Below, piece after piece: positions 1 to 64,000 of a DNA stretch of 64,000 bases. Position 1 is the stretch's first letter, and every line of letters starts with the position of its first letter. The stretch is from Flavobacteriales bacterium (lineage in GTDB: Bacteria > Bacteroidota > Bacteroidia > Flavobacteriales_D > Parvicellaceae). The DNA lies in the NCBI GenBank assembly GCA_029251405.1, contig JAQXDK010000041.1:1-64000 (forward strand), read 5' to 3'. The position numbers were made by a program, and so were the translations under genes. The notes under the pieces are model-generated. The model searched no databases. It worked only from the letters and a program-made list of their open reading frames with translations, and had not been told where the DNA came from.

Positions 1-3000
1 TCTGACGAAAAGGTTTATTTAGAGGTTACAGATGCTAATAACTGTATGGCTTATGATACGATATTAGTAGATGTTTTAGAGTTGCCTACTGTTGATGCAG
101 GATTAGTTCAAAGTGTTTGTCCTGAAGACACGGCCTTTTTATCTGGTTCCATTTCAGGAGCTATTTCTCCATATACATTCACGTGGGATTTAGCTTCACT
201 ATCAAATATTACTATTCTAAATCCTTATTATGATATGAATGGTACAGAAACCTTCACCCTTACTGCTACTGATAGTTTTGGTTGTATTAACAGTAATTCT
301 GTAACAATAAATGAAAGAATATCTCCAACTGTTAATGCTGGACAAGATACTGCTTTGTGCGACCAACCAATTGCTGTAGCTTTTAGTGGTTCACCTGTTG
401 GAGGAACTTGGGAGGGAAATAAAATAGATAACGTTGGTTTATTCCTTCCAAACGGAATTGCTCAAGATACTGCCATTTATCAATACACTGACGGATTCGG
501 TTGTTATAATGAGGATACTTTACTAATTGATGTCCAAGCAACAGTTCTAGCCAATGCTGGAACAGATTTTGAAAAATGTATTAGTGAAAGTCAGGTTAAT
601 TTAAAAGGTTCACCATCTGGAGGGTATTGGGATCATATAAATATTGTTTCAAATACTACCAATTCTATTTATGAAGAATTTTTTACTGGTTTAAATGGAA
701 AAGGAGCCACAAATGCAGGTGTTGATGTTACAGACTGTAATTGGAGTATTGATTTAAATGGTACCAACTTAACCAGTACATTTAATTATATAAAAGTCAA
801 TAGTAATAGACTTGAAGCGAGAGGTTTGTATGGTTCAGTTTATTGGCTATCTCCAGTTATAAGTATTGAAGAATATGATAATGTTTCCATATCATTTGAA
901 GCCTCAGAATCTGGATGGCAGGAATTTAACGATGTGATAGAATCTGAATATAGAATTGATGGTGGAGCTTGGACCTACTTTTCCGTAAATGGTCAATTGG
1001 GTGATGATTTTCCTTGGCCTTATTCAAAAGTGGTTTCTCAAAGTTCTTTAAATGGAACTACATTAGAATTTAGAATAAAGTTTGCTAATAATTCAACATC
1101 AGAATATTTTAGAGTTGACGATATAAAAGTTGAAGGAGTTTTGTCAGGATCTTTCTCTGTTTCTGTTGCAGATACTTTTGCACTACCTTACATCTACGGA
1201 ACGGGGAATTGTATTAATAATGATACAATGAATTTAGTTATTAATCCTCTTCCCATAGTTTCTGCAGGAAGTGATACCTCTGTATGTTATAGTGACACTC
1301 TACTTTTAAATAATGGAACACCTTTAGGTGGAACTTGGACCGGAATTGGAATTCCTGCTAGTTCATCCAAATTTATTGCTTCACAGGCTGGTGTTGGTCT
1401 TCACACCATATATTACTCTTATGAAGATTCTAATACTTGTAAAAATCTAGACTCAATGGTAGTTAATGTATGGGCTCTACCGTTAGTTGACGCTGGAAAT
1501 GATACCATACTATGTAATCAACCTGGAGTGGTAGATTTTGATGGGAATTTTAATCCAGGTTATTGGACAGGAAATAGTATTGATAGTTCAGGAGGTTTTG
1601 AACCTAATGGAATTGGATTATATGCCCTTTATTATCATCATACAGATTTAAACGGTTGTTACAACAATGATACAATTCAAATTAATGTAATTGATCCTAC
1701 CAATGCCATTGCAGGAAATGATTTTCAGTCTTGTATAGATTCTGGTGCTATCCAACTAAATGGTCTGCCAATTGGTGGAGTTTGGACAGGAACTAGTGCC
1801 ATTACAGGGATTTCAGTTTCTGGAGGTGGTATTTATACAACTTCAATGATTGATACATTAGATTTAGTTTACAGCTATGGAGTAGGAAACTGTTTAACAA
1901 GAGATACTGTAAATTTAATTGTTAATCCGCTTCCAAATTTAGATGTTGGTTTAGACTTTGAAGTTTGTATTGATGATACTATTCAAGTATTAAATCCTAA
2001 CCTTTCAGGAGGCACATGGACAGGAATCGGTATCACGGATCCTTTAAAAGATTTTAACCCATCTGTTGCTGGTCCTGGAATTCATGAATTAGTTTACTAT
2101 TATAAAGATTCCAATACTTGTGATATTACAGATACTTTAAATATTACAGTTCATGCTTTACCAATAGTTTCTGTTCCTAATGATACAAGTATTTGTGATT
2201 TACCAGCTACCGTTACTTTCAATGCAACACCACTTGGTGGAAATTGGTTAGATTCTAATTTGAACAACGCTGGAGTTTATAGTCCAGATGGAGTAGGGGT
2301 TTTTGAAATATATTATGAGTTTACAGATATTAATACTTGTTACAATGTTGACACTTTTGAACTAACTGTAGTAGCTCCACAAATTGCCGATGCAGGTTTA
2401 GATATTCAAGCGTGTATAGATACTGGTTTAATTCAATTAATAGGACTTCCTTTGGGAGCTGGTACATGGAATGGATCAGGGGTGACTTTTAATGGCGATT
2501 ACGATGTTCTTACTGTAGATACAGTAGATTTAGCTTACAATATTGCATCGGGTAATTGTTTTACAACTGATACGATGAATATTTTAATACATCCCTTACC
2601 TGAAATTACATTAGACAACAGTTTTGAAATTTGTATATCTTTTGGGGATACGGCCATTCAATTCTCTCCGTTTGGAGGAACATGGACAGGTTTGGGAATA
2701 GACCCATCTTCAGGTTTGTTTAGTCCTATAGTTGCAGGTATGGGAACTCATACATTATTATATGCTTATCAACACCCAGTTACTGGATGTTGGAATTACG
2801 ATTCTTTGGATGTAACAGTTAATCCACTACCTGCAGTAAACTACACCCACGATAGTATCTTTTGCTTAGATGTTGGAAAACAAATATTAAATACAACAAC
2901 AGAAGTACAAAATCATTATTGGTCAATTTCAGACGGTTCATTATCCAATCAATCATCTCCAATATTCACAATTGACACAGTTGGATTCTTTGATGTAAAT

Positions 3001-6000
3001 TATATTGCGGAAACTAATAAAGGTTGTTTAGATTCAGCTAGTTCATCTATTGAAGTTCTCGCCCCTCCAGTAGCTAATTTCACAGCTCCAGATTCTGGTT
3101 GTGGTCCTTTAATTGTGGATTTCACTAATAATTCAGTTGGAAAATATATCAGTTTCTTGTGGGACTTAGGATTAGAAAACTATCTTGGAACAGATTCGGT
3201 TTCAACAGATACAATTCCTTCCTCTCAATCTTATCCAGCAGGAATATATTTTGACACAACTTATTATACTTCATTAACAGTTTCCAATTATTGCGGTGTC
3301 TCTGTACAAAATTTAGATATAATTAGTATGCCAGTTCCAGTTTCTAGATTTGGTCCTTATTCTAATGTTGGTGGCTGTGCCTCAGGAACAATTACATTAG
3401 CAAATAATAGCCACGGTCTTCCAGATACTTATTACTGGGATTTTGGAGATGGAACTTTTGGAGTAAATAACGATACGTTGTTCGATCATTACTATACCCC
3501 GGGACCATCAACGCTTTTTTATACCATAACAATGGCGGTAACCAATGAATGTGGAACAGATACTACTACAGAAACTGTTACGATACTTCCAAGTAGTCTA
3601 GTTGCGTTTTTTAGTGTTGATACTACCGTAGGTTGTGCTCCATTTTCTGTTGATTTTGAACAATTTTCAATTGGTGGCTCAACATCAAGTTGGGATTTTA
3701 ACGACGGCAACTTTTCAAATTCTTATTCTCCAACTCATACTTTCACCGATAGTGGAACTTATGAAGTATCACTTGCAGTAAGTAATGTTTGTAATTTCGA
3801 TACTGCTTATAAGACTATTAGAGTCAATACATCTCCAAATGTTTCCTTTTCAGTAACAGACGATACACTTTGTGCGGGATCAACTTTTCAGTTCAATAAT
3901 TCATCGGATTTTGCCATAAGTAACAATTGGGATTTCGGAGACGGAGCTACCTCTTTCTTAACTAACCCTAATCACATATATGCAGATTCTGGTTCTTACA
4001 GAGCAATTCTTACGGGTACTTCACTTACTAACAATTGTCCTGCTTTTGATTCAGTTGATTTAGTGGTATTACCTTATCCAGAAATCACAGCTTCCTCAGA
4101 TACCTCTAATGGATGTATTCCTCTACCTGTTAATTTTTCTAGTACTGTTAATTCTATAGGTTATTATTTATGGGATTTTGGAGACGGTAATTCATCCAAT
4201 TTGGCCAACCCTTATCATACCTATTCTACCGACGGATATTACAGTGTTAATGTAAGGTTCGAAGACTTAACAGGTTGTGTTGATTCTTTTGATTTTAATG
4301 TCAATCCTTATCCTATACCTCAAACAAATTTCATGTCGCAACAGTTAGATACTTGCGTCTTGCCAATAAACTATAATTTTCAAAACCTATCCATAGGTGG
4401 TTCTTCATACAGTTGGGATTTTGGTGATGGAAACGTATCTTCACTAGCATCTCCTGCTCATACATATACCTCAGAAGGGAATTATGATATTAATCTAATT
4501 ACCTCCAATACTTATGGTTGTGAAGATAGTATTTCCACAACCATTATTGTTAATCCAGTACCTTCATCTCAATTTGATGCTATTCAATTAGATACCTGTA
4601 GCATTCCTGCTAATTACAATTTTGCAAATAATTCTGCAGGAGCAATTGCGTATATTTGGGATTTCGGAGATGGAGTTGCTTCAAACTTACCCAACTTAAG
4701 TCATACTTACAATAATGATGGAACTTATGAAATAAGTCTAATTTCCATGAATGCTGTAGGCTGTTTTGACACCGCATTTGTAACAGTTAATGTAATTCCA
4801 GTTCCTGACTTATCGTTCAGTTTTACTCCTCTCGATACTTGTACAGTACCCGCAAGTTTCAGTTTTCAAAATACAAGTTTGGGAGCAACTAATTATTTAT
4901 GGGATTTTGGAGACGGGTTATATTCTCCATTAACTTCACCATTTCATACTTTTAATGCTGCCGGAGATTATAATGTGAATTTAACCTCCACCAATATTTT
5001 CGGATGTTCTGATACATCGACTCAATTAATTTCCGTAAATCCAATTCCAGTTGCTCAGTTTACACCTATACAATTAGATACTTGTACCATACCTGCAAGT
5101 TATTCTTTAGTGAACACTTCTTCTGGTTCTATTGTTTACTCCTGGAGTTTAGGAGACGGTTCCAATACCAATTCGGCTAGTTTAAATTATGCTTATACTA
5201 ATTCCGGAACTTATGATATCACACTATCAGCAATGAACCAATATGGCTGTTTTGATAGTTCTACAGTTACAGTTATAGTTCCCCCTATACCAACTGCAGA
5301 TTTTAGTTCCAATAAATTAGATTTGTGTGTACTTCCTTCAAATTACAGTTTCACCAATAATTCAGTTGGAGCTAGTAACTATATTTGGACTTTTGATACC
5401 CTTGCTAACTCCATTCAAACCAACCCAATTTTCACATTTAATAACGATGGAATTTATGAAGTATCTTTATTAGCTACTAATTCTTCAGGTTGTTCAGACT
5501 CAATAATTGAATTCATTAATGTGAATCCAATTCCAGTAGCAGATTTCAACTTGGATACTACAATTGGATGTGAGCCATTTACAGCTATTTTCACAAATAC
5601 CTCCCAAAATGCTACTTTTTATAATTGGGATTTTAACGACGGTAATTATGGAGCATTTTTTAATGGTTTTCATCAGTTTCAAAACTTCGGAAATTATACT
5701 GTTAGTTTAGTTGTTGAAGACATTAATGGTTGCCGAGATTCAACTTTTAAAAACCTCAATGTTTATCCATCTCCAGTTTCTAGTTATACTTACGTAGCTA
5801 CCGACCCTTGTTATTTACCAATTGCCGTAGACTATACGAATACTTCTACTGGAGCGAATAGCTTCCAATGGAATTTTGGCGGCTTACAGTCAACAACAGT
5901 CACCAACCCTTCCTTTATTTACGATTCTATTGGTATTTACAACATTCAATTAATTTCTGGAAATAGTTATAATTGTTATGATACTTTAAATAATATTTTC

Positions 6001-6849
6001 GATGTGTTTTTTAATCAAGTTCCAAACGCTCAATTTAACTATGACAATTCTATTTGTTTTAGAGACACTAGTTTTTTCAACTCAGCTTCTTTGTATGCCG
6101 ATTCACTAGTTTGGGATTTAGGTAATGGAACATTTGCTTCTGGTGATACTGTTTCCTTTATCTATGATGCAGCAGGTCAGTACAATATCACACTTTATGC
6201 CTACAATACAACCAGTGGCTGTTCAGATACTGTTCAGGGAACGAGTGTATTAGAAGTGTTACCTTCACCTATTGCTGATTTCACAATGAATAATGTGTTA
6301 AGTCCAGACCGACCTTTGAGCGGAAGTCTAGAATTTATAAATAATTCTCTTGGCGCATCCTCTTACAATTGGGACTTTGGAAATGGAGATATTTCTATTG
6401 AAGAAACACCAACCTACTATTATTTATACTCTACAGAAGGCACTTATTATTATTCTCTTGAAGTTGCTAATGCTGCAGGATGTACAGATAGTATGACTCA
6501 AGAGATTTATTTGGAATTTAGAAAAGCACTATTTATTCCAAACGCTTTGTACCCTTCTTCCAGTAATCTAGAAGTAGCTAGATTTATTCCAAAAGGCACA
6601 GGTATGAGAACTTACAAAATAGAAATTTTTGATCTTTTTGGAAATGTTATATGGGAAAGTTCTGATTTGGATGATGAAGGTCAACCTACAGGGTATTGGG
6701 ATGGAACCTTTAAAGGAGTAAATGTAGAGCCTGATGTTTATGTCTGGAAAGTGGAAGCACAATTTAAGGATGATAGTTTTTGGGAAGGAAAAGAATATAA
6801 AGATGAAGATGTATTTAGGAAAACAGGAACAGTAACCGTTATCAGATAA
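1..6849 (+). CDS. Giant repeat adhesin with T9SS type-B C-terminal domain (5' end outside window)
   Basis: The reading frame is open from the first base, so the gene starts upstream and 2282 residues are visible. The first half (about 328-2830) is made of cysteine-containing repeats with a G-G-T-W-T-G core; the second half has about 14 PKD-like domains marked by W-D-F-G-D-G or variants (for example at 3436, 3928, 4171, 4414, 4657 and 4900). From about 6520 the C-terminus matches the gliding-motility-associated (CHU_C, type-B) sorting domain with I-P-N-A and Y-x-I-E-I-F-D-x-F-G-N motifs. By family knowledge such proteins are exported by T9SS and attached to the cell surface, as with SprB. The next gene overlaps the stop codon and encodes the PorP/SprF partner such proteins use. 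Ligand and exact role are unknown. Confidence 0.9.
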   Translation, partial: SDEKVYLEVTDANNCMAYDTILVDVLELPTVDAGLVQSVCPEDTAFLSGSISGAISPYTFTWDLASLSNITILNPYYDMNGTETFTLTATDSFGCINSNSVTINERISPTVNAGQDTALCDQPIAVAFSGSPVGGTWEGNKIDNVGLFLPNGIAQDTAIYQYTDGFGCYNEDTLLIDVQATVLANAGTDFEKCISESQVNLKGSPSGGYWDHINIVSNTTNSIYEEFFTGLNGKGATNAGVDVTDCNWSIDLNGTNLTSTFNYIKVNSNRLEARGLYGSVYWLSPVISIEEYDNVSISFEASESGWQEFNDVIESEYRIDGGAWTYFSVNGQLGDDFPWPYSKVVSQSSLNGTTLEFRIKFANNSTSEYFRVDDIKVEGVLSGSFSVSVADTFALPYIYGTGNCINNDTMNLVINPLPIVSAGSDTSVCYSDTLLLNNGTPLGGTWTGIGIPASSSKFIASQAGVGLHTIYYSYEDSNTCKNLDSMVVNVWALPLVDAGNDTILCNQPGVVDFDGNFNPGYWTGNSIDSSGGFEPNGIGLYALYYHHTDLNGCYNNDTIQINVIDPTNAIAGNDFQSCIDSGAIQLNGLPIGGVWTGTSAITGISVSGGGIYTTSMIDTLDLVYSYGVGNCLTRDTVNLIVNPLPNLDVGLDFEVCIDDTIQVLNPNLSGGTWTGIGITDPLKDFNPSVAGPGIHELVYYYKDSNTCDITDTLNITVHALPIVSVPNDTSICDLPATVTFNATPLGGNWLDSNLNNAGVYSPDGVGVFEIYYEFTDINTCYNVDTFELTVVAPQIADAGLDIQACIDTGLIQLIGLPLGAGTWNGSGVTFNGDYDVLTVDTVDLAYNIASGNCFTTDTMNILIHPLPEITLDNSFEICISFGDTAIQFSPFGGTWTGLGIDPSSGLFSPIVAGMGTHTLLYAYQHPVTGCWNYDSLDVTVNPLPAVNYTHDSIFCLDVGKQILNTTTEVQNHYWSISDGSLSNQSSPIFTIDTVGFFDVNYIAETNKGCLDSASSSIEVLAPPVANFTAPDSGCGPLIVDFTNNSVGKYISFLWDLGLENYLGTDSVSTDTIPSSQSYPAGIYFDTTYYTSLTVSNYCGVSVQNLDIISMPVPVSRFGPYSNVGGCASGTITLANNSHGLPDTYYWDFGDGTFGVNNDTLFDHYYTPGPSTLFYTITMAVTNECGTDTTTETVTILPSSLVAFFSVDTTVGCAPFSVDFEQFSIGGSTSSWDFNDGNFSNSYSPTHTFTDSGTYEVSLAVSNVCNFDTAYKTIRVNTSPNVSFSVTDDTLCAGSTFQFNNSSDFAISNNWDFGDGATSFLTNPNHIYADSGSYRAILTGTSLTNNCPAFDSVDLVVLPYPEITASSDTSNGCIPLPVNFSSTVNSIGYYLWDFGDGNSSNLANPYHTYSTDGYYSVNVRFEDLTGCVDSFDFNVNPYPIPQTNFMSQQLDTCVLPINYNFQNLSIGGSSYSWDFGDGNVSSLASPAHTYTSEGNYDINLITSNTYGCEDSISTTIIVNPVPSSQFDAIQLDTCSIPANYNFANNSAGAIAYIWDFGDGVASNLPNLSHTYNNDGTYEISLISMNAVGCFDTAFVTVNVIPVPDLSFSFTPLDTCTVPASFSFQNTSLGATNYLWDFGDGLYSPLTSPFHTFNAAGDYNVNLTSTNIFGCSDTSTQLISVNPIPVAQFTPIQLDTCTIPASYSLVNTSSGSIVYSWSLGDGSNTNSASLNYAYTNSGTYDITLSAMNQYGCFDSSTVTVIVPPIPTADFSSNKLDLCVLPSNYSFTNNSVGASNYIWTFDTLANSIQTNPIFTFNNDGIYEVSLLATNSSGCSDSIIEFINVNPIPVADFNLDTTIGCEPFTAIFTNTSQNATFYNWDFNDGNYGAFFNGFHQFQNFGNYTVSLVVEDINGCRDSTFKNLNVYPSPVSSYTYVATDPCYLPIAVDYTNTSTGANSFQWNFGGLQSTTVTNPSFIYDSIGIYNIQLISGNSYNCYDTLNNIFDVFFNQVPNAQFNYDNSICFRDTSFFNSASLYADSLVWDLGNGTFASGDTVSFIYDAAGQYNITLYAYNTTSGCSDTVQGTSVLEVLPSPIADFTMNNVLSPDRPLSGSLEFINNSLGASSYNWDFGNGDISIEETPTYYYLYSTEGTYYYSLEVANAAGCTDSMTQEIYLEFRKALFIPNALYPSSSNLEVARFIPKGTGMRTYKIEIFDLFGNVIWESSDLDDEGQPTGYWDGTFKGVNVEPDVYVWKVEAQFKDDSFWEGKEYKDEDVFRKTGTVTVIR
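328..2830 (+). repeat. Three-fold higher-order repeat (A-B-C units) inside the adhesin
   Basis: Three alternating unit types of about 70-80 residues recur in fixed order. Type A has C-(D/N)-x-P and ends G-C-Y-N-x-D-T (starts near 328, 1480, 2161). Type B has C-I-D/E and ends G-N-C-x-x-x-D-T-x-N (starts near 535, 1690, 2371). Type C contains G-G-T-W-T-G-x-G-I and an AG-x-G-x-H stretch (starts near 1255, 1936, 2596). The A-B-C period is about 220-227 residues once the insert in B1 is discounted. Confidence 0.8.
4090..5600 (+). repeat. Array of PKD repeats with an exact 243-bp period
   Basis: The tryptophan codon of the W-D-F-G-D-G core (or its degenerate form) falls at 4171, 4414, 4657, 4900, 5143 and 5386, exactly 243 bp (81 codons) apart each time, then 240 bp to 5626. 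Each unit also shares an L-D-T-C-x-x-P segment and a V-N-P-I/V-P linker. The constant length points to duplication of one unit, while the synonymous and amino acid differences show the copies are not recent. Confidence 0.8.
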
Positions 6850-7961
6850 TGAAAAAATTAATAAATATATTAGGAGTTTTTTTAGTTTTTACTAATTACA
6901 CTGCCCAAGAACCGGTATTCAGTCAGTTTTATTTTAATCCTTTGTACTTAAATCCAGCTCTTTCTGGAATGGACAATAACTTTAGACTGTTTGTTAATAG
7001 TAAAAATCAGTGGTCTAAGGTTCCAACGCAGTTCAATACTCATTCTATATCTTTTGATACTTGGCAGAATCATCAAAACTCTTCTCTTTCTATGCTGTAT
7101 TCTACTGGAAACGAAGGGGAAAGCTACTTAAGAACTGACAGGTTTCATTTTGGTGGCTCTTATAGATTATTTGATGTTTTTCCAAGCCCATTTGCTTGGC
7201 AATTTGGATTTCATTACCAAAACATATCAAAACGATTAGATTGGTCTAGGATGGTTTTTAGTGATGAACTAGACCCTTACTTAGGAAATGTTTACACTAC
7301 TTCTTTTATAATCCCTAACAGCAACAGATTTAACACTTCCAATCTTGCTTTAGGAACTGTAATAACTTATCACATAAAAAGAGGATCAAAGAGTAAGAGA
7401 TTTCATTTACCTATTGATTTAGATGTTGAATTAGGATTAGCAGTTCATGATTTTGTCCAAAGAGCTAATAGTTTTGTAGATAATCAGACCTATAAAAGCA
7501 ATAGGAAATATACATATCATGGTTCTATGATTTGGCCATTTAGTGGTAAGTTATCTGGAGGTGTAAAACACTCAGCTCTATTTGTAAAACAAGGTAATTT
7601 ATCTACTATGCAAATTGGTTTAGCTGAGGCATGGATATATCCTTTGCATTTAGGTTTATTTTACAGACAACAAATGACTTCTCTAGAAGATGACTATGAT
7701 AAATTTGAATCTCTGTATTTTATATTTGGATATCAGAAAGTATTTAATGAATCTAATTTATCTTTCACTTTGTCTTACAGTAGAGATTTTACTATTTCAG
7801 AATTAGGTGCATATTCAGGAGGAACTAACGAAATTTCTTTAATAATTGAAAGTATCGAGGGTGGTCTTTTTGCTGGATTAATGAGTGCTAAAAGACATAA
7901 AAGAAGTAAATACCGTTCTATTCCATGCTACAGTAAGTTCAACACTAAGAGCGGATTATAA
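6849..7961 (+). CDS. PorP/SprF family T9SS outer membrane protein
   Basis: 370 residues with a signal peptide ending near residue 19 (T-A-Q), followed by the family hallmark Q-F-Y-F-N-P-L-Y-L-N-P-A-L-S-G. The rest alternates aromatic and polar residues as expected for an outer membrane beta-barrel. In the family, SprF-type proteins are needed for secretion or attachment of type-B CTD proteins such as SprB. The ATG overlaps the stop codon of the upstream adhesin, so the two are translated as a pair, which fits an adhesin plus its dedicated partner. Its 3' end overlaps the convergent sterol-desaturase gene by 6 bp. Confidence 0.9.
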   Translation: MKKLINILGVFLVFTNYTAQEPVFSQFYFNPLYLNPALSGMDNNFRLFVNSKNQWSKVPTQFNTHSISFDTWQNHQNSSLSMLYSTGNEGESYLRTDRFHFGGSYRLFDVFPSPFAWQFGFHYQNISKRLDWSRMVFSDELDPYLGNVYTTSFIIPNSNRFNTSNLALGTVITYHIKRGSKSKRFHLPIDLDVELGLAVHDFVQRANSFVDNQTYKSNRKYTYHGSMIWPFSGKLSGGVKHSALFVKQGNLSTMQIGLAEAWIYPLHLGLFYRQQMTSLEDDYDKFESLYFIFGYQKVFNESNLSFTLSYSRDFTISELGAYSGGTNEISLIIESIEGGLFAGLMSAKRHKRSKYRSIPCYSKFNTKSGL

Positions 7962-9257
7962 GCTGAAAGATAATTTTTTATCCTTTGAAAATTTTATTAT
8001 AAAATAGACTGTAATACTTTGAGAAAGTATTAAATACACAACAGGTAAAATAAAAGGAATTTCAATATCTCTGTATATATTAAGTACTTCAGGGAAGTAG
8101 ATCAATAAAGAAAATCCAATAATATTTTTTAAAGTTTCTGTTATTAAAGAGTGAAAAGAATTGTCCATTAGTGAAGTGAAAGCAGCAATTGAGCTTACAA
8201 AAAATAAACCATAAAGCATTAAAATTTCAAAGGCTGAAAATATTCCATAAGTGCTATATAGAGAAATGTCGAAATAGCTAATCAAGTAGATGATGTGAAA
8301 TTGCATTCCTAAGTGTATTAGTAACTGCAAACTGCTCCAAAGATTCAAAAAAGTAGTTGTTGATGTCTTGTATTTTTTTTTATTTTCCAAATTTGACGAA
8401 ATAATGAGATACTTACTCTCTACATCATTGGGTCTCCAACCTGTTGGCATGAACCAAATTCTGAATTTATCTTTCCATTTTTTAGTTCTAAAAGCGTCTT
8501 CAAACAACTGGAACAGGTGCATGAAATTAATAATAATAGGATTCCAGGTATTGGCAGGTTTTTTAATTCCATAAACTGGAGGTTCATTTTTTAATTCTGC
8601 TTGAAAAGTCCCAAAAATGAAGTCCCAAAAAATAAATATTGCAGAATAATTTTTATCTATGTAAATATCATTAACTGCGTGGTGAACTCTGTGGTGAGAT
8701 GGAGTTACAATAATTTTTTCTAGAAATCCCATTTTATTAATTAATCTTGTATGGTACCAAAACTGAGCAAATAAGTGGAGTGGAAGAAGAATACTCATAA
8801 CTTTTCCAGGAATTCCAATTACTGCAAGAGGAATATATAGAAAAAAATAAATTTGAATTATTGAAGAGATGCTTTGTCTTAATGCACAGGCTAAATTATA
8901 CTCTTCGCTACTGTGATGAATAATATGTCTATTCCATAAAATATTAAATTCATGATTCCACCTATGCGTCCAATAGTTAGCAAAATCAATACCAATAAAC
9001 GCAATTATATAAACCCACCAAGAAGCTTCTATGTTAAATATAGCCAAATGTTCGTACATCCATTGGTAGCTTATTATAACAACGGTTAATTTCAAAATAC
9101 TTTTTAAATTATTAGTCATTCCAGAGCTAATACTAGAAATAGTGTCAGGTAAATTATAAACTTTTTGTTTTAAAAATTTAGATGACAGCCACTCTATAAA
9201 CATGGTAATCATGAAAAAAAACATGGCATACTTAACAGCTATCGTATAATCGGACAT
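7956..9257 (-). CDS. Sterol desaturase / fatty acid hydroxylase family membrane protein
   Basis: 433 residues. The di-iron histidine boxes of the family are present: H-R-W-N-H (98-102), H-I-I-H-H (111-115) and H-H-R-V-H-H (188-193), set among hydrophobic segments. The enzyme should hydroxylate or desaturate a lipid in the inner membrane using O2; the substrate cannot be read from sequence. A C-terminal extension from about residue 285 adds roughly four more membrane segments and is longer than the minimal fold. Nineteen bases separate it from the upstream HEAT-like gene, so it is probably the distal gene of a minus-strand operon. Confidence 0.85.
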   Translation of the reverse strand: MSDYTIAVKYAMFFFMITMFIEWLSSKFLKQKVYNLPDTISSISSGMTNNLKSILKLTVVIISYQWMYEHLAIFNIEASWWVYIIAFIGIDFANYWTHRWNHEFNILWNRHIIHHSSEEYNLACALRQSISSIIQIYFFLYIPLAVIGIPGKVMSILLPLHLFAQFWYHTRLINKMGFLEKIIVTPSHHRVHHAVNDIYIDKNYSAIFIFWDFIFGTFQAELKNEPPVYGIKKPANTWNPIIINFMHLFQLFEDAFRTKKWKDKFRIWFMPTGWRPNDVESKYLIISSNLENKKKYKTSTTTFLNLWSSLQLLIHLGMQFHIIYLISYFDISLYSTYGIFSAFEILMLYGLFFVSSIAAFTSLMDNSFHSLITETLKNIIGFSLLIYFPEVLNIYRDIEIPFILPVVYLILSQSITVYFIIKFSKDKKLSFSL

Positions 9258-9276
9258 TCACTAAAATTAATGAATT

Positions 9277-9717
9277 CTAATTTAAAAACTGAATTTTATT
9301 TTTTTGATTCAATTTAAAAACTGATTTTTTGATTCCTTTAGAAAGAGAATTTAGATGTGAATTATTTGTCAAAATTTCAAGCTCATTTTTTAGTGAAGGA
9401 TAGCGATTTGTGATTTTTATTAAGATTTGGTAGGCAGTAATTCTAAGTGAGGACTTTTTTTTGATATTCAACCAAATATCTAAACTCAAATCAAAGAGGG
9501 GAGTTAAATACCTTTCATTAAAACTAGATTTCAACAAAATTTTAAGAATCTCTCTCTGGTGCCCGTCTCCTTTACCTTTAATACCTTCTAATAATTGTTC
9601 TAAATTTAGATCAGAAATTTCAGTATTAATTTCCAATTCTTTATTTAATTTCCAGGCGTATTTCCAACTTTCTTTGTGATTTTCTAGAGCTAATGTAAAT
9701 TTCTCATTGATTTTCAT
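9277..9717 (-). CDS. Uncharacterised HEAT-like alpha-helical protein
   Basis: 146 residues, no signal peptide or membrane segment. Predicted to be almost entirely helical, with repeated leucine-rich helix pairs reminiscent of HEAT-type repeats (for example R-E-I-L-K-I-L-L-K and R-I-T-A-Y-Q-I-L-I-K-I). No catalytic motif is visible. It lies 7 bp downstream of the pirin gene and upstream of the desaturase-like gene, so it is probably co-transcribed with them. Function unknown; a role as a small scaffold is only a guess. Confidence 0.6.
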   Translation of the reverse strand: MKINEKFTLALENHKESWKYAWKLNKELEINTEISDLNLEQLLEGIKGKGDGHQREILKILLKSSFNERYLTPLFDLSLDIWLNIKKKSSLRITAYQILIKITNRYPSLKNELEILTNNSHLNSLSKGIKKSVFKLNQKNKIQFLN

Positions 9718-9724
9718 TTAATTT

Positions 9725-10603
9725 TCAAACAAGATTCAGAGGGAGTTCCATGAGCAATATCTTTGATTTAGGTTGGGCTTCAAAATTTATTTGATCAATG
9801 TCCCAAATACCAATTCCGTCTCTTTTTTCTAGTGGCTGATTATTTATTGAAATACTACCTTCAATTACAAAAATATAAATTCCATTTCCATCTTTTTTTA
9901 TTTGATATTGGTCGTTTGATTTTTGGTTATATTCTCCTAAATGAAACCATGCATCCTGATGAATCCAAACCCCTTGGTCTTCAGCAGATGGTGATAATAT
10001 TTGATATAATTTATTTTTTTTAGAAATGGAGTTTAAAGTAATTTGGTCGTATCTAGGGGTTATATTTTTTTTATTTGGGAATAACCAAATTTGTAATAGC
10101 TTGCAATAAGAATCATGATTAGCATTAAATTCACTATGTGTTATTCCTGTACCAGCGCTCATTACTTGAATGTCACCATTTTTAATAACAGTTCCGTTGC
10201 CCATATTGTCTTTGTGTTCCAAGTCGCCTTCAAGTGGAATAGTGATAATCTCCATATTATCATGAGGATGTGTTCCAAAACCTCTTTTAGGAGCAATACT
10301 GTCATCATTTAGAACTCTTAGAACTCCAAAATTTGTTCTTTCAGGGTTGTAGTAGTTTGCGAAACTAAAGGAGTGATTGGCTTTTAACCACCCGTGATCG
10401 GCGTGACCTCTGGTGCTAGCTTTATGTATTACAGTATTCATAGTTTTAATTTCTTTATTTGGTATATGATTGAAACCGATCTGATCTATTAATTTATCAT
10501 AAGTTGACTCATTTTTGAATTTACCAGCTTTTGATATTAAAGGTGATGAGATACCAATGACGCTCAAAGCAGCAGTTTTTTTAATAAATTCATTTCTTTT
10601 CAT
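9725..10603 (-). CDS. Pirin family protein with N-terminal leader
   Basis: 292 residues. The cupin core has the pirin metal ligands H-P-H (112-114) and H156 and E158 in T-H-S-E-F. Pirins are iron-binding proteins, some with quercetinase activity or redox-dependent regulatory roles. A canonical pirin would begin at Met55 (codon at 10441). Here 54 extra residues precede it, starting M-K-R-N-E-F-I-K-K-T followed by a short hydrophobic run, which resembles a Tat leader with one arginine of the pair lost. A TAnnTTTG element ends four bases before this upstream ATG, supporting the long form. It is first gene of a probable operon with the HEAT-like and desaturase genes. Confidence 0.85.
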   Translation of the reverse strand: MKRNEFIKKTAALSVIGISSPLISKAGKFKNESTYDKLIDQIGFNHIPNKEIKTMNTVIHKASTRGHADHGWLKANHSFSFANYYNPERTNFGVLRVLNDDSIAPKRGFGTHPHDNMEIITIPLEGDLEHKDNMGNGTVIKNGDIQVMSAGTGITHSEFNANHDSYCKLLQIWLFPNKKNITPRYDQITLNSISKKNKLYQILSPSAEDQGVWIHQDAWFHLGEYNQKSNDQYQIKKDGNGIYIFVIEGSISINNQPLEKRDGIGIWDIDQINFEAQPKSKILLMELPLNLV

Positions 10604-10607
10604 ACTT

Positions 10608-10615
10608 CAAAAATA
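10608..10615 (-). promoter_or_regulatory. -7 promoter element for the pirin operon
   Basis: On the minus strand the sequence reads TATTTTTG, a full match to the Bacteroidota -7 consensus TAnnTTTG. It ends four bases before the ATG at 10603, so transcription would start at or almost at the start codon. Confidence 0.55.
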
Positions 10616-10663
10616 AATTTATTATGATATTTATTTATTAATGTAGATTATCTTTTTGCTCTA

Positions 10664-11680
10664 TCAATTAAACTGTGGCTTTATTTTTTCACCAATTAAA
10701 CCTATAGCTTTTTGAAGTTGGTGGTGGGTAAGTTCTGCGTTGTCCATTTGAAATGTGAACCTTGATATTCCCCCTAAAGCTTTACTGTGTCTTGTGATTT
10801 TTTCAGCTATTTCATCTGGGCTTCCAATCATTAATGCACCACTGGGTCCGTTTTGAGCTTTGAATCTTTCCAAAGTAACTGGAGGCCAACCACGTTCTTT
10901 TCCAATTCTAGTAAATGTTTTAGCATATCCTGGGAAATAATCTTCCACTGCTTTTTTGGAATTTTCTGCTACATATCCCAATGAATGCAAACCAACTTTT
11001 AACTTTTCTGGAGAATGACCAGCTCTTCGCCCAGCTTCTCGATACATGTCTACAAGTGGTTTAAATCGATGAGTTTCTCCTCCAATTACGGCGATCATCA
11101 AGGGTAGACCTAATTTACCAGCTCTTAAAAATGATTGAGGAGTTCCTCCAACTCCTACCCATATGGGTAAAGGATCCTGAATAGGTCTTGGGAAAATTGT
11201 CTGATTCATAAGTGGAGGTCTGTGATCTCCCCTCCAATTAACAGTTTCATTATTCTGAATTTCAATTAATAATTCTAATTTTTCTTCAAACAGTTTGTCA
11301 TAATCATTTAAGCTATATCCAAAAAGCTCAAATGCCTCTGTGAAAGATCCTCTTCCAGCAACAATTTCAGCTCTTCCTTTAGAAATTAAGTCTAGAGTAG
11401 CATAGTTTTGAAAAACTCTTACTGGGTCCGAGGCGCTAAGAACAGTAACAGCACTGGTTAGAATAATATTTTTAGTTTTTGCAGCGGCAGCTGCTAATAT
11501 AACGTGAGGAGCACTGTCTAAAAATTCTTTTCTATGGTGTTCTCCAACACCGAATACATCCAGACCGACTTGATCAGCTTTAACAATTCTGTCAATTAAT
11601 TCATCAATAGATTTAGCATTTTTCTTTTTATTAGAATCTAAATTTTCTGTTGCGGCAAAACTGTCTATTCCTATTTGCAT
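10664..11680 (-). CDS. LLM-class flavin-dependent oxidoreductase (luciferase-like)
   Basis: 338 residues, cytosolic. It has the bacterial luciferase-like TIM-barrel pattern: G-I-D-S-F start, G-V-G-E-H-H-R near residue 45, T-S-A-V-T-V-L-S-A-S-D-P-V-R in the middle, and G-R-G-S-F-T-E near 110. Family members use reduced FMN or F420 in oxygenation or redox reactions; Bacteroidota members presumably use FMN. The substrate is not predictable. It is a stand-alone gene flanked by a 60-bp gap to pirin and a 51-bp gap to an orphan sorting-domain remnant. Confidence 0.88.
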   Translation of the reverse strand: MQIGIDSFAATENLDSNKKKNAKSIDELIDRIVKADQVGLDVFGVGEHHRKEFLDSAPHVILAAAAAKTKNIILTSAVTVLSASDPVRVFQNYATLDLISKGRAEIVAGRGSFTEAFELFGYSLNDYDKLFEEKLELLIEIQNNETVNWRGDHRPPLMNQTIFPRPIQDPLPIWVGVGGTPQSFLRAGKLGLPLMIAVIGGETHRFKPLVDMYREAGRRAGHSPEKLKVGLHSLGYVAENSKKAVEDYFPGYAKTFTRIGKERGWPPVTLERFKAQNGPSGALMIGSPDEIAEKITRHSKALGGISRFTFQMDNAELTHHQLQKAIGLIGEKIKPQFN

Positions 11681-11731
11681 TCTATAAATCTAACCAAATG
11701 AAAATTAGAATTTATATAATCTATTATAAAT

Positions 11732-12004
11732 TTACTGCTTAACAATTACTTTTTTAGAAATTGAAACTGCATCTCCATAAATATATATTAGATATGTTTC
11801 TTTATAAAGTGTTTCAGTATTAAAATAGGTAATCGTACTGTCAATTTTCAGTTGCTTTTTTTCAATGATTTTACCATTCAAATCACAAAGGTTTATTCTG
11901 TATTTCTTTTTATTAAGTTGGCCTACTTGAATTGCTATCAAAACCACTGTAGGATTAGCGAAAATACTGAAATCGAAATTTTGTAAATTAAAATTATTAA
12001 TTGA
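11732..12004 (-). pseudogene. Orphan T9SS type-A C-terminal sorting domain (gene remnant)
   Basis: A frame open from a stop at 12005-12007 down to 11732 encodes about 90 residues that read as a type-A T9SS sorting domain: F-S-I-F-A-N-P-T near the start, then Y-R-I-N-L-C-D-L-N-G-K-I-I, and a final lysine-rich I-V-K-Q. The only start candidate inside is a GTG at 11947, which falls within the domain and would remove the F-A-N-P-T motif. There is no signal peptide and no passenger domain, and the next gene ends at 12063, only about 55 bp upstream. I infer that the rest of a secreted protein gene was deleted. Confidence 0.7.
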
Positions 12005-12062
12005 TTATACTATTGCATAGTTAAATGTAACTAGAAAAATAATTCAAAAATGAGACTTCAAA

Positions 12063-13274
12063 TTATTTTAATTTCCCAGCAATGAACCCTGTTGACCAAG
12101 CTGCTTGAAAATTATAGCCACCAGTTATAGCGTCTATATCCACAATTTCACCTGCAAAATATAGGTTTTGACACTTTTTACTTTCCATTGTCTTAAGATT
12201 TATATCCTCTAAACTTACTCCACCACAAGTAACAAATTCCTCTTTGAACGTAGTTTTCCCTTTAATTTGATATATATCATTACTCAATACACTAGTAAGT
12301 TTATAAATTCCTTTCTTACCCAATTCTCCCCACTTTTTTTCTAAAGGAAAATTGGCTTTTTGAATTAAATAATTCCACAATCTTTCTGGAAAATTAAAGG
12401 GTTTTATGTTGCTTATTTTTTTATTTTTATGAAGCTTGATTATTTCCATTATTTGCTCAGCAATTATTTCATCGTTATTCTCATTTATCCAATTAATCTG
12501 AACATTAAAAAGATAATTTTTTTCTTTTAATATTCTAGCACCAAAAGATGAAGTCTTTAATACAGCAGGTCCACTAAAACCCCAATGAGTTATTAGTAAA
12601 GGGCCGCTAGCTTTTAACTTTGTTCCCTGAATAGAAACACATGTGTTTTCAGCTACTAAGCCCATTAAATTCCCAAGTTCATTTTTAGGATTATTAAAAG
12701 TGAATAAAGAGGGGACAGGTGATTCGATTTTATGTCCTAAATCTTTAAGCCACTGAAATCCCTCAATTTTGGGAGTGCCACCAGTTGCTACAATTACTTT
12801 ATCAAAATTTTTTGAAGAAATTTCATTTTCAAAAATTAATTGAAGTTGTGTTTTAACAATTTCAATTTTTTGGACTCTGTAAGAAAAATAAACTTTAATA
12901 TTTAAATTTTCTACTTCATTTAACAAACAATCAATTATTGTTTGAGAATTATTAGACTTTGGAAAAACTCTATTATCATCTTGAATATAAAGTGGAACAT
13001 TTCTTTTTTCGAACCAATCAATAGTATCACTAGTATTAAAGACTTCTAATATTTTTTTAAATTTCTTTCCTCCTCTAGGATAAGCCTTATGAAGTTCACT
13101 TATTGAAGAAGAACCATTAGTAACATTACATCTTCCTCCTCCAGATACTTTTACCTTTGTAAGTACTTTTTTAGTTTTCTCGAAAATACTAACCTTAGCT
13201 AATGGGTAATTGTCTTTAATATTAATTGCCGTAAAGAAACCCGCAGCACCACCACCTATAACTGCTACGTTCAT
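12063..13274 (-). CDS. BaiN/HI0933-type NAD(P)/FAD-dependent oxidoreductase
   Basis: 403 residues. N-terminal dinucleotide fold V-I-G-G-G-A-A-G (5-12), the family signature S-G-G-G-R-C-N-V-T-N near residue 45, and a C-terminal F-A-G-E-x-x-D-x-D-A-x-T-G-G-Y-N second FAD-contact motif (about 371-386). It belongs to the widespread HI0933/YhiN flavoprotein family, whose bile-acid member gave the name BaiN. The physiological reaction in environmental bacteria is unknown. It is cytosolic and separated by 46 bp from pfkA, with which it may be co-transcribed. Confidence 0.9.
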   Translation of the reverse strand: MNVAVIGGGAAGFFTAINIKDNYPLAKVSIFEKTKKVLTKVKVSGGGRCNVTNGSSSISELHKAYPRGGKKFKKILEVFNTSDTIDWFEKRNVPLYIQDDNRVFPKSNNSQTIIDCLLNEVENLNIKVYFSYRVQKIEIVKTQLQLIFENEISSKNFDKVIVATGGTPKIEGFQWLKDLGHKIESPVPSLFTFNNPKNELGNLMGLVAENTCVSIQGTKLKASGPLLITHWGFSGPAVLKTSSFGARILKEKNYLFNVQINWINENNDEIIAEQIMEIIKLHKNKKISNIKPFNFPERLWNYLIQKANFPLEKKWGELGKKGIYKLTSVLSNDIYQIKGKTTFKEEFVTCGGVSLEDINLKTMESKKCQNLYFAGEIVDIDAITGGYNFQAAWSTGFIAGKLK

Positions 13275-13320
13275 TTTTTGAATTTAGTTTTAAAATATTG
13301 AATTAATTACAATGGTATAG

Positions 13321-14403
13321 TTAACTAATATCACCAAGATAAATACCTAAGGCAAGAGCAGTTTTTACTAAAGAATCTTCTAATTCAACTTTTCTGTATG
13401 TTTCAATTCCTTTTTCTATAGGAAAATCTACAACTTTTCGATCGCTCCAAGCAACCATTCTATCGAATTTCTTTTGTGCAAGTAGATCAACTGCATGAAC
13501 TCCAAATGCACTGGCTAATATTCTATCTTGAGTAGTTGGAGGTGCTCCTCTTTGGACATGTCCAAGTGTAGTAACTCTACATTCTGCTGAGGATTTTTGC
13601 ATTATTTGGTGAGCTATGTAAGTTCCTATACCACCTAATCTTTCTTCACCATCTGCAAATTTAACAGTGCTATTTTTACCATCTTCTTGTTTTACGGCTT
13701 CAGCAACAATTATTAAAGAATGTTTAATTCCATGATTGTTCATTTTCTTTAATTTTTCAACTATTCCGTCAATTGAATATCCGATTTCTGGAATTAGAAT
13801 AACGTCTGCTCCACCAGCAATTCCAGCATTTAAAGCAATATGTCCCGCATCTCTACCCATAACTTCTAAAATCATTGTTCTGTTGTGGCTGGCTGCAGTA
13901 AACTGAAGATTATCTAATGCGTTTGTAGCAACATTAACAGCAGTGTTAAAACCAATGGAGTTTTCAGTTGCCCCAACGTCATTATCAATAGTTTTTGGTA
14001 TAGCAACAATATTAAGACCTCCTTTATCTGCAATAGTTTTTAGAATCTTCATACTTCCGTCTCCACCAATTACAATAAGCCCATCAAGTCCTAATTCGTG
14101 ATATCCGCTTATAATTTCTACAGTTCTGTCTTTGAAAGAGCCATCTGACATTGGAAATTTAAAAGGATTTCCCTTATTGGTTGTTCCAAGAAAAGTCCCA
14201 CCTTGTCTAAGTAGATTCCCTGAAAAAGTATTGTAATCCAGTTTAGTGTAGGAAACTGGTCTATTCATTAGCCCAACAGTCCCTTCAATAATTCCGAAAA
14301 CATCCATTTCGTATTTATCCTTAGCTCTGTAAAAGATAGATCTAACAGCAGCATTCAAGCCTGCACAATCTCCTCCGCTTGTAAGTATACCAATTCTTTT
14401 CAT
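13321..14403 (-). CDS. pfkA: 6-phosphofructokinase
   Basis: 360 residues. It phosphorylates fructose 6-phosphate in glycolysis. The nucleotide loop is G-G-D-G-S (113-117), with the glycine that favours ATP over pyrophosphate, and the catalytic segment is P-K-T-I-D-N-D (136-142), with a lysine where the short E. coli enzyme has glycine. This Gly/Lys combination occurs in the longer bacterial clade; Gly suggests ATP as donor. The protein is about 40 residues longer than E. coli PfkA. The start M-K-R-I-G-I-L-T-S-G-G-D is canonical. Confidence 0.93.
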   Translation of the reverse strand: MKRIGILTSGGDCAGLNAAVRSIFYRAKDKYEMDVFGIIEGTVGLMNRPVSYTKLDYNTFSGNLLRQGGTFLGTTNKGNPFKFPMSDGSFKDRTVEIISGYHELGLDGLIVIGGDGSMKILKTIADKGGLNIVAIPKTIDNDVGATENSIGFNTAVNVATNALDNLQFTAASHNRTMILEVMGRDAGHIALNAGIAGGADVILIPEIGYSIDGIVEKLKKMNNHGIKHSLIIVAEAVKQEDGKNSTVKFADGEERLGGIGTYIAHQIMQKSSAECRVTTLGHVQRGAPPTTQDRILASAFGVHAVDLLAQKKFDRMVAWSDRKVVDFPIEKGIETYRKVELEDSLVKTALALGIYLGDIS

Positions 14404-14465
14404 ATTGTAATATTAACAATAAGGCTTAATTTTTTCAAGAAAAATGAACTTATTTTATGAATCTA

Positions 14466-14810
14466 TTAATAAATTGGAGATCCATTTTCAACTTTTATCT
14501 GAGGTTGAATTAAAATTACTTTATCTGTCTGAGCTTCAGTAGCTCCAAGAGTAAGAAATTCACTTTGAATATTGGCAATTTGTTTTTTAGGTAAATTTAC
14601 AACAGCAATAATTTGTTGACCTATTAATTCCTTTTTGTTATAGTTTTTTGTGATTTGTGCTGCACTCTTTTTAATTCCTAAATCTCCAAAATCTACATAT
14701 AGTAGGTAGGAGGGGTTATTTGCTTTTGGGAAATCTGTGACTTTTATAATTGTGCCAATTCTCATTTCTATTTTTTGAAAGTCGTCCCAATTGATAAATT
14801 CTTTATTCAC
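14466..14810 (-). CDS. csaA: CsaA-like tRNA-binding domain protein
   Basis: 114 residues forming a single tRNA-binding OB-fold, as in the C-terminal domain of methionyl-tRNA synthetase. Signature stretches are M-R-I-G-T-I near residue 16, S-A-A-Q-I-T around residue 50, and L-G-A near 88. CsaA proteins are dimeric, cytosolic and described as export-related chaperones that bind tRNA-like RNA. It lies 62 bp upstream of pfkA and is divergent from the PLP-fold gene. Confidence 0.88.
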   Translation of the reverse strand: MNKEFINWDDFQKIEMRIGTIIKVTDFPKANNPSYLLYVDFGDLGIKKSAAQITKNYNKKELIGQQIIAVVNLPKKQIANIQSEFLTLGATEAQTDKVILIQPQIKVENGSPIY

Positions 14811-14923
14811 CTTCTTAATTTTTGGATATTGTGTTTAGTCAGTAATGAAAATAAATAACATTATTTTAAAAATAATATTTAATGTAATTTAAAATACATT
14901 TATTTGTGTAATTAATTGAAATT

Positions 14924-16309
14924 ATGGATATTAACGATATTGTTAAGGGTGGTGATGAAAGAATAACTTTAAAAGAAAATGGGCTGAATAAGTACCATGG
15001 AAATCCTCTTATTTATGAGTCAGTATTTAACAGAGGTTCATGCACAATGTCAAATTTAAATATTGATAGTAAGCGTGCTGTAGATAAAATGTTAAAAAAA
15101 CTACAGAAAGAAGATTACGATAAGCTTTTGAATCAACAACAAAATCAACTAAAGAAATTAATTGATATTGATCTTTCTGATCACTTCGATATTTTTTATG
15201 CACCCTCTGGTAGTGACTTATGTTATTATCCAATAATGTTTTCGAGAATCATAAAACCTGATCAATCTATATTTAGTGTAGTTACTTGTCCTGAAGAGTT
15301 AGGGACAGGTTCAAATACGGCTATAAAAGGTGAGTATTTTTTTGGAACGAATCAGTTTGAAGAAAACGTTGATAAAAACTCAATAATTCACAAGGAAATA
15401 AAAATTGAACAACAAGCTTTTTCAGCTAGAGACATTGATGGTAACATCTTGAATCACAAAAGCGATATTTTACATAAAATAGAAGAAAAAAGTAAGGAAA
15501 ATCAAGTTATTGCTAATCTTGTAATTGGTAGTAAATCTGGAATTGTTGACAATATATCTATGATTCCAAGAGCAAATGAAGACTGCTTTTGGGTTATTGA
15601 TGTTTGTCAAATGCGAACCACTCAAAAACTAATTAATAAATTAATTAGTCTTAATTGTATGGTAATGCTGACGGGTTCTAAATTTTATCAATCACCTCCA
15701 TTTTGCGGAGCATTATTAGTCCCAAAAACTATTTCATCAAAGCTAATTAATATTACAGATGAAGCTGTTGCACCTTTTCTTAAAATATTTAGTACATCAG
15801 ATATTCCTTTGAGCCATCCAAAACTTAGGAGTAAGTTCAGACACAATGAAAATTATGGGACTTTACTTAGATGGGAAGCCGCTGTGAGTGAAATGAAACT
15901 TCTTTCTTTTTATGGGGAAGATATGGTTACAATGGCTGTGGATAGGTGGAACGCCTTTATTATTAGTCAGTTACAAATTAAGAGCGATTTCTTTGAGTTA
16001 ATGCCCGATCAAAAATTCACTAATAGATCCATTGTTTCCTTTAATGTTAAACACAAAGACGGATCTCTACTTTCTGATGAGCAACTGAGAAAACTTTACT
16101 TAGAAATTTGTGCTAAAGAAAGAGATGATTTTTATGATTTCAAAAAAATAATCATTGGTCAACCTGTTAAATATGACAACAAGTCATTTATTAGACTTGC
16201 TTTAGGTTCTTACAACGTTAGAATGTTAATTGCTAACGATTTTGATTTTCAGTTTGACAAAAAATTAATTTCTATTATTGAAAGGGAATTGAAGAAACTT
16301 TATTGGTAG
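14924..16309 (+). CDS. PLP-dependent aminotransferase-like (fold type I) protein
   Basis: 461 residues, not recognised as a named enzyme. Features suggest a class V-like fold: A-P-S-G-S-D (93-98) in the phosphate-binding position, V-I-D-V-C-Q (224-229) giving an aspartate that could pair with the pyridine nitrogen, and T-G-S-K-F-Y (250-255) giving Lys253 as probable Schiff-base lysine, followed by P-P-F-C-G-A-L. A C-terminal small domain with R-L-A-L-G near residue 425 supports this. It starts an operon with a GNAT enzyme and purT. The assignment rests on motif reading only; substrate unknown. Confidence 0.6.
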   Translation: MDINDIVKGGDERITLKENGLNKYHGNPLIYESVFNRGSCTMSNLNIDSKRAVDKMLKKLQKEDYDKLLNQQQNQLKKLIDIDLSDHFDIFYAPSGSDLCYYPIMFSRIIKPDQSIFSVVTCPEELGTGSNTAIKGEYFFGTNQFEENVDKNSIIHKEIKIEQQAFSARDIDGNILNHKSDILHKIEEKSKENQVIANLVIGSKSGIVDNISMIPRANEDCFWVIDVCQMRTTQKLINKLISLNCMVMLTGSKFYQSPPFCGALLVPKTISSKLINITDEAVAPFLKIFSTSDIPLSHPKLRSKFRHNENYGTLLRWEAAVSEMKLLSFYGEDMVTMAVDRWNAFIISQLQIKSDFFELMPDQKFTNRSIVSFNVKHKDGSLLSDEQLRKLYLEICAKERDDFYDFKKIIIGQPVKYDNKSFIRLALGSYNVRMLIANDFDFQFDKKLISIIERELKKLYW

Positions 16310-16352
16310 TAGTGTTTCAATAATTTCTAAATTAAACAACTATTCTCCGTAT

Positions 16353-17309
16353 TTGACAGAAAATAAAACATACTACGAAAAATTTTGTAATGAAAATGAG
16401 TTGCCTATATTTTTTCAGCCTTGGTGGCTGAATGCTAGTGCAGGCACAAGAGGATGGGATGTTGTTATTTATAAAAAGTCAAATCAGATTTTTGGTGTTT
16501 TGCCGTATTTACTAAAAAAGAAATGGAGTTTTAAATTTTTAGGAATTCCACCGTTCACCCAACATCTTGGACCTTGGCTAATTTATCCAAAAGGTCAGAA
16601 AAACAACACGAAACTAGCTTTTGAAAAAGAGGTGTTATCAAATCTTATCAATCTTCTTCCGAAAGCAAATATTAACGTAATAAAGTGTCACCACAGCATA
16701 CAAAATATTCTACCGTTCGTTTGGAAAGGATATAACAGTTCGGTTAAGTATACTTATCGACTTAAAGAACTCTATGAAAATGAAAAAAATATTTTTAATA
16801 ATTTAAGCTCTGGAACTAGGAAAAATATTAAAAAAGCGGATAGGTTATTAAAAATTGAAGAATCAAAGAATGTCTCTGAATTATATAATTTAATTCAAAT
16901 GACTTATGAAAGGCAAAAAATTAAAACCCCATTTTCCGATATTGAATTGCAAAGGTTATTTAATGGTTGTTTGAAAAATAATTGTTGTAAAATCTTTTTA
17001 GCAAAAGATAGTGACCATAATATTCATTCTGGAATCTTTTTAGTTTGGACGAAAAAAACTGTTTATTATCTTATTGGAGGAAGCAATCCAGATTACAGAA
17101 ATAGTGAATCCATGAGTTTCTTAATGTGGGAATCAATAAAATTTGCTAGTTCATTTGTAGATGAATTTGACTTTGAAGGAACCATGGTGGAGTCAATAGA
17201 AAGATTTATAAGAGGTTTTGGAGCAACCCAGAGTCCTTATTTTCAGTTGACCAACGTAAGTCCAAAGTTTTTAAAACCTCTTTATGAAAAAAGATATAAT
17301 TTAAATTAA
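16353..17309 (+). CDS. GNAT-type acyltransferase, FemAB/BioF2-like
   Basis: 318 residues. The N-terminal L-P-I-F-F-Q-P-W-W-L and the central segment with basic residues after S-G-T-R-K-N-I-K-K-A, then Y-L-I-G-G-S near 245, are typical of the GNAT_6 family related to FemAB aminoacyl transferases. Such proteins transfer an acyl or aminoacyl group to a cell-envelope or small-molecule acceptor. No ATG is available upstream of the conserved region; TTG at 16353 is the best start. It is 43 bp after the PLP-fold gene and 9 bp before purT. Confidence 0.7.
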   Translation: MTENKTYYEKFCNENELPIFFQPWWLNASAGTRGWDVVIYKKSNQIFGVLPYLLKKKWSFKFLGIPPFTQHLGPWLIYPKGQKNNTKLAFEKEVLSNLINLLPKANINVIKCHHSIQNILPFVWKGYNSSVKYTYRLKELYENEKNIFNNLSSGTRKNIKKADRLLKIEESKNVSELYNLIQMTYERQKIKTPFSDIELQRLFNGCLKNNCCKIFLAKDSDHNIHSGIFLVWTKKTVYYLIGGSNPDYRNSESMSFLMWESIKFASSFVDEFDFEGTMVESIERFIRGFGATQSPYFQLTNVSPKFLKPLYEKRYNLN

Positions 17310-17318
17310 TACAGTTTT

Positions 17319-18476
17319 ATGAAAAAAATTTTATTGTTGGGATCGGGAGAATTGGGAAAAGAGTTTGTTATTGCTTGTCAAAGATTAGGACAATATATAA
17401 TTGCTGTAGATAGTTACGAAAATGCCCCAGCAATGCAAGTAGCACAAGCATTTGAAGTTATTGATATGCTGGATGGTAATGCACTAGATTCTTTAGTTGA
17501 AAAGTATCAACCAGACTTAATAGTTCCCGAAATTGAAGCCATTAGAACAGAAAGGTTTTATGATTATGAAAAGCAGGGGTTTACAGTTGTTCCTAGTGCA
17601 AAAGCAGCAAATTTCACTATGAATAGAAAATCAATTAGAGATTTAGCCGCTAAAGAATTAAGAGTTAATACAGCCCCTTATTCCTATGCTACTAATTTAG
17701 ACGAACTAACAAAAGGTGTCGATAAATGTGGTTATCCATGTGTTGTAAAACCTCTAATGTCAAGTTCTGGGAAAGGACAGTCAGTAATAAAATTGGAGTC
17801 TGATATTCAGAAAGCTTGGGATCATGCTATTGCTGGTTCAAGAGGAGATTTACAAGAGGTTATAGTAGAAGGGTTTATCGATTTTGATTATGAAATAACC
17901 TTACTTACCGTTACCCAGAATAACGGACCTACACTTTTTTGTCCTCCAATTGGACATCGACAAGAGAGAGGTGATTATCAAGAAAGTTGGCAACCAATGC
18001 CCATGAGTCAACAAAGACTTGAAGAAGCAAAAGAAATGGCTGAAAAAGTAACTCAAGCTCTTGGTGGTGCTGGAATTTGGGGAGTAGAATTCTTTATTAC
18101 AAAAGACGCCACTTATTTTTCTGAATTGTCTCCAAGACCTCATGATACTGGAATGGTAACGTTGGCAGGAACACAAAATTTCAATGAGTTTGAATTACAT
18201 GCAAGATCTGTATTAGGTTTACCTATTTCTGAGATTAAACTCTTAAAAAATGGTGCTTCAGCCGTTGTTTTAGCTAAAGATGAATCCAAGAGTACTCCTC
18301 AATTTTCTGGTTTAAACAAGGCGATGATTGTTAAAGATGCCGATGTTAGAATTTTTGGTAAACCATCTACAAGACCTTACAGAAGAATGGCTGTTACATT
18401 AACATATGGAGATGAAGAAGTGGGCTCTTTAGTTAAAAAAGCTAAGAAACTGGCAGATGAAATAAAAGTTAATTAA
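17319..18476 (+). CDS. purT: Formate-dependent phosphoribosylglycinamide formyltransferase
   Basis: 385 residues. An ATP-grasp enzyme that makes formyl-GAR from GAR, formate and ATP in purine synthesis, independent of folate. Visible landmarks are [10 protein letters not shown] (5-14), V-V-P-S-A-K-A in the middle, [12 protein letters not shown] in the ATP-grasp loop, [13 protein letters not shown] near residue 270, and F-G-K-P-S close to the end. Length equals the family norm. It closes the operon begun at 14924 and meets the convergent RDD gene with a 2-bp gap. Confidence 0.95.
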
Positions 18477-18478
18477 TA

Positions 18479-19045
18479 TTATTTTTCTTTTAGATCAGCT
18501 ATTTTAAAAACAGCAGTTTTGGAAATCATGTCATGAATTGATTGCTTATTACTTCCAAGTGCAAAAAAACAACCAATAAATATTATAAATCCAAAAAAGG
18601 ACCCAATAGTTTTAACTAATGGAATTGCCAAAATTATGGCAATTAGTGATAATACAGAAGAAATGTTTTTTAGAAACGTTCTTAGGAATAAGATATTAGT
18701 AGTGGCATTAGTTCCATCTTGATTTGCAATTTTAATTCCAAGCAACATTTTAGCAGGTGTTTGTCCAGTAAAACCTTCCAAAATTAATATGAGAAAACCT
18801 ACTAGTCCAATAGCTGATGCTGCAGAAAATATCGTATTCACTAACTCACCTTGAGCACCTGCACCTAATGATTCAATAGCTGCAGCAGTTTCATTTACTT
18901 GTGATGTTTCAAAAAAGAATTCTAAAAGCGTATTCCCAGTAAATATGGAGAGTAATGCGCCAATAATGGAACAAATAATCATATCAATAATAAAAGCCAT
19001 AAGTCTCTTACCAAAACCAACTTTATCAATATTATATAATTCCAT
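18479..19045 (-). CDS. RDD family membrane protein
   Basis: 188 residues from the ATG at 19045; a TTG at 19066 would add seven basic residues, but the RDD domain begins right after M-E-L-Y-N. The domain has the F-x-x-R-L-x-A-F-I-I-D motif giving the family its name (arginine and aspartates), and four hydrophobic segments. RDD proteins are small inner membrane proteins, some implicated in ion exchange, most without known function. G-Q-T-P-A-K-M-L-L-G-I-K near the middle is also typical. It is divergent from the TonB receptor. Confidence 0.82.
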   Translation of the reverse strand: MELYNIDKVGFGKRLMAFIIDMIICSIIGALLSIFTGNTLLEFFFETSQVNETAAAIESLGAGAQGELVNTIFSAASAIGLVGFLILILEGFTGQTPAKMLLGIKIANQDGTNATTNILFLRTFLKNISSVLSLIAIILAIPLVKTIGSFFGFIIFIGCFFALGSNKQSIHDMISKTAVFKIADLKEK

Positions 19046-19133
19046 TTTTCTAATTTTTACTTTCAATATCGACCTAATAATTTAATTTTTTTCAAATTGT
19101 TTAACTTATTTACTTTTAATTTAAACAAAACTT

Positions 19134-19141
19134 TATATTTT
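19134..19141 (+). promoter_or_regulatory. Tentative -7 element for the TonB receptor
   Basis: TATATTTT matches seven of eight positions of TAnnTTTG and ends six bases before the GTG at 19148 that precedes a clean signal peptide. It supports that start over the upstream TTG at 19097. Confidence 0.35.
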
Positions 19142-19147
19142 CGCATT

Positions 19148-21550
19148 GTGAAAAACTATTTATTTATTATTTACCTCTTATTCAGTTTAACATTTTTTTC
19201 TCAACAGTACACTTTAAGTGGTTATGTTAAAGATGCTAAGACAGGTGAATTTTTAATTGGTGCAACCATATTTGTGGATGGTGAATCAAAAGGTACATCA
19301 AGTAATGTTTACGGATTTTATTCAATAACTCTTAAAGCAGGTGAATCAAATGTTAAATATTCCTACATAGGATATAATGGCAATAATAAAAAAATCAATT
19401 TAACCAGAGATACCCGACTAAATATAGATTTGAAGGAAGCAGGAGATTTACTGGAAGAAGTTATAATTGATGCTTTATCCGATGAAAATACAACAGGAAC
19501 TCAAATGGGTAAAATTGATTTATCAATGGATAAGATTAAAACTATTCCTGCTTTTATGGGGGAAGTTGATGTTCTTAAAACAATTCAGTTTTTACCTGGT
19601 GTTTCATCTGGTGGAGAAGGAAATACAGGCTTTTATGTCAGAGGAGGAGGTCCAGATCAAAATTTAATTTTGTTAGATGAAGCTACTGTATATAATGCTT
19701 CTCATTTATTTGGTTTCTTTTCTGTTTTTAATGCTGATGCTATTAAGAATGTTTCATTAATTAAGGGTGGAATGCCTTCTAATTATGGGGGAAGACTTTC
19801 ATCTGTTTTAGATATTTCTATGAAAGAAGGAAATTATAAAAATTTCCAAATGGATGGTGGGATTGGTGCCATCGCATCCAGATTAACTCTTCAAGGTCCT
19901 ATTAAAGAAGATACAGCATCTTACATTATATCTGGTAGAAGAACTTATATAGATGTTTTGACCAAACCTTTTATTCCAGATACATCTTCTTTTAAGGGGT
20001 CTGGATATTTTTTTTACGACTTAACAGCAAAATTAAACTGGAGGTTATCAGATAGAGACAGGTTGTATTTAAGCAGTTATTTTGGAAGAGATGTTTTTAC
20101 CTTTAATAACCAAGATTTAGACTTTAAATTTAATGTTCCATGGGGTAATGCCACAGCTTCTTTGCGTTGGAATCATCTTTTTAGTGATAAATTATTTGTT
20201 AATACTACAGCAGTTTTTACTGACTATAATTTTGCTTTTGAGGGGGGCGCAAGTGGCTTTAATTTTAAATTAGCTTCTGGAATTAGGGATTTAAACTTAA
20301 AACAAGATTTCACTTTCTACAAAAATTCTCTTCACAATTTAAAGTTTGGTTGGAATTATACTTTTCATAGATTTATACCTTCAAGTTTATCTGCAAGTTC
20401 TGGAGACGTAGAATTCGATACTCAGGACGATGTTAAAGTTTATGGTAATGAATCTGCATTATATTTTCTAGATGAATGGAATGTAAATGAAAATTTAAAA
20501 ATAAATGTTGGTTTTAGGTTATCCATGTACCAACATATAGGTCCGTTTACTAGATATTACAAGAATCCAAATTCAGGTGTTACAGATAGCACCAGAAAAT
20601 ATTCTAGCTTTCAAAACATTAAAACCTATTTTGGACCGGAACCTAGGTTTTCTGCTAGATATTTATTGTCGGATCAATCATCTGTAAAGGTTGGTATTTC
20701 TCATAATTATCAATACATTCATCTGGCTTCAATATCTTCAGTTTCTTTACCTACTGATTTATGGTTTCCTAGCACAGAAACAGTAAAGCCTCAAATCGGA
20801 ACTCAATATAATATTGGTTATTTTAAAAATTTCTTTGATAATGAATATGAAGCTTCTGTTGAGATTTATTACAAGGATTTGAAAAACTTAATTGAATACA
20901 AAGAAAATTCTTTCCCAGAAGATAATCTTAATAATAATGTAGATAATCAATTAACTTTTGGAAAGGGTTATTCTTACGGAGCAGAATTTTTTATAAAAAA
21001 AAGAATGGGGGACTTCAATGGGTGGATTGGATATACCTATTCCAAAACCATGCGAAAATTTGATGAAATTGACAATGGAGAATGGTTTCCTGCTAAGTAT
21101 GATAGAAGAAACGATTTGTCAATTGTTGGGCAATATCAAATTAACGATAGAATTAATATTGGAGCTGTCTTTGTTTATGCTACCGGCAACTCTTTGTCAT
21201 TGCCAGAAAGAAGGTGGTTTTCTTTGCAAGAAAACAGAATTATAACTGTATGGAGTAAAAGAAATGAGTACCGATTAGATCCTTATCACAGGGTAGATAT
21301 ATCATTAACAATTGATGCAAAGCCATACAAGAAAATTTTAAATCCAGCAACCAACGAAATAGAAAAAATCGATAAGAAAATAATTTCTTCCTGGAATTTT
21401 TCAGTTTATAACATCTACAATCGCGCAAATCCTTATTTTATCTTTTTTGATTATAGTGGTGATCCACTTCAAGGAACTGCAGAATTTGGTGCAAGCCAGG
21501 TATCGCTGTTTCCAATTTTGCCAAGTATAACCTGGAATTTTAAATTTTAA
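19148..21550 (+). CDS. TonB-dependent receptor with carboxypeptidase-regulatory-like domain
   Basis: About 800 residues from a GTG start chosen because the signal peptide (K-N-Y-L-F-I-I-Y-L-L-F-S-L ... F-S-Q-Q) begins there. A carboxypeptidase-D-like domain follows (G-Y-V-K-D-A-K-T-G-E to D-L-K-E-A-G), then a plug with V-R-G-G-G-P-D-Q-N-L-I-L-L-D-E-A and G-G-M-P-S-N-Y-G-G-R-L-S-S, and a beta-barrel ending in aromatic F-K-F. It imports a ligand across the outer membrane using TonB energy. The DUF4249 lipoprotein gene starts at its stop codon, forming a receptor/lipoprotein pair analogous to SusCD. Ligand unknown. Confidence 0.9.
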   Translation: MKNYLFIIYLLFSLTFFSQQYTLSGYVKDAKTGEFLIGATIFVDGESKGTSSNVYGFYSITLKAGESNVKYSYIGYNGNNKKINLTRDTRLNIDLKEAGDLLEEVIIDALSDENTTGTQMGKIDLSMDKIKTIPAFMGEVDVLKTIQFLPGVSSGGEGNTGFYVRGGGPDQNLILLDEATVYNASHLFGFFSVFNADAIKNVSLIKGGMPSNYGGRLSSVLDISMKEGNYKNFQMDGGIGAIASRLTLQGPIKEDTASYIISGRRTYIDVLTKPFIPDTSSFKGSGYFFYDLTAKLNWRLSDRDRLYLSSYFGRDVFTFNNQDLDFKFNVPWGNATASLRWNHLFSDKLFVNTTAVFTDYNFAFEGGASGFNFKLASGIRDLNLKQDFTFYKNSLHNLKFGWNYTFHRFIPSSLSASSGDVEFDTQDDVKVYGNESALYFLDEWNVNENLKINVGFRLSMYQHIGPFTRYYKNPNSGVTDSTRKYSSFQNIKTYFGPEPRFSARYLLSDQSSVKVGISHNYQYIHLASISSVSLPTDLWFPSTETVKPQIGTQYNIGYFKNFFDNEYEASVEIYYKDLKNLIEYKENSFPEDNLNNNVDNQLTFGKGYSYGAEFFIKKRMGDFNGWIGYTYSKTMRKFDEIDNGEWFPAKYDRRNDLSIVGQYQINDRINIGAVFVYATGNSLSLPERRWFSLQENRIITVWSKRNEYRLDPYHRVDISLTIDAKPYKKILNPATNEIEKIDKKIISSWNFSVYNIYNRANPYFIFFDYSGDPLQGTAEFGASQVSLFPILPSITWNFKF

Positions 21551-22455
21551 TGAAAAATCTAAATTACATCTTCATTTTTCTAATTATAAGTTGTACAAAA
21601 ACTATTGAATTCAATCTGCCTCAAACAGATCAAACTATGATTTTAGAAGCTACGGTAGAAAGTGGCTTGCCACCTAGGATTGTCATTACCAATAGTCAGG
21701 GCTATTTTGATCCAATTGATTCCAGTTTATTGAACGAAATTTTTATTCACGATGCAGATGTTGTACTAAGTGATGGGAATCAAGAATTCATTCTTCAAGA
21801 ATTTAATTTTAATGGAATTTATGTTTATTCCTCTTTGGATTTTGCAGCATTTGGACAGTACGGTAAAACTTACAGCTTAAAGGTGAATAAAGGGAATAAA
21901 ACACTTACAGCAAGAGCTAAAATACCTCAACCACTTGAAATAGATAGTTTGTGGTTTGAAAAGTACGAAGCATATGACTCTTTAGGTTTGATTGGTGCGA
22001 AATTTACAGATCCGGATACCCTTGGTAATTGTTACAGATGGTTCGCTCAAAGAATTAATACTTATAAGTATAATTACCCATACCCATTTGATAACGTTAA
22101 AGGAACTGTTAAGGACAACAGACCTTTAGCACCTATAGGCAGCTCAACAGATGATAAATTGTTTAATGGACTTACTTTTGATTTTATTTTTGCCAGAGGT
22201 GAAGATGGAGATTTTGAAGGACCTGATGATGAAGGTGTAGAAGAAGGTTTTTTTAAAACAGGAGATACAATTTTAGTAAAATCAACAACTACTACCTATC
22301 CAGTATATTTGTATGTAAGAGCCATGGAAAACGCTGCAGTTTCAAATGGAAGTATTTTCGCCTCCTCGGGAAATCTACCTTATAATGTTCAGGGTGATGG
22401 TTTAGGTATTTTTTACGGTTATGGTGTTTCTTATGACACTTTAATTTGTGAATAA
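21550..22455 (+). CDS. DUF4249 domain lipoprotein
   Basis: 301 residues with a lipobox I-I-S-C near residue 15, so an outer membrane lipoprotein after processing. The N-terminal T-K-T-I-E-F-N-L-P and the early beta-sandwich M-I-L-E-A-T-V-E-S-G fit DUF4249, a family encoded next to TonB receptors in Bacteroidota. Its ATG overlaps the receptor stop codon (21548-21550), so it is translated with it and likely forms the cell-surface part of the same uptake system. An acidic stretch E-D-G-D-F-E-G-P-D-D-E-G near residue 220 could bind cations. Confidence 0.82.
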   Translation: MKNLNYIFIFLIISCTKTIEFNLPQTDQTMILEATVESGLPPRIVITNSQGYFDPIDSSLLNEIFIHDADVVLSDGNQEFILQEFNFNGIYVYSSLDFAAFGQYGKTYSLKVNKGNKTLTARAKIPQPLEIDSLWFEKYEAYDSLGLIGAKFTDPDTLGNCYRWFAQRINTYKYNYPYPFDNVKGTVKDNRPLAPIGSSTDDKLFNGLTFDFIFARGEDGDFEGPDDEGVEEGFFKTGDTILVKSTTTTYPVYLYVRAMENAAVSNGSIFASSGNLPYNVQGDGLGIFYGYGVSYDTLICE

Positions 22456-22484
22456 GTTTATTTTCTTAAAACTTTCATAAATAA

Positions 22485-22492
22485 TATATTTG
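22485..22492 (+). promoter_or_regulatory. -7 promoter element for trxB
   Basis: TATATTTG is a full match to TAnnTTTG, 21 bases before the ATG at 22514. A transcript from here would begin around 22498, so an upstream TTG at 22490 cannot be the translated start. Confidence 0.55.
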
Positions 22493-22513
22493 CATGCTTT
22501 AAAAAAATTAATT

Positions 22514-23464
22514 ATGTCAGCAATTGAAAAATTAAAATGTTTAATAATTGGTTCAGGTCCTGCTGGATTTACAGCAGCTATTTATGCTTCTAGAGCTAAT
22601 ATGAGTCCTGTTTTATATCAAGGATTACAACCAGGGGGGCAACTTACCACTACAACAGACGTTGATAATTTCCCAGGCTATTCTAAAGGTGTTAACGGCA
22701 CACAAATGATGGTAGACTTGGAAGAACAGGCAAAAAGATTTGGTACCGACGTTAGATCTGGTATGATCACTAAAGTAGACTTTAATGGTCCAGTCCATAA
22801 GGTGTGGGTAGATGATAAATTAGAAATCCATGCAGATACCATCATTATATCTACTGGTGCTTCTGCCAGATATTTAGGCTTAGATTCAGAGCAACATTAT
22901 TTATCAAATGGTGGTGGAGTATCAGCATGTGCAGTTTGCGACGGTTTTTTCTATAAAGGGCAAGAAACAGTAATTGTAGGTGCTGGAGATTCTGCTTGTG
23001 AAGAAGCTTCTTATTTAGCTAATATTTGTACCAAGGTTACGATGTTGGTTAGAAAAGGTGAGTTTAGAGCTTCCAAAATAATGGCTGATAGAGTAAGAGG
23101 TATTGAAAATATTGAAATTCTTCATAACACTGAATTAGATGAAGTATTGGGCGATGGTAATGTCGTTACTGGTGTAAGAGTAGTTAATAACCAAACAAAA
23201 GAAAAGCACGAGATACCATGTACCGGTGCATTTATTGCTATTGGTCATACCCCAAACACAAAGGTTTTTAGTCCTTGGTTAACTATGGATGAAAGTGGTT
23301 ATATAGTCAATAATCCAGGTTCTTCAAAAACTAATATTGAAGGTGTTTTTGTTTCTGGAGATGCAGCAGATCATGTTTACCGTCAGGCAGTTACAGCAGC
23401 AGGAACTGGATGTATGGCTGCTTTAGATGCAGAAAGATACTTAGCTGCTAAAGGTTTGCACTAA
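22514..23464 (+). CDS. trxB: Thioredoxin-disulfide reductase
   Basis: 316 residues from the ATG at 22514. FAD-binding G-S-G-P-A-G-F-T-A near the start, the redox pair C-A-V-C in S-A-C-A-V-C-D-G (about 137-144), the NADPH-binding G-A-G-D-S-A-C-E-E-A, and the C-terminal G-D-A-A-D-H-V-Y-R-Q-A-V-T-A-A-G-T-G motif are all present. It reduces thioredoxin with NADPH in the cytosol. It has its own promoter and is followed four bases later by the M14 peptidase gene. Confidence 0.96.
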   Translation: MSAIEKLKCLIIGSGPAGFTAAIYASRANMSPVLYQGLQPGGQLTTTTDVDNFPGYSKGVNGTQMMVDLEEQAKRFGTDVRSGMITKVDFNGPVHKVWVDDKLEIHADTIIISTGASARYLGLDSEQHYLSNGGGVSACAVCDGFFYKGQETVIVGAGDSACEEASYLANICTKVTMLVRKGEFRASKIMADRVRGIENIEILHNTELDEVLGDGNVVTGVRVVNNQTKEKHEIPCTGAFIAIGHTPNTKVFSPWLTMDESGYIVNNPGSSKTNIEGVFVSGDAADHVYRQAVTAAGTGCMAALDAERYLAAKGLH

Positions 23465-23468
23465 CAGA

Positions 23469-25205
23469 GTGAGTACTTTAATAAATAATAGATCTACTTT
23501 AATATTTTTTTTTCAATTCTTTATTTTTCTATTATTTCCACAAAATGTTTTTTCTCAAGAAAAATGGAGAGGAAATACAACCCCCACTTACATTGAATTA
23601 ATCAATCATCTTAAGGAAATTTCTAGATCAAATAGTGACGTAGAACTTTACAGCATGGGACTGTCAGACTATGGTTTACCAATTTATGTGTGTATTGTAA
23701 ATGGTGCAAAAGACTCTATTTATACTTTCAAAAAAGCTAGAGAAGAAACTACGATTTTATTTAACAATGCCATTCATCCTGGTGAACCAGATGGTATTAA
23801 TGCATGTTTAATTTGGTTAGAGGAGTTTTTAAAAAATAAAAAAAATATCGAAAATCTTCCGGTTGTTGCTTTTATACCGGCTTATAATATTGGTGGGATA
23901 CTTAATAGGTCTAGTACTAGTAGAGCCAATCAAAATGGACCTGATGAATACGGTTTTCGTGGAAATGCTCAAAATCTTGATTTAAATAGAGACTTCATGA
24001 AAATGGATGCTGTAAACTCTTTTACGTTTGCTAAAATATTTCACGGTTTGGATCCTGATGTTTTTGTAGACAACCATGTCTCAAATGGTGCAGACTATCA
24101 ATATATTCTTACCTATATAAGTTCTCTTAGAGAAAGATTGGCACCAAGTTTAAATACTCTTATTTACGATAGTCTAATACCTGATTTAACCGATGCCATA
24201 AAAGAAAATTATCAAATAGATTTATTTCCCTATGTCGATTTAAAAGGAATGACACCTGATGAGGGAATAGTTGCTTTTAACGATCTTCCTAGATATGCTA
24301 TGGGTTATACATCACTTTTTCATACTCTAAGTTTTACAGTAGAAACTCATATGCTGAAACCATTTCCAGATAGAGTAGAGGCTACTTTAGCTTTTATGGG
24401 AGAATTAATTAACTGGACTTCATTAAACAAATCTTTAATTGAAAACTCCAGAAACCAAGCTAGAAGATTTGTTATGGAATCACCATATTTAAAATATAAC
24501 TACATTAATTCCTACAATAAAGATTCTATACTTTTTAAGGGTTACGAGCATTCTTTTCCCATTCACAAAATAACTGGTCTTAGTAGACTTAAGTACGATA
24601 CCAACAAACCATACACCAAATATGTCTCCTTTTACAAAACTTCTATTGCCAACGATTCTGTACAACTTCCAAAGTTCTATTATATATCCGCTCAGGAAAA
24701 AGATGTAGTAGAAAGATTACTGGCTAATAATGTTAAAATAACTAAGATTGTTGAAGATACTTTAATGAATGTTGGTGTTTATAGAGTGGTTAATTTTGAA
24801 CCATCGAAAAAACCATACGAAGGGCATTTTAAGCTAAGAAATATTAAAGTTCAAAGTAATAAAGAGCTAATTCAGTTAAAGAAAGGGGACTGGATGGTGA
24901 ATTCAAATCAAGATGCTGCACTTTTTATTCATTCTGTACTACAACCAGAGTTGGAAGATGCTTACTTAAGCTGGAATTTTTTTGATAGCTATTTACAGCA
25001 AAAAGAATATTTTTCTAGTTATGTTTTTATAGACAAGATTGAAGAGATTTTAAATAACGATCTTAAGCTAAAAAAAGAATACGAACTAAAGAAAAAGGAA
25101 AATGCTGCATTTGCTAAATCAGAGCGGGACCAACTATATTTTATATATAAAAGAAGTGCTTACTTCGAAAAAAGCTACAATAGATTACCTATTTACTTTC
25201 AATAA
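23469..25205 (+). CDS. M14 family zinc carboxypeptidase-like secreted protein
   Basis: 578 residues, GTG start, signal peptide to about residue 29 (N-V-F-S-Q). Zinc and catalytic residues of M14 are visible: H-P-G-E (about 95-98), D-L-N-R-D-F carrying the substrate arginine, V-D-N-H-V giving the second histidine, and F-T-V-E-T-H giving the general-base glutamate. It should act in the periplasm or outside on peptides or peptidoglycan-derived peptides. The last 66 bp before the stop are copied almost perfectly 1848 bp downstream at 26982-27047, on the far side of two membrane-protein genes. Confidence 0.88.
   Translation: MSTLINNRSTLIFFFQFFIFLLFPQNVFSQEKWRGNTTPTYIELINHLKEISRSNSDVELYSMGLSDYGLPIYVCIVNGAKDSIYTFKKAREETTILFNNAIHPGEPDGINACLIWLEEFLKNKKNIENLPVVAFIPAYNIGGILNRSSTSRANQNGPDEYGFRGNAQNLDLNRDFMKMDAVNSFTFAKIFHGLDPDVFVDNHVSNGADYQYILTYISSLRERLAPSLNTLIYDSLIPDLTDAIKENYQIDLFPYVDLKGMTPDEGIVAFNDLPRYAMGYTSLFHTLSFTVETHMLKPFPDRVEATLAFMGELINWTSLNKSLIENSRNQARRFVMESPYLKYNYINSYNKDSILFKGYEHSFPIHKITGLSRLKYDTNKPYTKYVSFYKTSIANDSVQLPKFYYISAQEKDVVERLLANNVKITKIVEDTLMNVGVYRVVNFEPSKKPYEGHFKLRNIKVQSNKELIQLKKGDWMVNSNQDAALFIHSVLQPELEDAYLSWNFFDSYLQQKEYFSSYVFIDKIEEILNNDLKLKKEYELKKKENAAFAKSERDQLYFIYKRSAYFEKSYNRLPIYFQ
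25134..25199 (+). repeat. 66-bp direct repeat, copy 1 (3' end of intact M14 gene)
   Basis: This stretch encodes the last 22 codons before the end of the M14 peptidase. It matches 26982-27047 with two mismatches. Together the copies bracket 1.78 kb holding two paralogous membrane-protein genes. Confidence 0.9.
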
Positions 25206-25212
25206 AACCATT

Positions 25213-26007
25213 TTAATTATCCTTAATTAATCCCAGTTTTTCAGTAAAAACATATAAAAGCATATGTGTTTTCTTTTTAGAATTAAGTTCTGAAGGTCCA
25301 GTATAGATATAGTTAATTTTTAGTTCTGGATGCTTTTCTTTAAAAGAATTGATGGTGGTTTCCCACACCAATTTATCGGCTAAAAATGGAAAGTCAAATT
25401 TGTATACATCCTTAATTACCTCAGTTCCTTCAACTGGTGCACTTACATTGGTAAAAGTCTTACTAGAAAAGTTTATAATGGAAATTGAAGCACCTGCAGT
25501 AATTAAAACACCAATTGCTATTGCGATTTTCACCCCTTTATCTACTTTGAATTCTAGCGACTTACCATCAGAATTAGAAATGTATTTAAATAATACCCAA
25601 GATGCTATTAATATTAGCCAGAACAATCCATGCTCTAATAGTTGAAAACGATCGCCAAATACTTGGTCTCCAATAGAAAACAAACTAAACAAGGTAATGG
25701 ATGTGAAAATAGCTCTAAAAAACCATTTTTGAGAAAGAGATTCTTTTCCTTTTAAAAAATTAATACTCGCCAATAGATAAAATATAAAGTTCAATCCTTC
25801 CAATGAAGAAATAAAAGCCAATGCAATCGTAGCAAATATTGGGTCTTTCAAACCTAGAGATCCAAAAAACTTAACAAATAATGCAAAGAAATCTTTTCCT
25901 ACCCATAAATGATGTACATCAGGAATAATTTTATCCAAAACACTTAATCCCCAGAAAAAAGTCCAATAAAACAGTATCGAAAATCTTAATATGTTTTTTT
26001 CTTTCAT
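25213..26007 (-). CDS. Uncharacterised polytopic membrane protein, paralogue 1
   Basis: 264 residues with about five hydrophobic segments. It is homologous along its length to the upstream gene at 26004-26810: both have R-(F/Y)-S-I-L-F-Y-W near the start, L-W-V-G-(K/R)-D, the motif S-I-G-D-x-x-F-G-D-R-F-x-L-L-E-H, and a C-terminal soluble part ending in Y-I-Y-T/H-I-Y-T. The family is not one I recognise; the four-helix front half loosely recalls DoxX-like proteins. The conserved acidic and histidine residues sit near membrane ends. Translation is coupled to the upstream paralogue by an ATGA overlap. Confidence 0.7.
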   Translation of the reverse strand: MKEKNILRFSILFYWTFFWGLSVLDKIIPDVHHLWVGKDFFALFVKFFGSLGLKDPIFATIALAFISSLEGLNFIFYLLASINFLKGKESLSQKWFFRAIFTSITLFSLFSIGDQVFGDRFQLLEHGLFWLILIASWVLFKYISNSDGKSLEFKVDKGVKIAIAIGVLITAGASISIINFSSKTFTNVSAPVEGTEVIKDVYKFDFPFLADKLVWETTINSFKEKHPELKINYIYTGPSELNSKKKTHMLLYVFTEKLGLIKDN

Positions 26008-26810
26008 AATTTATCCTCCGTCATTATATAAAAAATAAGACCATCTGCTTTTTTCAATCTTAGCGGTTTTGGAACTGTATAAATATGATTTATTTTTTTA
26101 GTTGGATTCTCAGATTTAAACTGGTCAATAGTCTTCTCAAAAACAACACTTCCTCCAAGAAAAGGAAAAGAAACTTTATATATGTTTTCACCAACTGGTT
26201 GGGCTACTAAAGCATCTGTTCTTCTGCTAAAAAAATTATAATTATAACTAAATATGGAGAAGCAAGTGGTAGAAACCAACATCAAGGAAATTACAGAAAC
26301 TAGAATAAGTTGTTTCTTGTTAATTACCATTTTTTCTGTTTCTGAACTGTTCTCTAATCTTATAAAAGCCACCCAAGAGAATAATGTCAAAAACCAAAAC
26401 AAAGTATGTTCCAATAATTCAAATCTATCTCCAAAAATATGATCTCCTATAGAGAAAATAGTGAAGGTGACAAGTGTTAAAACAATTCCTATAAAAAACC
26501 AAGCTCTAGAAGTCTCATTTTTTTTCTTCAAGTAATATATTAGAGCACCAGTAAAGAAAACAAAAGCAAAAACTTCTAATGCAGCAGCCACAATTAATGC
26601 AAAATTGGCTATAGCTGGTGATTCTAACCCAGCAGAAGCAAAAAACTTCTGAAATTGAGCAAATCTATCTCTACCAACCCAAAGAAATAAGCTACCGCCA
26701 ATTATTTTATCTACAATATTAAAAAGCCAAAATATAGACCAGTAAAAAAGAATAGAATATCTTAACAACTCGTTGGTAGGTGTTTTTTTATCGGCAAAAG
26801 AAAGTTTCAT
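26004..26810 (-). CDS. Uncharacterised polytopic membrane protein, paralogue 2
   Basis: 268 residues, first gene of the two-gene unit. It shares the same segment order as its neighbour, including S-I-G-D-H-I-F-G-D-R-F-E-L-L-E-H near residue 117 and the C-terminal pattern Y-K-V-S-F-P-F-L-G then F-K-S-E-N-P, likely a periplasmic or cytosolic tail. Divergence between the paralogues is large, so the gene duplication is old. Function unknown. The pair is enclosed by the 66-bp direct repeat, which suggests it entered this site as a unit. Confidence 0.7.
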   Translation of the reverse strand: MKLSFADKKTPTNELLRYSILFYWSIFWLFNIVDKIIGGSLFLWVGRDRFAQFQKFFASAGLESPAIANFALIVAAALEVFAFVFFTGALIYYLKKKNETSRAWFFIGIVLTLVTFTIFSIGDHIFGDRFELLEHTLFWFLTLFSWVAFIRLENSSETEKMVINKKQLILVSVISLMLVSTTCFSIFSYNYNFFSRRTDALVAQPVGENIYKVSFPFLGGSVVFEKTIDQFKSENPTKKINHIYTVPKPLRLKKADGLIFYIMTEDKL

Positions 26811-26949
26811 AAATTATAAATAATAAACTAATCTACGATTTTCTTCTTTTAAGAATACTTAATAAAACTAAGAAACTTCTTTTGAAAAAATAAGTTTTGA
26901 TCCTTTCTCAAATAGAAGTTTATTTATTTCTTTAGCTCTAGCTATGGTG

Positions 26950-27059
26950 TATGGCTCATTATTTCTATTAGAGTATGCCAGCTATATTTTATTTATAAAA
27001 GAAGTGCTTATTTCGAAAAAAGCTACAATAGATTACCTATTTACTTTTCAGTTTTTTAA
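26950..27059 (+). pseudogene. Remnant of M14 peptidase 3' end
   Basis: In frame with the stop at 27057-27059 this stretch encodes Q-L-Y-F-I-Y-K-R-S-A-Y-F-E-K-S-Y-N-R-L-P-I-Y-F, identical to the C-terminus of the intact peptidase at 25205, followed by a different short tail (S-V-F). Similarity fades upstream of about 26975, where S-I-R-V-C-Q still recalls S-E-R-D-Q. No start codon or upstream gene body exists. It is a duplicated gene end, not a functional gene. Confidence 0.8.
26982..27047 (+). repeat. 66-bp direct repeat, copy 2 (gene-end remnant)
   Basis: Matches 25134-25199 at 64 of 66 positions. The copies diverge immediately after, where copy 2 has one extra T that shifts the stop codon. 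Both copies are in the same orientation. Confidence 0.9.
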
Positions 27060-28417
27060 TTAGTAGTTAAACTATTAATAAATTCTGGTATTAATTTATT
27101 TTTGATTTCTTTAACTCCTTGTTGATATGCATTTTTATCTGCTTTATTGAAGTCTAACTGAATGCCTTTTATTTGATCTATATTCTTGCTAAATATTGAT
27201 CTACTGCTTAAATCTTTTACACCAATACTCATATTTAGAAATGAGACGAACATCCGTTGCCCATTTATGTGCCTACCTTTTTCAGTTCTAGAATTAATAG
27301 TCATAATTAAATCTGCATTGTGTTTATTTTGAACGGTAGAAAATCCTGAATTATGAAGTTCAGACTCTACAGCAAATTGAAGCACGTTATTATTATTTAA
27401 TTCTCCGTGATGTTTTTCTGTAGAATTAACAAATATTTTAGGTGTACTTAAATAAATAGGTACTTCAATTTTCTTAGGTTTTATATTTTTAAAAACATCT
27501 TTTATTAATTCACTAGAGGATGTTTCTTCCAGCCAGTTTTGAAAATCTATTATCACTTCAATTTTATGGAGTTTATTTAGATTTTTGAATTTCATAATAT
27601 TTGCGGTTAAAACACCTTCAAAATCAGTCTTCTCTGAAAATTTATTTATCTCTAAACTACTTGAGTTTATTTGTAAAGGAATGTCAGGCTCTTTTTCATT
27701 ATTATGTTCAACTATAAATTTCAAACTAAATGGATTTTCCCCAATAGTAAACAGGTTTTCTTGTTTTAAACTTCTAATTTGGTATTTGTCAAGATAAGCT
27801 CGAAATTGAGTGATAATTTCGCTTAGTAAATTAACTTCTTCACCATTAATTTTGGTGAATAAAGGTTCGTTGAGATAAGGTTCTAGTATGTTTAATGCCG
27901 ATACAAAATATATATACTGATTTTTATGGCTTGTTGAATTGGATATTGCTTTTTGTAAAAAAAACTTTGATTCATTTACAGCTTCTTTTGTTTTAGCAAT
28001 TTTAATTTCTTTGTACAAAGATTTATTTAGGCGATAATACACCCAATATTCGTTGTTATTAGTGAAAGAATTTACTAACTCATATCCTTCTATAACATCA
28101 TCAGCTTTAATCTCAATAACTGACTTAATATCTTGTTTGAAATCTAAATCTCTTTCCATTTTTAATAGAAATGATTGAGAAGAAATACTAACCTTAATTT
28201 GAGAAATCAGGTTTTGAAGTGCATTTTTTTGTGCTACTTTAATAAAATCTGTCGGATTTAACTTTTTGTCAGCTACTCCAATTCCAATATAATATGTTTG
28301 AGAAATTGGGAATTCTTTAATCCATAAAGGAAGTATCTCAGTTTTATCAGCAATTTTTTTTTGGGTAGAACAAGAATTAAGAAGTATTAAAATAAGAAAA
28401 AAATATACTCTATTCAT
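27056..28417 (-). CDS. LPP20-like lipoprotein
   Basis: 453 residues with lipobox L-N-S-C at about residue 16. The first domain (about 30-150) has W-I-K-E-F-P then Y-Y-I-G-I-G-V-A and A-Q-K-N-A-L-Q-N-L, the pattern of LPP20/FlgP-type lipoproteins. A middle beta-rich region and a C-terminal domain (about 330-450) with A-D-L-I-M-T-I-N-S-R-T-E resemble periplasmic domains that partner CsgG/FlgO-like proteins. It overlaps the upstream CsgG-like gene by 4 bp, so the two proteins are made together and probably form one envelope assembly. Confidence 0.65.
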   Translation of the reverse strand: MNRVYFFLILILLNSCSTQKKIADKTEILPLWIKEFPISQTYYIGIGVADKKLNPTDFIKVAQKNALQNLISQIKVSISSQSFLLKMERDLDFKQDIKSVIEIKADDVIEGYELVNSFTNNNEYWVYYRLNKSLYKEIKIAKTKEAVNESKFFLQKAISNSTSHKNQYIYFVSALNILEPYLNEPLFTKINGEEVNLLSEIITQFRAYLDKYQIRSLKQENLFTIGENPFSLKFIVEHNNEKEPDIPLQINSSSLEINKFSEKTDFEGVLTANIMKFKNLNKLHKIEVIIDFQNWLEETSSSELIKDVFKNIKPKKIEVPIYLSTPKIFVNSTEKHHGELNNNNVLQFAVESELHNSGFSTVQNKHNADLIMTINSRTEKGRHINGQRMFVSFLNMSIGVKDLSSRSIFSKNIDQIKGIQLDFNKADKNAYQQGVKEIKNKLIPEFINSLTTN

Positions 28418-29799
28418 TCCTCCGGATTGTAATTATTGATTTGATTGCTTACTTTTTTAGCGATACTTTTATAAAGGATATTCGACATTTGATCTGTAGA
28501 TAGTAAGTTTTTTTTACTTTTAAAAAGTGTGTTAAGTGATCTTTTTTCGGATCTTGAATCGCTTATAAAATCTGATGAATATTTTTTTGTTTGTGATTTC
28601 CAATTACCAGGATAAATATTTTTGTTATTGTAGTTAGATTCTGCAAAATGAACTTTATCTCTTTTGTTAAGATTAATAAGCTTAGTATATAAAATCTCTC
28701 CACTTTCAGTCGATGTTAATTGATAATGAAAACCAATATCGACGCTAGAATTCCCTTGGCATATATTGTATTTTATTTTTTCATAGATTGTATCATAGTA
28801 CTTTTTATTATCTGAGTCGAATTTTTTTACTCTTTTCATTAACCAACCTTTGGTAACTGTTTTTTCAATTGGATTGTATTTTTTGGTATAACTAACTACT
28901 TTTCCCGAAATAACTGCTTTGGCCCCAATTAACTTACCTGCTTGTGCGCTAGTTCCTTCAGCAACATGGCCGCTTAAACCAAGAATTTGCTCATTAATGA
29001 TGGTATTTGTTAATTTCCGATCTACTAATTTTACAAAAGGGTTGTTAAGTTTCATTAATTCTTCAGTAACCATAGCAGAAACAGCAGATTCAACCCCGTA
29101 ATGGTACGTAGCATTTTCGAATTTTAATATTGCAATGGTGATTAATCCTGCTTCCAATGCCATGTTTTTTCGATCGTTACATTCTTTATAGTTTAAAGGT
29201 ATTTTATCGTACTGATAGTATGCAGCTCTAAATTTTTCAAGTTCTAATAATTTATTTCCATTTCTATATATAGGTTCGAAAGTCGCAATGTCTTTCATGT
29301 TGTTAACATCCTTATAGTTTGGTTTTAATTTACTGATTTCTTTAAATAAGGATTCAGAATTAGAAAAATCTTCATTGTCGAGAAGTTTTACAGCCTTGTT
29401 ATAGGATGTTTCTACATATTCATCTACTAATAGGTTGTAATCCGTTGTATACTTTTGAGGTATGTCGATATCAATGGAGTAATTTTTTAATTTTTGGTTT
29501 AATAAAATAGCTTTTCTATATAGATAAATTGCTTCTCTCTTTTTACCAAAACTTTTATTTTTAAAAAAATCATCTAAATAAATATCAACCTGTTTATTTC
29601 CAGCAAATTGTAATCCTTCTTTGGCCTTTAAAAAGTTTCTTTTTTTATTTAATGCTTTGAAGTATTGAGAACAAGCGTCTATATATAATTCTTGGTTGGA
29701 ATATTTATCTCCTTTTTTTGTTAAGTGCTTGGGAGTTTCACAGCTATTTAAAAAAAATAGTAGAATAGGTAAACAAAATGTAATTAATGTTATTCTCAT
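28414..29799 (-). CDS. CsgG-like lipoprotein with N-terminal TPR-like region
   Basis: 461 residues, lipobox L-N-S-C near residue 20. Residues about 30-200 form helical TPR-like repeats (Y-I-D-A-C-S-Q-Y-F-K-A-L, Y-L-Y-R-K-A-I-L-L). Residues about 220-300 match the CsgG/FlgO nucleotide-like fold: L-V-D-R-K-L-T-N-T-I-I-N-E-Q, then A-Q-A-G-K-L-I-G-A-K-A-V-I-S-G-K-V. CsgG proteins secrete curli; relatives activate penicillin-binding proteins or support flagella. With no curli genes nearby, an envelope-assembly role is more likely than curli export. Followed by the LPP20-like gene with ATGA overlap. Confidence 0.65.
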   Translation of the reverse strand: MRITLITFCLPILLFFLNSCETPKHLTKKGDKYSNQELYIDACSQYFKALNKKRNFLKAKEGLQFAGNKQVDIYLDDFFKNKSFGKKREAIYLYRKAILLNQKLKNYSIDIDIPQKYTTDYNLLVDEYVETSYNKAVKLLDNEDFSNSESLFKEISKLKPNYKDVNNMKDIATFEPIYRNGNKLLELEKFRAAYYQYDKIPLNYKECNDRKNMALEAGLITIAILKFENATYHYGVESAVSAMVTEELMKLNNPFVKLVDRKLTNTIINEQILGLSGHVAEGTSAQAGKLIGAKAVISGKVVSYTKKYNPIEKTVTKGWLMKRVKKFDSDNKKYYDTIYEKIKYNICQGNSSVDIGFHYQLTSTESGEILYTKLINLNKRDKVHFAESNYNNKNIYPGNWKSQTKKYSSDFISDSRSEKRSLNTLFKSKKNLLSTDQMSNILYKSIAKKVSNQINNYNPEE

Positions 29800-29864
29800 A
29801 GAATAAAAATAGTTTATTTACTACAATTTAAGGTCATAAAGGAAAAATTAAATTTAGGTTAAAT

Positions 29865-30060
29865 TTAATTGCTTGAAAGTAATTTTTTGATGCCCCAGAT
29901 TATTAAAAATAATATTGTTTTTTCTGGATGTTTTTCAATTTATTCAATAGATGATGCTTCAGCAAGGGTTTCATTTTTACACGAAAAAACTCCAATAAAT
30001 AAGTCCTGCAAAAATGATTAATAAAAGTGTAGAAAGTTTTTTTAACAACTTTAGTATCAA
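29865..30060 (-). pseudogene. Degraded small membrane-protein gene
   Basis: This lies in the 331-bp space between the CsgG-like gene and the photolyase. On the minus strand a frame from TTG 30060 encodes a basic start and a hydrophobic helix (L-L-L-I-I-F-A-G-L-I-Y-W), and a second frame continues S-C-K-N-E-T-L-A-E-A-S-S-I-E, a TAA at 29942-29940, then I-E-K-H-P-E-K-T-I-L-F-L-I-I-W-G-I-K-K to a stop at 29865. Removing one T from a six-T run and reading the TAA as CAA would give one two-helix protein of about 64 residues. I infer a broken gene; chance is not excluded. The remaining bases up to 30130 show nothing. Confidence 0.35.
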
Positions 30061-30130
30061 ATGAGTTATCAACTAAAGATATAAGTGTTATTTAATTTAA
30101 TAATAAACAGTAAAAGTTATATGAAAATTG

Positions 30131-31417
30131 TTAAACAAGAACAGAATTGATTCCTTCTTTATAGGTTTCAATTGCCCTTTGTCTAGCCATCGGGTGCTCT
30201 ACCATTGGTTGAGGATATGAAAATTCATTCAATTCAGGAATCCATTTATTAATATATTGATTCTTATTATCAAATTTTTTTATTTGCTCTGAAGGGTTGA
30301 ATACTCTAAAATAGGGTGCAGCATCACAACCAGTTCCAGCGCTCCATTGCCAGTTTCCGTTATTTGAAGCTAACTCATAATCAAGAAGTTTTTCAGCAAA
30401 ATAAGCTTCTCCCCATCTCCAGTCAATAAGTAGATGTTTACATAAGAAACTTGCTGTAACCATTCTAACTCTATTGTGCATAAAACCAGTAGCATTCAGT
30501 TCTCTCATACCAGCATCCACTAATGGATAACCAGTTTTACCTTCACACCATTTTTTGAATTCATCTTCTTTATTTCTCCACTGAATTCCATCGTATTTTG
30601 CTCTAAAATTCTCTTTAACAACCTTAGGGAAATGCCATAGTATTTGCATGAAAAATTCTCTCCATATTAACTCACTTAGGTAAGTGCTGTTAACATCTTT
30701 TACGTTTTCAACTATTTCTCTTATGCTAACAGTTCCAAACCTTAAGTGGGGACCTATTTTAGATGTACTATCTAAGGAGGGGAAGTTTCTAGTTTCATCA
30801 TATTTAGCAACTACTTTTAAGTCAAAATCAGGAACTTTTATAGTAGACTCTTCAAACCCCAAATCCTCCATACTTGGAAAGGTGTAATTAGATTTAACTA
30901 AATTTTTTAACTCAGGGTTTTTATAAATAATATTCTTAGTAGATCTAAATTTTTCTAGCCATTTGTTTTTAAAAGGAGTGAACACGGTATAGGGCAATCC
31001 GTCTTTTTTGACTACTTCGTTTTGTTCAAAAACCACTTGGTCTTTATAAGATTTTAACTGTCCTCCAAAATCTTTTAATAATTCAAATATTGAAGAATCT
31101 CTTTCAAGTGCATAAGGTTCGTAGTCTCTATTGATGTATACATTATTTACGCGGTTGTTGTAAAGTATCTCCGTAAATATTTTGTATGGATCACCATAAA
31201 ATATTTTGAGAGAGCTACCGTGTTTTTTTAATTCGACATTAATACTGTTTAACTGTTGGTATATAAAAGTTATTCTTGCATCATTGTAGGGAAGTTCTTC
31301 CACAATATTGTCATCAAAAATAAAAATGGGTTGAATATTTTTTCCATTTATTAGTGCATTATATAATGCAGTGTTATCATTTATTCTTAAATCTCTTCTA
31401 AACCAAAATATATCCAT
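30131..31417 (-). CDS. phrB: Deoxyribodipyrimidine photolyase / cryptochrome family
   Basis: 428 residues. N-terminal antenna-chromophore domain beginning W-F-R-R-D-L-R (5-11), and C-terminal FAD domain with L-S-E-L-I-W-R-E-F, G-K-T-G-Y-P-L-V-D-A-G-M-R-E-L, H-N-R-V-R-M, and N-N-G-N-W-Q-W-S-A-G-T-G-C-D-A-A-P-Y-F-R. These are standard for light-driven repair of cyclobutane pyrimidine dimers. It is the last gene of a five-gene operon whose other members make or handle pterins; the folate/pterin antenna used by many photolyases gives a direct reason for that linkage. A pure photoreceptor role cannot be excluded. Confidence 0.92.
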   Translation of the reverse strand: MDIFWFRRDLRINDNTALYNALINGKNIQPIFIFDDNIVEELPYNDARITFIYQQLNSINVELKKHGSSLKIFYGDPYKIFTEILYNNRVNNVYINRDYEPYALERDSSIFELLKDFGGQLKSYKDQVVFEQNEVVKKDGLPYTVFTPFKNKWLEKFRSTKNIIYKNPELKNLVKSNYTFPSMEDLGFEESTIKVPDFDLKVVAKYDETRNFPSLDSTSKIGPHLRFGTVSIREIVENVKDVNSTYLSELIWREFFMQILWHFPKVVKENFRAKYDGIQWRNKEDEFKKWCEGKTGYPLVDAGMRELNATGFMHNRVRMVTASFLCKHLLIDWRWGEAYFAEKLLDYELASNNGNWQWSAGTGCDAAPYFRVFNPSEQIKKFDNKNQYINKWIPELNEFSYPQPMVEHPMARQRAIETYKEGINSVLV

Positions 31418-31419
31418 AT

Positions 31420-32094
31420 TTAAACTTTTAATGTAGACATTCCTCCATCAACATGTAGAATCTGCCCGGTTATGTTATTGTTTTCAAGTAAAAAAACAGC
31501 AGTATTAGCTACATCATCAACTGAATTAATTCTTTTACTTGGATGTCTTTCATCCGATCTTTTAATAGCTTCTTCGTTTCTAAGAATCCCTTCTGCAAGC
31601 GGTGTGTTTGTTAATGTTGGAGCTATACAGTTTACTCTTATTTTGCCAGCAAATTCCGCTGCTAATGATTTTGTTAATCCTTCAACAGCACCTTTTGCCG
31701 CAGCTATGGAAGCATGAAATGGCATACCTTGGGATACAGCGACGGTACTAAATAAAGTAATGGAAGCATTTTCAGATTTAGTTAAATTTCTTTGGTATTT
31801 TTTTATGATGCTAACAGCTCCCATGAAATTCACATTAAAATCATTCAAAAAATCTTCTTCTTTTAAAGATCTAAAAGGTTTTAAATTAATTGTCCCTGGA
31901 CAATATATTATGGATGATAAATCTTCTATATCTGGAAATTCTGCATTTTTCACATCTAGATTGTAATAAATATGATTGCTGTTAGTGGAGCTGATTTCAT
32001 TTCTACTAAAAATTATACAATCACTATTTTCTAAAAGTTCTGAAATTCGTTTTCCAATCCCTTTTGTTCCTCCTACAATTAAAGTTTTACTCAT
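31420..32094 (-). CDS. Atypical short-chain dehydrogenase/reductase lacking the catalytic Tyr
   Basis: 224 residues with the Rossmann glycine motif G-G-T-K-G-I-G (8-14) and C-terminal H-V-D-G-G. The active-site stretch reads M-P-F-H-A-S-I-A-A-A-K: the lysine of Y-x-x-x-K is present but the tyrosine position is isoleucine (codon ATA on the minus strand near 31706). The protein therefore may not be a classical reductase. Its place between SRPBCC and photolyase, 2 bp from the latter and overlapping the former by 8 bp, suggests a pteridine-related task, comparable by position to sepiapterin or pteridine reductases. Confidence 0.85.
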   Translation of the reverse strand: MSKTLIVGGTKGIGKRISELLENSDCIIFSRNEISSTNSNHIYYNLDVKNAEFPDIEDLSSIIYCPGTINLKPFRSLKEEDFLNDFNVNFMGAVSIIKKYQRNLTKSENASITLFSTVAVSQGMPFHASIAAAKGAVEGLTKSLAAEFAGKIRVNCIAPTLTNTPLAEGILRNEEAIKRSDERHPSKRINSVDDVANTAVFLLENNNITGQILHVDGGMSTLKV

Positions 32095-32569
32095 TATTAA
32101 ATTTTTCTTCTATTATTTTTATGCGGTAATTAAATATTTTTTTCAGTTGGGGTTTTACTAAAATTGGCACGAAAAGTCTTCCTAAAAAACCAAATGGAAC
32201 TTTAAAAGATACTTTATCAGTCATTTCAACTTGATCGCCAGATTTTAAAAAAAGATGCTCATGGTGCCACATGGTGTAGGGTCCAAACCTTTGTTCATCA
32301 ACAAAAAACATTTTATCATTGATGTGTGTTATTTCGGTAACCCAATTTAAATTGATGCCAAACAAAGGGGAAACTTTATAAGAGATGATTTGACCTACGT
32401 ACATTTCATCAGCTGTTTCAGATGTAATATTGAATCCCATTTTTGCAGGAGTAATTTTACTTAGGTTTTTTGGGTTAGAGAAAAAATTCCAAGCCTCGTC
32501 TAAAGACATTTTAACGTTTTGTTTTACTTTAAGAGTATAAATCCCTGAATGTTGGCTGAAACTTATCAT
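32087..32569 (-). CDS. SRPBCC family ligand-binding protein
   Basis: 160 residues forming the helix-grip START-like fold: initial beta-strand with L-K-V-K-Q-N-V-K-M-S, A-W-N-F-F-S-N-P-K-N-L near residue 28, T-P-A-K-M-G-F, and a C-terminal amphipathic helix. SRPBCC proteins bind hydrophobic or aromatic small molecules; some are cyclases. In this operon the natural guess is a pterin or flavin-related ligand, but no residue proves it. It overlaps folE by 4 bp and the SDR by 8 bp. Confidence 0.82.
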   Translation of the reverse strand: MISFSQHSGIYTLKVKQNVKMSLDEAWNFFSNPKNLSKITPAKMGFNITSETADEMYVGQIISYKVSPLFGINLNWVTEITHINDKMFFVDEQRFGPYTMWHHEHLFLKSGDQVEMTDKVSFKVPFGFLGRLFVPILVKPQLKKIFNYRIKIIEEKFNNE

Positions 32570-33258
32570 GAAGTCAAATAATGAAGAAATTCTTTTTTAG
32601 TAGATTCGGTTTTAAAAGCTCCTGAATAATAAGAAGTTGTTGTTGTTGAAGTATCGTCTTTAATTCCTCTGGAGGACACACATAAATGTTTTGCGTCTAT
32701 TACAACAGCAACATCTTCTGTATCCAATATTTCTTTAAGTTCGTTACCAATCTGGTTGGTAAGTCTCTCCTGAACTTGTGGTCTTTTTGCAAAATATTGA
32801 ACAATTCTATTAATTTTTGATAGCCCAATTACTTTTCCTGAAGAAATGTAGGATACGTGTGCTTTACCAATAATTGGGACAAAATGGTGCTCGCAATTTG
32901 AATAAAACGTTATGTTTTTCTCAACTAACATTTCATTGTATTGATATTTATTGTCAAACAAGGCAATTTTAGGCTTGTTTTTAGGATCTAAGCCATTGAA
33001 TATTTCCTCAACATACATTTTAGCAACTCTTTTAGGTGTACCTTTTAACGAGTCGTCAGTCAAGTCTAAACCTAAGGTTTGCATAATCCCCTTAAAATGT
33101 TGGGCAATAATTTCTTTTTTTTCGTTGTCAGAGATATCAAACGCGTCATCTCTTAAAGGAGTGTCATAGGATGTACTAACATGTTCATCACCAATCTCAT
33201 CATAATTATAATCTATGGATTCATCCTGGGTAAACAACAATGTTTCTTTCAGTTTCAT
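32566..33258 (-). CDS. folE: GTP cyclohydrolase I
   Basis: 230 residues. It converts GTP to 7,8-dihydroneopterin triphosphate, first step of folate and tetrahydrobiopterin synthesis. Zinc ligands are seen in S-N-C-E-H-H-F (about 120-126) and H-L-C-V-S-S-R-G (about 191-198); the substrate-contact G-L-S-K-I-N-R-I-V is intact. An acidic N-terminal extension of about 45 residues precedes the core. It starts 38 bp inside the upstream PTPS gene and overlaps the SRPBCC gene by 4 bp, showing tight coupling. Confidence 0.95.
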   Translation of the reverse strand: MKLKETLLFTQDESIDYNYDEIGDEHVSTSYDTPLRDDAFDISDNEKKEIIAQHFKGIMQTLGLDLTDDSLKGTPKRVAKMYVEEIFNGLDPKNKPKIALFDNKYQYNEMLVEKNITFYSNCEHHFVPIIGKAHVSYISSGKVIGLSKINRIVQYFAKRPQVQERLTNQIGNELKEILDTEDVAVVIDAKHLCVSSRGIKDDTSTTTTSYYSGAFKTESTKKEFLHYLTS

Positions 33259-33643
33259 AAAGTTTAATTTTTAGTTCGAATTTTGAGTCAAGTTTATTTC
33301 TGAGTCTATTGTAAATAACTTTTGAAATATTTTCTGCAGTTGGATTTAATGCTTTAAAATCATCCACATCAAGGTTCAAATTTTTGTGATCGTATCGATC
33401 TAAAATTTCACTTTTGATGGTGTCTGATAATACTTTCATATCAATTAAATATCCGCTTTCTTCATCAGTGTAACCGGTTACTGTAACTTCAAGATCGTAA
33501 TTGTGTCCATGAAAGTTAGGGTTGTTACATTTACCGTAGAATGAAAGATTTTTTTCTTTTGTCCAATTAGGGTTATTAAGCCTATGGGCAGAATTAAAAT
33601 GTTCTTTTCTTATTACAGAGGTTTTATTCATTTTGTTTATCAT
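33221..33643 (-). CDS. 6-pyruvoyl-tetrahydropterin synthase family (PTPS/QueD)
   Basis: 140 residues; start ATG 33643 or Met5 at 33631. Zinc histidines appear in F-N-S-A-H-R and H-G-H-N-Y, the catalytic cysteine in Y-G-K-C-N-N-P-N, and the substrate glutamate in Y-E-T-E-R-N-I-V-V-Y. The C-N-N-P form and the E-T-x-N-N-like end resemble eukaryotic-type PTPS more than QueD, and the partner genes (folE, SDR) fit a tetrahydropterin rather than a queuosine pathway. First gene of the photolyase operon, directly behind a good promoter. Confidence 0.88.
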   Translation of the reverse strand: MINKMNKTSVIRKEHFNSAHRLNNPNWTKEKNLSFYGKCNNPNFHGHNYDLEVTVTGYTDEESGYLIDMKVLSDTIKSEILDRYDHKNLNLDVDDFKALNPTAENISKVIYNRLRNKLDSKFELKIKLYETERNIVVYPG

Positions 33644-33651
33644 TTACGTTT

Positions 33652-33684
33652 CAAACTTAAACAAAAATGTTTAACATTTCCAAA
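33652..33684 (-). promoter_or_regulatory. Promoter of the PTPS-folE-SRPBCC-SDR-photolyase operon
   Basis: On the minus strand TTTG (33684-33681) is followed after 21 bp by TAAGTTTG (33659-33652), a full match to both Bacteroidota promoter boxes. The -7 box ends eight bases before the ATG at 33643. Confidence 0.6.
33665..33679. promoter_or_regulatory. Palindrome in the promoter spacer, candidate operator
   Basis: AAATGTT-T-AACATTT, seven-base arms around one base, lies wholly between the -33 and -7 boxes of the operon promoter. Two more AACATT-containing half-sites follow at 33691-33700 and about 33705-33713. MerR-type activators bind dyads in this position, so a MerR/LitR-like light or B12 regulator is a reasonable candidate; no such gene lies in the window. 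Confidence 0.45.
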
Positions 33685-33727
33685 TAATCATTAAACATTT
33701 TTAAAAAAACATTAATAATTTTCTTTC

Positions 33728-33735
33728 TATCTTCG
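33728..33735 (+). promoter_or_regulatory. Tentative -7 element for pnuC
   Basis: TATCTTCG matches TAnnTTTG at seven of eight positions, 18 bases before the TTG start at 33754. The same TTCG variant precedes ubiE. Confidence 0.35.
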
Positions 33736-33753
33736 TTTAAATACCTAAAAATA

Positions 33754-34344
33754 TTGGATTTTTATTTAGAAATTATAGCAGTTTTAACTGGGGTTTTCAG
33801 TGTTTGGTTAGCTAAAAAAGAAAATATTTATCTCTATCCTGTCGGAATATTTAGTGTTGTAGCCTGGCTTTATTTATGTTGGGTTGGACAAATATACAGT
33901 CAAGCAATAATCAATCTCTTTTTTTTCATTATGAACGTTTATGGTTGGTATAATTGGAATAGAAAAGATGATAATAACAATAAGGAAATTCGCATAAAAT
34001 TTAATTCACTTAAAGAAAATTTCTTTTACACAATTATTGCTTTGTTATTAACCTTTATAATTTTTAAAATTCTTTCAAATACAGAAGTTGATAACTACAA
34101 TCATTATTATATTTTGATAGAATCTTTTATCACCTCTCTAAATTTCATTGCCATGTGGCTAATGGCTTGGAAAAGAGTTGATAATTGGGTGCTATGGATA
34201 ATAGGTGATTTTTTTTGTATCCCTTTATATTTTTTTAAAGGCTACTACATAAGTACTGCGCAATTTTTAATATTTATTATTATTGCGTTTTTGGGTTATT
34301 TTGAATGGAAGAAAAAAGCATTAAAAAGTCAAAACATATTGTAA
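33754..34344 (+). CDS. pnuC: PnuC family vitamin transporter
   Basis: 196 residues, TTG start, seven hydrophobic segments. The family motif M-N-V-Y-G-W-Y-N-W near residue 63 and the later W-V-L-W-I-I-G-D are characteristic. PnuC proteins carry nicotinamide riboside by facilitated diffusion, with a kinase trapping the product; the PnuT branch in Bacteroidota is predicted to carry thiamine. Here a NadR-type kinase overlaps the gene by 40 bp, which fits nicotinamide riboside, while the adjacent TPP riboswitch fits thiamine. Substrate left open. Confidence 0.88.
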   Translation: MDFYLEIIAVLTGVFSVWLAKKENIYLYPVGIFSVVAWLYLCWVGQIYSQAIINLFFFIMNVYGWYNWNRKDDNNNKEIRIKFNSLKENFFYTIIALLLTFIIFKILSNTEVDNYNHYYILIESFITSLNFIAMWLMAWKRVDNWVLWIIGDFFCIPLYFFKGYYISTAQFLIFIIIAFLGYFEWKKKALKSQNIL

Positions 34345-34844
34345 TCTCTGGACCGGAATCTTCTGGAAAGACAACGTTGTTCGAACAGTTGAGTAATACC
34401 AATAATTGCTATTTTGTTCCAGAGCATTCAAGAATTTATCTTAATGGTATAAATCGCAAGTATAACTATTTAGATATATTAGAAATTGCAAAATTCCAAG
34501 TAAATAAATTAAATTTAATTAGTAAAAAAGAGCAATTAATTATTTCTGATACGGATCTTTTGACATTGCTCATTTGGTGTGAATTCAAATACAAAAAATG
34601 CCATCAGTATATTCAAGATCAACTTTTAAATAATCTTCCAGATCTATATTTGTTATGCAATTCTGATATTCCTTGGGAATATGACGAACAAAGAGAAAAT
34701 CCAGATGACAGACAAGATTTATTTAATATTCACTTAGAAAAAATTAAGAGCTTAGGTGTGAACTATATAATATTAGAAGGAAGTGAAATAGAAAGATTAA
34801 ACAATGCAAAAAAAATACTTAGTGGTTTTGTATTTAAAAAATAA
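34305..34844 (+). CDS. NadR-like P-loop kinase (ribosylnicotinamide kinase domain)
   Basis: 179 residues, equal to the kinase half of NadR without the adenylyltransferase domain. Walker A is G-P-E-S-S-G-K-T-T (about 16-24); F-V-P-E-H-S-R near 38 and the later D-I-P-W-E-Y-D-E-Q-R-E with D-R-Q are as in the NadR kinase domain. It would phosphorylate the vitamin imported by PnuC and so trap it. The ATG is 40 bp inside pnuC, so the two are co-translated. Substrate could be nicotinamide riboside or thiamine. Confidence 0.8.
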   Translation: MEEKSIKKSKHIVISGPESSGKTTLFEQLSNTNNCYFVPEHSRIYLNGINRKYNYLDILEIAKFQVNKLNLISKKEQLIISDTDLLTLLIWCEFKYKKCHQYIQDQLLNNLPDLYLLCNSDIPWEYDEQRENPDDRQDLFNIHLEKIKSLGVNYIILEGSEIERLNNAKKILSGFVFKK

Positions 34845-34856
34845 CTATTAGTTTTG
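34827..34856 (+). promoter_or_regulatory. Promoter of the TPP-riboswitch transcript
   Basis: TTTG (34827-34830), 18-bp spacer, TAGTTTTG (34849-34856), both full matches. It lies across the end of the kinase gene; transcription would start near 34862, immediately before the riboswitch. Confidence 0.6.
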
Positions 34857-34865
34857 TGACTCTCA

Positions 34866-34955
34866 AAGGGGGTGCTGTAATAGGCTGAGATTATACCCAA
34901 TTCCTGTATGTTACAGGATGTAACTTGATCCAGATAATGCTGGCGAAAGGATGTT
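34866..34955 (+). promoter_or_regulatory. TPP (THI-box) riboswitch
   Basis: Conserved blocks occur in order: GGGGGTGC, CTGAGA (34885-34890), ACCC, a hairpin with TCCTGT/ACAGGA arms (34902-34918), and CTTGATCCAGATAATGCTGGCG (within 34924-34945). GGGT pairs with ACCC as P2. The aptamer binds thiamine pyrophosphate and represses the downstream TonB receptor when thiamine is plentiful. The upstream pnuC and kinase genes are outside its control. Confidence 0.95.
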
Positions 34956-35002
34956 AAATGTTTAAACCTTGTGTTTTCTTACCCCTTGTAAGCACATTTA
35001 AC
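34953..35002 (+). promoter_or_regulatory. Likely riboswitch expression platform hairpin
   Basis: GTTAAATGT (34953-34961) and ACATTTAAC (34994-35002) are perfect nine-base complements ending eight bases before the ATG at 35010. ACCCCTT (34981-34987) in the loop could alternatively pair with AAGGGG in the aptamer. This suggests control of translation initiation by exclusive pairing. Confidence 0.5.
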
Positions 35003-35009
35003 CTTATAA

Positions 35010-37310
35010 ATGAAAAATATATATTTACTATCAATTCTTGGATTATTTGTTTCCAATAAATTTTATTCACAATCCGATTCTACACAATCAACTTTAAAAG
35101 AGTTTGAAGTTACCACAACAAGAGTTGGCGAAAAAAGCCCAATAGCTCACGAAAATATTTCTAAAGAAGAAATAGAAGTAAATAACCATGGAGTTGATTT
35201 ACCTATTTTATTAGACCAAGCTACATCGATAGTTACAACATCAGATGCTGGTGCAGGAGTAGGGTACACAGGAATTCGTGTCAGGGGAAGCGATGCAACT
35301 AGAGTTAATGTAACTATAAATGGAATCCCTTTTAATGATGCTGAAGGACAAGGAGTGTATTGGGTAAATATGCCAGATATTTCTTCTTCAACTGATGCAA
35401 TTCAAATACAGAGAGGAGTTGGAGCATCTGCCACTGGAGCTTCAGCTTTCGGAGCCAGTATAAACTTGAGTACTTTAAGTACTGTAAATGCTAATAAACC
35501 CTATGGTGAAATTTCAAATAGTTTAGGATCCTTTAATACCTTTAAAAATACTGTAAAAATAGGTACTGGAATTATGGATGGTAAATGGAATTTTGAAGGT
35601 AGATTTTCGAATTTAATGTCCGATGGTTTTATTGATAGAGCATCTTCTGACCTCCAATCTTATTACTTGTCTGGAAGTTATTTAGGTGAAAATACTGCTA
35701 TTCAAGCTTTAATATTTTCAGGAAATGAAAAAACATACCAATCTTGGGCAGGGACACCATTAAGGGTTTTAGATACCAATCAAACTTACAACCCTTACAC
35801 ATACGATAATCAGATAGATAACTATACTCAAACCCATTATCAGTTACACTTCACTAATAAAACAAATAATAAATTGAAGCTGAATGCTTCTTTACACTAT
35901 ACAAGAGGATTCGGTTATTATGAAAGTTATAAACCAGACGAATTATTATCAGATTACAATTTAGCTAACATATCAACCTCATTAATTGGCGATACTATTC
36001 TAATTACTGATATGGACAGTCTTAGTCCCAATTATCAAGATACTTTATATTTTAATTTAGTTGGCGATACTACTATTGAAATAGCAAATTCTGATGTTAT
36101 AAATAGAAAATGGTTGGATAATCATTTTTACGGCATTGTGTACTCTGCAGAATATATTGCAGAAAAGTTCCAACTCGTATTAGGCGGAGGAGCTAATCAA
36201 TATAAAGGAGGACATTATGGTGAAGTGATATGGGCTCAAAATGCTAGTAATGGTGAAATAAGACATAAATATTATAATAACAATGCTCTAAAGACAGATG
36301 TGAATGTTTATGGAAAGTTAAATTATAATTTTCAAAATAATTTAAGTGCTTATTTAGACGCACAATACAGAACCATCAGTTATAAACTTTCTGGTCTTGA
36401 GGAGGGTAATTTTTCTGTAGATGATACCATTAATATGAACTTCTTCAACCCGAAGGTGGGTTTTAATTATGTAGTAAATAAAAATACAAGTTTTTATGGC
36501 TTTGCAGGAATTGGCAATAAGGAACCTAACAGAACAGACATTGTAGAGTCAGTCGAAACACCAACTCACGAAAGTATGTTAGATATAGAATTTGGATACA
36601 GATTAAAAACAAATAAAGTGAGTCTAGTAGTTAATCTATATAACATGCAATATAGAAATCAATTAATTCTTACTGGTAATGTCAATGATGTGGGTTCACC
36701 AATCAGGATTAACGTTCCAAATAGCTTTAGAAGAGGTTTAGAATTAACAACATCAATAAAATTAAATAATCAATTCAATTTAAGATTTAACACTACTTTA
36801 AGTGAAAATAAGATAACTGAATTTACAGAATTTATAGATGATTGGGATTTAGGAAGTCAGGTTAAAGAATTTCACAGAAATACCAATATTGCTTTTTCAC
36901 CCTCTATAATTAGTGGAGGACAATTAATTTTCACACCATTTAATCCAGCTGATAAAGCAAGATTAGATTTAGCTTTGGTCACTAAATATGTTGGATCACA
37001 ATATTTAGATAATACCTCCAGCGAGTATGGAAAATTAGATGCGTATTTTGTTCACGACTTTAGAATAAACTATGCTGTAAAAACAAAAATATTTAAAGAA
37101 TTAGTTGTTAGTTCTTGGGTGAGAAACTTACTCAATCGTAATTACATATCTAATGCTTGGATATATAGATTTCAGTCAGTTGGTTACAACCCAATTAATG
37201 ATGATCCATCTACAAATGAAGAAAATTCAACTTCCAATAGATACAACATGATTGGGGCTTACAACCAGGCTGGAATAAATTTCTTTATAGGACTAAAGTT
37301 GAAGTTTTAA
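35010..37310 (+). CDS. TonB-dependent receptor, thiamine-regulated
   Basis: 766 residues. Signal peptide to about residue 20 (K-F-Y-S-Q), a plug with V-R-G-S-D-A-T-R-V-N-V-T-I-N-G-I-P and Q-R-G-V-G-A-S-A-T-G, and a large beta-barrel finishing with aromatic K-L-K-F. No carboxypeptidase-like front domain. Being the only gene behind the TPP riboswitch, it very likely imports thiamine, its phosphates or a precursor across the outer membrane. Separated from the convergent M1 peptidase by 4 bp. Confidence 0.92.
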   Translation: MKNIYLLSILGLFVSNKFYSQSDSTQSTLKEFEVTTTRVGEKSPIAHENISKEEIEVNNHGVDLPILLDQATSIVTTSDAGAGVGYTGIRVRGSDATRVNVTINGIPFNDAEGQGVYWVNMPDISSSTDAIQIQRGVGASATGASAFGASINLSTLSTVNANKPYGEISNSLGSFNTFKNTVKIGTGIMDGKWNFEGRFSNLMSDGFIDRASSDLQSYYLSGSYLGENTAIQALIFSGNEKTYQSWAGTPLRVLDTNQTYNPYTYDNQIDNYTQTHYQLHFTNKTNNKLKLNASLHYTRGFGYYESYKPDELLSDYNLANISTSLIGDTILITDMDSLSPNYQDTLYFNLVGDTTIEIANSDVINRKWLDNHFYGIVYSAEYIAEKFQLVLGGGANQYKGGHYGEVIWAQNASNGEIRHKYYNNNALKTDVNVYGKLNYNFQNNLSAYLDAQYRTISYKLSGLEEGNFSVDDTINMNFFNPKVGFNYVVNKNTSFYGFAGIGNKEPNRTDIVESVETPTHESMLDIEFGYRLKTNKVSLVVNLYNMQYRNQLILTGNVNDVGSPIRINVPNSFRRGLELTTSIKLNNQFNLRFNTTLSENKITEFTEFIDDWDLGSQVKEFHRNTNIAFSPSIISGGQLIFTPFNPADKARLDLALVTKYVGSQYLDNTSSEYGKLDAYFVHDFRINYAVKTKIFKELVVSSWVRNLLNRNYISNAWIYRFQSVGYNPINDDPSTNEENSTSNRYNMIGAYNQAGINFFIGLKLKF

Positions 37311-37314
37311 AAAT

Positions 37315-39621
37315 TTACTTCTTCTTTTTCATAGGGTTAGAACTGGATCTATCTCTTCTATTTTTGTATTTGTAAAGTTCAAATTTAGAAGGTTCAATTT
37401 TTTCAGGCCAGAAGTTGTTAGATCTATCGGTATCTGCGGTCTCTAAATAAGGATCAAGTTCAATTTGCTTTACTGATTTTTCAAACGCAAACATTTTAGA
37501 AATGTCTTTATTATTTGTTTTCCATATTTCAGCAGGTATTTTAACATACTTGTGAGTATTGTCAGAAAGAGTAAAATCCAAGATTATGGGCATTACCAAA
37601 CCACCAATATTTTTGAAATTAATTTCGTAAAAATGTGAATTATCTTTTATAATCTTGATTTCATCTTTATTTAGTTTAGCTCTGAAATCTTCATATTTTT
37701 TGATTTCTTTTTCAGTAGCTTTAAAAGGGTCGTAACTTGTGTAGAAATCTTCTAATCCCTTATCATTTTCTCTGTAGGTGTCAAGCTCTTTGTTTCTTTG
37801 ATTGGAAATATCTTTATTATATACCTCTTCAAAATTCAATTTTTTATCTTCTTTATTACTCACTGGGTTTTGATCGTTCATTCTATAGTATTTGACACTT
37901 TCAAGTCCAATATCTACATGATCTGTAGAATAAAACCAACCTCTCCAAAACCAATCTAAGTCAATAGAACTGGCATCTTCTAGGCTTCTAAATAGATCTT
38001 CTGGATTGGGATGCTTAAACATCCATCTGTTGGAATAAATTTTAAAAGCATAATCAAACAATTCTCTTCCCATTATAGTTTCTCTAAGGATGTTCATGGC
38101 CGTTGCTGGCTTGCCATAGGCGTTATTTCCAAATTGATGAATGGATTCGCTATTGGTCATAATAGGGGAGATTCTATTTTTATCTCCTTTCATATAATTT
38201 ACAATTTTATAAGCTGGACCCCTTCTTGATGGATATCCTTTTTCAAATTCTTGTTCCGTTAAGTATTGTAAAAAAGTATTGAGTCCTTCATCCATCCAAG
38301 TCCATTGTCTTTCATCAGAATTAATAATCATTGGAAAATAATTATGACCAACTTCATGAATAATTACGCCTATCATTCCGTATTTCGTTCTTTTAGAATA
38401 TGTTCCATCTGCGTCTGGTCTTCCACCATTAAAGCAAATCATAGGATATTCCATCCCAATCCATTTGGTGTGTACAGATATAGCAACTGGATAAGGATAG
38501 TCAAAAGTGAATTTGGAGTAAGACTTCAAGGTGTGTGCAACTGTTTTAGTACTGTATTGTTCCCAGAGTGGGTTTCCTTCTTTTGGGTAAAAAGACATGG
38601 CTAATACATCTTTACTTGGTTGTCTCACTACCATAGCGTCCCAAATAAATTTTCTTGAGGATGACCATCCAAAATCTCTTACGTTTTCAGCTTTAAAATG
38701 CCATTTTTTCAATCCTTTTTTGACTCCCTTTTCATTTTTAATAGCTTCTTTTTCTGTGACAATAAAGACAGGCTCTTTATCACTGTTTCTAGCTTTTTCT
38801 AGTCTATCTAGTTGTTCCGAATTCAAGATTTCTTTGGCATTTACCAGTTCCCCTGTAGCTGCAACTATATGATCTGTAGGAACCGATATAGATACATCAT
38901 AATCTCCAAAAGGTAAAGTGAATTCCCCTGTTCCTAAAAATTGTTTATTCTGCCATCCTTCTGTATCGTTGTATACGCACATTCTTGGGAAAAATTGCGC
39001 TATGGTATAAAGATAATTGTTGTCTTCTTCAAAATATTCATATCCAGATCTTCCTCCAATTTCGAGTCGGTTGTTAATATTGTACCACCAATCAATATTA
39101 AACTCAAAGGTTTCTTTGGAATTTAAAGGTTGAGGTAAGTTAATTCTCATCATCGTTTTATGAATGGTATAACTGAGGACTGAGCCGTCGGTATTTGTTA
39201 CAGAAGTTATATTAAATCCTCCCTCAAAATCTGGATTCATATTTTTGATGCTTCTCGTATTTAAGGAATTAACACCTCCTGTTTGTATTTTGTAACTGTC
39301 AGAATTTTGAGCTCTCTTATTTTGATCGAGTTGTATCCATAGGTATTCTAATCTGTCAGGACTATTGTTATGGTATTTAATAGTTTCAGATCCTGTTATC
39401 TTTTGTAGTTGATCATTCAAAGTGATATTCATTGTATAATCAGCTTCATTTTGATAGTACTGGTGTCCAGGAGCTCCAGCTGCAGTTCTGTAAACATTAG
39501 GTGTAGCAATTTCTTCTTTAAGTTGCTTAAACTTATTGTAATTTAAGTTCTGATTTTGAGCAATTGCAACGTTAAAGCAAGTAAGGGTAATTAAATAAAA
39601 AAGGTTTTTACTTAAATTCAT
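37315..39621 (-). CDS. M1 family metallopeptidase, secreted
   Basis: 768 residues with signal peptide to about residue 21 (V-A-I-A-Q). The gluzincin signature I-H-E-V-G-H-N (about residue 425) with the third zinc ligand in W-M-D-E-G-L-N-T-F, 18 residues downstream of the second histidine, is complete. The N-terminal part is the aminopeptidase N-like beta domain. Predicted periplasmic aminopeptidase; the highly charged C-terminus (R-R-D-R-S-S, then K-K-K-K) is unusual for a soluble secreted enzyme. The DUF6702 gene upstream overlaps it by 14 bp, a pairing common in Flavobacteriia. Confidence 0.9.
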   Translation of the reverse strand: MNLSKNLFYLITLTCFNVAIAQNQNLNYNKFKQLKEEIATPNVYRTAAGAPGHQYYQNEADYTMNITLNDQLQKITGSETIKYHNNSPDRLEYLWIQLDQNKRAQNSDSYKIQTGGVNSLNTRSIKNMNPDFEGGFNITSVTNTDGSVLSYTIHKTMMRINLPQPLNSKETFEFNIDWWYNINNRLEIGGRSGYEYFEEDNNYLYTIAQFFPRMCVYNDTEGWQNKQFLGTGEFTLPFGDYDVSISVPTDHIVAATGELVNAKEILNSEQLDRLEKARNSDKEPVFIVTEKEAIKNEKGVKKGLKKWHFKAENVRDFGWSSSRKFIWDAMVVRQPSKDVLAMSFYPKEGNPLWEQYSTKTVAHTLKSYSKFTFDYPYPVAISVHTKWIGMEYPMICFNGGRPDADGTYSKRTKYGMIGVIIHEVGHNYFPMIINSDERQWTWMDEGLNTFLQYLTEQEFEKGYPSRRGPAYKIVNYMKGDKNRISPIMTNSESIHQFGNNAYGKPATAMNILRETIMGRELFDYAFKIYSNRWMFKHPNPEDLFRSLEDASSIDLDWFWRGWFYSTDHVDIGLESVKYYRMNDQNPVSNKEDKKLNFEEVYNKDISNQRNKELDTYRENDKGLEDFYTSYDPFKATEKEIKKYEDFRAKLNKDEIKIIKDNSHFYEINFKNIGGLVMPIILDFTLSDNTHKYVKIPAEIWKTNNKDISKMFAFEKSVKQIELDPYLETADTDRSNNFWPEKIEPSKFELYKYKNRRDRSSSNPMKKKK

Positions 39622-40108
39622 GAGATTTTATGTTTTTATTAAAAGTGAAACTTAAATTTTTATCACTTTTTAAGTTTACAATATTTTGTTGGTTAGGTAA
39701 TTGCCTAACTAACATATCGTTATAGATGTTAAAGTCACGAGTAGTGTTTTTAAAAGAGCCTTCTATGTAAATTGATAATGTGCCTTCTAAGTTTATTTCG
39801 TGCCCAATAATTTTTAAACTAACGGTGTCTGTTTGTGCGTTAATAATAAAATGTTTTTTAAGGTATCTAAAAAGAATTTTTTCATTGTAATATTCTTTTT
39901 GATTCTCAGGATAAATACGGGTTGATATGGTAGTGTTATATTCTTTGTTGTAAGCATATTCAAAATCGTGAGCTGTAAGCTCAATACTAATTTCTAAATC
40001 TCTATTATTCTTTAACTGAATCTCAGTAACAGAAACATAAGTTTCATGTATGTTAGCTGGATTCATACTTAATAGCGGAAATAATAAGAGTAAAATAAAG
40101 GTTTTCAA
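39608..40108 (-). CDS. DUF6702-like secreted protein
   Basis: 166 residues with a short signal peptide (to about M-N-P-A). The mature start H-E-T-Y-V-S-V-T-E-I and the following L-E-I-S-I-E-L-T-A-H-D-F-E match a Bacteroidota family (DUF6702) found next to M1 peptidases. Mostly beta-strand; function unknown. It overlaps the menE stop region by 4 bp and the peptidase start by 14 bp, so it is probably co-transcribed with both. Confidence 0.7.
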   Translation of the reverse strand: MKTFILLLLFPLLSMNPANIHETYVSVTEIQLKNNRDLEISIELTAHDFEYAYNKEYNTTISTRIYPENQKEYYNEKILFRYLKKHFIINAQTDTVSLKIIGHEINLEGTLSIYIEGSFKNTTRDFNIYNDMLVRQLPNQQNIVNLKSDKNLSFTFNKNIKSHEFK

Positions 40109-41154
40109 TTTATATTATGAACGTTATTTTGTTGAATTGAAGAATATTTTGTTTTAATCTTATCAACTTTTTGATTTTGATTATAAATAAAATTAGAACA
40201 CAAATATATTTCTTTTGGTCTATATTTTTTATCTTTTATTTTTTTGATGGATAATTTTAAACGATCTAAATCAACAACTTCAAGAGCTATTACAATCATC
40301 TTTTCACCTAATTTATTACAATTAATTTTATCAATGAAAAACAAATCATTTTTTAATGTTTTTTTTATTTGATTTTCAATATCTAAAGATGGTATTTTTA
40401 AACCACCAGAATTGATGATATTATCTAGTCTTCCAACTATTGTAAATTCATTATTTCCAAATACTTTAGATGAATCATTTGTAGTTAAACTTTCAATATT
40501 TAAATATTCAGAATTTATTATTAGTTGGTTCTTTAAGTTAGTGCGAATAGTGTTGCCTTTTAAGCATTTATAATTAGGATTATCTGATAGTTTTTTAAGA
40601 TTTCTTACAGCTATATGAGATACAGTTTCAGTCATTCCATAGGTTTGGTAAAATTCATTTGGTAATTTATTAATTTTTGAAATAATTTCTTCTGATAGAC
40701 TACCACCACCAATTAAAGTCAACTTAATATTTCTAAAATTCTTAGATTCTTTTGTTAGATTATGTAATTGTAATGATGTTAAAGCAAGTAAGTCAATTTT
40801 TTTTTCAATGTTTCTAAAAGGGTTCACCTTTGGTTTTACAAGTATTATTTTTGCTTTTAACTTAATACCTCTGACAATCATCATTTTACCACCAATATAT
40901 TTAAGTGGCAAGCAACTAAGAATTGTTGATTGATTTTTCAGCTTAAAATGATTGATAGTTGCATCTGCACTATTTATCATTTGTTTTTTTGAAATGGATA
41001 TTTCTTTTGGTTTTCCTGTCGAACCAGATGTATGAACAATTATTTCACTTTTTTCTGATCTCCAAAATTCCAAAAAAGGATAAAGGTCTGAATCAATATC
41101 ATCCAAAACCTTTTTTTCAATTTCAAAAATATCTTTATAATTAGTTTCGATCAT
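40105..41154 (-). CDS. menE: o-Succinylbenzoate-CoA ligase
   Basis: 349 residues, short compared with the usual ~450-490 but typical of Bacteroidota MenE. Adenylation motif T-S-G-S-T-G-K-P-K (45-53), Y-G-M-T-E-T near residue 192, the G-R-x-D hinge (V-G-R-L-D-N) and the C-terminal lysine in K-V-D-K-I-K are all present. It activates o-succinylbenzoate in menaquinone synthesis. It follows menC with a one-base gap, confirming the pathway. Confidence 0.92.
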   Translation of the reverse strand: MIETNYKDIFEIEKKVLDDIDSDLYPFLEFWRSEKSEIIVHTSGSTGKPKEISISKKQMINSADATINHFKLKNQSTILSCLPLKYIGGKMMIVRGIKLKAKIILVKPKVNPFRNIEKKIDLLALTSLQLHNLTKESKNFRNIKLTLIGGGSLSEEIISKINKLPNEFYQTYGMTETVSHIAVRNLKKLSDNPNYKCLKGNTIRTNLKNQLIINSEYLNIESLTTNDSSKVFGNNEFTIVGRLDNIINSGGLKIPSLDIENQIKKTLKNDLFFIDKINCNKLGEKMIVIALEVVDLDRLKLSIKKIKDKKYRPKEIYLCSNFIYNQNQKVDKIKTKYSSIQQNNVHNIN

Positions 41155-41155
41155 T

Positions 41156-42190
41156 TTACTTAAAAATCGATAAATCCCATTTCATATTTTTCTGATAACT
41201 AATTTTTTCTCCATTAACAGTTAAAGGAGATACAATATTGTTTTCAAAAAGTTGACCAGTCCCCAACCCTTGAGGTAATTCTAATTCATATTCTGCACAA
41301 AGTTGTGAAATTGCATTTAATCCAATATTAGATTCTAAGGCTGAAGTAATCCACCATTTAGTTTTATTATCATTTGCAGTATTTATCCATTTTTGGGTAC
41401 TCTTAAATCCTCCCAAAAGCGTAGGTTTAAGTACTAGGTAGTGAGGGTTGATGTAATCAAGAAGTTCTTGATGCTTTTCTTTGATATGAATTAGTTCTTC
41501 GTCTAACACTATTGGTATTGGAGAATATTTACAAATCTCTCTCATTTCTTTCCATTTACTTACACCAATAGGTTGTTCAATAGAATGGATTTTAAATTTA
41601 TCTAGTTGTTTAAGCTTATCAAATACATTTTTAGAATTGAAAGCACCATTTGCATCGACTCTAATCTCTAAAATTTCAGAACTAAATTGATTTCGAATTT
41701 TTTCAATTATTTTAATCTCATCATCAAAGTTAATAGCACCTATTTTTAATTTTAGACAAGAAAACCCTTCATCTAATTTTTTTTTAACTTGAGTAAGCAT
41801 AAATTCTTTACTCCCCATCCATATCAGTCCATTTATTTTAATGGGGAATCCTTTAAGAAATGAATTTCTGAAGATTATTCTTTTACCTCCGTTGTTTAAA
41901 TCTTTAAAAGCGTTTTCCAATGCAAATTGAATACTTGGAAAAAGAGATAAGTCTATGTTAGATAAATCATTGATATTTTCTGTAATTAATTTTAATTTAT
42001 GTGGTATTTCCGATACATTATCTAAACTGAGTCCGTCAATAGGGCCACATTCTCCAATTCCAAATGTCTCAGGACTGTTGGTTTTGAAAATTTTGATAAA
42101 CCATGTGGGTTTATTTTTAAGAATACCTCGAGATGTTCCACTAGGTAAAATGAAATTTAAATTATGGAAATATATTTTAGCTGAAAGCAT
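41156..42190 (-). CDS. menC: o-Succinylbenzoate synthase
   Basis: 344 residues, enolase superfamily. Catalytic lysine pair in L-K-L-K-I-G, metal ligands in V-D-A-N-G-A-F, S-I-E-Q-P and V-L-D-E-E, and the second-side lysine in V-L-K-P-T-L-L-G-G. The C-terminal G-L-G-T-G motif is also standard. It dehydrates SHCHC to o-succinylbenzoate in menaquinone synthesis, the step before MenE. First gene of a menC-menE-DUF6702-M1 group. Confidence 0.93.
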   Translation of the reverse strand: MLSAKIYFHNLNFILPSGTSRGILKNKPTWFIKIFKTNSPETFGIGECGPIDGLSLDNVSEIPHKLKLITENINDLSNIDLSLFPSIQFALENAFKDLNNGGKRIIFRNSFLKGFPIKINGLIWMGSKEFMLTQVKKKLDEGFSCLKLKIGAINFDDEIKIIEKIRNQFSSEILEIRVDANGAFNSKNVFDKLKQLDKFKIHSIEQPIGVSKWKEMREICKYSPIPIVLDEELIHIKEKHQELLDYINPHYLVLKPTLLGGFKSTQKWINTANDNKTKWWITSALESNIGLNAISQLCAEYELELPQGLGTGQLFENNIVSPLTVNGEKISYQKNMKWDLSIFK

Positions 42191-42230
42191 TTAATTAAAG
42201 GGACATCTTTTGTTTAAAGTACTTGTGCAT

Positions 42231-44111
42231 TTAATCAAACTTACTAAATTCAGAATTATTGCTTTTATATTCTGGAATTATTTGTTTCATCAGCATTATG
42301 ATTTCATCGTTTTTTTGTAAGGAAATAAGGCTATTTAGGTTCTCAATTATCTTATTTAATTCCTCCAAATTAACTTGAGCAACCTTTCCAATTTGGATCT
42401 TAGGATGATGTGTTTTTGAAGTTTCTTCACTGTTATTGAGTGTTTCTTCATACATTTTTTCACCAGGTCTTAGCCCAACTATTTTGATGCTTATATCTTT
42501 ATCAACTTCTAATCCTGCTAATTGTATCATTTTATGGGCAAGGTCAATTATTTTCATACTCTTCCCCATGTCAAAAACAAATATCTCACCTCCGTTACCC
42601 ATGGATGATGCTTCTAGAACAAGCTGACAAGCTTCTCTTATAGTCATGAAAAATCTTGTAACTTCTGGATGGGTTACAGTAATTGGTCCGCCGTTATTTA
42701 TTTGCTTTTTAAAAAGCGGGATAACAGACCCGTTACTTCCCAATACATTGCCAAATCTTGTTGTTATAAATTTGGTGGTATTTAATTGATTTAAAGCTTG
42801 ACAATACATTTCAGCAGCTCTTTTGGACGCTCCCATTACATTAGTTGGATTAACTGCTTTATCTGTAGAAATTAAAATGAATTTTTTCACATTGTATTCA
42901 ATAGAAAAGTCTGCAATATTCTTTGTGCCAATTAAATTGGTTCTAATAGACTCCGAAGGATTTAGCTCCATTAAAGGGACGTGTTTATAAGCAGCTGCAT
43001 GAAATATAATTTGAGGTTGATAGGTTTTGAAAATATTTTTGATGCGCTCTTTTCTCGTAACATCTCCTATAACTATTTCAAAATTGGAAAATTTAGAGTT
43101 TATAATTAAATCTTGACTTAAGTCGTAAAGAGCACTTTCTGCTTGATCTAGTAAAATAACTTTTTGGGGCTCTAGCTCCAGTAATTGCCTTACTATTTCA
43201 CTACCAATAGAACCAGCAGCTCCAGTAACTAAAATAGTTTTATTTTTAATTTCATTTACTAAATTATTCTTAGGTAATTTAATGGGCTTCCTCCCCAGTA
43301 GGTCATCAATTTTAATATCCTGGATTTGTTTTATGGACAAATTACCACCGAGCCACTCCTCAACTGACGGTACGCTTTTTACTTTAATTTGATTTTTCAA
43401 ACAGTAATCTATTAACCTTTGCTTATTATCTAAAGAAGGTTCCTTAATAGCAATAATTACTATGTTGATTTTTAATTTTTGGAATTCGTCTTCTAATTTA
43501 TTTGGATGTATAATTCTTTTCCTTTCAATTAATAATCCTTCTTTCTTAGGATCGTCGTCTATAAATCCTTCAATATTGTAAGTTGATTTTTGGTCTCTTT
43601 CTAACGCAGATTTAGTTATGAGCCCCATTTTTCCTGATCCGTAGATTAGAATATTAATTTTTTCTTCATTTTTTTTTCTTTTATTCATAAAAGATTGTTT
43701 GACATACAATCTTGAAGAAGTAAGCAGAAATAATGTTCCTAAATATTCTATAATTATAACAGATTTAGGCAACAAAACAGCTCCATTATAAAATTTGAAT
43801 TTCAGTAGAGATAATAATCCAATTAAAATCGTACCAACAGTAATCGTATTAAAGATTCGTAGAGCATCATCATTTGAAAAATGTCTAATAATAGCTCTGT
43901 GAGTTTTGCTTATTATAAAACTCAAATATCTCACAAAAATAAGTATTGGAACACCAGTTATTACTGTATCATATTCTTTAATCCAAAAAAGATCGTAAAA
44001 ATCGATGAAATCAAATCTTATTAAATATGCTAGGAATAACGATATTAAGGTTAAAATTAGGTCGATAAGTAATATTATCTTTTTAGGTAAGTACCAATTT
44101 GGAATCATCAT
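42231..44111 (-). CDS. CapD/PglF-type nucleotide-sugar 4,6-dehydratase, membrane-bound
   Basis: 626 residues. Four N-terminal membrane helices (about 10-140), a first Rossmann-like domain with Y-G-S-G-K-M-G near 160, then the SDR catalytic domain with G-A-A-G-S-I-G-S-E-I (about 297-306), S-T-D-K-A-V-N-P-T-N-V-M-G-A-S-K-R. In this family M-x-x-x-K replaces Y-x-x-x-K, as here. It makes UDP-4-keto-6-deoxy sugars for surface polysaccharide or glycoprotein glycans, at the inner membrane. Expressed from its own promoter five bases upstream. Confidence 0.93.
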   Translation of the reverse strand: MMIPNWYLPKKIILLIDLILTLISLFLAYLIRFDFIDFYDLFWIKEYDTVITGVPILIFVRYLSFIISKTHRAIIRHFSNDDALRIFNTITVGTILIGLLSLLKFKFYNGAVLLPKSVIIIEYLGTLFLLTSSRLYVKQSFMNKRKKNEEKINILIYGSGKMGLITKSALERDQKSTYNIEGFIDDDPKKEGLLIERKRIIHPNKLEDEFQKLKINIVIIAIKEPSLDNKQRLIDYCLKNQIKVKSVPSVEEWLGGNLSIKQIQDIKIDDLLGRKPIKLPKNNLVNEIKNKTILVTGAAGSIGSEIVRQLLELEPQKVILLDQAESALYDLSQDLIINSKFSNFEIVIGDVTRKERIKNIFKTYQPQIIFHAAAYKHVPLMELNPSESIRTNLIGTKNIADFSIEYNVKKFILISTDKAVNPTNVMGASKRAAEMYCQALNQLNTTKFITTRFGNVLGSNGSVIPLFKKQINNGGPITVTHPEVTRFFMTIREACQLVLEASSMGNGGEIFVFDMGKSMKIIDLAHKMIQLAGLEVDKDISIKIVGLRPGEKMYEETLNNSEETSKTHHPKIQIGKVAQVNLEELNKIIENLNSLISLQKNDEIIMLMKQIIPEYKSNNSEFSKFD

Positions 44112-44116
44112 TCATA

Positions 44117-44124
44117 CAAATATA
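44117..44124 (-). promoter_or_regulatory. -7 promoter element for the CapD-type gene
   Basis: TATATTTG on the minus strand, a full match, ends five bases before the ATG at 44111. Confidence 0.5.
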
Positions 44125-44249
44125 ATTATTATGTAGAGGATAAAAGAAAAAGGTGATCTTTAGAAGTAATTTTAATAAACAATACAATTCCTTAGCAGTT
44201 TATAACAAAATGATTTTTATTTTTATCGACTTAATTATTTAATGTTGTT

Positions 44250-45332
44250 TTGAAAAAAATACTATTTCTTGCTCATCATAGAATTGATAGAAGTCCAGGT
44301 CAGAGGTATAGATTTGAACAGTTTTTTGACTATTTGGAATCAAAAGGCTTAGAATGTTATCTGGCTAACATCATAAATGAAGAAGATGAAAAGGCACTAT
44401 ATGAATCTAAAAACATCTTAAAAAAAATTAAAATTGGGCTCAATTCCTACAAAAGAAGATGGATACATACTAGTAGAATTGAAGACTTTAACTTAGTGGT
44501 TATTTACAGAGAAGTATTACCTACAAAATCAATATATTTCGAAAATTATATTCGAAAAAAAAACATTCCAATAGTTTACGATTTTGATGATGCAATTTGG
44601 GTGAAAGATGTTTCAGAAGTGAATAAGAAAATATCTTTTTTAAAAGATGAAAAAAAAATAGAGAAAATACTTCCTTTTTGTAAGCACGTAACTTGTGGAA
44701 ACGAATATTTGGCCAGTTTTGCAAGGAATTTCAATTCTAATGTAACTATTATACCTTCTACTGTTGATACCGATAAATACAAGCCCATAAAGTCTAATAA
44801 CCATGATGAAAAAATTAAAATTGGATGGGTTGGAAGCCACACTACTGTCAAACACTTTAATTTGCTTTTTGACGTGTATCTGTTTCTTAAAAAGAAATAC
44901 AAAAACAAACTTGAATTCATATTAATTGGTGATGAGAATTATCATAACATAGAATTGGGTATTCAAGGAATTAAATGGGACAACAATAAAGAAGTTGAAT
45001 TGTTCAATTCATTCGATATTGGTATTATGCCCATTCCAAATAATGAATGGTCTAAGGGGAAGTGCGGAATGAAAGGTCTCTTGTATATGTCTGTTGGTAC
45101 TCCAACTGTGATGTCTTCGGTGGGCATGAATAAAAAAATCATAGAGAACGGCAAAAACGGATATTTGGCAAATTCCAGTTCAGATTGGATAGAAATTTTA
45201 TCAAAACTCATTGAAAGTAAAACTTTAAGAGACAAAATTGGACTTAAAGGCCGTGAAACAATCTTGAAAAACTACTCAAAAAAAGTAGTTAAAGAAATTT
45301 ACTACAATTTATACACTTCATTAATGAAATAA
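44250..45332 (+). CDS. Glycosyltransferase, GT-B fold (GT4-like)
   Basis: 360 residues, TTG start giving K-K-I-L-F-L-A-H-H-R. The N-terminal half has D-F-D-D-A-I-W near 115; the C-terminal half has G-W-V-G-S-H-T-T near 190, a domain preceding the donor-binding segment, and G-T-P-T-V-M-S-S-V-G-M with a following E-N-G-K-N-G, typical of retaining GT4 enzymes. It transfers a sugar to a surface glycan precursor in the cytosol. Divergent from the CapD-type dehydratase, which would supply sugars for the same kind of pathway; one base before gcvT. Confidence 0.85.
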   Translation: MKKILFLAHHRIDRSPGQRYRFEQFFDYLESKGLECYLANIINEEDEKALYESKNILKKIKIGLNSYKRRWIHTSRIEDFNLVVIYREVLPTKSIYFENYIRKKNIPIVYDFDDAIWVKDVSEVNKKISFLKDEKKIEKILPFCKHVTCGNEYLASFARNFNSNVTIIPSTVDTDKYKPIKSNNHDEKIKIGWVGSHTTVKHFNLLFDVYLFLKKKYKNKLEFILIGDENYHNIELGIQGIKWDNNKEVELFNSFDIGIMPIPNNEWSKGKCGMKGLLYMSVGTPTVMSSVGMNKKIIENGKNGYLANSSSDWIEILSKLIESKTLRDKIGLKGRETILKNYSKKVVKEIYYNLYTSLMK

Positions 45333-45333
45333 T

Positions 45334-46419
45334 ATGAAAAAAACAGCACTATATAATAAACATTTAGAGATGGGAGCGAAAATGGTTCCATTTGCAGGTT
45401 ATGATATGCCTGTACAGTACTCTGGAGTAAATCAAGAACATATTAATGTCAGAAATAATGTCGGAGTTTTTGATGTTTCACATATGGGAGAATTTTTGGT
45501 TAAAGGAGAGAATGCATTAGCACTAATTCAAAAAATTTCAAGTAACGATGCAACACAATTGTTTCCTGGAAGAGCACAATACGCTTATTTACCGAACTCT
45601 AAAGGTGGAGTAGTGGATGATATGCTTGTTTATATGATCGATCAAAATCATTATATGCTGGTGGTAAATGCATCTAATATTGAAAAAGATTGGAATTGGA
45701 TTGTAAGTCAAAATAACGTAGGTGCTGAAATAGAAAATATTTCTGACAATTTTTCTTTAATAGCTGTTCAAGGTCCTAAAGCTGTTGATGTTCTTCAAGA
45801 ACTCACATCGATTGATTTAAATGGAATAAAATTTTATCACTTTCAGGTTGGTGATTTTGCTGGATTAAATAATATTATCATTTCAGCAACTGGTTACACA
45901 GGTTCTGGTGGTTTTGAATTGTATGTTCCAAACCAAAGCGCTGAAACAGTTTGGGAGGCAATATTTAGTACTAAAATTCAACCTCCAGTTCTTCCTACTG
46001 GACTGGCAGCAAGAGATACTTTAAGATTAGAAATGGGGTATTGTTTATATGGAAATGATATTTCTGACGAAACCTCTCCAATTGCTGCTGGATTAGGATG
46101 GGTAACAAAGTTTAATAAAGACTTTATTGGAAAAGAAATTATTCAAAACCAAAAAAATGAAGGTACTGAAGATAAATTAATTGCTTTTGAATTAATAGAT
46201 AGAGGAATTCCTAGAAAAGATTATGAAATAGAAAATTATTCTGGTGAACTAATTGGTAAAGTTACTTCAGGTACTATGGGGCCTTCCGTTCAAAAAGCTA
46301 TTGGTTTAGGTTATATAAAGTCTGAATACGCTAAAATGGGAGATACTATATATTTGAAAATCAGAAATAAAAAAATTCCTGCATTAATTGTGAAATTACC
46401 TTTTTTTAAGAATTCATAA
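45334..46419 (+). CDS. gcvT: Glycine cleavage system T protein (aminomethyltransferase)
   Basis: 361 residues. G-A-K-M-V-P-F-A-G-Y-D-M-P at the start, F-D-V-S-H-M-G-E with the catalytic-region aspartate, N-A-S-N-I-E-K-D, T-G-Y-T-G-S-G-G-F-E and A-A-R-D-T-L-R-L-E match the family throughout. It releases ammonia from the H-protein-bound intermediate and passes the one-carbon unit to tetrahydrofolate. Other gcv genes are not in the window, as is usual in Flavobacteriia. comB starts at its stop codon. Confidence 0.96.
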   Translation: MKKTALYNKHLEMGAKMVPFAGYDMPVQYSGVNQEHINVRNNVGVFDVSHMGEFLVKGENALALIQKISSNDATQLFPGRAQYAYLPNSKGGVVDDMLVYMIDQNHYMLVVNASNIEKDWNWIVSQNNVGAEIENISDNFSLIAVQGPKAVDVLQELTSIDLNGIKFYHFQVGDFAGLNNIIISATGYTGSGGFELYVPNQSAETVWEAIFSTKIQPPVLPTGLAARDTLRLEMGYCLYGNDISDETSPIAAGLGWVTKFNKDFIGKEIIQNQKNEGTEDKLIAFELIDRGIPRKDYEIENYSGELIGKVTSGTMGPSVQKAIGLGYIKSEYAKMGDTIYLKIRNKKIPALIVKLPFFKNS

Positions 46420-47138
46420 TGGTGAAACCTAAAGTAGAAGTATGTTTCACACCTAATTTATATCCACTTTACAATGATGATTTTGATGTTGTAGTTGCAA
46501 TTGATGTACTTCGAGCAACTTCTGTTATTTGCACAGCTTTTCATCATGGAGTTGATAAAATTATTCCAGTGAGTTCACTTGAAGAAGCAACTACTTATCT
46601 TAAGAAAGGTTATCAAGTTGCTGCTGAAAGAAAAGGAAAAATTGTTGATGGGTTTAATTTAGGAAACTCTCCTTTTAGCTACATGAATAATAACCTAAAA
46701 GGACAAACACTTGTTTTAACGACTACCAATGGAACTAAAGCAATTCATGCGGCTAAAGATTGTAAGCAACTTTTAATTGGTTCATTTCTAAACCTTCAAA
46801 TATTATGTGATTACTTAATAGAGCAGAATAAAAATATTTTATTACTTGGTTCAGGTTGGCAAAATAAGTTTTGTTTGGAAGATTCTATTTGTGCAGGTGC
46901 AATATGTGACGAGTTAATTAATTCAAATAAATTCCAATCTGTGAACGATTCATCTGTTGGTGCTCGATATTTATATCAATCGGCAAAATCAAATTATTTT
47001 GGATTTTTAAAAGCATCATCACATCGAAAACGTTTAAAAAATTTAAACTTAAATAAGGACATAAAATATTGTTTAACTCCCAATCAGACCGATGTCATAC
47101 CATACAGAGTAAACGGTTCTTTGAAAAATTTAATTTAG
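46419..47138 (+). CDS. comB: 2-phosphosulfolactate phosphatase family
   Basis: 239 residues. A-I-D-V-L-R-A-T-S-V near residue 30, A-A-E-R-K-G in the middle, L-T-T-T-N-G-T-K-A near 104, and C-L-E-D-S-I-C-A-G-A match ComB. The characterised reaction hydrolyses 2-phosphosulfolactate in coenzyme M or sulfolactate synthesis, but most bacteria with comB lack coenzyme M, so the natural role here is open. Its ATG overlaps the gcvT stop codon, and yaaA follows after 6 bp. Confidence 0.9.
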   Translation: MVKPKVEVCFTPNLYPLYNDDFDVVVAIDVLRATSVICTAFHHGVDKIIPVSSLEEATTYLKKGYQVAAERKGKIVDGFNLGNSPFSYMNNNLKGQTLVLTTTNGTKAIHAAKDCKQLLIGSFLNLQILCDYLIEQNKNILLLGSGWQNKFCLEDSICAGAICDELINSNKFQSVNDSSVGARYLYQSAKSNYFGFLKASSHRKRLKNLNLNKDIKYCLTPNQTDVIPYRVNGSLKNLI

Positions 47139-47144
47139 ATTGAT

Positions 47145-47906
47145 ATGTATGTTTTTCTTTCTCCCACAAAAACTATGAAAAAACCAGATTTAACTGGTGA
47201 TTATGGCAATTTCACTACTCCCTTTTTTTTACAAAAAGCAGAAGAATTGAATAGTTCTTTGAAGAAACAAAATAGAGCGGATCTTGGTAAACTGATGAAA
47301 TTAAGCGATAAACTAGCTGAACAAACGTGGTATAATATTCAAAAATGGGGTTCAGATGACCTTGAGAAAACACCAGCAGTTTTAACATATCAAGGAACTG
47401 CTTTTAAAAATTTAAATCCTCAGAAATGGAGTAATGATATTGCTAAATATGCTCAAGAAAATTTAATTATATTCAGTGGGTTATATGGTGTTTTGAGACC
47501 CTATGACTTAGTAGAAAACTATCGATTAGAAATGGGGTTAAAAGCTGGGTTTTTAAAAGAAGCTATGACACTTTATGTTTATTGGGAACCAAGTTTAATG
47601 AAATATTTAAACTCAATTTTAGAAAATAAGATGGTAATAAACTTAGCTAGTAACGAATATTTTAAAACCATTCACACTATTTCTAAAGTAGCAAAAGTTA
47701 TTAATTGTACATTTTTTGAAAAATCTGGAAAGGAATATAAAATTATAGCTAATTATTCAAAGGCAGCTAGAGGAAGTATGGCTAGTTATATAATGGCTCA
47801 CAAGATTAAAAACATCAATCAATTAAAAGAATACAATGATTTAAATTACACTTTTAATTCAGAAATGTCTGATTCCCAAAACTTAGTGTTCACTAGAAAT
47901 CGTTAA
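47145..47906 (+). CDS. yaaA: Peroxide stress protein YaaA (DUF328)
   Basis: 253 residues. Family markers: L-S-P-T-K-T-M (5-11), Y-Q-G-T-A-F-K-N-L near 85, F-S-G-L-Y-G-V-L-R-P-Y-D near 110, Y-R-L-E-M-G, and the late A-R-G-S-M-A-S-Y. In E. coli YaaA limits free iron and DNA damage under hydrogen peroxide stress and can bind DNA. Cytosolic. Last gene of the glycosyltransferase-gcvT-comB-yaaA run; it overlaps the convergent hemB by 4 bp. Confidence 0.94.
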   Translation: MYVFLSPTKTMKKPDLTGDYGNFTTPFFLQKAEELNSSLKKQNRADLGKLMKLSDKLAEQTWYNIQKWGSDDLEKTPAVLTYQGTAFKNLNPQKWSNDIAKYAQENLIIFSGLYGVLRPYDLVENYRLEMGLKAGFLKEAMTLYVYWEPSLMKYLNSILENKMVINLASNEYFKTIHTISKVAKVINCTFFEKSGKEYKIIANYSKAARGSMASYIMAHKIKNINQLKEYNDLNYTFNSEMSDSQNLVFTRNR

Positions 47907-48871
47907 TTTTTAAACTTAGCAAAATCTTTAGCAAAATAAGTTAGAATTATATCTGCTCCAGCTCTTTTTATGCTTGTAAGCACCTCTAAATAAGTATTGT
48001 CATAGTCCAACCATCCTTTTTCAGCTGCTGCATGAATCATGGCATATTCTCCGCTAACATTATAGGCACTTATTGGTAGGTTTGAATTTTTTTTTAATGT
48101 TTGAATAACATCAAGGTAACTTAATGCTGGTTTAATCATTAAAATATCAGCTCCTTCTATTTCATCAAGCTCTGCTTCTACGAGACTTTCTGTTCTATTT
48201 CTGGGGTCCATTTGGTAAGTTTTCTTATCACCATGTTTAGGTTCAGAATTTAAGGCATCTCTGAAGGGTCCGTAGAAAGCACTTGCGTATTTAGCAGTAT
48301 AACTCATTATGCTAGTATTAATAAAATTATTTTCATCAAGTGTTTCTCTTATGGCACCAACCCTTCCGTCCATCATGTCAGAAGGTCCAATAATGTCAAT
48401 TCCAGCGTTGGCTTGTGCAAGTGCCATTTCACATAAAATTGGAATCGATTCATCATTGTCAATTTCCCCCTTTATTACCAGTCCATCATGTCCGTCCGAT
48501 GAATAAGGATCCATGGCTACATCACTCATAAGTGAAAAATCAGGAAATTCTTTTTTAATTTCTTTAATTGCCTTAAGGTAAAAGTTTTTTGGATGATAAC
48601 TGTAGGTAGCTTTTTTGTCCTTTAAATTATTTTCTACAGAGGGGAATAAAACAAAATTAGAAAGACCTAATTTCCCACAACTCTCAATTTCATTTAATAG
48701 TAAATCTAAAGACCATCTATAGCAATTAGGCATTGAATGGATAGATTTTTTTTTATTAACTCCATCAATTATGAATAGAGGATATATTAGATCTTCTTTT
48801 TTTAGATGTGTTTCAGCAACCATTTCTCTAACAGCTGAAGTTTTTCTATTTCTTCTTGGTCTTTGATTCAT
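47903..48871 (-). CDS. hemB: Porphobilinogen synthase
   Basis: 322 residues. It condenses two 5-aminolevulinates for heme synthesis. The Schiff-base lysine is in D-I-L-M-I-K-P-A (about 244-251). The active-site metal segment reads M-D-P-Y-S-S-D-G-H-D-G, with aspartates in place of the cysteines of zinc-type enzymes, so this is a magnesium-type PBGS. R-P-R-R-N-R-K-T start is canonical. One base separates it from the M42 peptidase gene upstream. Confidence 0.96.
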   Translation of the reverse strand: MNQRPRRNRKTSAVREMVAETHLKKEDLIYPLFIIDGVNKKKSIHSMPNCYRWSLDLLLNEIESCGKLGLSNFVLFPSVENNLKDKKATYSYHPKNFYLKAIKEIKKEFPDFSLMSDVAMDPYSSDGHDGLVIKGEIDNDESIPILCEMALAQANAGIDIIGPSDMMDGRVGAIRETLDENNFINTSIMSYTAKYASAFYGPFRDALNSEPKHGDKKTYQMDPRNRTESLVEAELDEIEGADILMIKPALSYLDVIQTLKKNSNLPISAYNVSGEYAMIHAAAEKGWLDYDNTYLEVLTSIKRAGADIILTYFAKDFAKFKN

Positions 48872-49966
48872 TTACTTTAAATAATGAAAAGTTTGGCCGT
48901 TTTTAAGGGCAATTAATGATTTGTAAATCAACTCAATTACAGAATTGACATCGTCCTTTGAACACATCTCCACTGTAGTATGCATGTATCTTAAAGGCAA
49001 AGAAATTAATGCTGAGGCTACGCCTTTGTTAGAATATGCAAAGGCATCTGTATCTGTTCCAGTACTTCTTGAAGCAGCTAATCTTTGAAAATCTACTTTA
49101 TTTTTTTCAGCTTGATTAATTATGAATTTCAATAAATTGTTTTGAACTGCTGGGCCATAAGTTAAAACAGGGCCTTTACCAGACGATAAATCCCCTTCAA
49201 CAATTTTTTTAATCATAGGTGTATTGGTGTCGTGACATACATCTGTTACTATAGCAACATCTGGTTGAATAGTTTCTGCAATCATTTGGGCTCCTCTAAG
49301 ACCAATTTCTTCTTGAACAGCATTTGTAATGTAGAGACCAAAGGGTAATTTAACTTTGTTTTCATGTAAAAGTCTTGCAACTTCCGCAATCATAAATCCG
49401 CCCATTCTGTTATCTAATGCTCTTCCTACGTAGTATTTCTTATTAAGAATCATAAACTCATCTTCATAAGTAACAACACACCCAACATGAATTCCTAAAG
49501 CTTCTACCTCTTTTTTATTTTTACATCCACAGTCTAGAAATATATTATCAGTTTTTGGAGACTCTTCTTTAGCACCACCTCTACGAGTATGAATAGCAGG
49601 CCAACCAAAAACCGCCTTTACCAAGCCTTTTTCAGTATGAATATTTACTCTTTTGGAAGGTGCAATTTGGTGATCGCTACCACCATTTCTTCTCAGATAA
49701 ATAAAACCATTTTCTGTTATGTAATGAACAAACCATGAAATTTCATCAGCGTGGGCTTCAATTACTACTTTGTATTTAGCTTCAGGATTTATTACTCCAA
49801 CAACGGAGCCGTAGGTGTCTATAATGTGAGTATCAATGTAGGGTTTTACATAGTCTAACCACACTTTTTGTCCTGCACTTTCAAACCCAGTTGGAGACGC
49901 TGTGTTAAGGTATTTTTCTAAAAATTTCTCTGAACTTTTAGATATATGATTTAATTTTTTACTCAT
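48872..49966 (-). CDS. M42 family aminopeptidase
   Basis: 364 residues, no signal peptide, cytosolic. Binuclear metal ligands are seen in E-A-H-A-D-E (about 71-76), G-R-A-L-D-N-R (about 182-188), V-Q-E-E-I-G with the general base, V-T-D-V-C-H-D, and R-Y-M-H-T-T near the C-terminus. M42 enzymes form tetrahedral dodecamers that trim peptides. A small N-terminal helix K-S-S-E-K-F-L-E precedes the core. In line with hemB downstream. Confidence 0.92.
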   Translation of the reverse strand: MSKKLNHISKSSEKFLEKYLNTASPTGFESAGQKVWLDYVKPYIDTHIIDTYGSVVGVINPEAKYKVVIEAHADEISWFVHYITENGFIYLRRNGGSDHQIAPSKRVNIHTEKGLVKAVFGWPAIHTRRGGAKEESPKTDNIFLDCGCKNKKEVEALGIHVGCVVTYEDEFMILNKKYYVGRALDNRMGGFMIAEVARLLHENKVKLPFGLYITNAVQEEIGLRGAQMIAETIQPDVAIVTDVCHDTNTPMIKKIVEGDLSSGKGPVLTYGPAVQNNLLKFIINQAEKNKVDFQRLAASRSTGTDTDAFAYSNKGVASALISLPLRYMHTTVEMCSKDDVNSVIELIYKSLIALKNGQTFHYLK

Positions 49967-49969
49967 TTT

Positions 49970-50758
49970 TTAAAAAGGTTTTTTGCTTTTTTTTTCAAAT
50001 AACATAAAGTTGACACCGAAATCAAAATCTAGTGATTTATTCTTGAAATCTCCAAAAGTACTACCTCCATTTAAGAGTTTTTGCCCTTGTTCAAGTAGGA
50101 AGTCAAATCCAATTGAAATTTTCTCAGTTAAGTGGTAATCAATGCCAGCACCACCGACCCAACCCCAATCGATTTGATCTAAATTTTCTATAGCAAATTC
50201 TTTGGCATTATCGTCTAATGTGACTTTGTTTCCATTTTGATCGATTAGATTAGACCTGTTTTTCAACAAAAATGCCATGTATGGTCCAAAATTAATATCG
50301 AATTTTAATTTTTTTCCAAATCCAAGGTGAAAAAATGCAGGGACATCAAAATAGTTCAACATTTGTTTTATGTCACCAGTCTTAATAGTTTGAAAAGCAT
50401 CATCATCTTTAATGAAATTTACATTTGAATATTCAAATCCTTTACTTGCAATATCAAAATCACCTTTAATACAAAGAAATCTATTAAAATTATAAACAAT
50501 AGTTCCACCATATAATGCACCTAGTTTATTGCTTAAATCTTGTGGTTCTATTCCGTTCTTAGGTATTTGAGCTATTTCAGCAAAATTAACTCCTCCGTTT
50601 AAACCTATTTCTAATCTATGTACTTTCTTTTTCTTTTTATCATCTTTCTTAGCAGTTGATAATTCAATTTCTTTTATTATTTGGTTGTAGTCATTGAAAT
50701 TATCTTGTCCAAAACTTATAATGGGAAGCAAAAACAACAATAGTTTAATCTTTTTCAT
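49970..50758 (-). CDS. Outer membrane beta-barrel protein (PorT-like family)
   Basis: 262 residues starting at ATG 50758, chosen because a clean signal peptide follows (K-K-I-K-L-L-L-F-L-L-P-I-I-S-F-G-Q). A charged lysine cluster (D-D-K-K-K-K-K-K) precedes a predicted small barrel with L-N-G-G-V-N-F-A and alternating hydrophobic strands ending V-N-F-M-L-F. Belongs to the broad outer-membrane-beta-barrel family of Bacteroidota; function unknown. Divergent from ubiE. Confidence 0.75.
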   Translation of the reverse strand: MKKIKLLLFLLPIISFGQDNFNDYNQIIKEIELSTAKKDDKKKKKVHRLEIGLNGGVNFAEIAQIPKNGIEPQDLSNKLGALYGGTIVYNFNRFLCIKGDFDIASKGFEYSNVNFIKDDDAFQTIKTGDIKQMLNYFDVPAFFHLGFGKKLKFDINFGPYMAFLLKNRSNLIDQNGNKVTLDDNAKEFAIENLDQIDWGWVGGAGIDYHLTEKISIGFDFLLEQGQKLLNGGSTFGDFKNKSLDFDFGVNFMLFEKKSKKPF

Positions 50759-50877
50759 ATTTCTTAATTTAATAAATAGTGCAATCATGTAAAAATAGTT
50801 AATAATAAGTCCTAAAAAAAAAAAGTTTATTATTTGATGTATCAAAACAAAATTTGTGTAGAAAAAAATGATAAACA

Positions 50878-50910
50878 TTTGATTTCTAAACAACCATATA
50901 TTTACCTTCG
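50878..50910 (+). promoter_or_regulatory. Promoter of ubiE
   Basis: TTTG (50878-50881), 21-bp spacer, TACCTTCG (50903-50910; seven of eight matches). The -7 box ends three bases before the ATG at 50914. Confidence 0.45.
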
Positions 50911-50913
50911 TTC

Positions 50914-51645
50914 ATGCAAAAAATTGTAAAACCTTACAACGATTCAAAACTTTCTAAAAAAGAGGAAGTAGAAAAAATGTTTGACAATATTTCTGCCAAA
51001 TATGATTTTTTAAATCATTTTTTGAGTTTAGGTATCGATCATATATGGAGAAGGAAAACTATTAAATTAATTTCTAAAAAAAAACCCGATTTCATTTTGG
51101 ATGTAGCTACAGGAACTGGAGATTTAGCCTTTGCTGCCGAAAAGAAGATGAAAATTAAAAAAATCATTGGATTAGATATTTCTAATGGTATGTTGGAAGT
51201 AGGTAGAAAAAAAATTAAAAAGAAAAATTTAAAAGATAAACTTGAATTTATACAAGGAGATTCTGAAAACCTTCCCTTTGAAGACGATTATTTTGACGCT
51301 GTTATGGTAAGCTTTGGAGTCAGAAACTTCGAAAACTTAAATAAAGGTTTATCAGAAATTAATAGAGTCCTTAAAGCAAACGGTGGTATTTATGTGCTAG
51401 AGTTTTCCAAGCCTAAAAATTTCCCAATAAAGCAGCTTTTTAATTTTTATTCCTCTTATATATTACCTTTTTTTGGTTCTCTAATTTCTAAAGATAAATC
51501 TGCCTATCACTACTTACCTGCATCTGTAGACGCATTTCCAGAAGGAACAGCTTTTATAAATGAATTAGAAAAGGTAGGATTTAAAACATCCTCTTCAAAA
51601 ACTCTTAGTGGTGGTATTGCTACTTTATATTCAGCATTTAAATAG
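50914..51645 (+). CDS. ubiE: Demethylmenaquinone methyltransferase
   Basis: 243 residues, class I SAM methyltransferase. [13 protein letters not shown] near residue 23, the SAM loop D-V-A-T-G-T-G-D (about 64-71), and V-S-F-G-V-R-N near residue 130 are the UbiE/MenG signatures. It makes menaquinone from demethylmenaquinone, the last step of the pathway to which menC and menE at 40-42 kb belong. porT follows after 35 bp, an arrangement conserved in Bacteroidota. Confidence 0.95.
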
Positions 51646-51666
51646 CTAGATTATAATCAGTTTTAT

Positions 51667-51674
51667 TATATTTG
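51667..51674 (+). promoter_or_regulatory. -7 promoter element for porT
   Basis: TATATTTG, a full match, ends six bases before the ATG at 51681. It indicates porT has a promoter of its own besides possible read-through from ubiE. Confidence 0.5.
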
Positions 51675-51680
51675 CTTTCG

Positions 51681-52418
51681 ATGATTAAAAAAGCCTTTTT
51701 GTATCTGTTGTTGTTGCTAAATTTTAGTAATCTTTTATCTCAGTCAGATAATTTGTCTCAGTTTGACGATAAATTTTTACACTTTGGTTTTGCGCTCTCT
51801 AGTAATACAGCTGGTTTTCATATAGAAAAAACATTTCCTGGTTCAGATTCCATGGCTTCAGTTTTGGTAAATCCCAAGTCTGGTTTTTCTTTGGGAGTTG
51901 TAACATCTGTAAATATCAATCCTAATTTTAAAATTCGTTTTGTTCTCCCTTCATTATCTTTCCAAGAAAGAGTTATTGAATACACCTATTTCAATGCTTC
52001 CAATCAAGAAATTGTAGATTCAAAAGTTTTGAATTCAACATACCTTGAATTTCCAGTTTTATTAAAATTTAGAACCGATAGAATTCACAATTTTGCTGTT
52101 TATAGTTTGGCTGGTTTTAGATATGGAATTGACATGAATTCAAACATAGATGTTAACAATGACGGTGCCAGTTTACAAGATCAGGTTATAAAATTATCTA
52201 AAACAGATTTTGGTGCTGAAGTTGGAGGAGGAGTGGACCTTTTTTTAAAATACTTTAAGTTAGGAATAGAATTAAAGCTGGGTGTTGGTATGAAAAATAT
52301 GTTGTATCTAAATCAAAACAATGCAGCAAGCATTAATGAAACACCAACAAATTTCGAAAGCGCTATTCAATCTCTTAAGTCAAGAGTCTGGACCTTTTCT
52401 TTTACTTTTGAAGGGTAA
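51681..52418 (+). CDS. porT: T9SS outer membrane protein PorT
   Basis: 245 residues from ATG 51681; a TTG at 51672 overlaps the -7 box and is rejected. Signal peptide (I-K-K-A-F-L-Y-L-L-L-L-L) to about L-L-S-Q, then F-D-D-K-F-L-H-F-G-F-A-L, F-S-L-G-V-V near 70, and a barrel ending W-T-F-S-F-T-F. Location beside ubiE and overall pattern identify PorT, an essential component of type IX secretion. It serves exporters such as the adhesin at the left end. Overlaps the convergent methyltransferase gene by 17 bp. Confidence 0.85.
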   Translation: MIKKAFLYLLLLLNFSNLLSQSDNLSQFDDKFLHFGFALSSNTAGFHIEKTFPGSDSMASVLVNPKSGFSLGVVTSVNINPNFKIRFVLPSLSFQERVIEYTYFNASNQEIVDSKVLNSTYLEFPVLLKFRTDRIHNFAVYSLAGFRYGIDMNSNIDVNNDGASLQDQVIKLSKTDFGAEVGGGVDLFLKYFKLGIELKLGVGMKNMLYLNQNNAASINETPTNFESAIQSLKSRVWTFSFTFEG

Positions 52419-53133
52419 TTTTAGATAGTTCATATAGAATAATTCCTGTAGCTACACTTGCATTTAAAGATTCTGCCAATCCATACCCAGGAATTTTAAT
52501 TTTTGTTGCTGATTGTTTTTTAATATTATCAGATACTCCATTAGATTCATTCCCAATAACTAGAATGGACTTATTCACTAAATCAGAGCTATTGATATTT
52601 TCGCCATCAAGACTGGTTATTAAAACTTTAAAATCAATAAACTCATTCCTTAATTCTTCAAATTCTCTGTAGTGAATGTTTATTCTAAAAATGGAACCCA
52701 TACTTGACATAACAACTTTACTGTTGTAAGCATCAACAGTATCCTCTGAGCAAAATATGTGTTTGTATCCAAACCAATCTAAAGACCTTATAATACTACC
52801 TAAATTTCCTGGATCACTTATGGAATCAACATAAATTATTGGTTTTTCATCGTTTTTATAGCTTTCATTTAATGGTATTTTACAGATTGCAATTACCTCG
52901 CTAGTATTTTTAAGTTGACTAATTCTATCAAGAGAACTTAAGGAACATTCAGTGCCATTTGGAAAACGATCAATAAGTCTTGAGCTTACATAAAGTTTGA
53001 TGATTTCAACTTTACTTTTGAGTAATTCTAAACAATTTTTTTCACCTTCAACTATGAATAAACCGTGTTCTTTTCTTTTACTTTTTCTATTAAGTGAAGT
53101 AAATTTTTTTAATTCTGTTCTGCTGATGGACAT
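52402..53133 (-). CDS. TrmH/SpoU family RNA methyltransferase
   Basis: 243 residues. An N-terminal substrate-binding part (residues 1-90, K-F-T-S-L-N-R-K-S-K-R) precedes the SPOUT knot with D-P-G-N-L-G-S-I-I-R (about 107-116), I-G-N-E-S-N-G-V and I-P-G-Y-G-L-A-E-S-L-N-A-S-V-A. It 2'-O-methylates ribose in rRNA or tRNA; the exact target is not visible. Divergently transcribed from tamL across 17 bp. Confidence 0.93.
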   Translation of the reverse strand: MSISRTELKKFTSLNRKSKRKEHGLFIVEGEKNCLELLKSKVEIIKLYVSSRLIDRFPNGTECSLSSLDRISQLKNTSEVIAICKIPLNESYKNDEKPIIYVDSISDPGNLGSIIRSLDWFGYKHIFCSEDTVDAYNSKVVMSSMGSIFRINIHYREFEELRNEFIDFKVLITSLDGENINSSDLVNKSILVIGNESNGVSDNIKKQSATKIKIPGYGLAESLNASVATGIILYELSKITLQK

Positions 53134-53138
53134 ATTAT

Positions 53139-53146
53139 TACTTTTG
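53139..53146 (+). promoter_or_regulatory. -7 promoter element for tamL
   Basis: TACTTTTG, a full match, ends four bases before the GTG at 53151, in the 17-bp gap between divergent genes. Confidence 0.5.
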
Positions 53147-53150
53147 TACT

Positions 53151-55619
53151 GTGAAGATAAATAGAAGAGTGTTTAATAGTTATAAATATAATTTTCTTCA
53201 AAGGATTGTTCTAGTTTCTTTTAGTTTCATTTATTTATGTTCTTGCAATATTACAAAGTATGTTCCAGAAGATGAGTACTTATTAAGGCAAAGTGATATT
53301 GAGCTAAGCGGTTCTTATCCAAAAAACTTCTTTTCAATAGATGAATTTAATAACCTATTAACCCAAAAACCTAATCGAAATTTGTTTTCGAATTTTAAGT
53401 TTTATTTAATCCTATATAATTTGTTAGATCAACAAAAAATTGATGAAAAAATCAGACAAAAACAGCTGAAAATTGACAACAAAAACAAAAAAATAAATCA
53501 GAAAAATCAAAAGCTTTTAGAGTTAGATAGTGCATCTAAAATTAAAAGTTTAAAAGAGCGTTCACTTGTCTTAGGAGAAAGACTTCAAAATAGAGGAGAA
53601 AAACCTGTTATTTACAATTCATTAAGTGCCCAACAAACAAAAGATCAATTTTCAAAATATCTTTTTAATAAAGGGTATTTTAAACCTTTTATTAATGATA
53701 CGGTTATTAAGTTAGAAAATAGTAATCAGATACATGTAATTTACTCCATTAACGTGGGATCCCCAACTTTAATTAATCAAGTTAACTATCGTTGCAACGA
53801 CCTTGAAATTGCAAAATATTTAGACTCCATAAAAAGTAATTCATTGTTAAAATGTAATGAGATTTTTGACACTGACAATTTAATTAAAGAACGTAACAGG
53901 ATAAATAGGTTTTTAAGAGACAGAGGCTTTTACTTATTTGATAAGGAATTTATTTATTTTGAGTTAGATAGCAGCAAATTATCTAATAAAATTGATTTGA
54001 CTCTTGGCATTCAAAACTATAAAATTTCAAATGCTAAAGGCGTAGATGAATTAAGTCATCAGAAATACAAAATTGATAAAATTAATGTAAGAATTCTGCC
54101 CTATAATTTTAACAGCTCTTATAAAGTCTTAGATAGTTTAATTACTCCCCAATTGTCTATTTATAATTATCAATCTGTTAATTTTAAAGACAAAGTTTTT
54201 TATAAATCAATTCCCTTAAAAGAAAACACTTTTTACAATTCTAGTTTAGTTGAAAAAACATACAGAAGATTGACCTCTCTTGGATTATTTAAATATGTAA
54301 ATATTGGTTTCGATATTAAAAACAACAACCTAGAAGGCAATATAGATTTGACGCCTACAAAAGTTCAAGATTTGTCAATTTCGTTGGATGGAACTAATAA
54401 TGAACGTTTGTTTGGGTTTCAGGGCAGTTTAGAGTATGCTCATAAAAATTTATTTCATGCAGGTGAGAAAATATTGTTGTCTCTAAAAAGTAGTTTTGAA
54501 ATACAACTTTTATTAACAGATGCAGAACAATCAAATGTTTCAAATAGTTTAAATACAAGAGAAATTGGTCCAGAATTACATTATTTTCTTCCTAAGTATT
54601 TTTTAATCAATAAAATTGGAAATTTAAAAAAACATGTAAATCCATTAACAGAATTCACCGCAGCTTTTAATGTGCAAGACAGACCAGACTATAAAAGAGC
54701 AAACCAAGAGTTGTCATTTGGATGGGTATTTCATGAAAATAAAAATATTACTTGGCATATAAATCCAATGTTGTTAAGTATCGTTGATGTAAGTATCAGT
54801 AAATCATTTCAAGATCAAATTGATCAATTAAACGATATTTACATTTCATCAAGTTTTCAAGATCATGTTGTAGCTGGTGGTGTGTATTCTTTTGAGTACA
54901 ATGATCAAAATTTAAATTTGAATACCAATTCTTTTTATGCAAAAGTTACTTTTGAAACTGCAGGAGGTGCCTTATTTAGATTACATGAATTAATAAAAAA
55001 GGATAAAAATCCAATTTCAAATAGCTATGATTTTTTAGGGATAAGATATGCTCATTTTCAAAAAACAACTTTTGATTTAAGGTTTTACCAACCAGTAGCT
55101 AATCAATCAAAAATGGTTTACAGGTTTTTTTCTGGAATCGGACAACCACGAAAAAATTTAATAGAAGCTTTACCCTTTGAAAAAAGTTTTTATGTAGGTG
55201 GGTCAAATAGCCTTCGTGCTTGGCGGGCCAGGTCTTTAGGCCCGGGTGGATTTAACGATTCCTTAAGAAGATTTGATAAAATTGGTGACATCAAAATAGA
55301 AAGTAATCTTGAATATAGATTTCCAATTTCAAGGTGGTTAGAAGGAGCTTTCTTCTTAGATTTTGGAAATATTTGGTTGTCAAGTTTTGACTCACTTAGA
55401 CCAGAAGGCCAGTTCAGATGGAATCAATTTATAAACGATGTGGCGATTGGAGGAGGTTTTGGAGCCAGATTAAATTTCGAATATTTTATCTTAAGAATGG
55501 ATGTAGCTATTCCAATCAAAGATCCTTCACTTAATTCTCCTTGGATATTTAACTATCAAAACAAATGGAACACCTATTTTCCTGTACAGTTGAATTTAGG
55601 TATCGGTTATCCTTTTTAA
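53151..55619 (+). CDS. tamL: TamL: BamA/TamA-like outer membrane lipoprotein
   Basis: 822 residues from GTG. The leader ends in a lipobox L-C-S-C (near 31), so this Omp85 protein is a lipoprotein, which distinguishes TamL from TamA. A lysine/asparagine-rich coiled-coil (about 100-140) is followed by POTRA-type domains and a 16-stranded barrel with the G-x-x-S-L-R-A-W-R-A-R motif of the family (V-R/I-R-G-F equivalent) and terminal aromatic residue (Y-P-F). It assembles outer membrane proteins or moves lipids with TamB. No tamB follows here, which is unusual; fbaA is next. Confidence 0.85.
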   Translation: MKINRRVFNSYKYNFLQRIVLVSFSFIYLCSCNITKYVPEDEYLLRQSDIELSGSYPKNFFSIDEFNNLLTQKPNRNLFSNFKFYLILYNLLDQQKIDEKIRQKQLKIDNKNKKINQKNQKLLELDSASKIKSLKERSLVLGERLQNRGEKPVIYNSLSAQQTKDQFSKYLFNKGYFKPFINDTVIKLENSNQIHVIYSINVGSPTLINQVNYRCNDLEIAKYLDSIKSNSLLKCNEIFDTDNLIKERNRINRFLRDRGFYLFDKEFIYFELDSSKLSNKIDLTLGIQNYKISNAKGVDELSHQKYKIDKINVRILPYNFNSSYKVLDSLITPQLSIYNYQSVNFKDKVFYKSIPLKENTFYNSSLVEKTYRRLTSLGLFKYVNIGFDIKNNNLEGNIDLTPTKVQDLSISLDGTNNERLFGFQGSLEYAHKNLFHAGEKILLSLKSSFEIQLLLTDAEQSNVSNSLNTREIGPELHYFLPKYFLINKIGNLKKHVNPLTEFTAAFNVQDRPDYKRANQELSFGWVFHENKNITWHINPMLLSIVDVSISKSFQDQIDQLNDIYISSSFQDHVVAGGVYSFEYNDQNLNLNTNSFYAKVTFETAGGALFRLHELIKKDKNPISNSYDFLGIRYAHFQKTTFDLRFYQPVANQSKMVYRFFSGIGQPRKNLIEALPFEKSFYVGGSNSLRAWRARSLGPGGFNDSLRRFDKIGDIKIESNLEYRFPISRWLEGAFFLDFGNIWLSSFDSLRPEGQFRWNQFINDVAIGGGFGARLNFEYFILRMDVAIPIKDPSLNSPWIFNYQNKWNTYFPVQLNLGIGYPF

Positions 55620-55651
55620 AGAAACATCCGAAATATAAAATCTTAAATGTC

Positions 55652-55683
55652 TTTGTTTTATAATAGTTAAAATAATAATTTTG
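55652..55683 (+). promoter_or_regulatory. Promoter of fbaA-accD
   Basis: TTTG (55652-55655), 20-bp spacer, TAATTTTG (55676-55683): full matches to both boxes. The transcript would have a leader of about 20 bases before the ATG at 55710. Confidence 0.65.
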
Positions 55684-55709
55684 ATAAATAATTAGAAATC
55701 TAATTCAAT

Positions 55710-56768
55710 ATGATTAAACCAGGAATTGCCACAGGAGACCAAGTTCAAGAAATTTTCAAACTTGCTAAATCTAAAAAATTTGCATTACCAGCCGTGAATG
55801 TTATAAGTTCAAGTAGCATTAATGGTGTTTTGGAAATGTCAAAAGAATTAAACTCCCCAGTTATTATCCAGTTTTCAAATGGAGGTGCCGTTTTCAATGC
55901 AGGAAAAGGTCTTGATAATTCAGATCAAGAAGCTGCCATTGCTGGTGCAATTGCTGGTGCAAAACACATTCACACCATGTCTAAAGCTTACGGAGTACCT
56001 GTAATTCTACATACAGATCATTGTGCTAAGAAATTACTTCCTTGGTTAGATGGTTTAATCACTGCAAGTGAAAAATATTACTCCGAGAATGGCCATTCTC
56101 TTTTTAGTTCTCACATGATCGATCTTTCTGAAGAACCTTTAAAAGAAAATATAGCTATATGCAAGAAATATTTAGAAAGAATGTCCAAAATTGGAATGAC
56201 CTTAGAAATTGAATTAGGTATAACTGGTGGAGAAGAAGATGGTGTTGACAATTCAGATGTAGACGATTCTAAACTATATACTCAACCGGAAGAAGTTGCT
56301 TATGCCTACGAAGAATTAATTAAAGTAAGTGATAAGTTCACAATTGCAGCGGCTTTTGGAAATGTTCACGGTGTTTATAAACCTGGAAACGTGAAATTAA
56401 CTCCTAAAATTTTAAAAAATTCTCAAGACTTCATATCTGAAAAATTTAATTTGGAAGACAATTATATCGACTTTGTATTTCACGGTGGTTCAGGTTCGTC
56501 CGTTGATGAAATCAGAGAAGCTATTGGTTATGGAGTTGTAAAAATGAATATTGATACCGACCTACAGTATGCATATATGGCCGGAATTAGAAACTATTTT
56601 AATAAAAATAGTGAATATTTACAAGCTCAAATTGGCAATCCAGAAGGAGAAGATGTTCCAAATAAAAAATATTACGACCCAAGAAAATGGGTGAGAGAAG
56701 GAGAAAATAGTTTTATGATTAGATTAAAACAAGCGTTTAAAGATCTTAATAATATCAACACTTTATAA
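55710..56768 (+). CDS. fbaA: Class II fructose-bisphosphate aldolase
   Basis: 352 residues. Zinc ligands in H-T-D-H-C-A-K-K (about 106-113), [11 protein letters not shown] near 172-182, N-V-H-G-V-Y and F-H-G-G-S-G-S near 265-271 are intact; length matches the FbaA (class IIA) subgroup. It splits fructose 1,6-bisphosphate in glycolysis or condenses trioses in gluconeogenesis, working with PfkA at 13-14 kb. Followed by accD after 7 bp. Confidence 0.95.
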
Positions 56769-56775
56769 TAAATCA

Positions 56776-57636
56776 ATGAGTCAAGAAGCAAAAAATCCTT
56801 GGTTTAAAAGGAAACTAAAAGGAATTATTACTCCAAGTACTGAAAAGAAAGAAACACCTGATGGTTTTTGGTATAAAACACCAACAGGCGATGTAATCGA
56901 GAAAACAGAGTTGAAAAATAATTTTTATGTAACTCCTAAAGAAGGATATCATGTCAGAATAGGATCCAAAGAATATTTTGAAATTATTTTTGATGACAAT
57001 GAGTTTACTTTGATTGCAGAAGATCTAAAGCCTGTAGATAAACTCAATTTTTCAGACAAAAAAAAATATGCTGATAGAATTAAAGACACTCAAAAAAAGA
57101 CGGGACTAAACGACGCAATTAGAGCTGCTTTCGGTAAGACTTCTGGTCATTCTATCGTAGTAGCTTGTATGGATTTTTCTTTTATTGGCGGATCAATGGG
57201 GAACGTAATGGGTGAGAAAATTGCTCGTGCTATAGAATTAGCAATAAAAAATAAATGTCCATTTTTATTAATATCAAAGTCTGGAGGAGCAAGAATGATG
57301 GAAGCTGGAATATCTTTAATGCAAATGGGTAAAGTAACAGCAAAACTAACGCAACTTTCGATGGCTAAGTTACCATACATATCTTTTTTAACAGATCCTA
57401 CAACTGGAGGTGTCACTGCATCATTTGCAATGCTTGGAGATATTAATATTGCCGAGCCAGGTGCCTTAATTGGTTTTGCTGGTCCAAGAGTAATAAAAGA
57501 AACTATTGGTAAAGATCTCCCAGAAGGATTTCAAACAAGTGAATTTTTATTAAGTAAAGGTTTTCTAGATTTTATTGTAGATAGGAGAAAATTAAAATCA
57601 AAGCTAAAACAAGTTATTTCGATGTTTCAAAATTAA
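56776..57636 (+). CDS. accD: Acetyl-CoA carboxylase carboxyltransferase subunit beta
   Basis: 286 residues. Carboxyltransferase core with [25 protein letters not shown] and the oxyanion-type G-G-V-T-A-S-F near 210. The N-terminal zinc ribbon (F-W-Y-K-T-P-T-G ... Y-V-T-P-K-E-G-Y-H) lacks all four cysteines, so it cannot bind zinc as the E. coli subunit does; this loss is known in Flavobacteriia. Part of malonyl-CoA synthesis. Linked to fbaA and to the small protein gene 2 bp downstream. Confidence 0.95.
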
Positions 57637-57638
57637 AA

Positions 57639-58172
57639 ATGAGGTTCCTAATATCTTTATTTTTAATTTGCTCTTCTATTATATTAATTTCTCAAGATTC
57701 AATCTTTCTTAGGGAAAAATTCCAAAACAATCAGTCAAATGCACTTAAGATTTTAGGAGGTTGGTCTACATTAAATTTAATAGTAAGTCCTATTTATTTA
57801 AATCATATTAAAAATAGAGGAGGGGCTAACTCCAGCGCAGAATACTTTAATAAAATGAATTTTAATTGGAATTTAGTTAATGGTGGTATTTGTATCGTGG
57901 GAACCTTTAGGTCTAAAACTCTAAAAAATAAGAGCTGGAATAATAAGGAAGTTACCAATTCGATTATAAAATTGAAAAAAACATTATTTATAAATATGGG
58001 TCTGGATATTTCTTATTTACTGGCTGGATTAATTTTAAAAAAAGTAGCACCAAATGATCCTCTAAAAAGTCATCAATATACAGGCTTTGGAAATTCATTA
58101 ATAACTCAAGGTGGATTTTTATTTGTCTTTGATTGTCTGTTTCTTAAGTCAATTAGCAATTTAGTTAAATAA
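57639..58172 (+). CDS. Uncharacterised small membrane protein (possibly DUF6992-like)
   Basis: 177 residues with a signal peptide or first helix (F-L-I-S-L-F-L-I-C-S-S-I-I-L-I-S-Q) and two or three more hydrophobic stretches, near 40-55, 85-95 and 115-125. The pattern A-L-K-I-L-G-G-W-S-T-L-N-L-I near 32 followed by E-Y-F-N-K-M-N-F-N-W-N-L-V-N recalls a Bacteroidota family often adjoining metabolic operons, which I associate with DUF6992 only tentatively. Two bases after accD, so likely co-transcribed. No catalytic residues seen. Confidence 0.6.
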   Translation: MRFLISLFLICSSIILISQDSIFLREKFQNNQSNALKILGGWSTLNLIVSPIYLNHIKNRGGANSSAEYFNKMNFNWNLVNGGICIVGTFRSKTLKNKSWNNKEVTNSIIKLKKTLFINMGLDISYLLAGLILKKVAPNDPLKSHQYTGFGNSLITQGGFLFVFDCLFLKSISNLVK

Positions 58173-58191
58173 AATCTATAATTAATTTATT

Positions 58192-58199
58192 AACTTTGA
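58192..58199 (+). promoter_or_regulatory. -7 element for the membrane protein/HTH pair
   Basis: TAACTTTG, a full match, ends 23 bases before the ATG at 58223. A TTG start at 58196 would lie inside the element and is rejected. Confidence 0.5.
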
Positions 58200-58222
58200 A
58201 ATTCAAAGTGAATAATTTAGAT

Positions 58223-58870
58223 ATGGAAAATTTAAAACACAAAAAAGACATTAGCTTAATTAAAACGTTAATGGAAAAATCCACTAAGTTTTCAAACTTA
58301 TCTGGCTATGGAGTTTTATTTACGGGTTGTTTAGCCTTGTTAGGTGCTTCCTTTGTGTATTTTGACATTGGGATCTCAATTAGTGAAAAGCATATTTCTT
58401 ATGCAGAACTAATTAATCAAACAGGAAGTCCAGATACTATTACAAATAAAATTAAACTTTTAGTTATTATCGCTTCCTTAATATTAATATCTTCTTTGAT
58501 TGTCCTTTATTTAACTGCAAGAATTAAGTCAGGAAAACACGGAATAGTATTATTTAACTCTTCTTTTTCAAGAACTTTAAAATCTTTATTTATTCCAGTT
58601 TTTTCAGGTGGAATTTTTTGTTTGTTTTTATTATCTCATAATATGTACGGCTTAGTGGCTCCAGCTACTCTAATTTTTTATGGACTTGGACTGGTTAGTG
58701 CAAGTAAATCAAGTTATTTAGAATTAGAATATCTTGGATATTTTGAACTTTTACTAGGAATTACAGCCTCATATTTTATGGGTTCTGGTCTATTGTTTTG
58801 GATGATAGGTTTCGGAGTTGGTCATATAGTATTTGGATTTTTTATTCACTTTAAATACGACAAAAAATAA
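58223..58870 (+). CDS. Uncharacterised six-helix membrane protein paired with HTH regulator
   Basis: 215 residues. After a charged N-terminus (K-H-K-K-D-I-S-L-I-K-T-L-M-E-K-S), about six hydrophobic segments follow (near 38-60, 90-110, 135-155, 160-175, 185-200). The pattern L-M-E-K-S-T-K-F-x-x-L-S-G is typical of a Bacteroidota family coded next to a winged-helix protein. No transport or enzyme motif recognised. The regulator gene starts one base after its stop codon, so the two act together, possibly as sensor and DNA-binding partner. Confidence 0.65.
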   Translation: MENLKHKKDISLIKTLMEKSTKFSNLSGYGVLFTGCLALLGASFVYFDIGISISEKHISYAELINQTGSPDTITNKIKLLVIIASLILISSLIVLYLTARIKSGKHGIVLFNSSFSRTLKSLFIPVFSGGIFCLFLLSHNMYGLVAPATLIFYGLGLVSASKSSYLELEYLGYFELLLGITASYFMGSGLLFWMIGFGVGHIVFGFFIHFKYDKK

Positions 58871-59161
58871 ATGGAGGGATTTAATCTCCTAAATAAAGCT
58901 TTTGATTCGAGAGTTAGACTTGGTTTAATGTCCATTCTTTCTGTAAACGAATGGATTAGTTACAAAGAGGTTAAGAATTTATTAGATTTAACCGATGGAA
59001 ATTTAGCTAGCCATATACAAGCTCTTGAAAAAATCAATTTTTTAGAAATTAAAAAACAATTTATAGGTAAAAAACCTTTAACAACTTACAGAATTACAGA
59101 GATTGGTAAAAATGCATTTAAAGATCATGTTTCAGGTCTAGAAAAACTAATAAATAATTGA
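58871..59161 (+). CDS. Winged-helix transcriptional regulator (HTH_34/MarR-like)
   Basis: 96 residues, a single winged helix-turn-helix domain: D-S-R-V-R-L-G-L-M-S-I-L near the start, recognition-helix region L-T-D-G-N-L-A-S-H-I-Q-A-L-E, and wing with T-T-Y-R-I-T-E-I-G-K. It resembles the HTH_34 group of small DNA-binding proteins. Directly after the membrane protein gene. The regulated genes are unknown; its own operon is the simplest target. Confidence 0.88.
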   Translation: MEGFNLLNKAFDSRVRLGLMSILSVNEWISYKEVKNLLDLTDGNLASHIQALEKINFLEIKKQFIGKKPLTTYRITEIGKNAFKDHVSGLEKLINN

Positions 59162-59225
59162 ATTAGACAATTAATTATTTTGTACCTTAAAACAAATTCA
59201 GTTTCTTAGCATAAAAATTATCCAA

Positions 59226-60137
59226 ATGAAAATATCAAATATCCATTTTTTTATCATTGCTTTTGCTTTCAGCCTTTACTCATGTTCAGGTCCAAGTGAA
59301 GGTGCAACTCCAAGTGAAGGTACAATTCCAAGCGAAGAAACCGTTTCGCCAGAAGTTTCATCAACTCCAGATGACAATATGTTCTATCAAGTCCCTACGC
59401 CAAATGAATTATTTGCAGTTTTAAAAAACTCTAAAGTATCTTATAATAGAGAAAATTTGAACGATGTTTCTAACGCTTCAAAATATCAAACAAAAGCCTC
59501 TAAGGCCTTAAATTTCGGTGTTTATACAGCTGACTTAGCCTATGTTACAAGTTTAGGTCAAATGGATGATGCGGCTAGTTTTTTTGAAACTGTAAGAGGT
59601 TTGTCCAAAGATTTAGAAATCGAAAATGCTGTCGATGAAGTTATATTAAAAAGACTGCAGACAAATCTTGAAAATTCCAATCCCGATTCTTTATTTTACT
59701 TATCTAACGAGACGTATTACAATGCCTATTCTTACCTTGAGGAAAATGATAGAAGAGATGTTTTAGGAATGATAGTAGTTGGAGGATGGATAGAAGGTTT
59801 AAACATCATTTTAAACTTAGAACCGTACAACGAAAGTTCCGAAGTTTGTCAAAGAATTGCTGACCAGAAGCTAACTCTTGATAATTTATTAGTATTTACT
59901 TCGTCAATCCAAAATGATCAACTTTCAGAAATTGTTGGTGAGCTAGCTGCAATTGAAGAAGTATTTAATTCTAATTCTACAGAAGAAACAGAAGCTGCTG
60001 ATTTCACTTCATCGGAATCTGAAGATGGAGTAATGATTTTTGGAGGTGGATCTTCTTCTTCTATTACTGAACAACAATTTAATGAACTAAAAAGTATAGT
60101 TCTAGACTTAAGAACCTCCATTACTGAAGGCATTTAA
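59226..60137 (+). CDS. Uncharacterised helical lipoprotein
   Basis: 303 residues with lipobox Y-S-C (near residue 20). A short low-complexity linker of P-S-E-G repeats follows (22-40), then a helical domain starting F-Y-Q-V-P-T-P-N-E-L-F and containing A-L-N-F-G-V-Y-T-A-D-L-A-Y near residue 95 and V-G-G-W-I-E-G-L-N near 190. The tail has an acidic and serine-rich patch before the last helix. Conserved hypothetical style; function unknown. It is 17 bp upstream of the secreted protein gene at 60155, and probably acts with it at the outer membrane. Confidence 0.75.
   Translation: MKISNIHFFIIAFAFSLYSCSGPSEGATPSEGTIPSEETVSPEVSSTPDDNMFYQVPTPNELFAVLKNSKVSYNRENLNDVSNASKYQTKASKALNFGVYTADLAYVTSLGQMDDAASFFETVRGLSKDLEIENAVDEVILKRLQTNLENSNPDSLFYLSNETYYNAYSYLEENDRRDVLGMIVVGGWIEGLNIILNLEPYNESSEVCQRIADQKLTLDNLLVFTSSIQNDQLSEIVGELAAIEEVFNSNSTEETEAADFTSSESEDGVMIFGGGSSSSITEQQFNELKSIVLDLRTSITEGI
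59292..59339 (+). repeat. Three 18-bp tandem repeats (P-S-E-G units)
   Basis: CCAAGTGAAGGT recurs at 59292 and 59310, with a diverged third copy at 59328, an 18-bp period encoding P-S-E-G/E-x-x. The array lies in the linker just after the lipidated cysteine. Confidence 0.8.
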
Positions 60138-60154
60138 TATTTAATAAAATTAAA

Positions 60155-60745
60155 ATGATAAGATTTAAACTTTTAACTATAGTTGCTGTACTAACAACGG
60201 CACCAATGATTCATAAAGCACAAAGTCAAAGAGAATGCTACAATACTGTTAGTTTCTGTGAGACCAAAAAAAAGATGGGTTTTACAAGAAATATGCAAAG
60301 TTTAAGTGGAGCTTTTGAACAGGGAGATACCTCTGTCGTTCAAATAATTGTCTACAAAAACATGGAGTACAGAATATCAGTTTGTTCTCCTTCTAATCCG
60401 GAACTTCTTGGGCAATTTCAATTTAAAATTGCTGAAGACGTTACTAAAGGAGTTTGGAAAGAAACAACACAAAAGTTTCTGGATGAAGACGGTGTAGAGC
60501 AAACCAAAACGACAAGGAAAAGAGTTTATGAAAAAAACGAAGTAGTAAGGTATGACAACTCTAAGGATGAAATGAGCCAAGAGTTTGTTTTTCAATCGAA
60601 CCAAACAAGAAAACTTAAAGTTAAAGTATATGTTCCTGAATCTGAGGGCGGAGAAATGTCTGCAGGAATGTCTGGAAGTAGCTATGCTTGTGTTGGTTTA
60701 TTAATTGAACACCAACCTGGAGTTGTTTCTGGTTTTAACAGATAA
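60155..60745 (+). CDS. Uncharacterised secreted protein
   Basis: 196 residues with a signal peptide to about residue 24 (H-K-A-Q-S). Two cysteines lie close together at the mature start (R-E-C-Y-N-T-V-S-F-C), one pair member further on in S-V-C-S and one near the end in Y-A-C-V, suggesting disulfides. The rest is predicted beta-strand with lysine/threonine-rich charged segments. Not recognised. It follows the lipoprotein at 59226 by 17 bp and is probably its functional partner in the envelope. Confidence 0.65.
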   Translation: MIRFKLLTIVAVLTTAPMIHKAQSQRECYNTVSFCETKKKMGFTRNMQSLSGAFEQGDTSVVQIIVYKNMEYRISVCSPSNPELLGQFQFKIAEDVTKGVWKETTQKFLDEDGVEQTKTTRKRVYEKNEVVRYDNSKDEMSQEFVFQSNQTRKLKVKVYVPESEGGEMSAGMSGSSYACVGLLIEHQPGVVSGFNR

Positions 60746-60777
60746 ATTTTACTCGTAAATAAATTCTCTGAGGTTTT

Positions 60778-61764
60778 ATGTTAGATTTAATTAAAACCAA
60801 AAAATTTGCTCTTATTTTTTCTCATAAGGGTCCTGATGGTGATTCAGTAGGTTCATCTGTTTCTTTAAGTCTTTATTTATCTAAAATTGGAATCTCCAAT
60901 AAAATAATTTTCCCAGATCCCTATCCCCATTTCCTTTCATGGATGACAGGACTAGAAAATTCCTTAGTTGCTTCTGAAAAATTAGAAGAAGTAACTGAAT
61001 TATTTCAACAATCGGACTTGATTTTTTGCTTAGATTTTAATCACAGGTCAAGAGTAGGTCATGATTTGAAAAACCTGATTTCTAATGTTGACGATAAACA
61101 TGTGGTAGTATTTGATCACCATACAAATCCAGAGAATTTTGGTGATGTAGAAATTATAAATCAAAATGCTTGCTCCACAGCTGAAATCGTTTATGATTTC
61201 ATTAAAAACAATAACCATCTAAGTTTGATTGATTTGCCTATTTCAGAGGCACTTTATACAGGAATACTTACCGATACAGGTTCTTTTAAATATGCTTCAG
61301 TATCTTCAAAAACCCATTTGATAGCTGCTTCTCTTAAAGATATAGGTCTAAATCATGTAGCGATTCATACTAGGATTTTTGACCAAAATTCTGTTTCAAA
61401 AATTAATTTGTTAGGGTATGCCTTACAAAATATAAAAATTGAAAAGTCGTTGCAACTTGCATATTTATCTTTGACCGAAGATGAGTTAAGTAAATTTAAC
61501 TTCAAAAAAGGTGATTCCGAAGGTTTTGTTAATTATTGTTTATCCATCGAGGGTATTGAAAATGCTTTTTTCTTAAGAGAAGATAAAGATCTTATTAAAA
61601 TGTCCTTTAGGTCCAAAGGAATCTTAAAAGTTAATGAGTTTTCAGCAAATTACTATGGTGGTGGTGGTCATGAAAGAGCAGCTGGAGCTGCTATAGAAAG
61701 AAAAAATATGCAAGAAGCAGTCTCAGAATTAATAGAAAATTTTAAAGTATTTTGTTCAGATTAG
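60778..61764 (+). CDS. DHH family phosphoesterase (NrnA-like)
   Basis: 328 residues. The metal-binding motifs are S-H-K-G-P-D-G-D-S (about 15-23), C-L-D-F-N-H-R-S near 80, the name-giving F-D-H-H-T-N-P near 110, and the C-terminal DHHA1 motif G-G-G-G-H-E-R-A-A-G. NrnA-type enzymes degrade short oligonucleotides and dephosphorylate pAp in the cytosol. In Bacteroidota it is commonly followed by gldI, as here, with the next start 13 bp before its end. Confidence 0.92.
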   Translation: MLDLIKTKKFALIFSHKGPDGDSVGSSVSLSLYLSKIGISNKIIFPDPYPHFLSWMTGLENSLVASEKLEEVTELFQQSDLIFCLDFNHRSRVGHDLKNLISNVDDKHVVVFDHHTNPENFGDVEIINQNACSTAEIVYDFIKNNNHLSLIDLPISEALYTGILTDTGSFKYASVSSKTHLIAASLKDIGLNHVAIHTRIFDQNSVSKINLLGYALQNIKIEKSLQLAYLSLTEDELSKFNFKKGDSEGFVNYCLSIEGIENAFFLREDKDLIKMSFRSKGILKVNEFSANYYGGGGHERAAGAAIERKNMQEAVSELIENFKVFCSD

Positions 61765-62291
61765 TTTATCTATTACTCCTTTTTTTATTTTTTTCCTGCG
61801 GTAAATCTCAAGAGAGGCAATCAAATTTTAATCAATCAAAAATTCAAAAAATAGATAAGTTTAAGTCTATTGAGATGAATAAGCTATGGGTCAAAGATGA
61901 AATTTTTAAAATTGATCAATATTGTCTAAGACACGGATGGAATATGATTGTTTCTAAATCTGGAATGAGATATCAAATTATTCAATCAGAAAATAGTACT
62001 ATAAAACCTAATGTTGGAAGCGAAGTTACCATGTCATACGATGTAAGATTAATGGATTCCAAGCAGACCAAATGTTATCATTCTGATTCTAATGGATTGG
62101 CAAAATTTAAAGTTGAGAAATCCTTAATTGAATCTGGTATTAATGAAGTAGTCTCAATGTTAAGCAAAGGGGATAGTGCTTTAGTTATCCTACCACATCA
62201 TATTGCACATGGTTTAACCGGAGACTCTAAAAAAATACCCCCCCTTTCAACGGTTTTGTACTTTATTAAAATTCTTGACGTTAATGAATAA
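61752..62291 (+). CDS. gldI: FKBP-type peptidyl-prolyl isomerase lipoprotein, GldI-like
   Basis: 179 residues, TTG start, lipobox F-F-S-C near residue 16. The FKBP domain spans about 70-178, with V-G-S-E-V-T-M-S-Y-D-V-R-L, a ligand-pocket region I-N-E-V-V-S-M-L-S-K-G-D-S-A, and the closing I-P-P-L-S-T-V-L-Y. Location behind the DHH gene and size match GldI, a lipoprotein isomerase needed for gliding in F. johnsoniae. Some FKBP active-site aromatics look replaced. Overlaps both neighbours. Confidence 0.72.
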   Translation: MFRLVYLLLLFLFFSCGKSQERQSNFNQSKIQKIDKFKSIEMNKLWVKDEIFKIDQYCLRHGWNMIVSKSGMRYQIIQSENSTIKPNVGSEVTMSYDVRLMDSKQTKCYHSDSNGLAKFKVEKSLIESGINEVVSMLSKGDSALVILPHHIAHGLTGDSKKIPPLSTVLYFIKILDVNE

Positions 62292-63159
62292 ATTCTTTTA
62301 TTTCTTAATTTTTATTGTTGTTTTACTTTCTTGCAACAACTCTAAAAAGTCTATAATTACTACAAAAAATGGTTTTGAACTTTACTTCCATATTTTGTCT
62401 GAAGAAAAAATTATTGATAGAACTAGTAAAATTGTAAATCTTAAAATTTTAGCTTTAGATAGTAGTGGTAATTGTGTTTTTTCATCATCAAATAACGATC
62501 TTGGTGGTATTTCATCTTTTTATTATGATTCTTCAATTTCCCAGTCTCCAATGAACGAAATTTTATTGAATTTGTATGAGGGGGATAGTGTCTCTTTTCA
62601 AATGTCTTCTAAAGTTTTTTTTGAAAGTTTTTTTGGTGTAAACACTAAATTATTTACCCCCCTTTTTTATTCCTCTCTTCAAGTTCATCTCAAATTATTA
62701 GTTTATAATAACAGACAAGAACAAATTGAATACATAAGAAATCTTCAAAATTTAGCAATTGAAAATGAAATACATCTGCTTAAAAAAGAAAGAGCTTTTT
62801 GGGATTCTAATTTTTTAAATATCTCTAAAATAAATGATATTTACGCAGTTAAACTAGATTCAGACGATTCTTTTTCCATTATTAACGATTCTTTAGATAG
62901 CAGTATTGGATTGTACTATTCTCTATGTGACATTATGGGAAGAGAGATTTACCAAACCCCAAATTTTGAACCAGAATATTACGAAGCTAATACAGATGGT
63001 CAGCTTTTAGATGGGTTTAAAATACTAATTAACACCTTTAATAGAGGAGACTCCATTTTTGCGATAATTCCATCAAAATTCATGTTTAAAGAAAGGGGTT
63101 CCTATGTTAATAAAATTCCTCCTTATTGCCCTTTAAAAGTAAATTTAAGAATTCATTGA
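62284..63159 (+). CDS. Double FKBP-like lipoprotein
   Basis: 291 residues from ATG 62284 (a TTG at 62275 is less likely); lipobox L-L-S-C near residue 17. Two FKBP-like domains are visible: a degenerate first one (about 28-145) and a second (about 190-290) with D-G-Q-L-L-D-G-F-K-I-L-I, G-D-S-I-F-A-I-I-P-S and I-P-P-Y-C-P-L-K-V-N-L. A helical segment E-Q-I-E-Y-I-R-N-L-Q joins them. Several pocket residues are missing, so it may act as a chaperone rather than an isomerase. It overlaps gldI by 8 bp. Confidence 0.72.
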   Translation: MNKFFYFLIFIVVLLSCNNSKKSIITTKNGFELYFHILSEEKIIDRTSKIVNLKILALDSSGNCVFSSSNNDLGGISSFYYDSSISQSPMNEILLNLYEGDSVSFQMSSKVFFESFFGVNTKLFTPLFYSSLQVHLKLLVYNNRQEQIEYIRNLQNLAIENEIHLLKKERAFWDSNFLNISKINDIYAVKLDSDDSFSIINDSLDSSIGLYYSLCDIMGREIYQTPNFEPEYYEANTDGQLLDGFKILINTFNRGDSIFAIIPSKFMFKERGSYVNKIPPYCPLKVNLRIH

Positions 63160-63162
63160 GTT

Positions 63163-63864
63163 TTAAGAAATAATAAAAATTGTTGGGTGCTTTTTAAGAA
63201 TAATATTGTCTTTTTTTAGATGGAATATTTTTTTGGTGAAAATTTTCTCATTCGACCCTGTGATATCTGTTGCAACACATAATTTTCTACTTTCTGGATA
63301 TATATTATTTACGATATCTAAAAATACTTTTTGGTTCCGGTAAGGTGTCTCTATAAATATATGAGAACCAGTATTTTCTTTTAATTTTTTAATAGCCGTA
63401 ATTCTTTCATTTTTTTCGATTGGTAAATATCCGTGAAATTGAAATTTTTGACCATTGAGACCACTTGCCATAAGACCTAATAAAATGGATGAAGGACCTA
63501 TGAGTGGCTTTATTATTATTTTATTTTCATGACAAATAGCACATAATTTTTGACCAGGATCTGCAATTCCTGGGCATCCAGATTCACTCATGACTCCTAC
63601 ATCATTTCCCTCCAGTATCAATTCAAGAATTTTATAATAATCTGCTTCTTTAGATTTTTTATTAATTAATTCAAATTGTGTGTTATCAATATTGTACTCA
63701 GGATTTATTTTCCTTAAAAACCTTCTGCTAGTTCTAATATTTTCTACTGCAAATACATTTAATTTATTTACTATGTCAACTAAATAGTGGGGGATCAGCC
63801 CTGGGCTAAAATCGGCTTCAGCATGTATAGGTACAGGTATTAAATATAATTTACCTCTTCCCAT
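63163..63864 (-). CDS. Tetrapyrrole methylase family SAM-dependent methyltransferase (RsmI-like)
   Basis: 233 residues. G-K-L-Y-L-I-P-V-P start, V-M-S-E-S-G-C-P-G-I-A-D-P-G near residue 94-107 and G-P-S-S-I-L-L-G-L-M-A-S-G-L-N-G-Q-K-F-Q-F-H-G-Y-L-P near 123-148 are as in RsmI. RsmI 2'-O-methylates C1402 of 16S rRNA; Bacteroidota often carry this shorter relative in addition to true RsmI, so the target is uncertain. It starts 14 bp inside the upstream phosphatase gene. Confidence 0.85.
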   Translation of the reverse strand: MGRGKLYLIPVPIHAEADFSPGLIPHYLVDIVNKLNVFAVENIRTSRRFLRKINPEYNIDNTQFELINKKSKEADYYKILELILEGNDVGVMSESGCPGIADPGQKLCAICHENKIIIKPLIGPSSILLGLMASGLNGQKFQFHGYLPIEKNERITAIKKLKENTGSHIFIETPYRNQKVFLDIVNNIYPESRKLCVATDITGSNEKIFTKKIFHLKKDNIILKKHPTIFIIS

Positions 63865-64000
63865 TTGTAGGAGTTTTTTTAATTATTTCGTCACAAGCAG
63901 ATTTCAATAGCTTGTATACATTTTCAAAGCCATCATTGTCATAGTAAGGGTCTGGTACAGATAATCGTTCTTCTGGGTCAGTAGCTTTTAGAATTAATTC
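63851..64000 (-). CDS. Low-molecular-weight protein tyrosine phosphatase (C-terminal fragment)
   Basis: The frame is open to the window edge, so only the last 49 residues are seen. The catalytic-acid motif D-P-Y-Y in V-P-D-P-Y-Y-D-N-D-G-F-E-N-V, followed by Y-K-L-L-K-S-A-C-D-E-I-I, is characteristic of this enzyme class. The stop at 63851-63853 lies inside the methyltransferase gene, an overlap of 14 bp. The catalytic cysteine loop lies outside the window. Confidence 0.85.
   Translation of the reverse strand, partial: ELILKATDPEERLSVPDPYYDNDGFENVYKLLKSACDEIIKKTPTNGKR

Follow-up and report, generated by a model that had tools for sequence, protein, structure and literature searches.

Introduction

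CarH of Thermus thermophilus and Myxococcus xanthus is a B12 photoreceptor and repressor of carotenoid genes, which combines a MerR-type winged helix with a B12-binding C-terminus carrying a Wx9EH motif and an axial His. Its operators, which are 11-bp direct repeats (nAnnTnnACAn), cover the promoters and repress in the dark by blocking the polymerase (PMC8156234). Class II LitR proteins control phrB and folE (PMC8156234; PMC9758184). The light-inducible regulon of the Pseudomonas members PplR and PmlR2 includes phrB, an SDR gene, folE and other photoprotection genes. In P. mendocina, PmlR2 is the effector of a LOV photoreceptor and represses in the dark from one site over the -35 element and one between the start site and the ATG (PMC9758184). 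A light-responsive transcriptome is reported for Dokdonia MED134, covering proteorhodopsin and retinal biosynthesis as well as cryptochrome and photolyase; the summary of it in PMC9040609 names neither a regulator nor an operator, both of which are proposed here. In the searched literature, which lay largely outside subscription papers, no regulator of light-induced proteorhodopsin is named, and a flavobacterial light regulon naming folE or fasciclin, or linking LitR/CarH with proteorhodopsin, is not proposed.

Here, we describe a pterin-photolyase operon of a marine Flavobacteriales bacterium (Parvicellaceae; assembly GCA_029251405.1). The window is the whole 64,000-nucleotide stretch of contig JAQXDK010000041.1 that was analysed. 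The host genome comprises 2.23 Mb in 53 contigs and is 97% complete; contigs on record under the names Bacteroidetes bacterium MED-G20 and Crocinitomicaceae are close to it. We consider the operon, with a probability of roughly 0.78, to be a member of a sunlight regulon under a LitR/CarH-type MerR-cobalamin photoreceptor, with repression in the dark and release in the light. The host LitR resembles CarH in its two domains, the Wx9EH motif and the axial His, in its carotenoid-operon location and in operators that lie over the promoter. Nevertheless, the two differ in three respects. The first is the operator, which in the host is an inverted dyad with a 16-bp spacing (N16) instead of direct repeats, although its half-site keeps TnnACA. 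The second is the protein, which has ExHxxA and no His beside the Trp. The third is the predicted regulon, which extends far beyond carotenoids. With Pseudomonas, the host has in common the two-site promoter layout and the regulon members listed above; in contrast, the Pseudomonas class II LitR proteins use the half-site TGTACA with N12, depend on a LOV protein and control folM, folE and folX, not PTPS, and no rhodopsin is reported among their targets. Of the eukaryotic tetrahydrobiopterin pathway (GTPCH I, PTPS and sepiapterin reductase), the host shares FolE and a PTPS of animal-type signature, but the catalytic Tyr of sepiapterin reductase is absent from its SDR.

Operon organization and gene products

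The minus strand from 33643 to 30131 encodes five translationally coupled genes, in the order PTPS-folE-SRPBCC-SDR-photolyase (Table 1). PTPS and folE overlap by 38 bp, folE and the SRPBCC gene by 4 bp, and the SRPBCC and SDR genes by 8 bp; the photolyase gene starts 2 bp after the SDR gene. The sequence-only reading had listed five minus-strand genes overlapping or at most 2 bp apart, which agrees letter for letter, and its promoter (TTTG, a 21-bp spacer and TAAGTTTG) is present as described, with the palindrome AAATGTTTAACATTT wholly within the spacer. The five-gene order recurs in other genomes of the genus and in genera g4 and g5 (one of these copies has frameshifts), and it is interrupted by contig ends in two more genomes, one of which is g3. 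In g8, a distant genus, PTPS-folE is divergent from the SDR and SRPBCC genes, and in g2 PTPS and folE are located away from the remaining operon genes. Many PTPS-folE loci are without a photolyase.

Table 1. Features of the operon, its promoter region and a further dyad in the window
Feature	Position	Strand	Basis or remark
CPD photolyase, class I/III type	30131..31417	-	PF03441 E 6e-76, PF00875 E 6e-39
Short-chain dehydrogenase-like protein without catalytic Tyr (SDR)	31420..32094	-	PF13561 E 3e-35; SDR fold
SRPBCC (START/Bet v1-like) ligand-binding protein	32087..32569	-	AlphaFold2 pLDDT 87; Foldseek SRPBCC/START/PYL E 2e-6
folE, GTP cyclohydrolase I	32566..33258	-	TIGR00063 239 bits (cut-off 181.6)
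PTPS, eukaryote-type 6-pyruvoyl-tetrahydropterin synthase	33221..33643	-	PF01242 E 1e-33
Predicted LitR operator 2, one mismatch	33634..33663	.	Left half overlaps -7 element; right half just before likely start 33631
-7 element TAAGTTTG	33652..33659	-	Sequence; conserved in relatives
Palindrome AAATGTTTAACATTT	33665..33679	.	Contains right half-site of operator 1; not itself conserved
Predicted LitR operator 1, perfect TGTTTAA-N16-TTAAACA	33668..33697	.	Spans -33 element; conserved in relatives
-33 element TTTG	33681..33684	-	Sequence; conserved in relatives
Second perfect dyad within the window	19098..19127	.	Upstream of TonB-dependent receptor gene

The PTPS start codon is probably 33631, as relatives do not share the first ATG at 33643. 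The best PDB match of the protein is rat PTPS (1b66, E 1e-29), with QueD proteins at about 5e-6 or weaker. Alignment identifies H20, C39, H45, H47, D85, H86 and E130 as invariant, which correspond to the catalytic Cys, Asp, His and Glu and to three zinc-binding His residues. Its score is under the NCBIfam cut-offs for both QueD and 6PTHBS; a QueD identity was rejected on these scores together with the PDB matches, which are nearest to animal PTPS, and the gene product is an animal-type PTPS in its predicted activity. FolE and an animal-type PTPS would together produce 6-pyruvoyl-tetrahydropterin, and FolE feeds folate as well. The combination of FolE with a PTPS of eukaryote type suggests a pathway like that of tetrahydrobiopterin. 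The SDR that would complete such a pathway is without its catalytic Tyr: Ile or Val replaces the Tyr of YxxxK in all homologues (alignments of 12 and 16), and the same alignments have an invariant His127 and Lys134, with the His seven residues ahead of the Lys. Sepiapterin reductase, or any classical SDR, was rejected as an assignment for this gene, as the Ser-Tyr-Lys triad is incomplete; the result points to a conserved Tyr-less SDR subfamily. The SRPBCC protein gave no match in the Pfam/family profile search, and its AlphaFold2 model adopts an SRPBCC/START-type cup fold, for which Foldseek returns START, PYL and AHSA1-like structures. The PDB matches of the photolyase are 4u63, 1tez, 1owl and 1dnp, the nearest being characterised CPD photolyases.

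The N16 dyad and its targets in the host genome

The sequence-only reading had taken the spacer palindrome for a functional operator. Genome-wide, AAATGTTTAACATTT is not enriched at up to two mismatches (99 matches versus 127 in the reversed-letter control), and it occurs exactly only once in the 2.23-Mb genome. Among 13 genomes of the four nearest genera, with the host genome counted, the palindrome is exact in six, whereas a wider dyad is kept in 12; outside the genus the palindrome fades, except for an exact copy in one g3 genome. We therefore rejected it as the operator in favour of the wider element. Sequence footprinting of the PTPS promoter found the words TGTTTAA and TTAAACA unchanged among relatives, and the conserved element is a 30-bp dyad, TGTTTAA-N16-TTAAACA, whose right half forms the centre of the palindrome. 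A one-mismatch copy lies next to it, and together the two dyads extend over the -33 and -7 elements and the leader. An early candidate, TTAAACA-N3-5-TGTTTAA, was also rejected, since it reflects no more than the place where operators 1 and 2 adjoin. In near genera each genome has it a single time, invariably at PTPS, and two g8 matches fell within citrate synthase genes.

The spacing is exact. When TGTTTAA-Nx-TTAAACA was scanned through the host genome at 30 spacings (x = 4-33), all eight perfect matches had x = 16, and the reversed-letter control gave none for N15-17 and three over all 30 spacings. With one mismatch allowed, the host genome has 25 dyads versus five in the control. All eight perfect dyads sit upstream of a gene: the PTPS operon, litR, HMG-CoA reductase (HMGR), glutathione peroxidase (GPx), a FAS1 protein, a TonB receptor, a secreted protein, and an ABC transporter adjoining a flavin-reductase/photolyase-like pair. 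A homologue of the TonB-dependent receptor in another genus (L274) also has a perfect dyad. One-mismatch dyads lie upstream of an ABA4-like protein, upstream of a DUF429 gene with an Fe-S-type photolyase-related protein, divergent from SOUL, and, as two in tandem, upstream of proteorhodopsin (PR). The dyads overlap or contain -7-like elements at PTPS, litR, HMGR, GPx, PR and others. The copies belonging to litR, GPx and the secreted protein are positioned on the -7-like element or downstream of it. Judged by its sequence, spacing and placement, the N16 dyad is a regulatory site.

The litR gene

The host genome has two MerR genes, of which only one, litR, encodes a MerR-B12 protein. LitR (292 aa; MerR domain PF13411, E 2e-14; B12-binding domain PF02607) is alignable to T. 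thermophilus CarH, and its gene heads the operon crtI-crtB-crtZ-like-lycopene cyclase. A perfect dyad (contig C47, 32771-32800) ends 1 bp ahead of the litR ATG at 32802 and is kept across near genera. The adenosyl-capping motif Wx9EH is kept (W139, E149 and H150; 72/76 homologues), as is the axial His (75/76). In the host lineage, ExHxxA replaces the B12 motif E/DxHxxG, with the Glu and axial His kept and Gly changed to Ala; ExHxxG is present in 43 of the 76 homologues. Moreover, Ser replaces the His beside the Trp, the residue that in photolysed CarH acts as the second axial (bis-His) ligand. The photochemistry of LitR may therefore differ from that of CarH.

The dyad across Bacteroidota and its link to litR

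Eighty named Bacteroidota loci were fetched by PTPS similarity, and 79 PTPS upstream regions were scored. A dyad with at most one mismatch is found in 37 of these 79, with 0.1 expected from first-order shuffles, and 39 of 42 spaced pairs among the 80 loci have N16, compared with one in the control. Loci with a dyad at PTPS include L118, L142 and L172, from Algoriphagus, Marivirga and Gilvibacter, which are cultivable and non-pathogenic. At the same threshold of one mismatch, the dyad is absent from the PTPS promoters of one congener (L013) and of g2. In locus L117, SDR and SRPBCC genes are divergent from PTPS-folE-litR-crtI-crtB-crtZ-crtY, and PTPS-folE is linked to litR also in L121, L144, L156 and L179.

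At the level of the host's class, 106 genomes were compared, 77 with litR and 29 without. The former contain 234 dyads (mean 3.04; reversed-letter control 34, mean 0.44) and the latter 11 (mean 0.38; control 8, mean 0.28); the Fisher p-value for this comparison, about 1e-9, is overstated, as such p-values assume more independence than related genomes have. Kinship weighs less on the reversed-letter comparison and on the N16 specificity than on the p-values. None of the four litR-less genomes of the largest family (f7) has a dyad. Among the 32 litR-containing genomes with dyad positions listed, a dyad lies no more than 300 bp from litR in 20. From this co-occurrence, the dyad is most likely read by LitR.

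Proteorhodopsin

The host rhodopsin (PF01036, E 3e-37) carries the D-T-E pump motif RYVDWILTVPLMCVE and is, on this reading, a proton-pumping proteorhodopsin. The -7 element of its promoter, TATATTTG, lies within the second of the tandem dyads. Among 25 Bacteroidota rhodopsins related to that of the host, the approximately 300 bp upstream contain a dyad of no more than one mismatch in 11 of the 15 from litR genomes, compared with none of the ten from genomes without litR (0.04 expected in all); in four of the litR genomes no dyad was found upstream of rhodopsin. The dyad scan had, by a separate route, also recovered three perfect rhodopsin dyads (L215, L218 and L222). We lean towards the wider proposal that a LitR/CarH-type B12 photoreceptor acts through the N16 dyad across Bacteroidota to control proteorhodopsin directly, along with the genes for carotenoids, mevalonate, pterin, photolyase and peroxide defence. 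The light response of Dokdonia fits the LitR model and concerns another species.

Discussion

In the proposed mechanism, B12-bound LitR would in the dark occupy the dyads, which overlie both promoter elements (-33 and -7) and the leader, and keep RNA polymerase off; in the light, the cobalamin bond would be broken, LitR would be released and the operon transcribed. We infer dark repression and light release because the dyad layout at PTPS is that of PmlR2 and agrees with CarH blocking the polymerase. The litR-carotenoid operon, HMG-CoA reductase, GPx, SOUL, the second (Fe-S type) photolyase, the ABA4-like protein, FAS1 and proteorhodopsin would be co-induced. The operon would provide a CPD photolyase for DNA repair together with a tetrahydropterin from FolE and PTPS, which probably serves photoprotection or acts as a cofactor and might conceivably be the antenna cofactor of the photolyase, and the SRPBCC and Tyr-less SDR proteins may be accessory carrier or modifying partners.

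One alternative concerns the pterin arm, which might be ordinary metabolism, for folate or an aromatic amino-acid hydroxylase, co-transcribed with the photolyase without a functional tie. FolE's supply of folate and the many PTPS-folE loci that lack a photolyase speak for it; against these, the PTPS-folE pair itself bears the LitR dyad across the phylum, whether or not a photolyase is nearby, and we regard this alternative as somewhat unlikely. A second alternative, which we consider unlikely, keeps LitR as the regulator but has it respond, instead of directly to B12 and light, to a redox signal or to a partner protein, for which the LOV protein of class II LitR is the model. The ExHxxA motif and the lost His of the host lineage, along with the role of PmlR2 as a LOV effector (PMC9758184), would suit such a signal, but the conservation of Wx9EH and of the axial His among the homologues and the detected B12-binding domain argue against it.

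That the dyad belongs to another regulator which merely co-occurs with LitR and has litR among its targets is decidedly improbable. The assignment to LitR draws on co-occurrence, each genome has many other regulators, and the second MerR gene of the host (C20:20672) would be a candidate; that gene, however, sits among cell-envelope genes. Furthermore, a dyad adjoins litR itself, both within its own lineage and in 20 of the 32 genomes with listed positions. Where litR is missing, dyads are not in excess, and at five separate loci litR and PTPS-folE are in physical linkage. Finally, a MerR-type activator dimer that untwists the promoter from AAATGTTTAACATTT, as the location of the palindrome inside the spacer and the MerR membership of LitR might suggest, is very improbable. 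The palindrome is unenriched and, with one g3 exception, lost outside the genus, where the wider dyad persists. A spacer of 19-21 bp recurs in relatives and is therefore not over-long in the MerR sense. The dyads coincide with the -33 and -7 elements or, for litR, GPx and the secreted protein, are placed on the -7-like element or downstream of it.

Under the preferred reading, dark repression by LitR, the sequence-only reading was right about the genes and the promoter and probably about the kind of regulator, and wrong about which letters matter. Its suggestion of a light- or B12-controlled photoprotection module gains from the cobalamin-domain MerR gene that it had pointed to, which exists, heads the crt operon, shares the operator and co-occurs with the dyad across the phylum, and from sites common to carotenoid and other photolyase genes; activation from within the spacer gives way to a probable repression in the dark. 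The finding is larger than that reading had it, the whole analysis being computational.

In the host and its relatives, a newly recognised 30-base tag sits at genes that serve to withstand or exploit sunlight, the gene of the proteorhodopsin light pump among them, and the LitR regulon would explain why pterin genes travel with a photolyase in these genomes. For the light-responsive proteorhodopsin and photolyase reported in marine flavobacteria (PMC9040609), it offers a named candidate sensor, an exact operator and a target list. If true, a single photosensory switch ties the harvesting of light to photoprotection in bacteria of the sea and elsewhere, and in a major group of ocean-surface bacteria one B12-based switch would coordinate the gain of energy from light with protection against it.

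Proteorhodopsin and LitR

Two predicted LitR operators (dyads, TGTTTAA-N16-TTAAACA), each with one mismatch, lie in tandem 44 bp apart 5' of the proteorhodopsin gene, whose product carries Met at the tuning position and the motif DTE. Among Bacteroidota, a rhodopsin with an upstream dyad was found in 11 of 15 genomes with litR and in none of the ten without it. In the LitR alignment, the His beside Trp, which in photolysed CarH serves as the second axial ligand, is missing from nearly all Bacteroidota proteins, where Ser, Gln, Leu or other residues are found instead.

Features and their locations (G000, genome of the window; C, its contigs; L, individual loci)
Feature	Location	Strand	Remark
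PnuC-type vitamin transporter-like gene	Window 33754-34344	+	Divergent from PTPS operon
Predicted LitR dyad, perfect	Window 19098-19127		Upstream of TonB-dependent receptor gene 19097-21550
TonB-dependent receptor	G000:C47, L037:6215-8683	minus	Divergent from litR
SDR subfamily without catalytic Tyr	Window 31420-32094; L112, L118, L120, L121, L128, L132, L133, L142, L166		Tyr replaced by Ile/Val
Proteorhodopsin	G000:C33:27263-27991 = L259:5261-5992	minus	DTE motif

PTPS loci

The Tyr-less SDR subfamily, which retains Ser116, His127 and Lys134, accompanies PTPS-folE among Bacteroidota. Upstream of PTPS in Dyadobacter/Spirosoma-like genomes (L114, L123, L125, L133, L147, L158 and L166) there is another conserved word, approximately GTTG(T/G)ACACA(A/T)ACTTTGTAACGACA. 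It may be an operator that has diverged, or else be recognised by a second regulator; some of these loci have a one-mismatch dyad still further upstream. Chitinophagaceae-type loci (L139, L151, L161, L168, L170, L171 and L184) carry two PTPS-family genes in tandem ahead of folE, and a photolyase of class I/III type lies some kilobases upstream.

In the window, the PTPS operon shares a 110-bp intergenic region holding predicted LitR operators with a divergent gene whose product resembles vitamin transporters of the PnuC type; next after this gene come those for a NadR-like P-loop protein and for a TonB receptor at 35010-37310.

TonB-dependent receptors

The predicted litR operator region is likewise common to litR and a divergent TonB-dependent receptor. 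Elsewhere in the window, a perfect dyad precedes another such receptor, itself followed by a lipoprotein-like gene, and a homologue in another genus (L274, g2) also has a perfect dyad. An outer-membrane uptake system may therefore be under light control.
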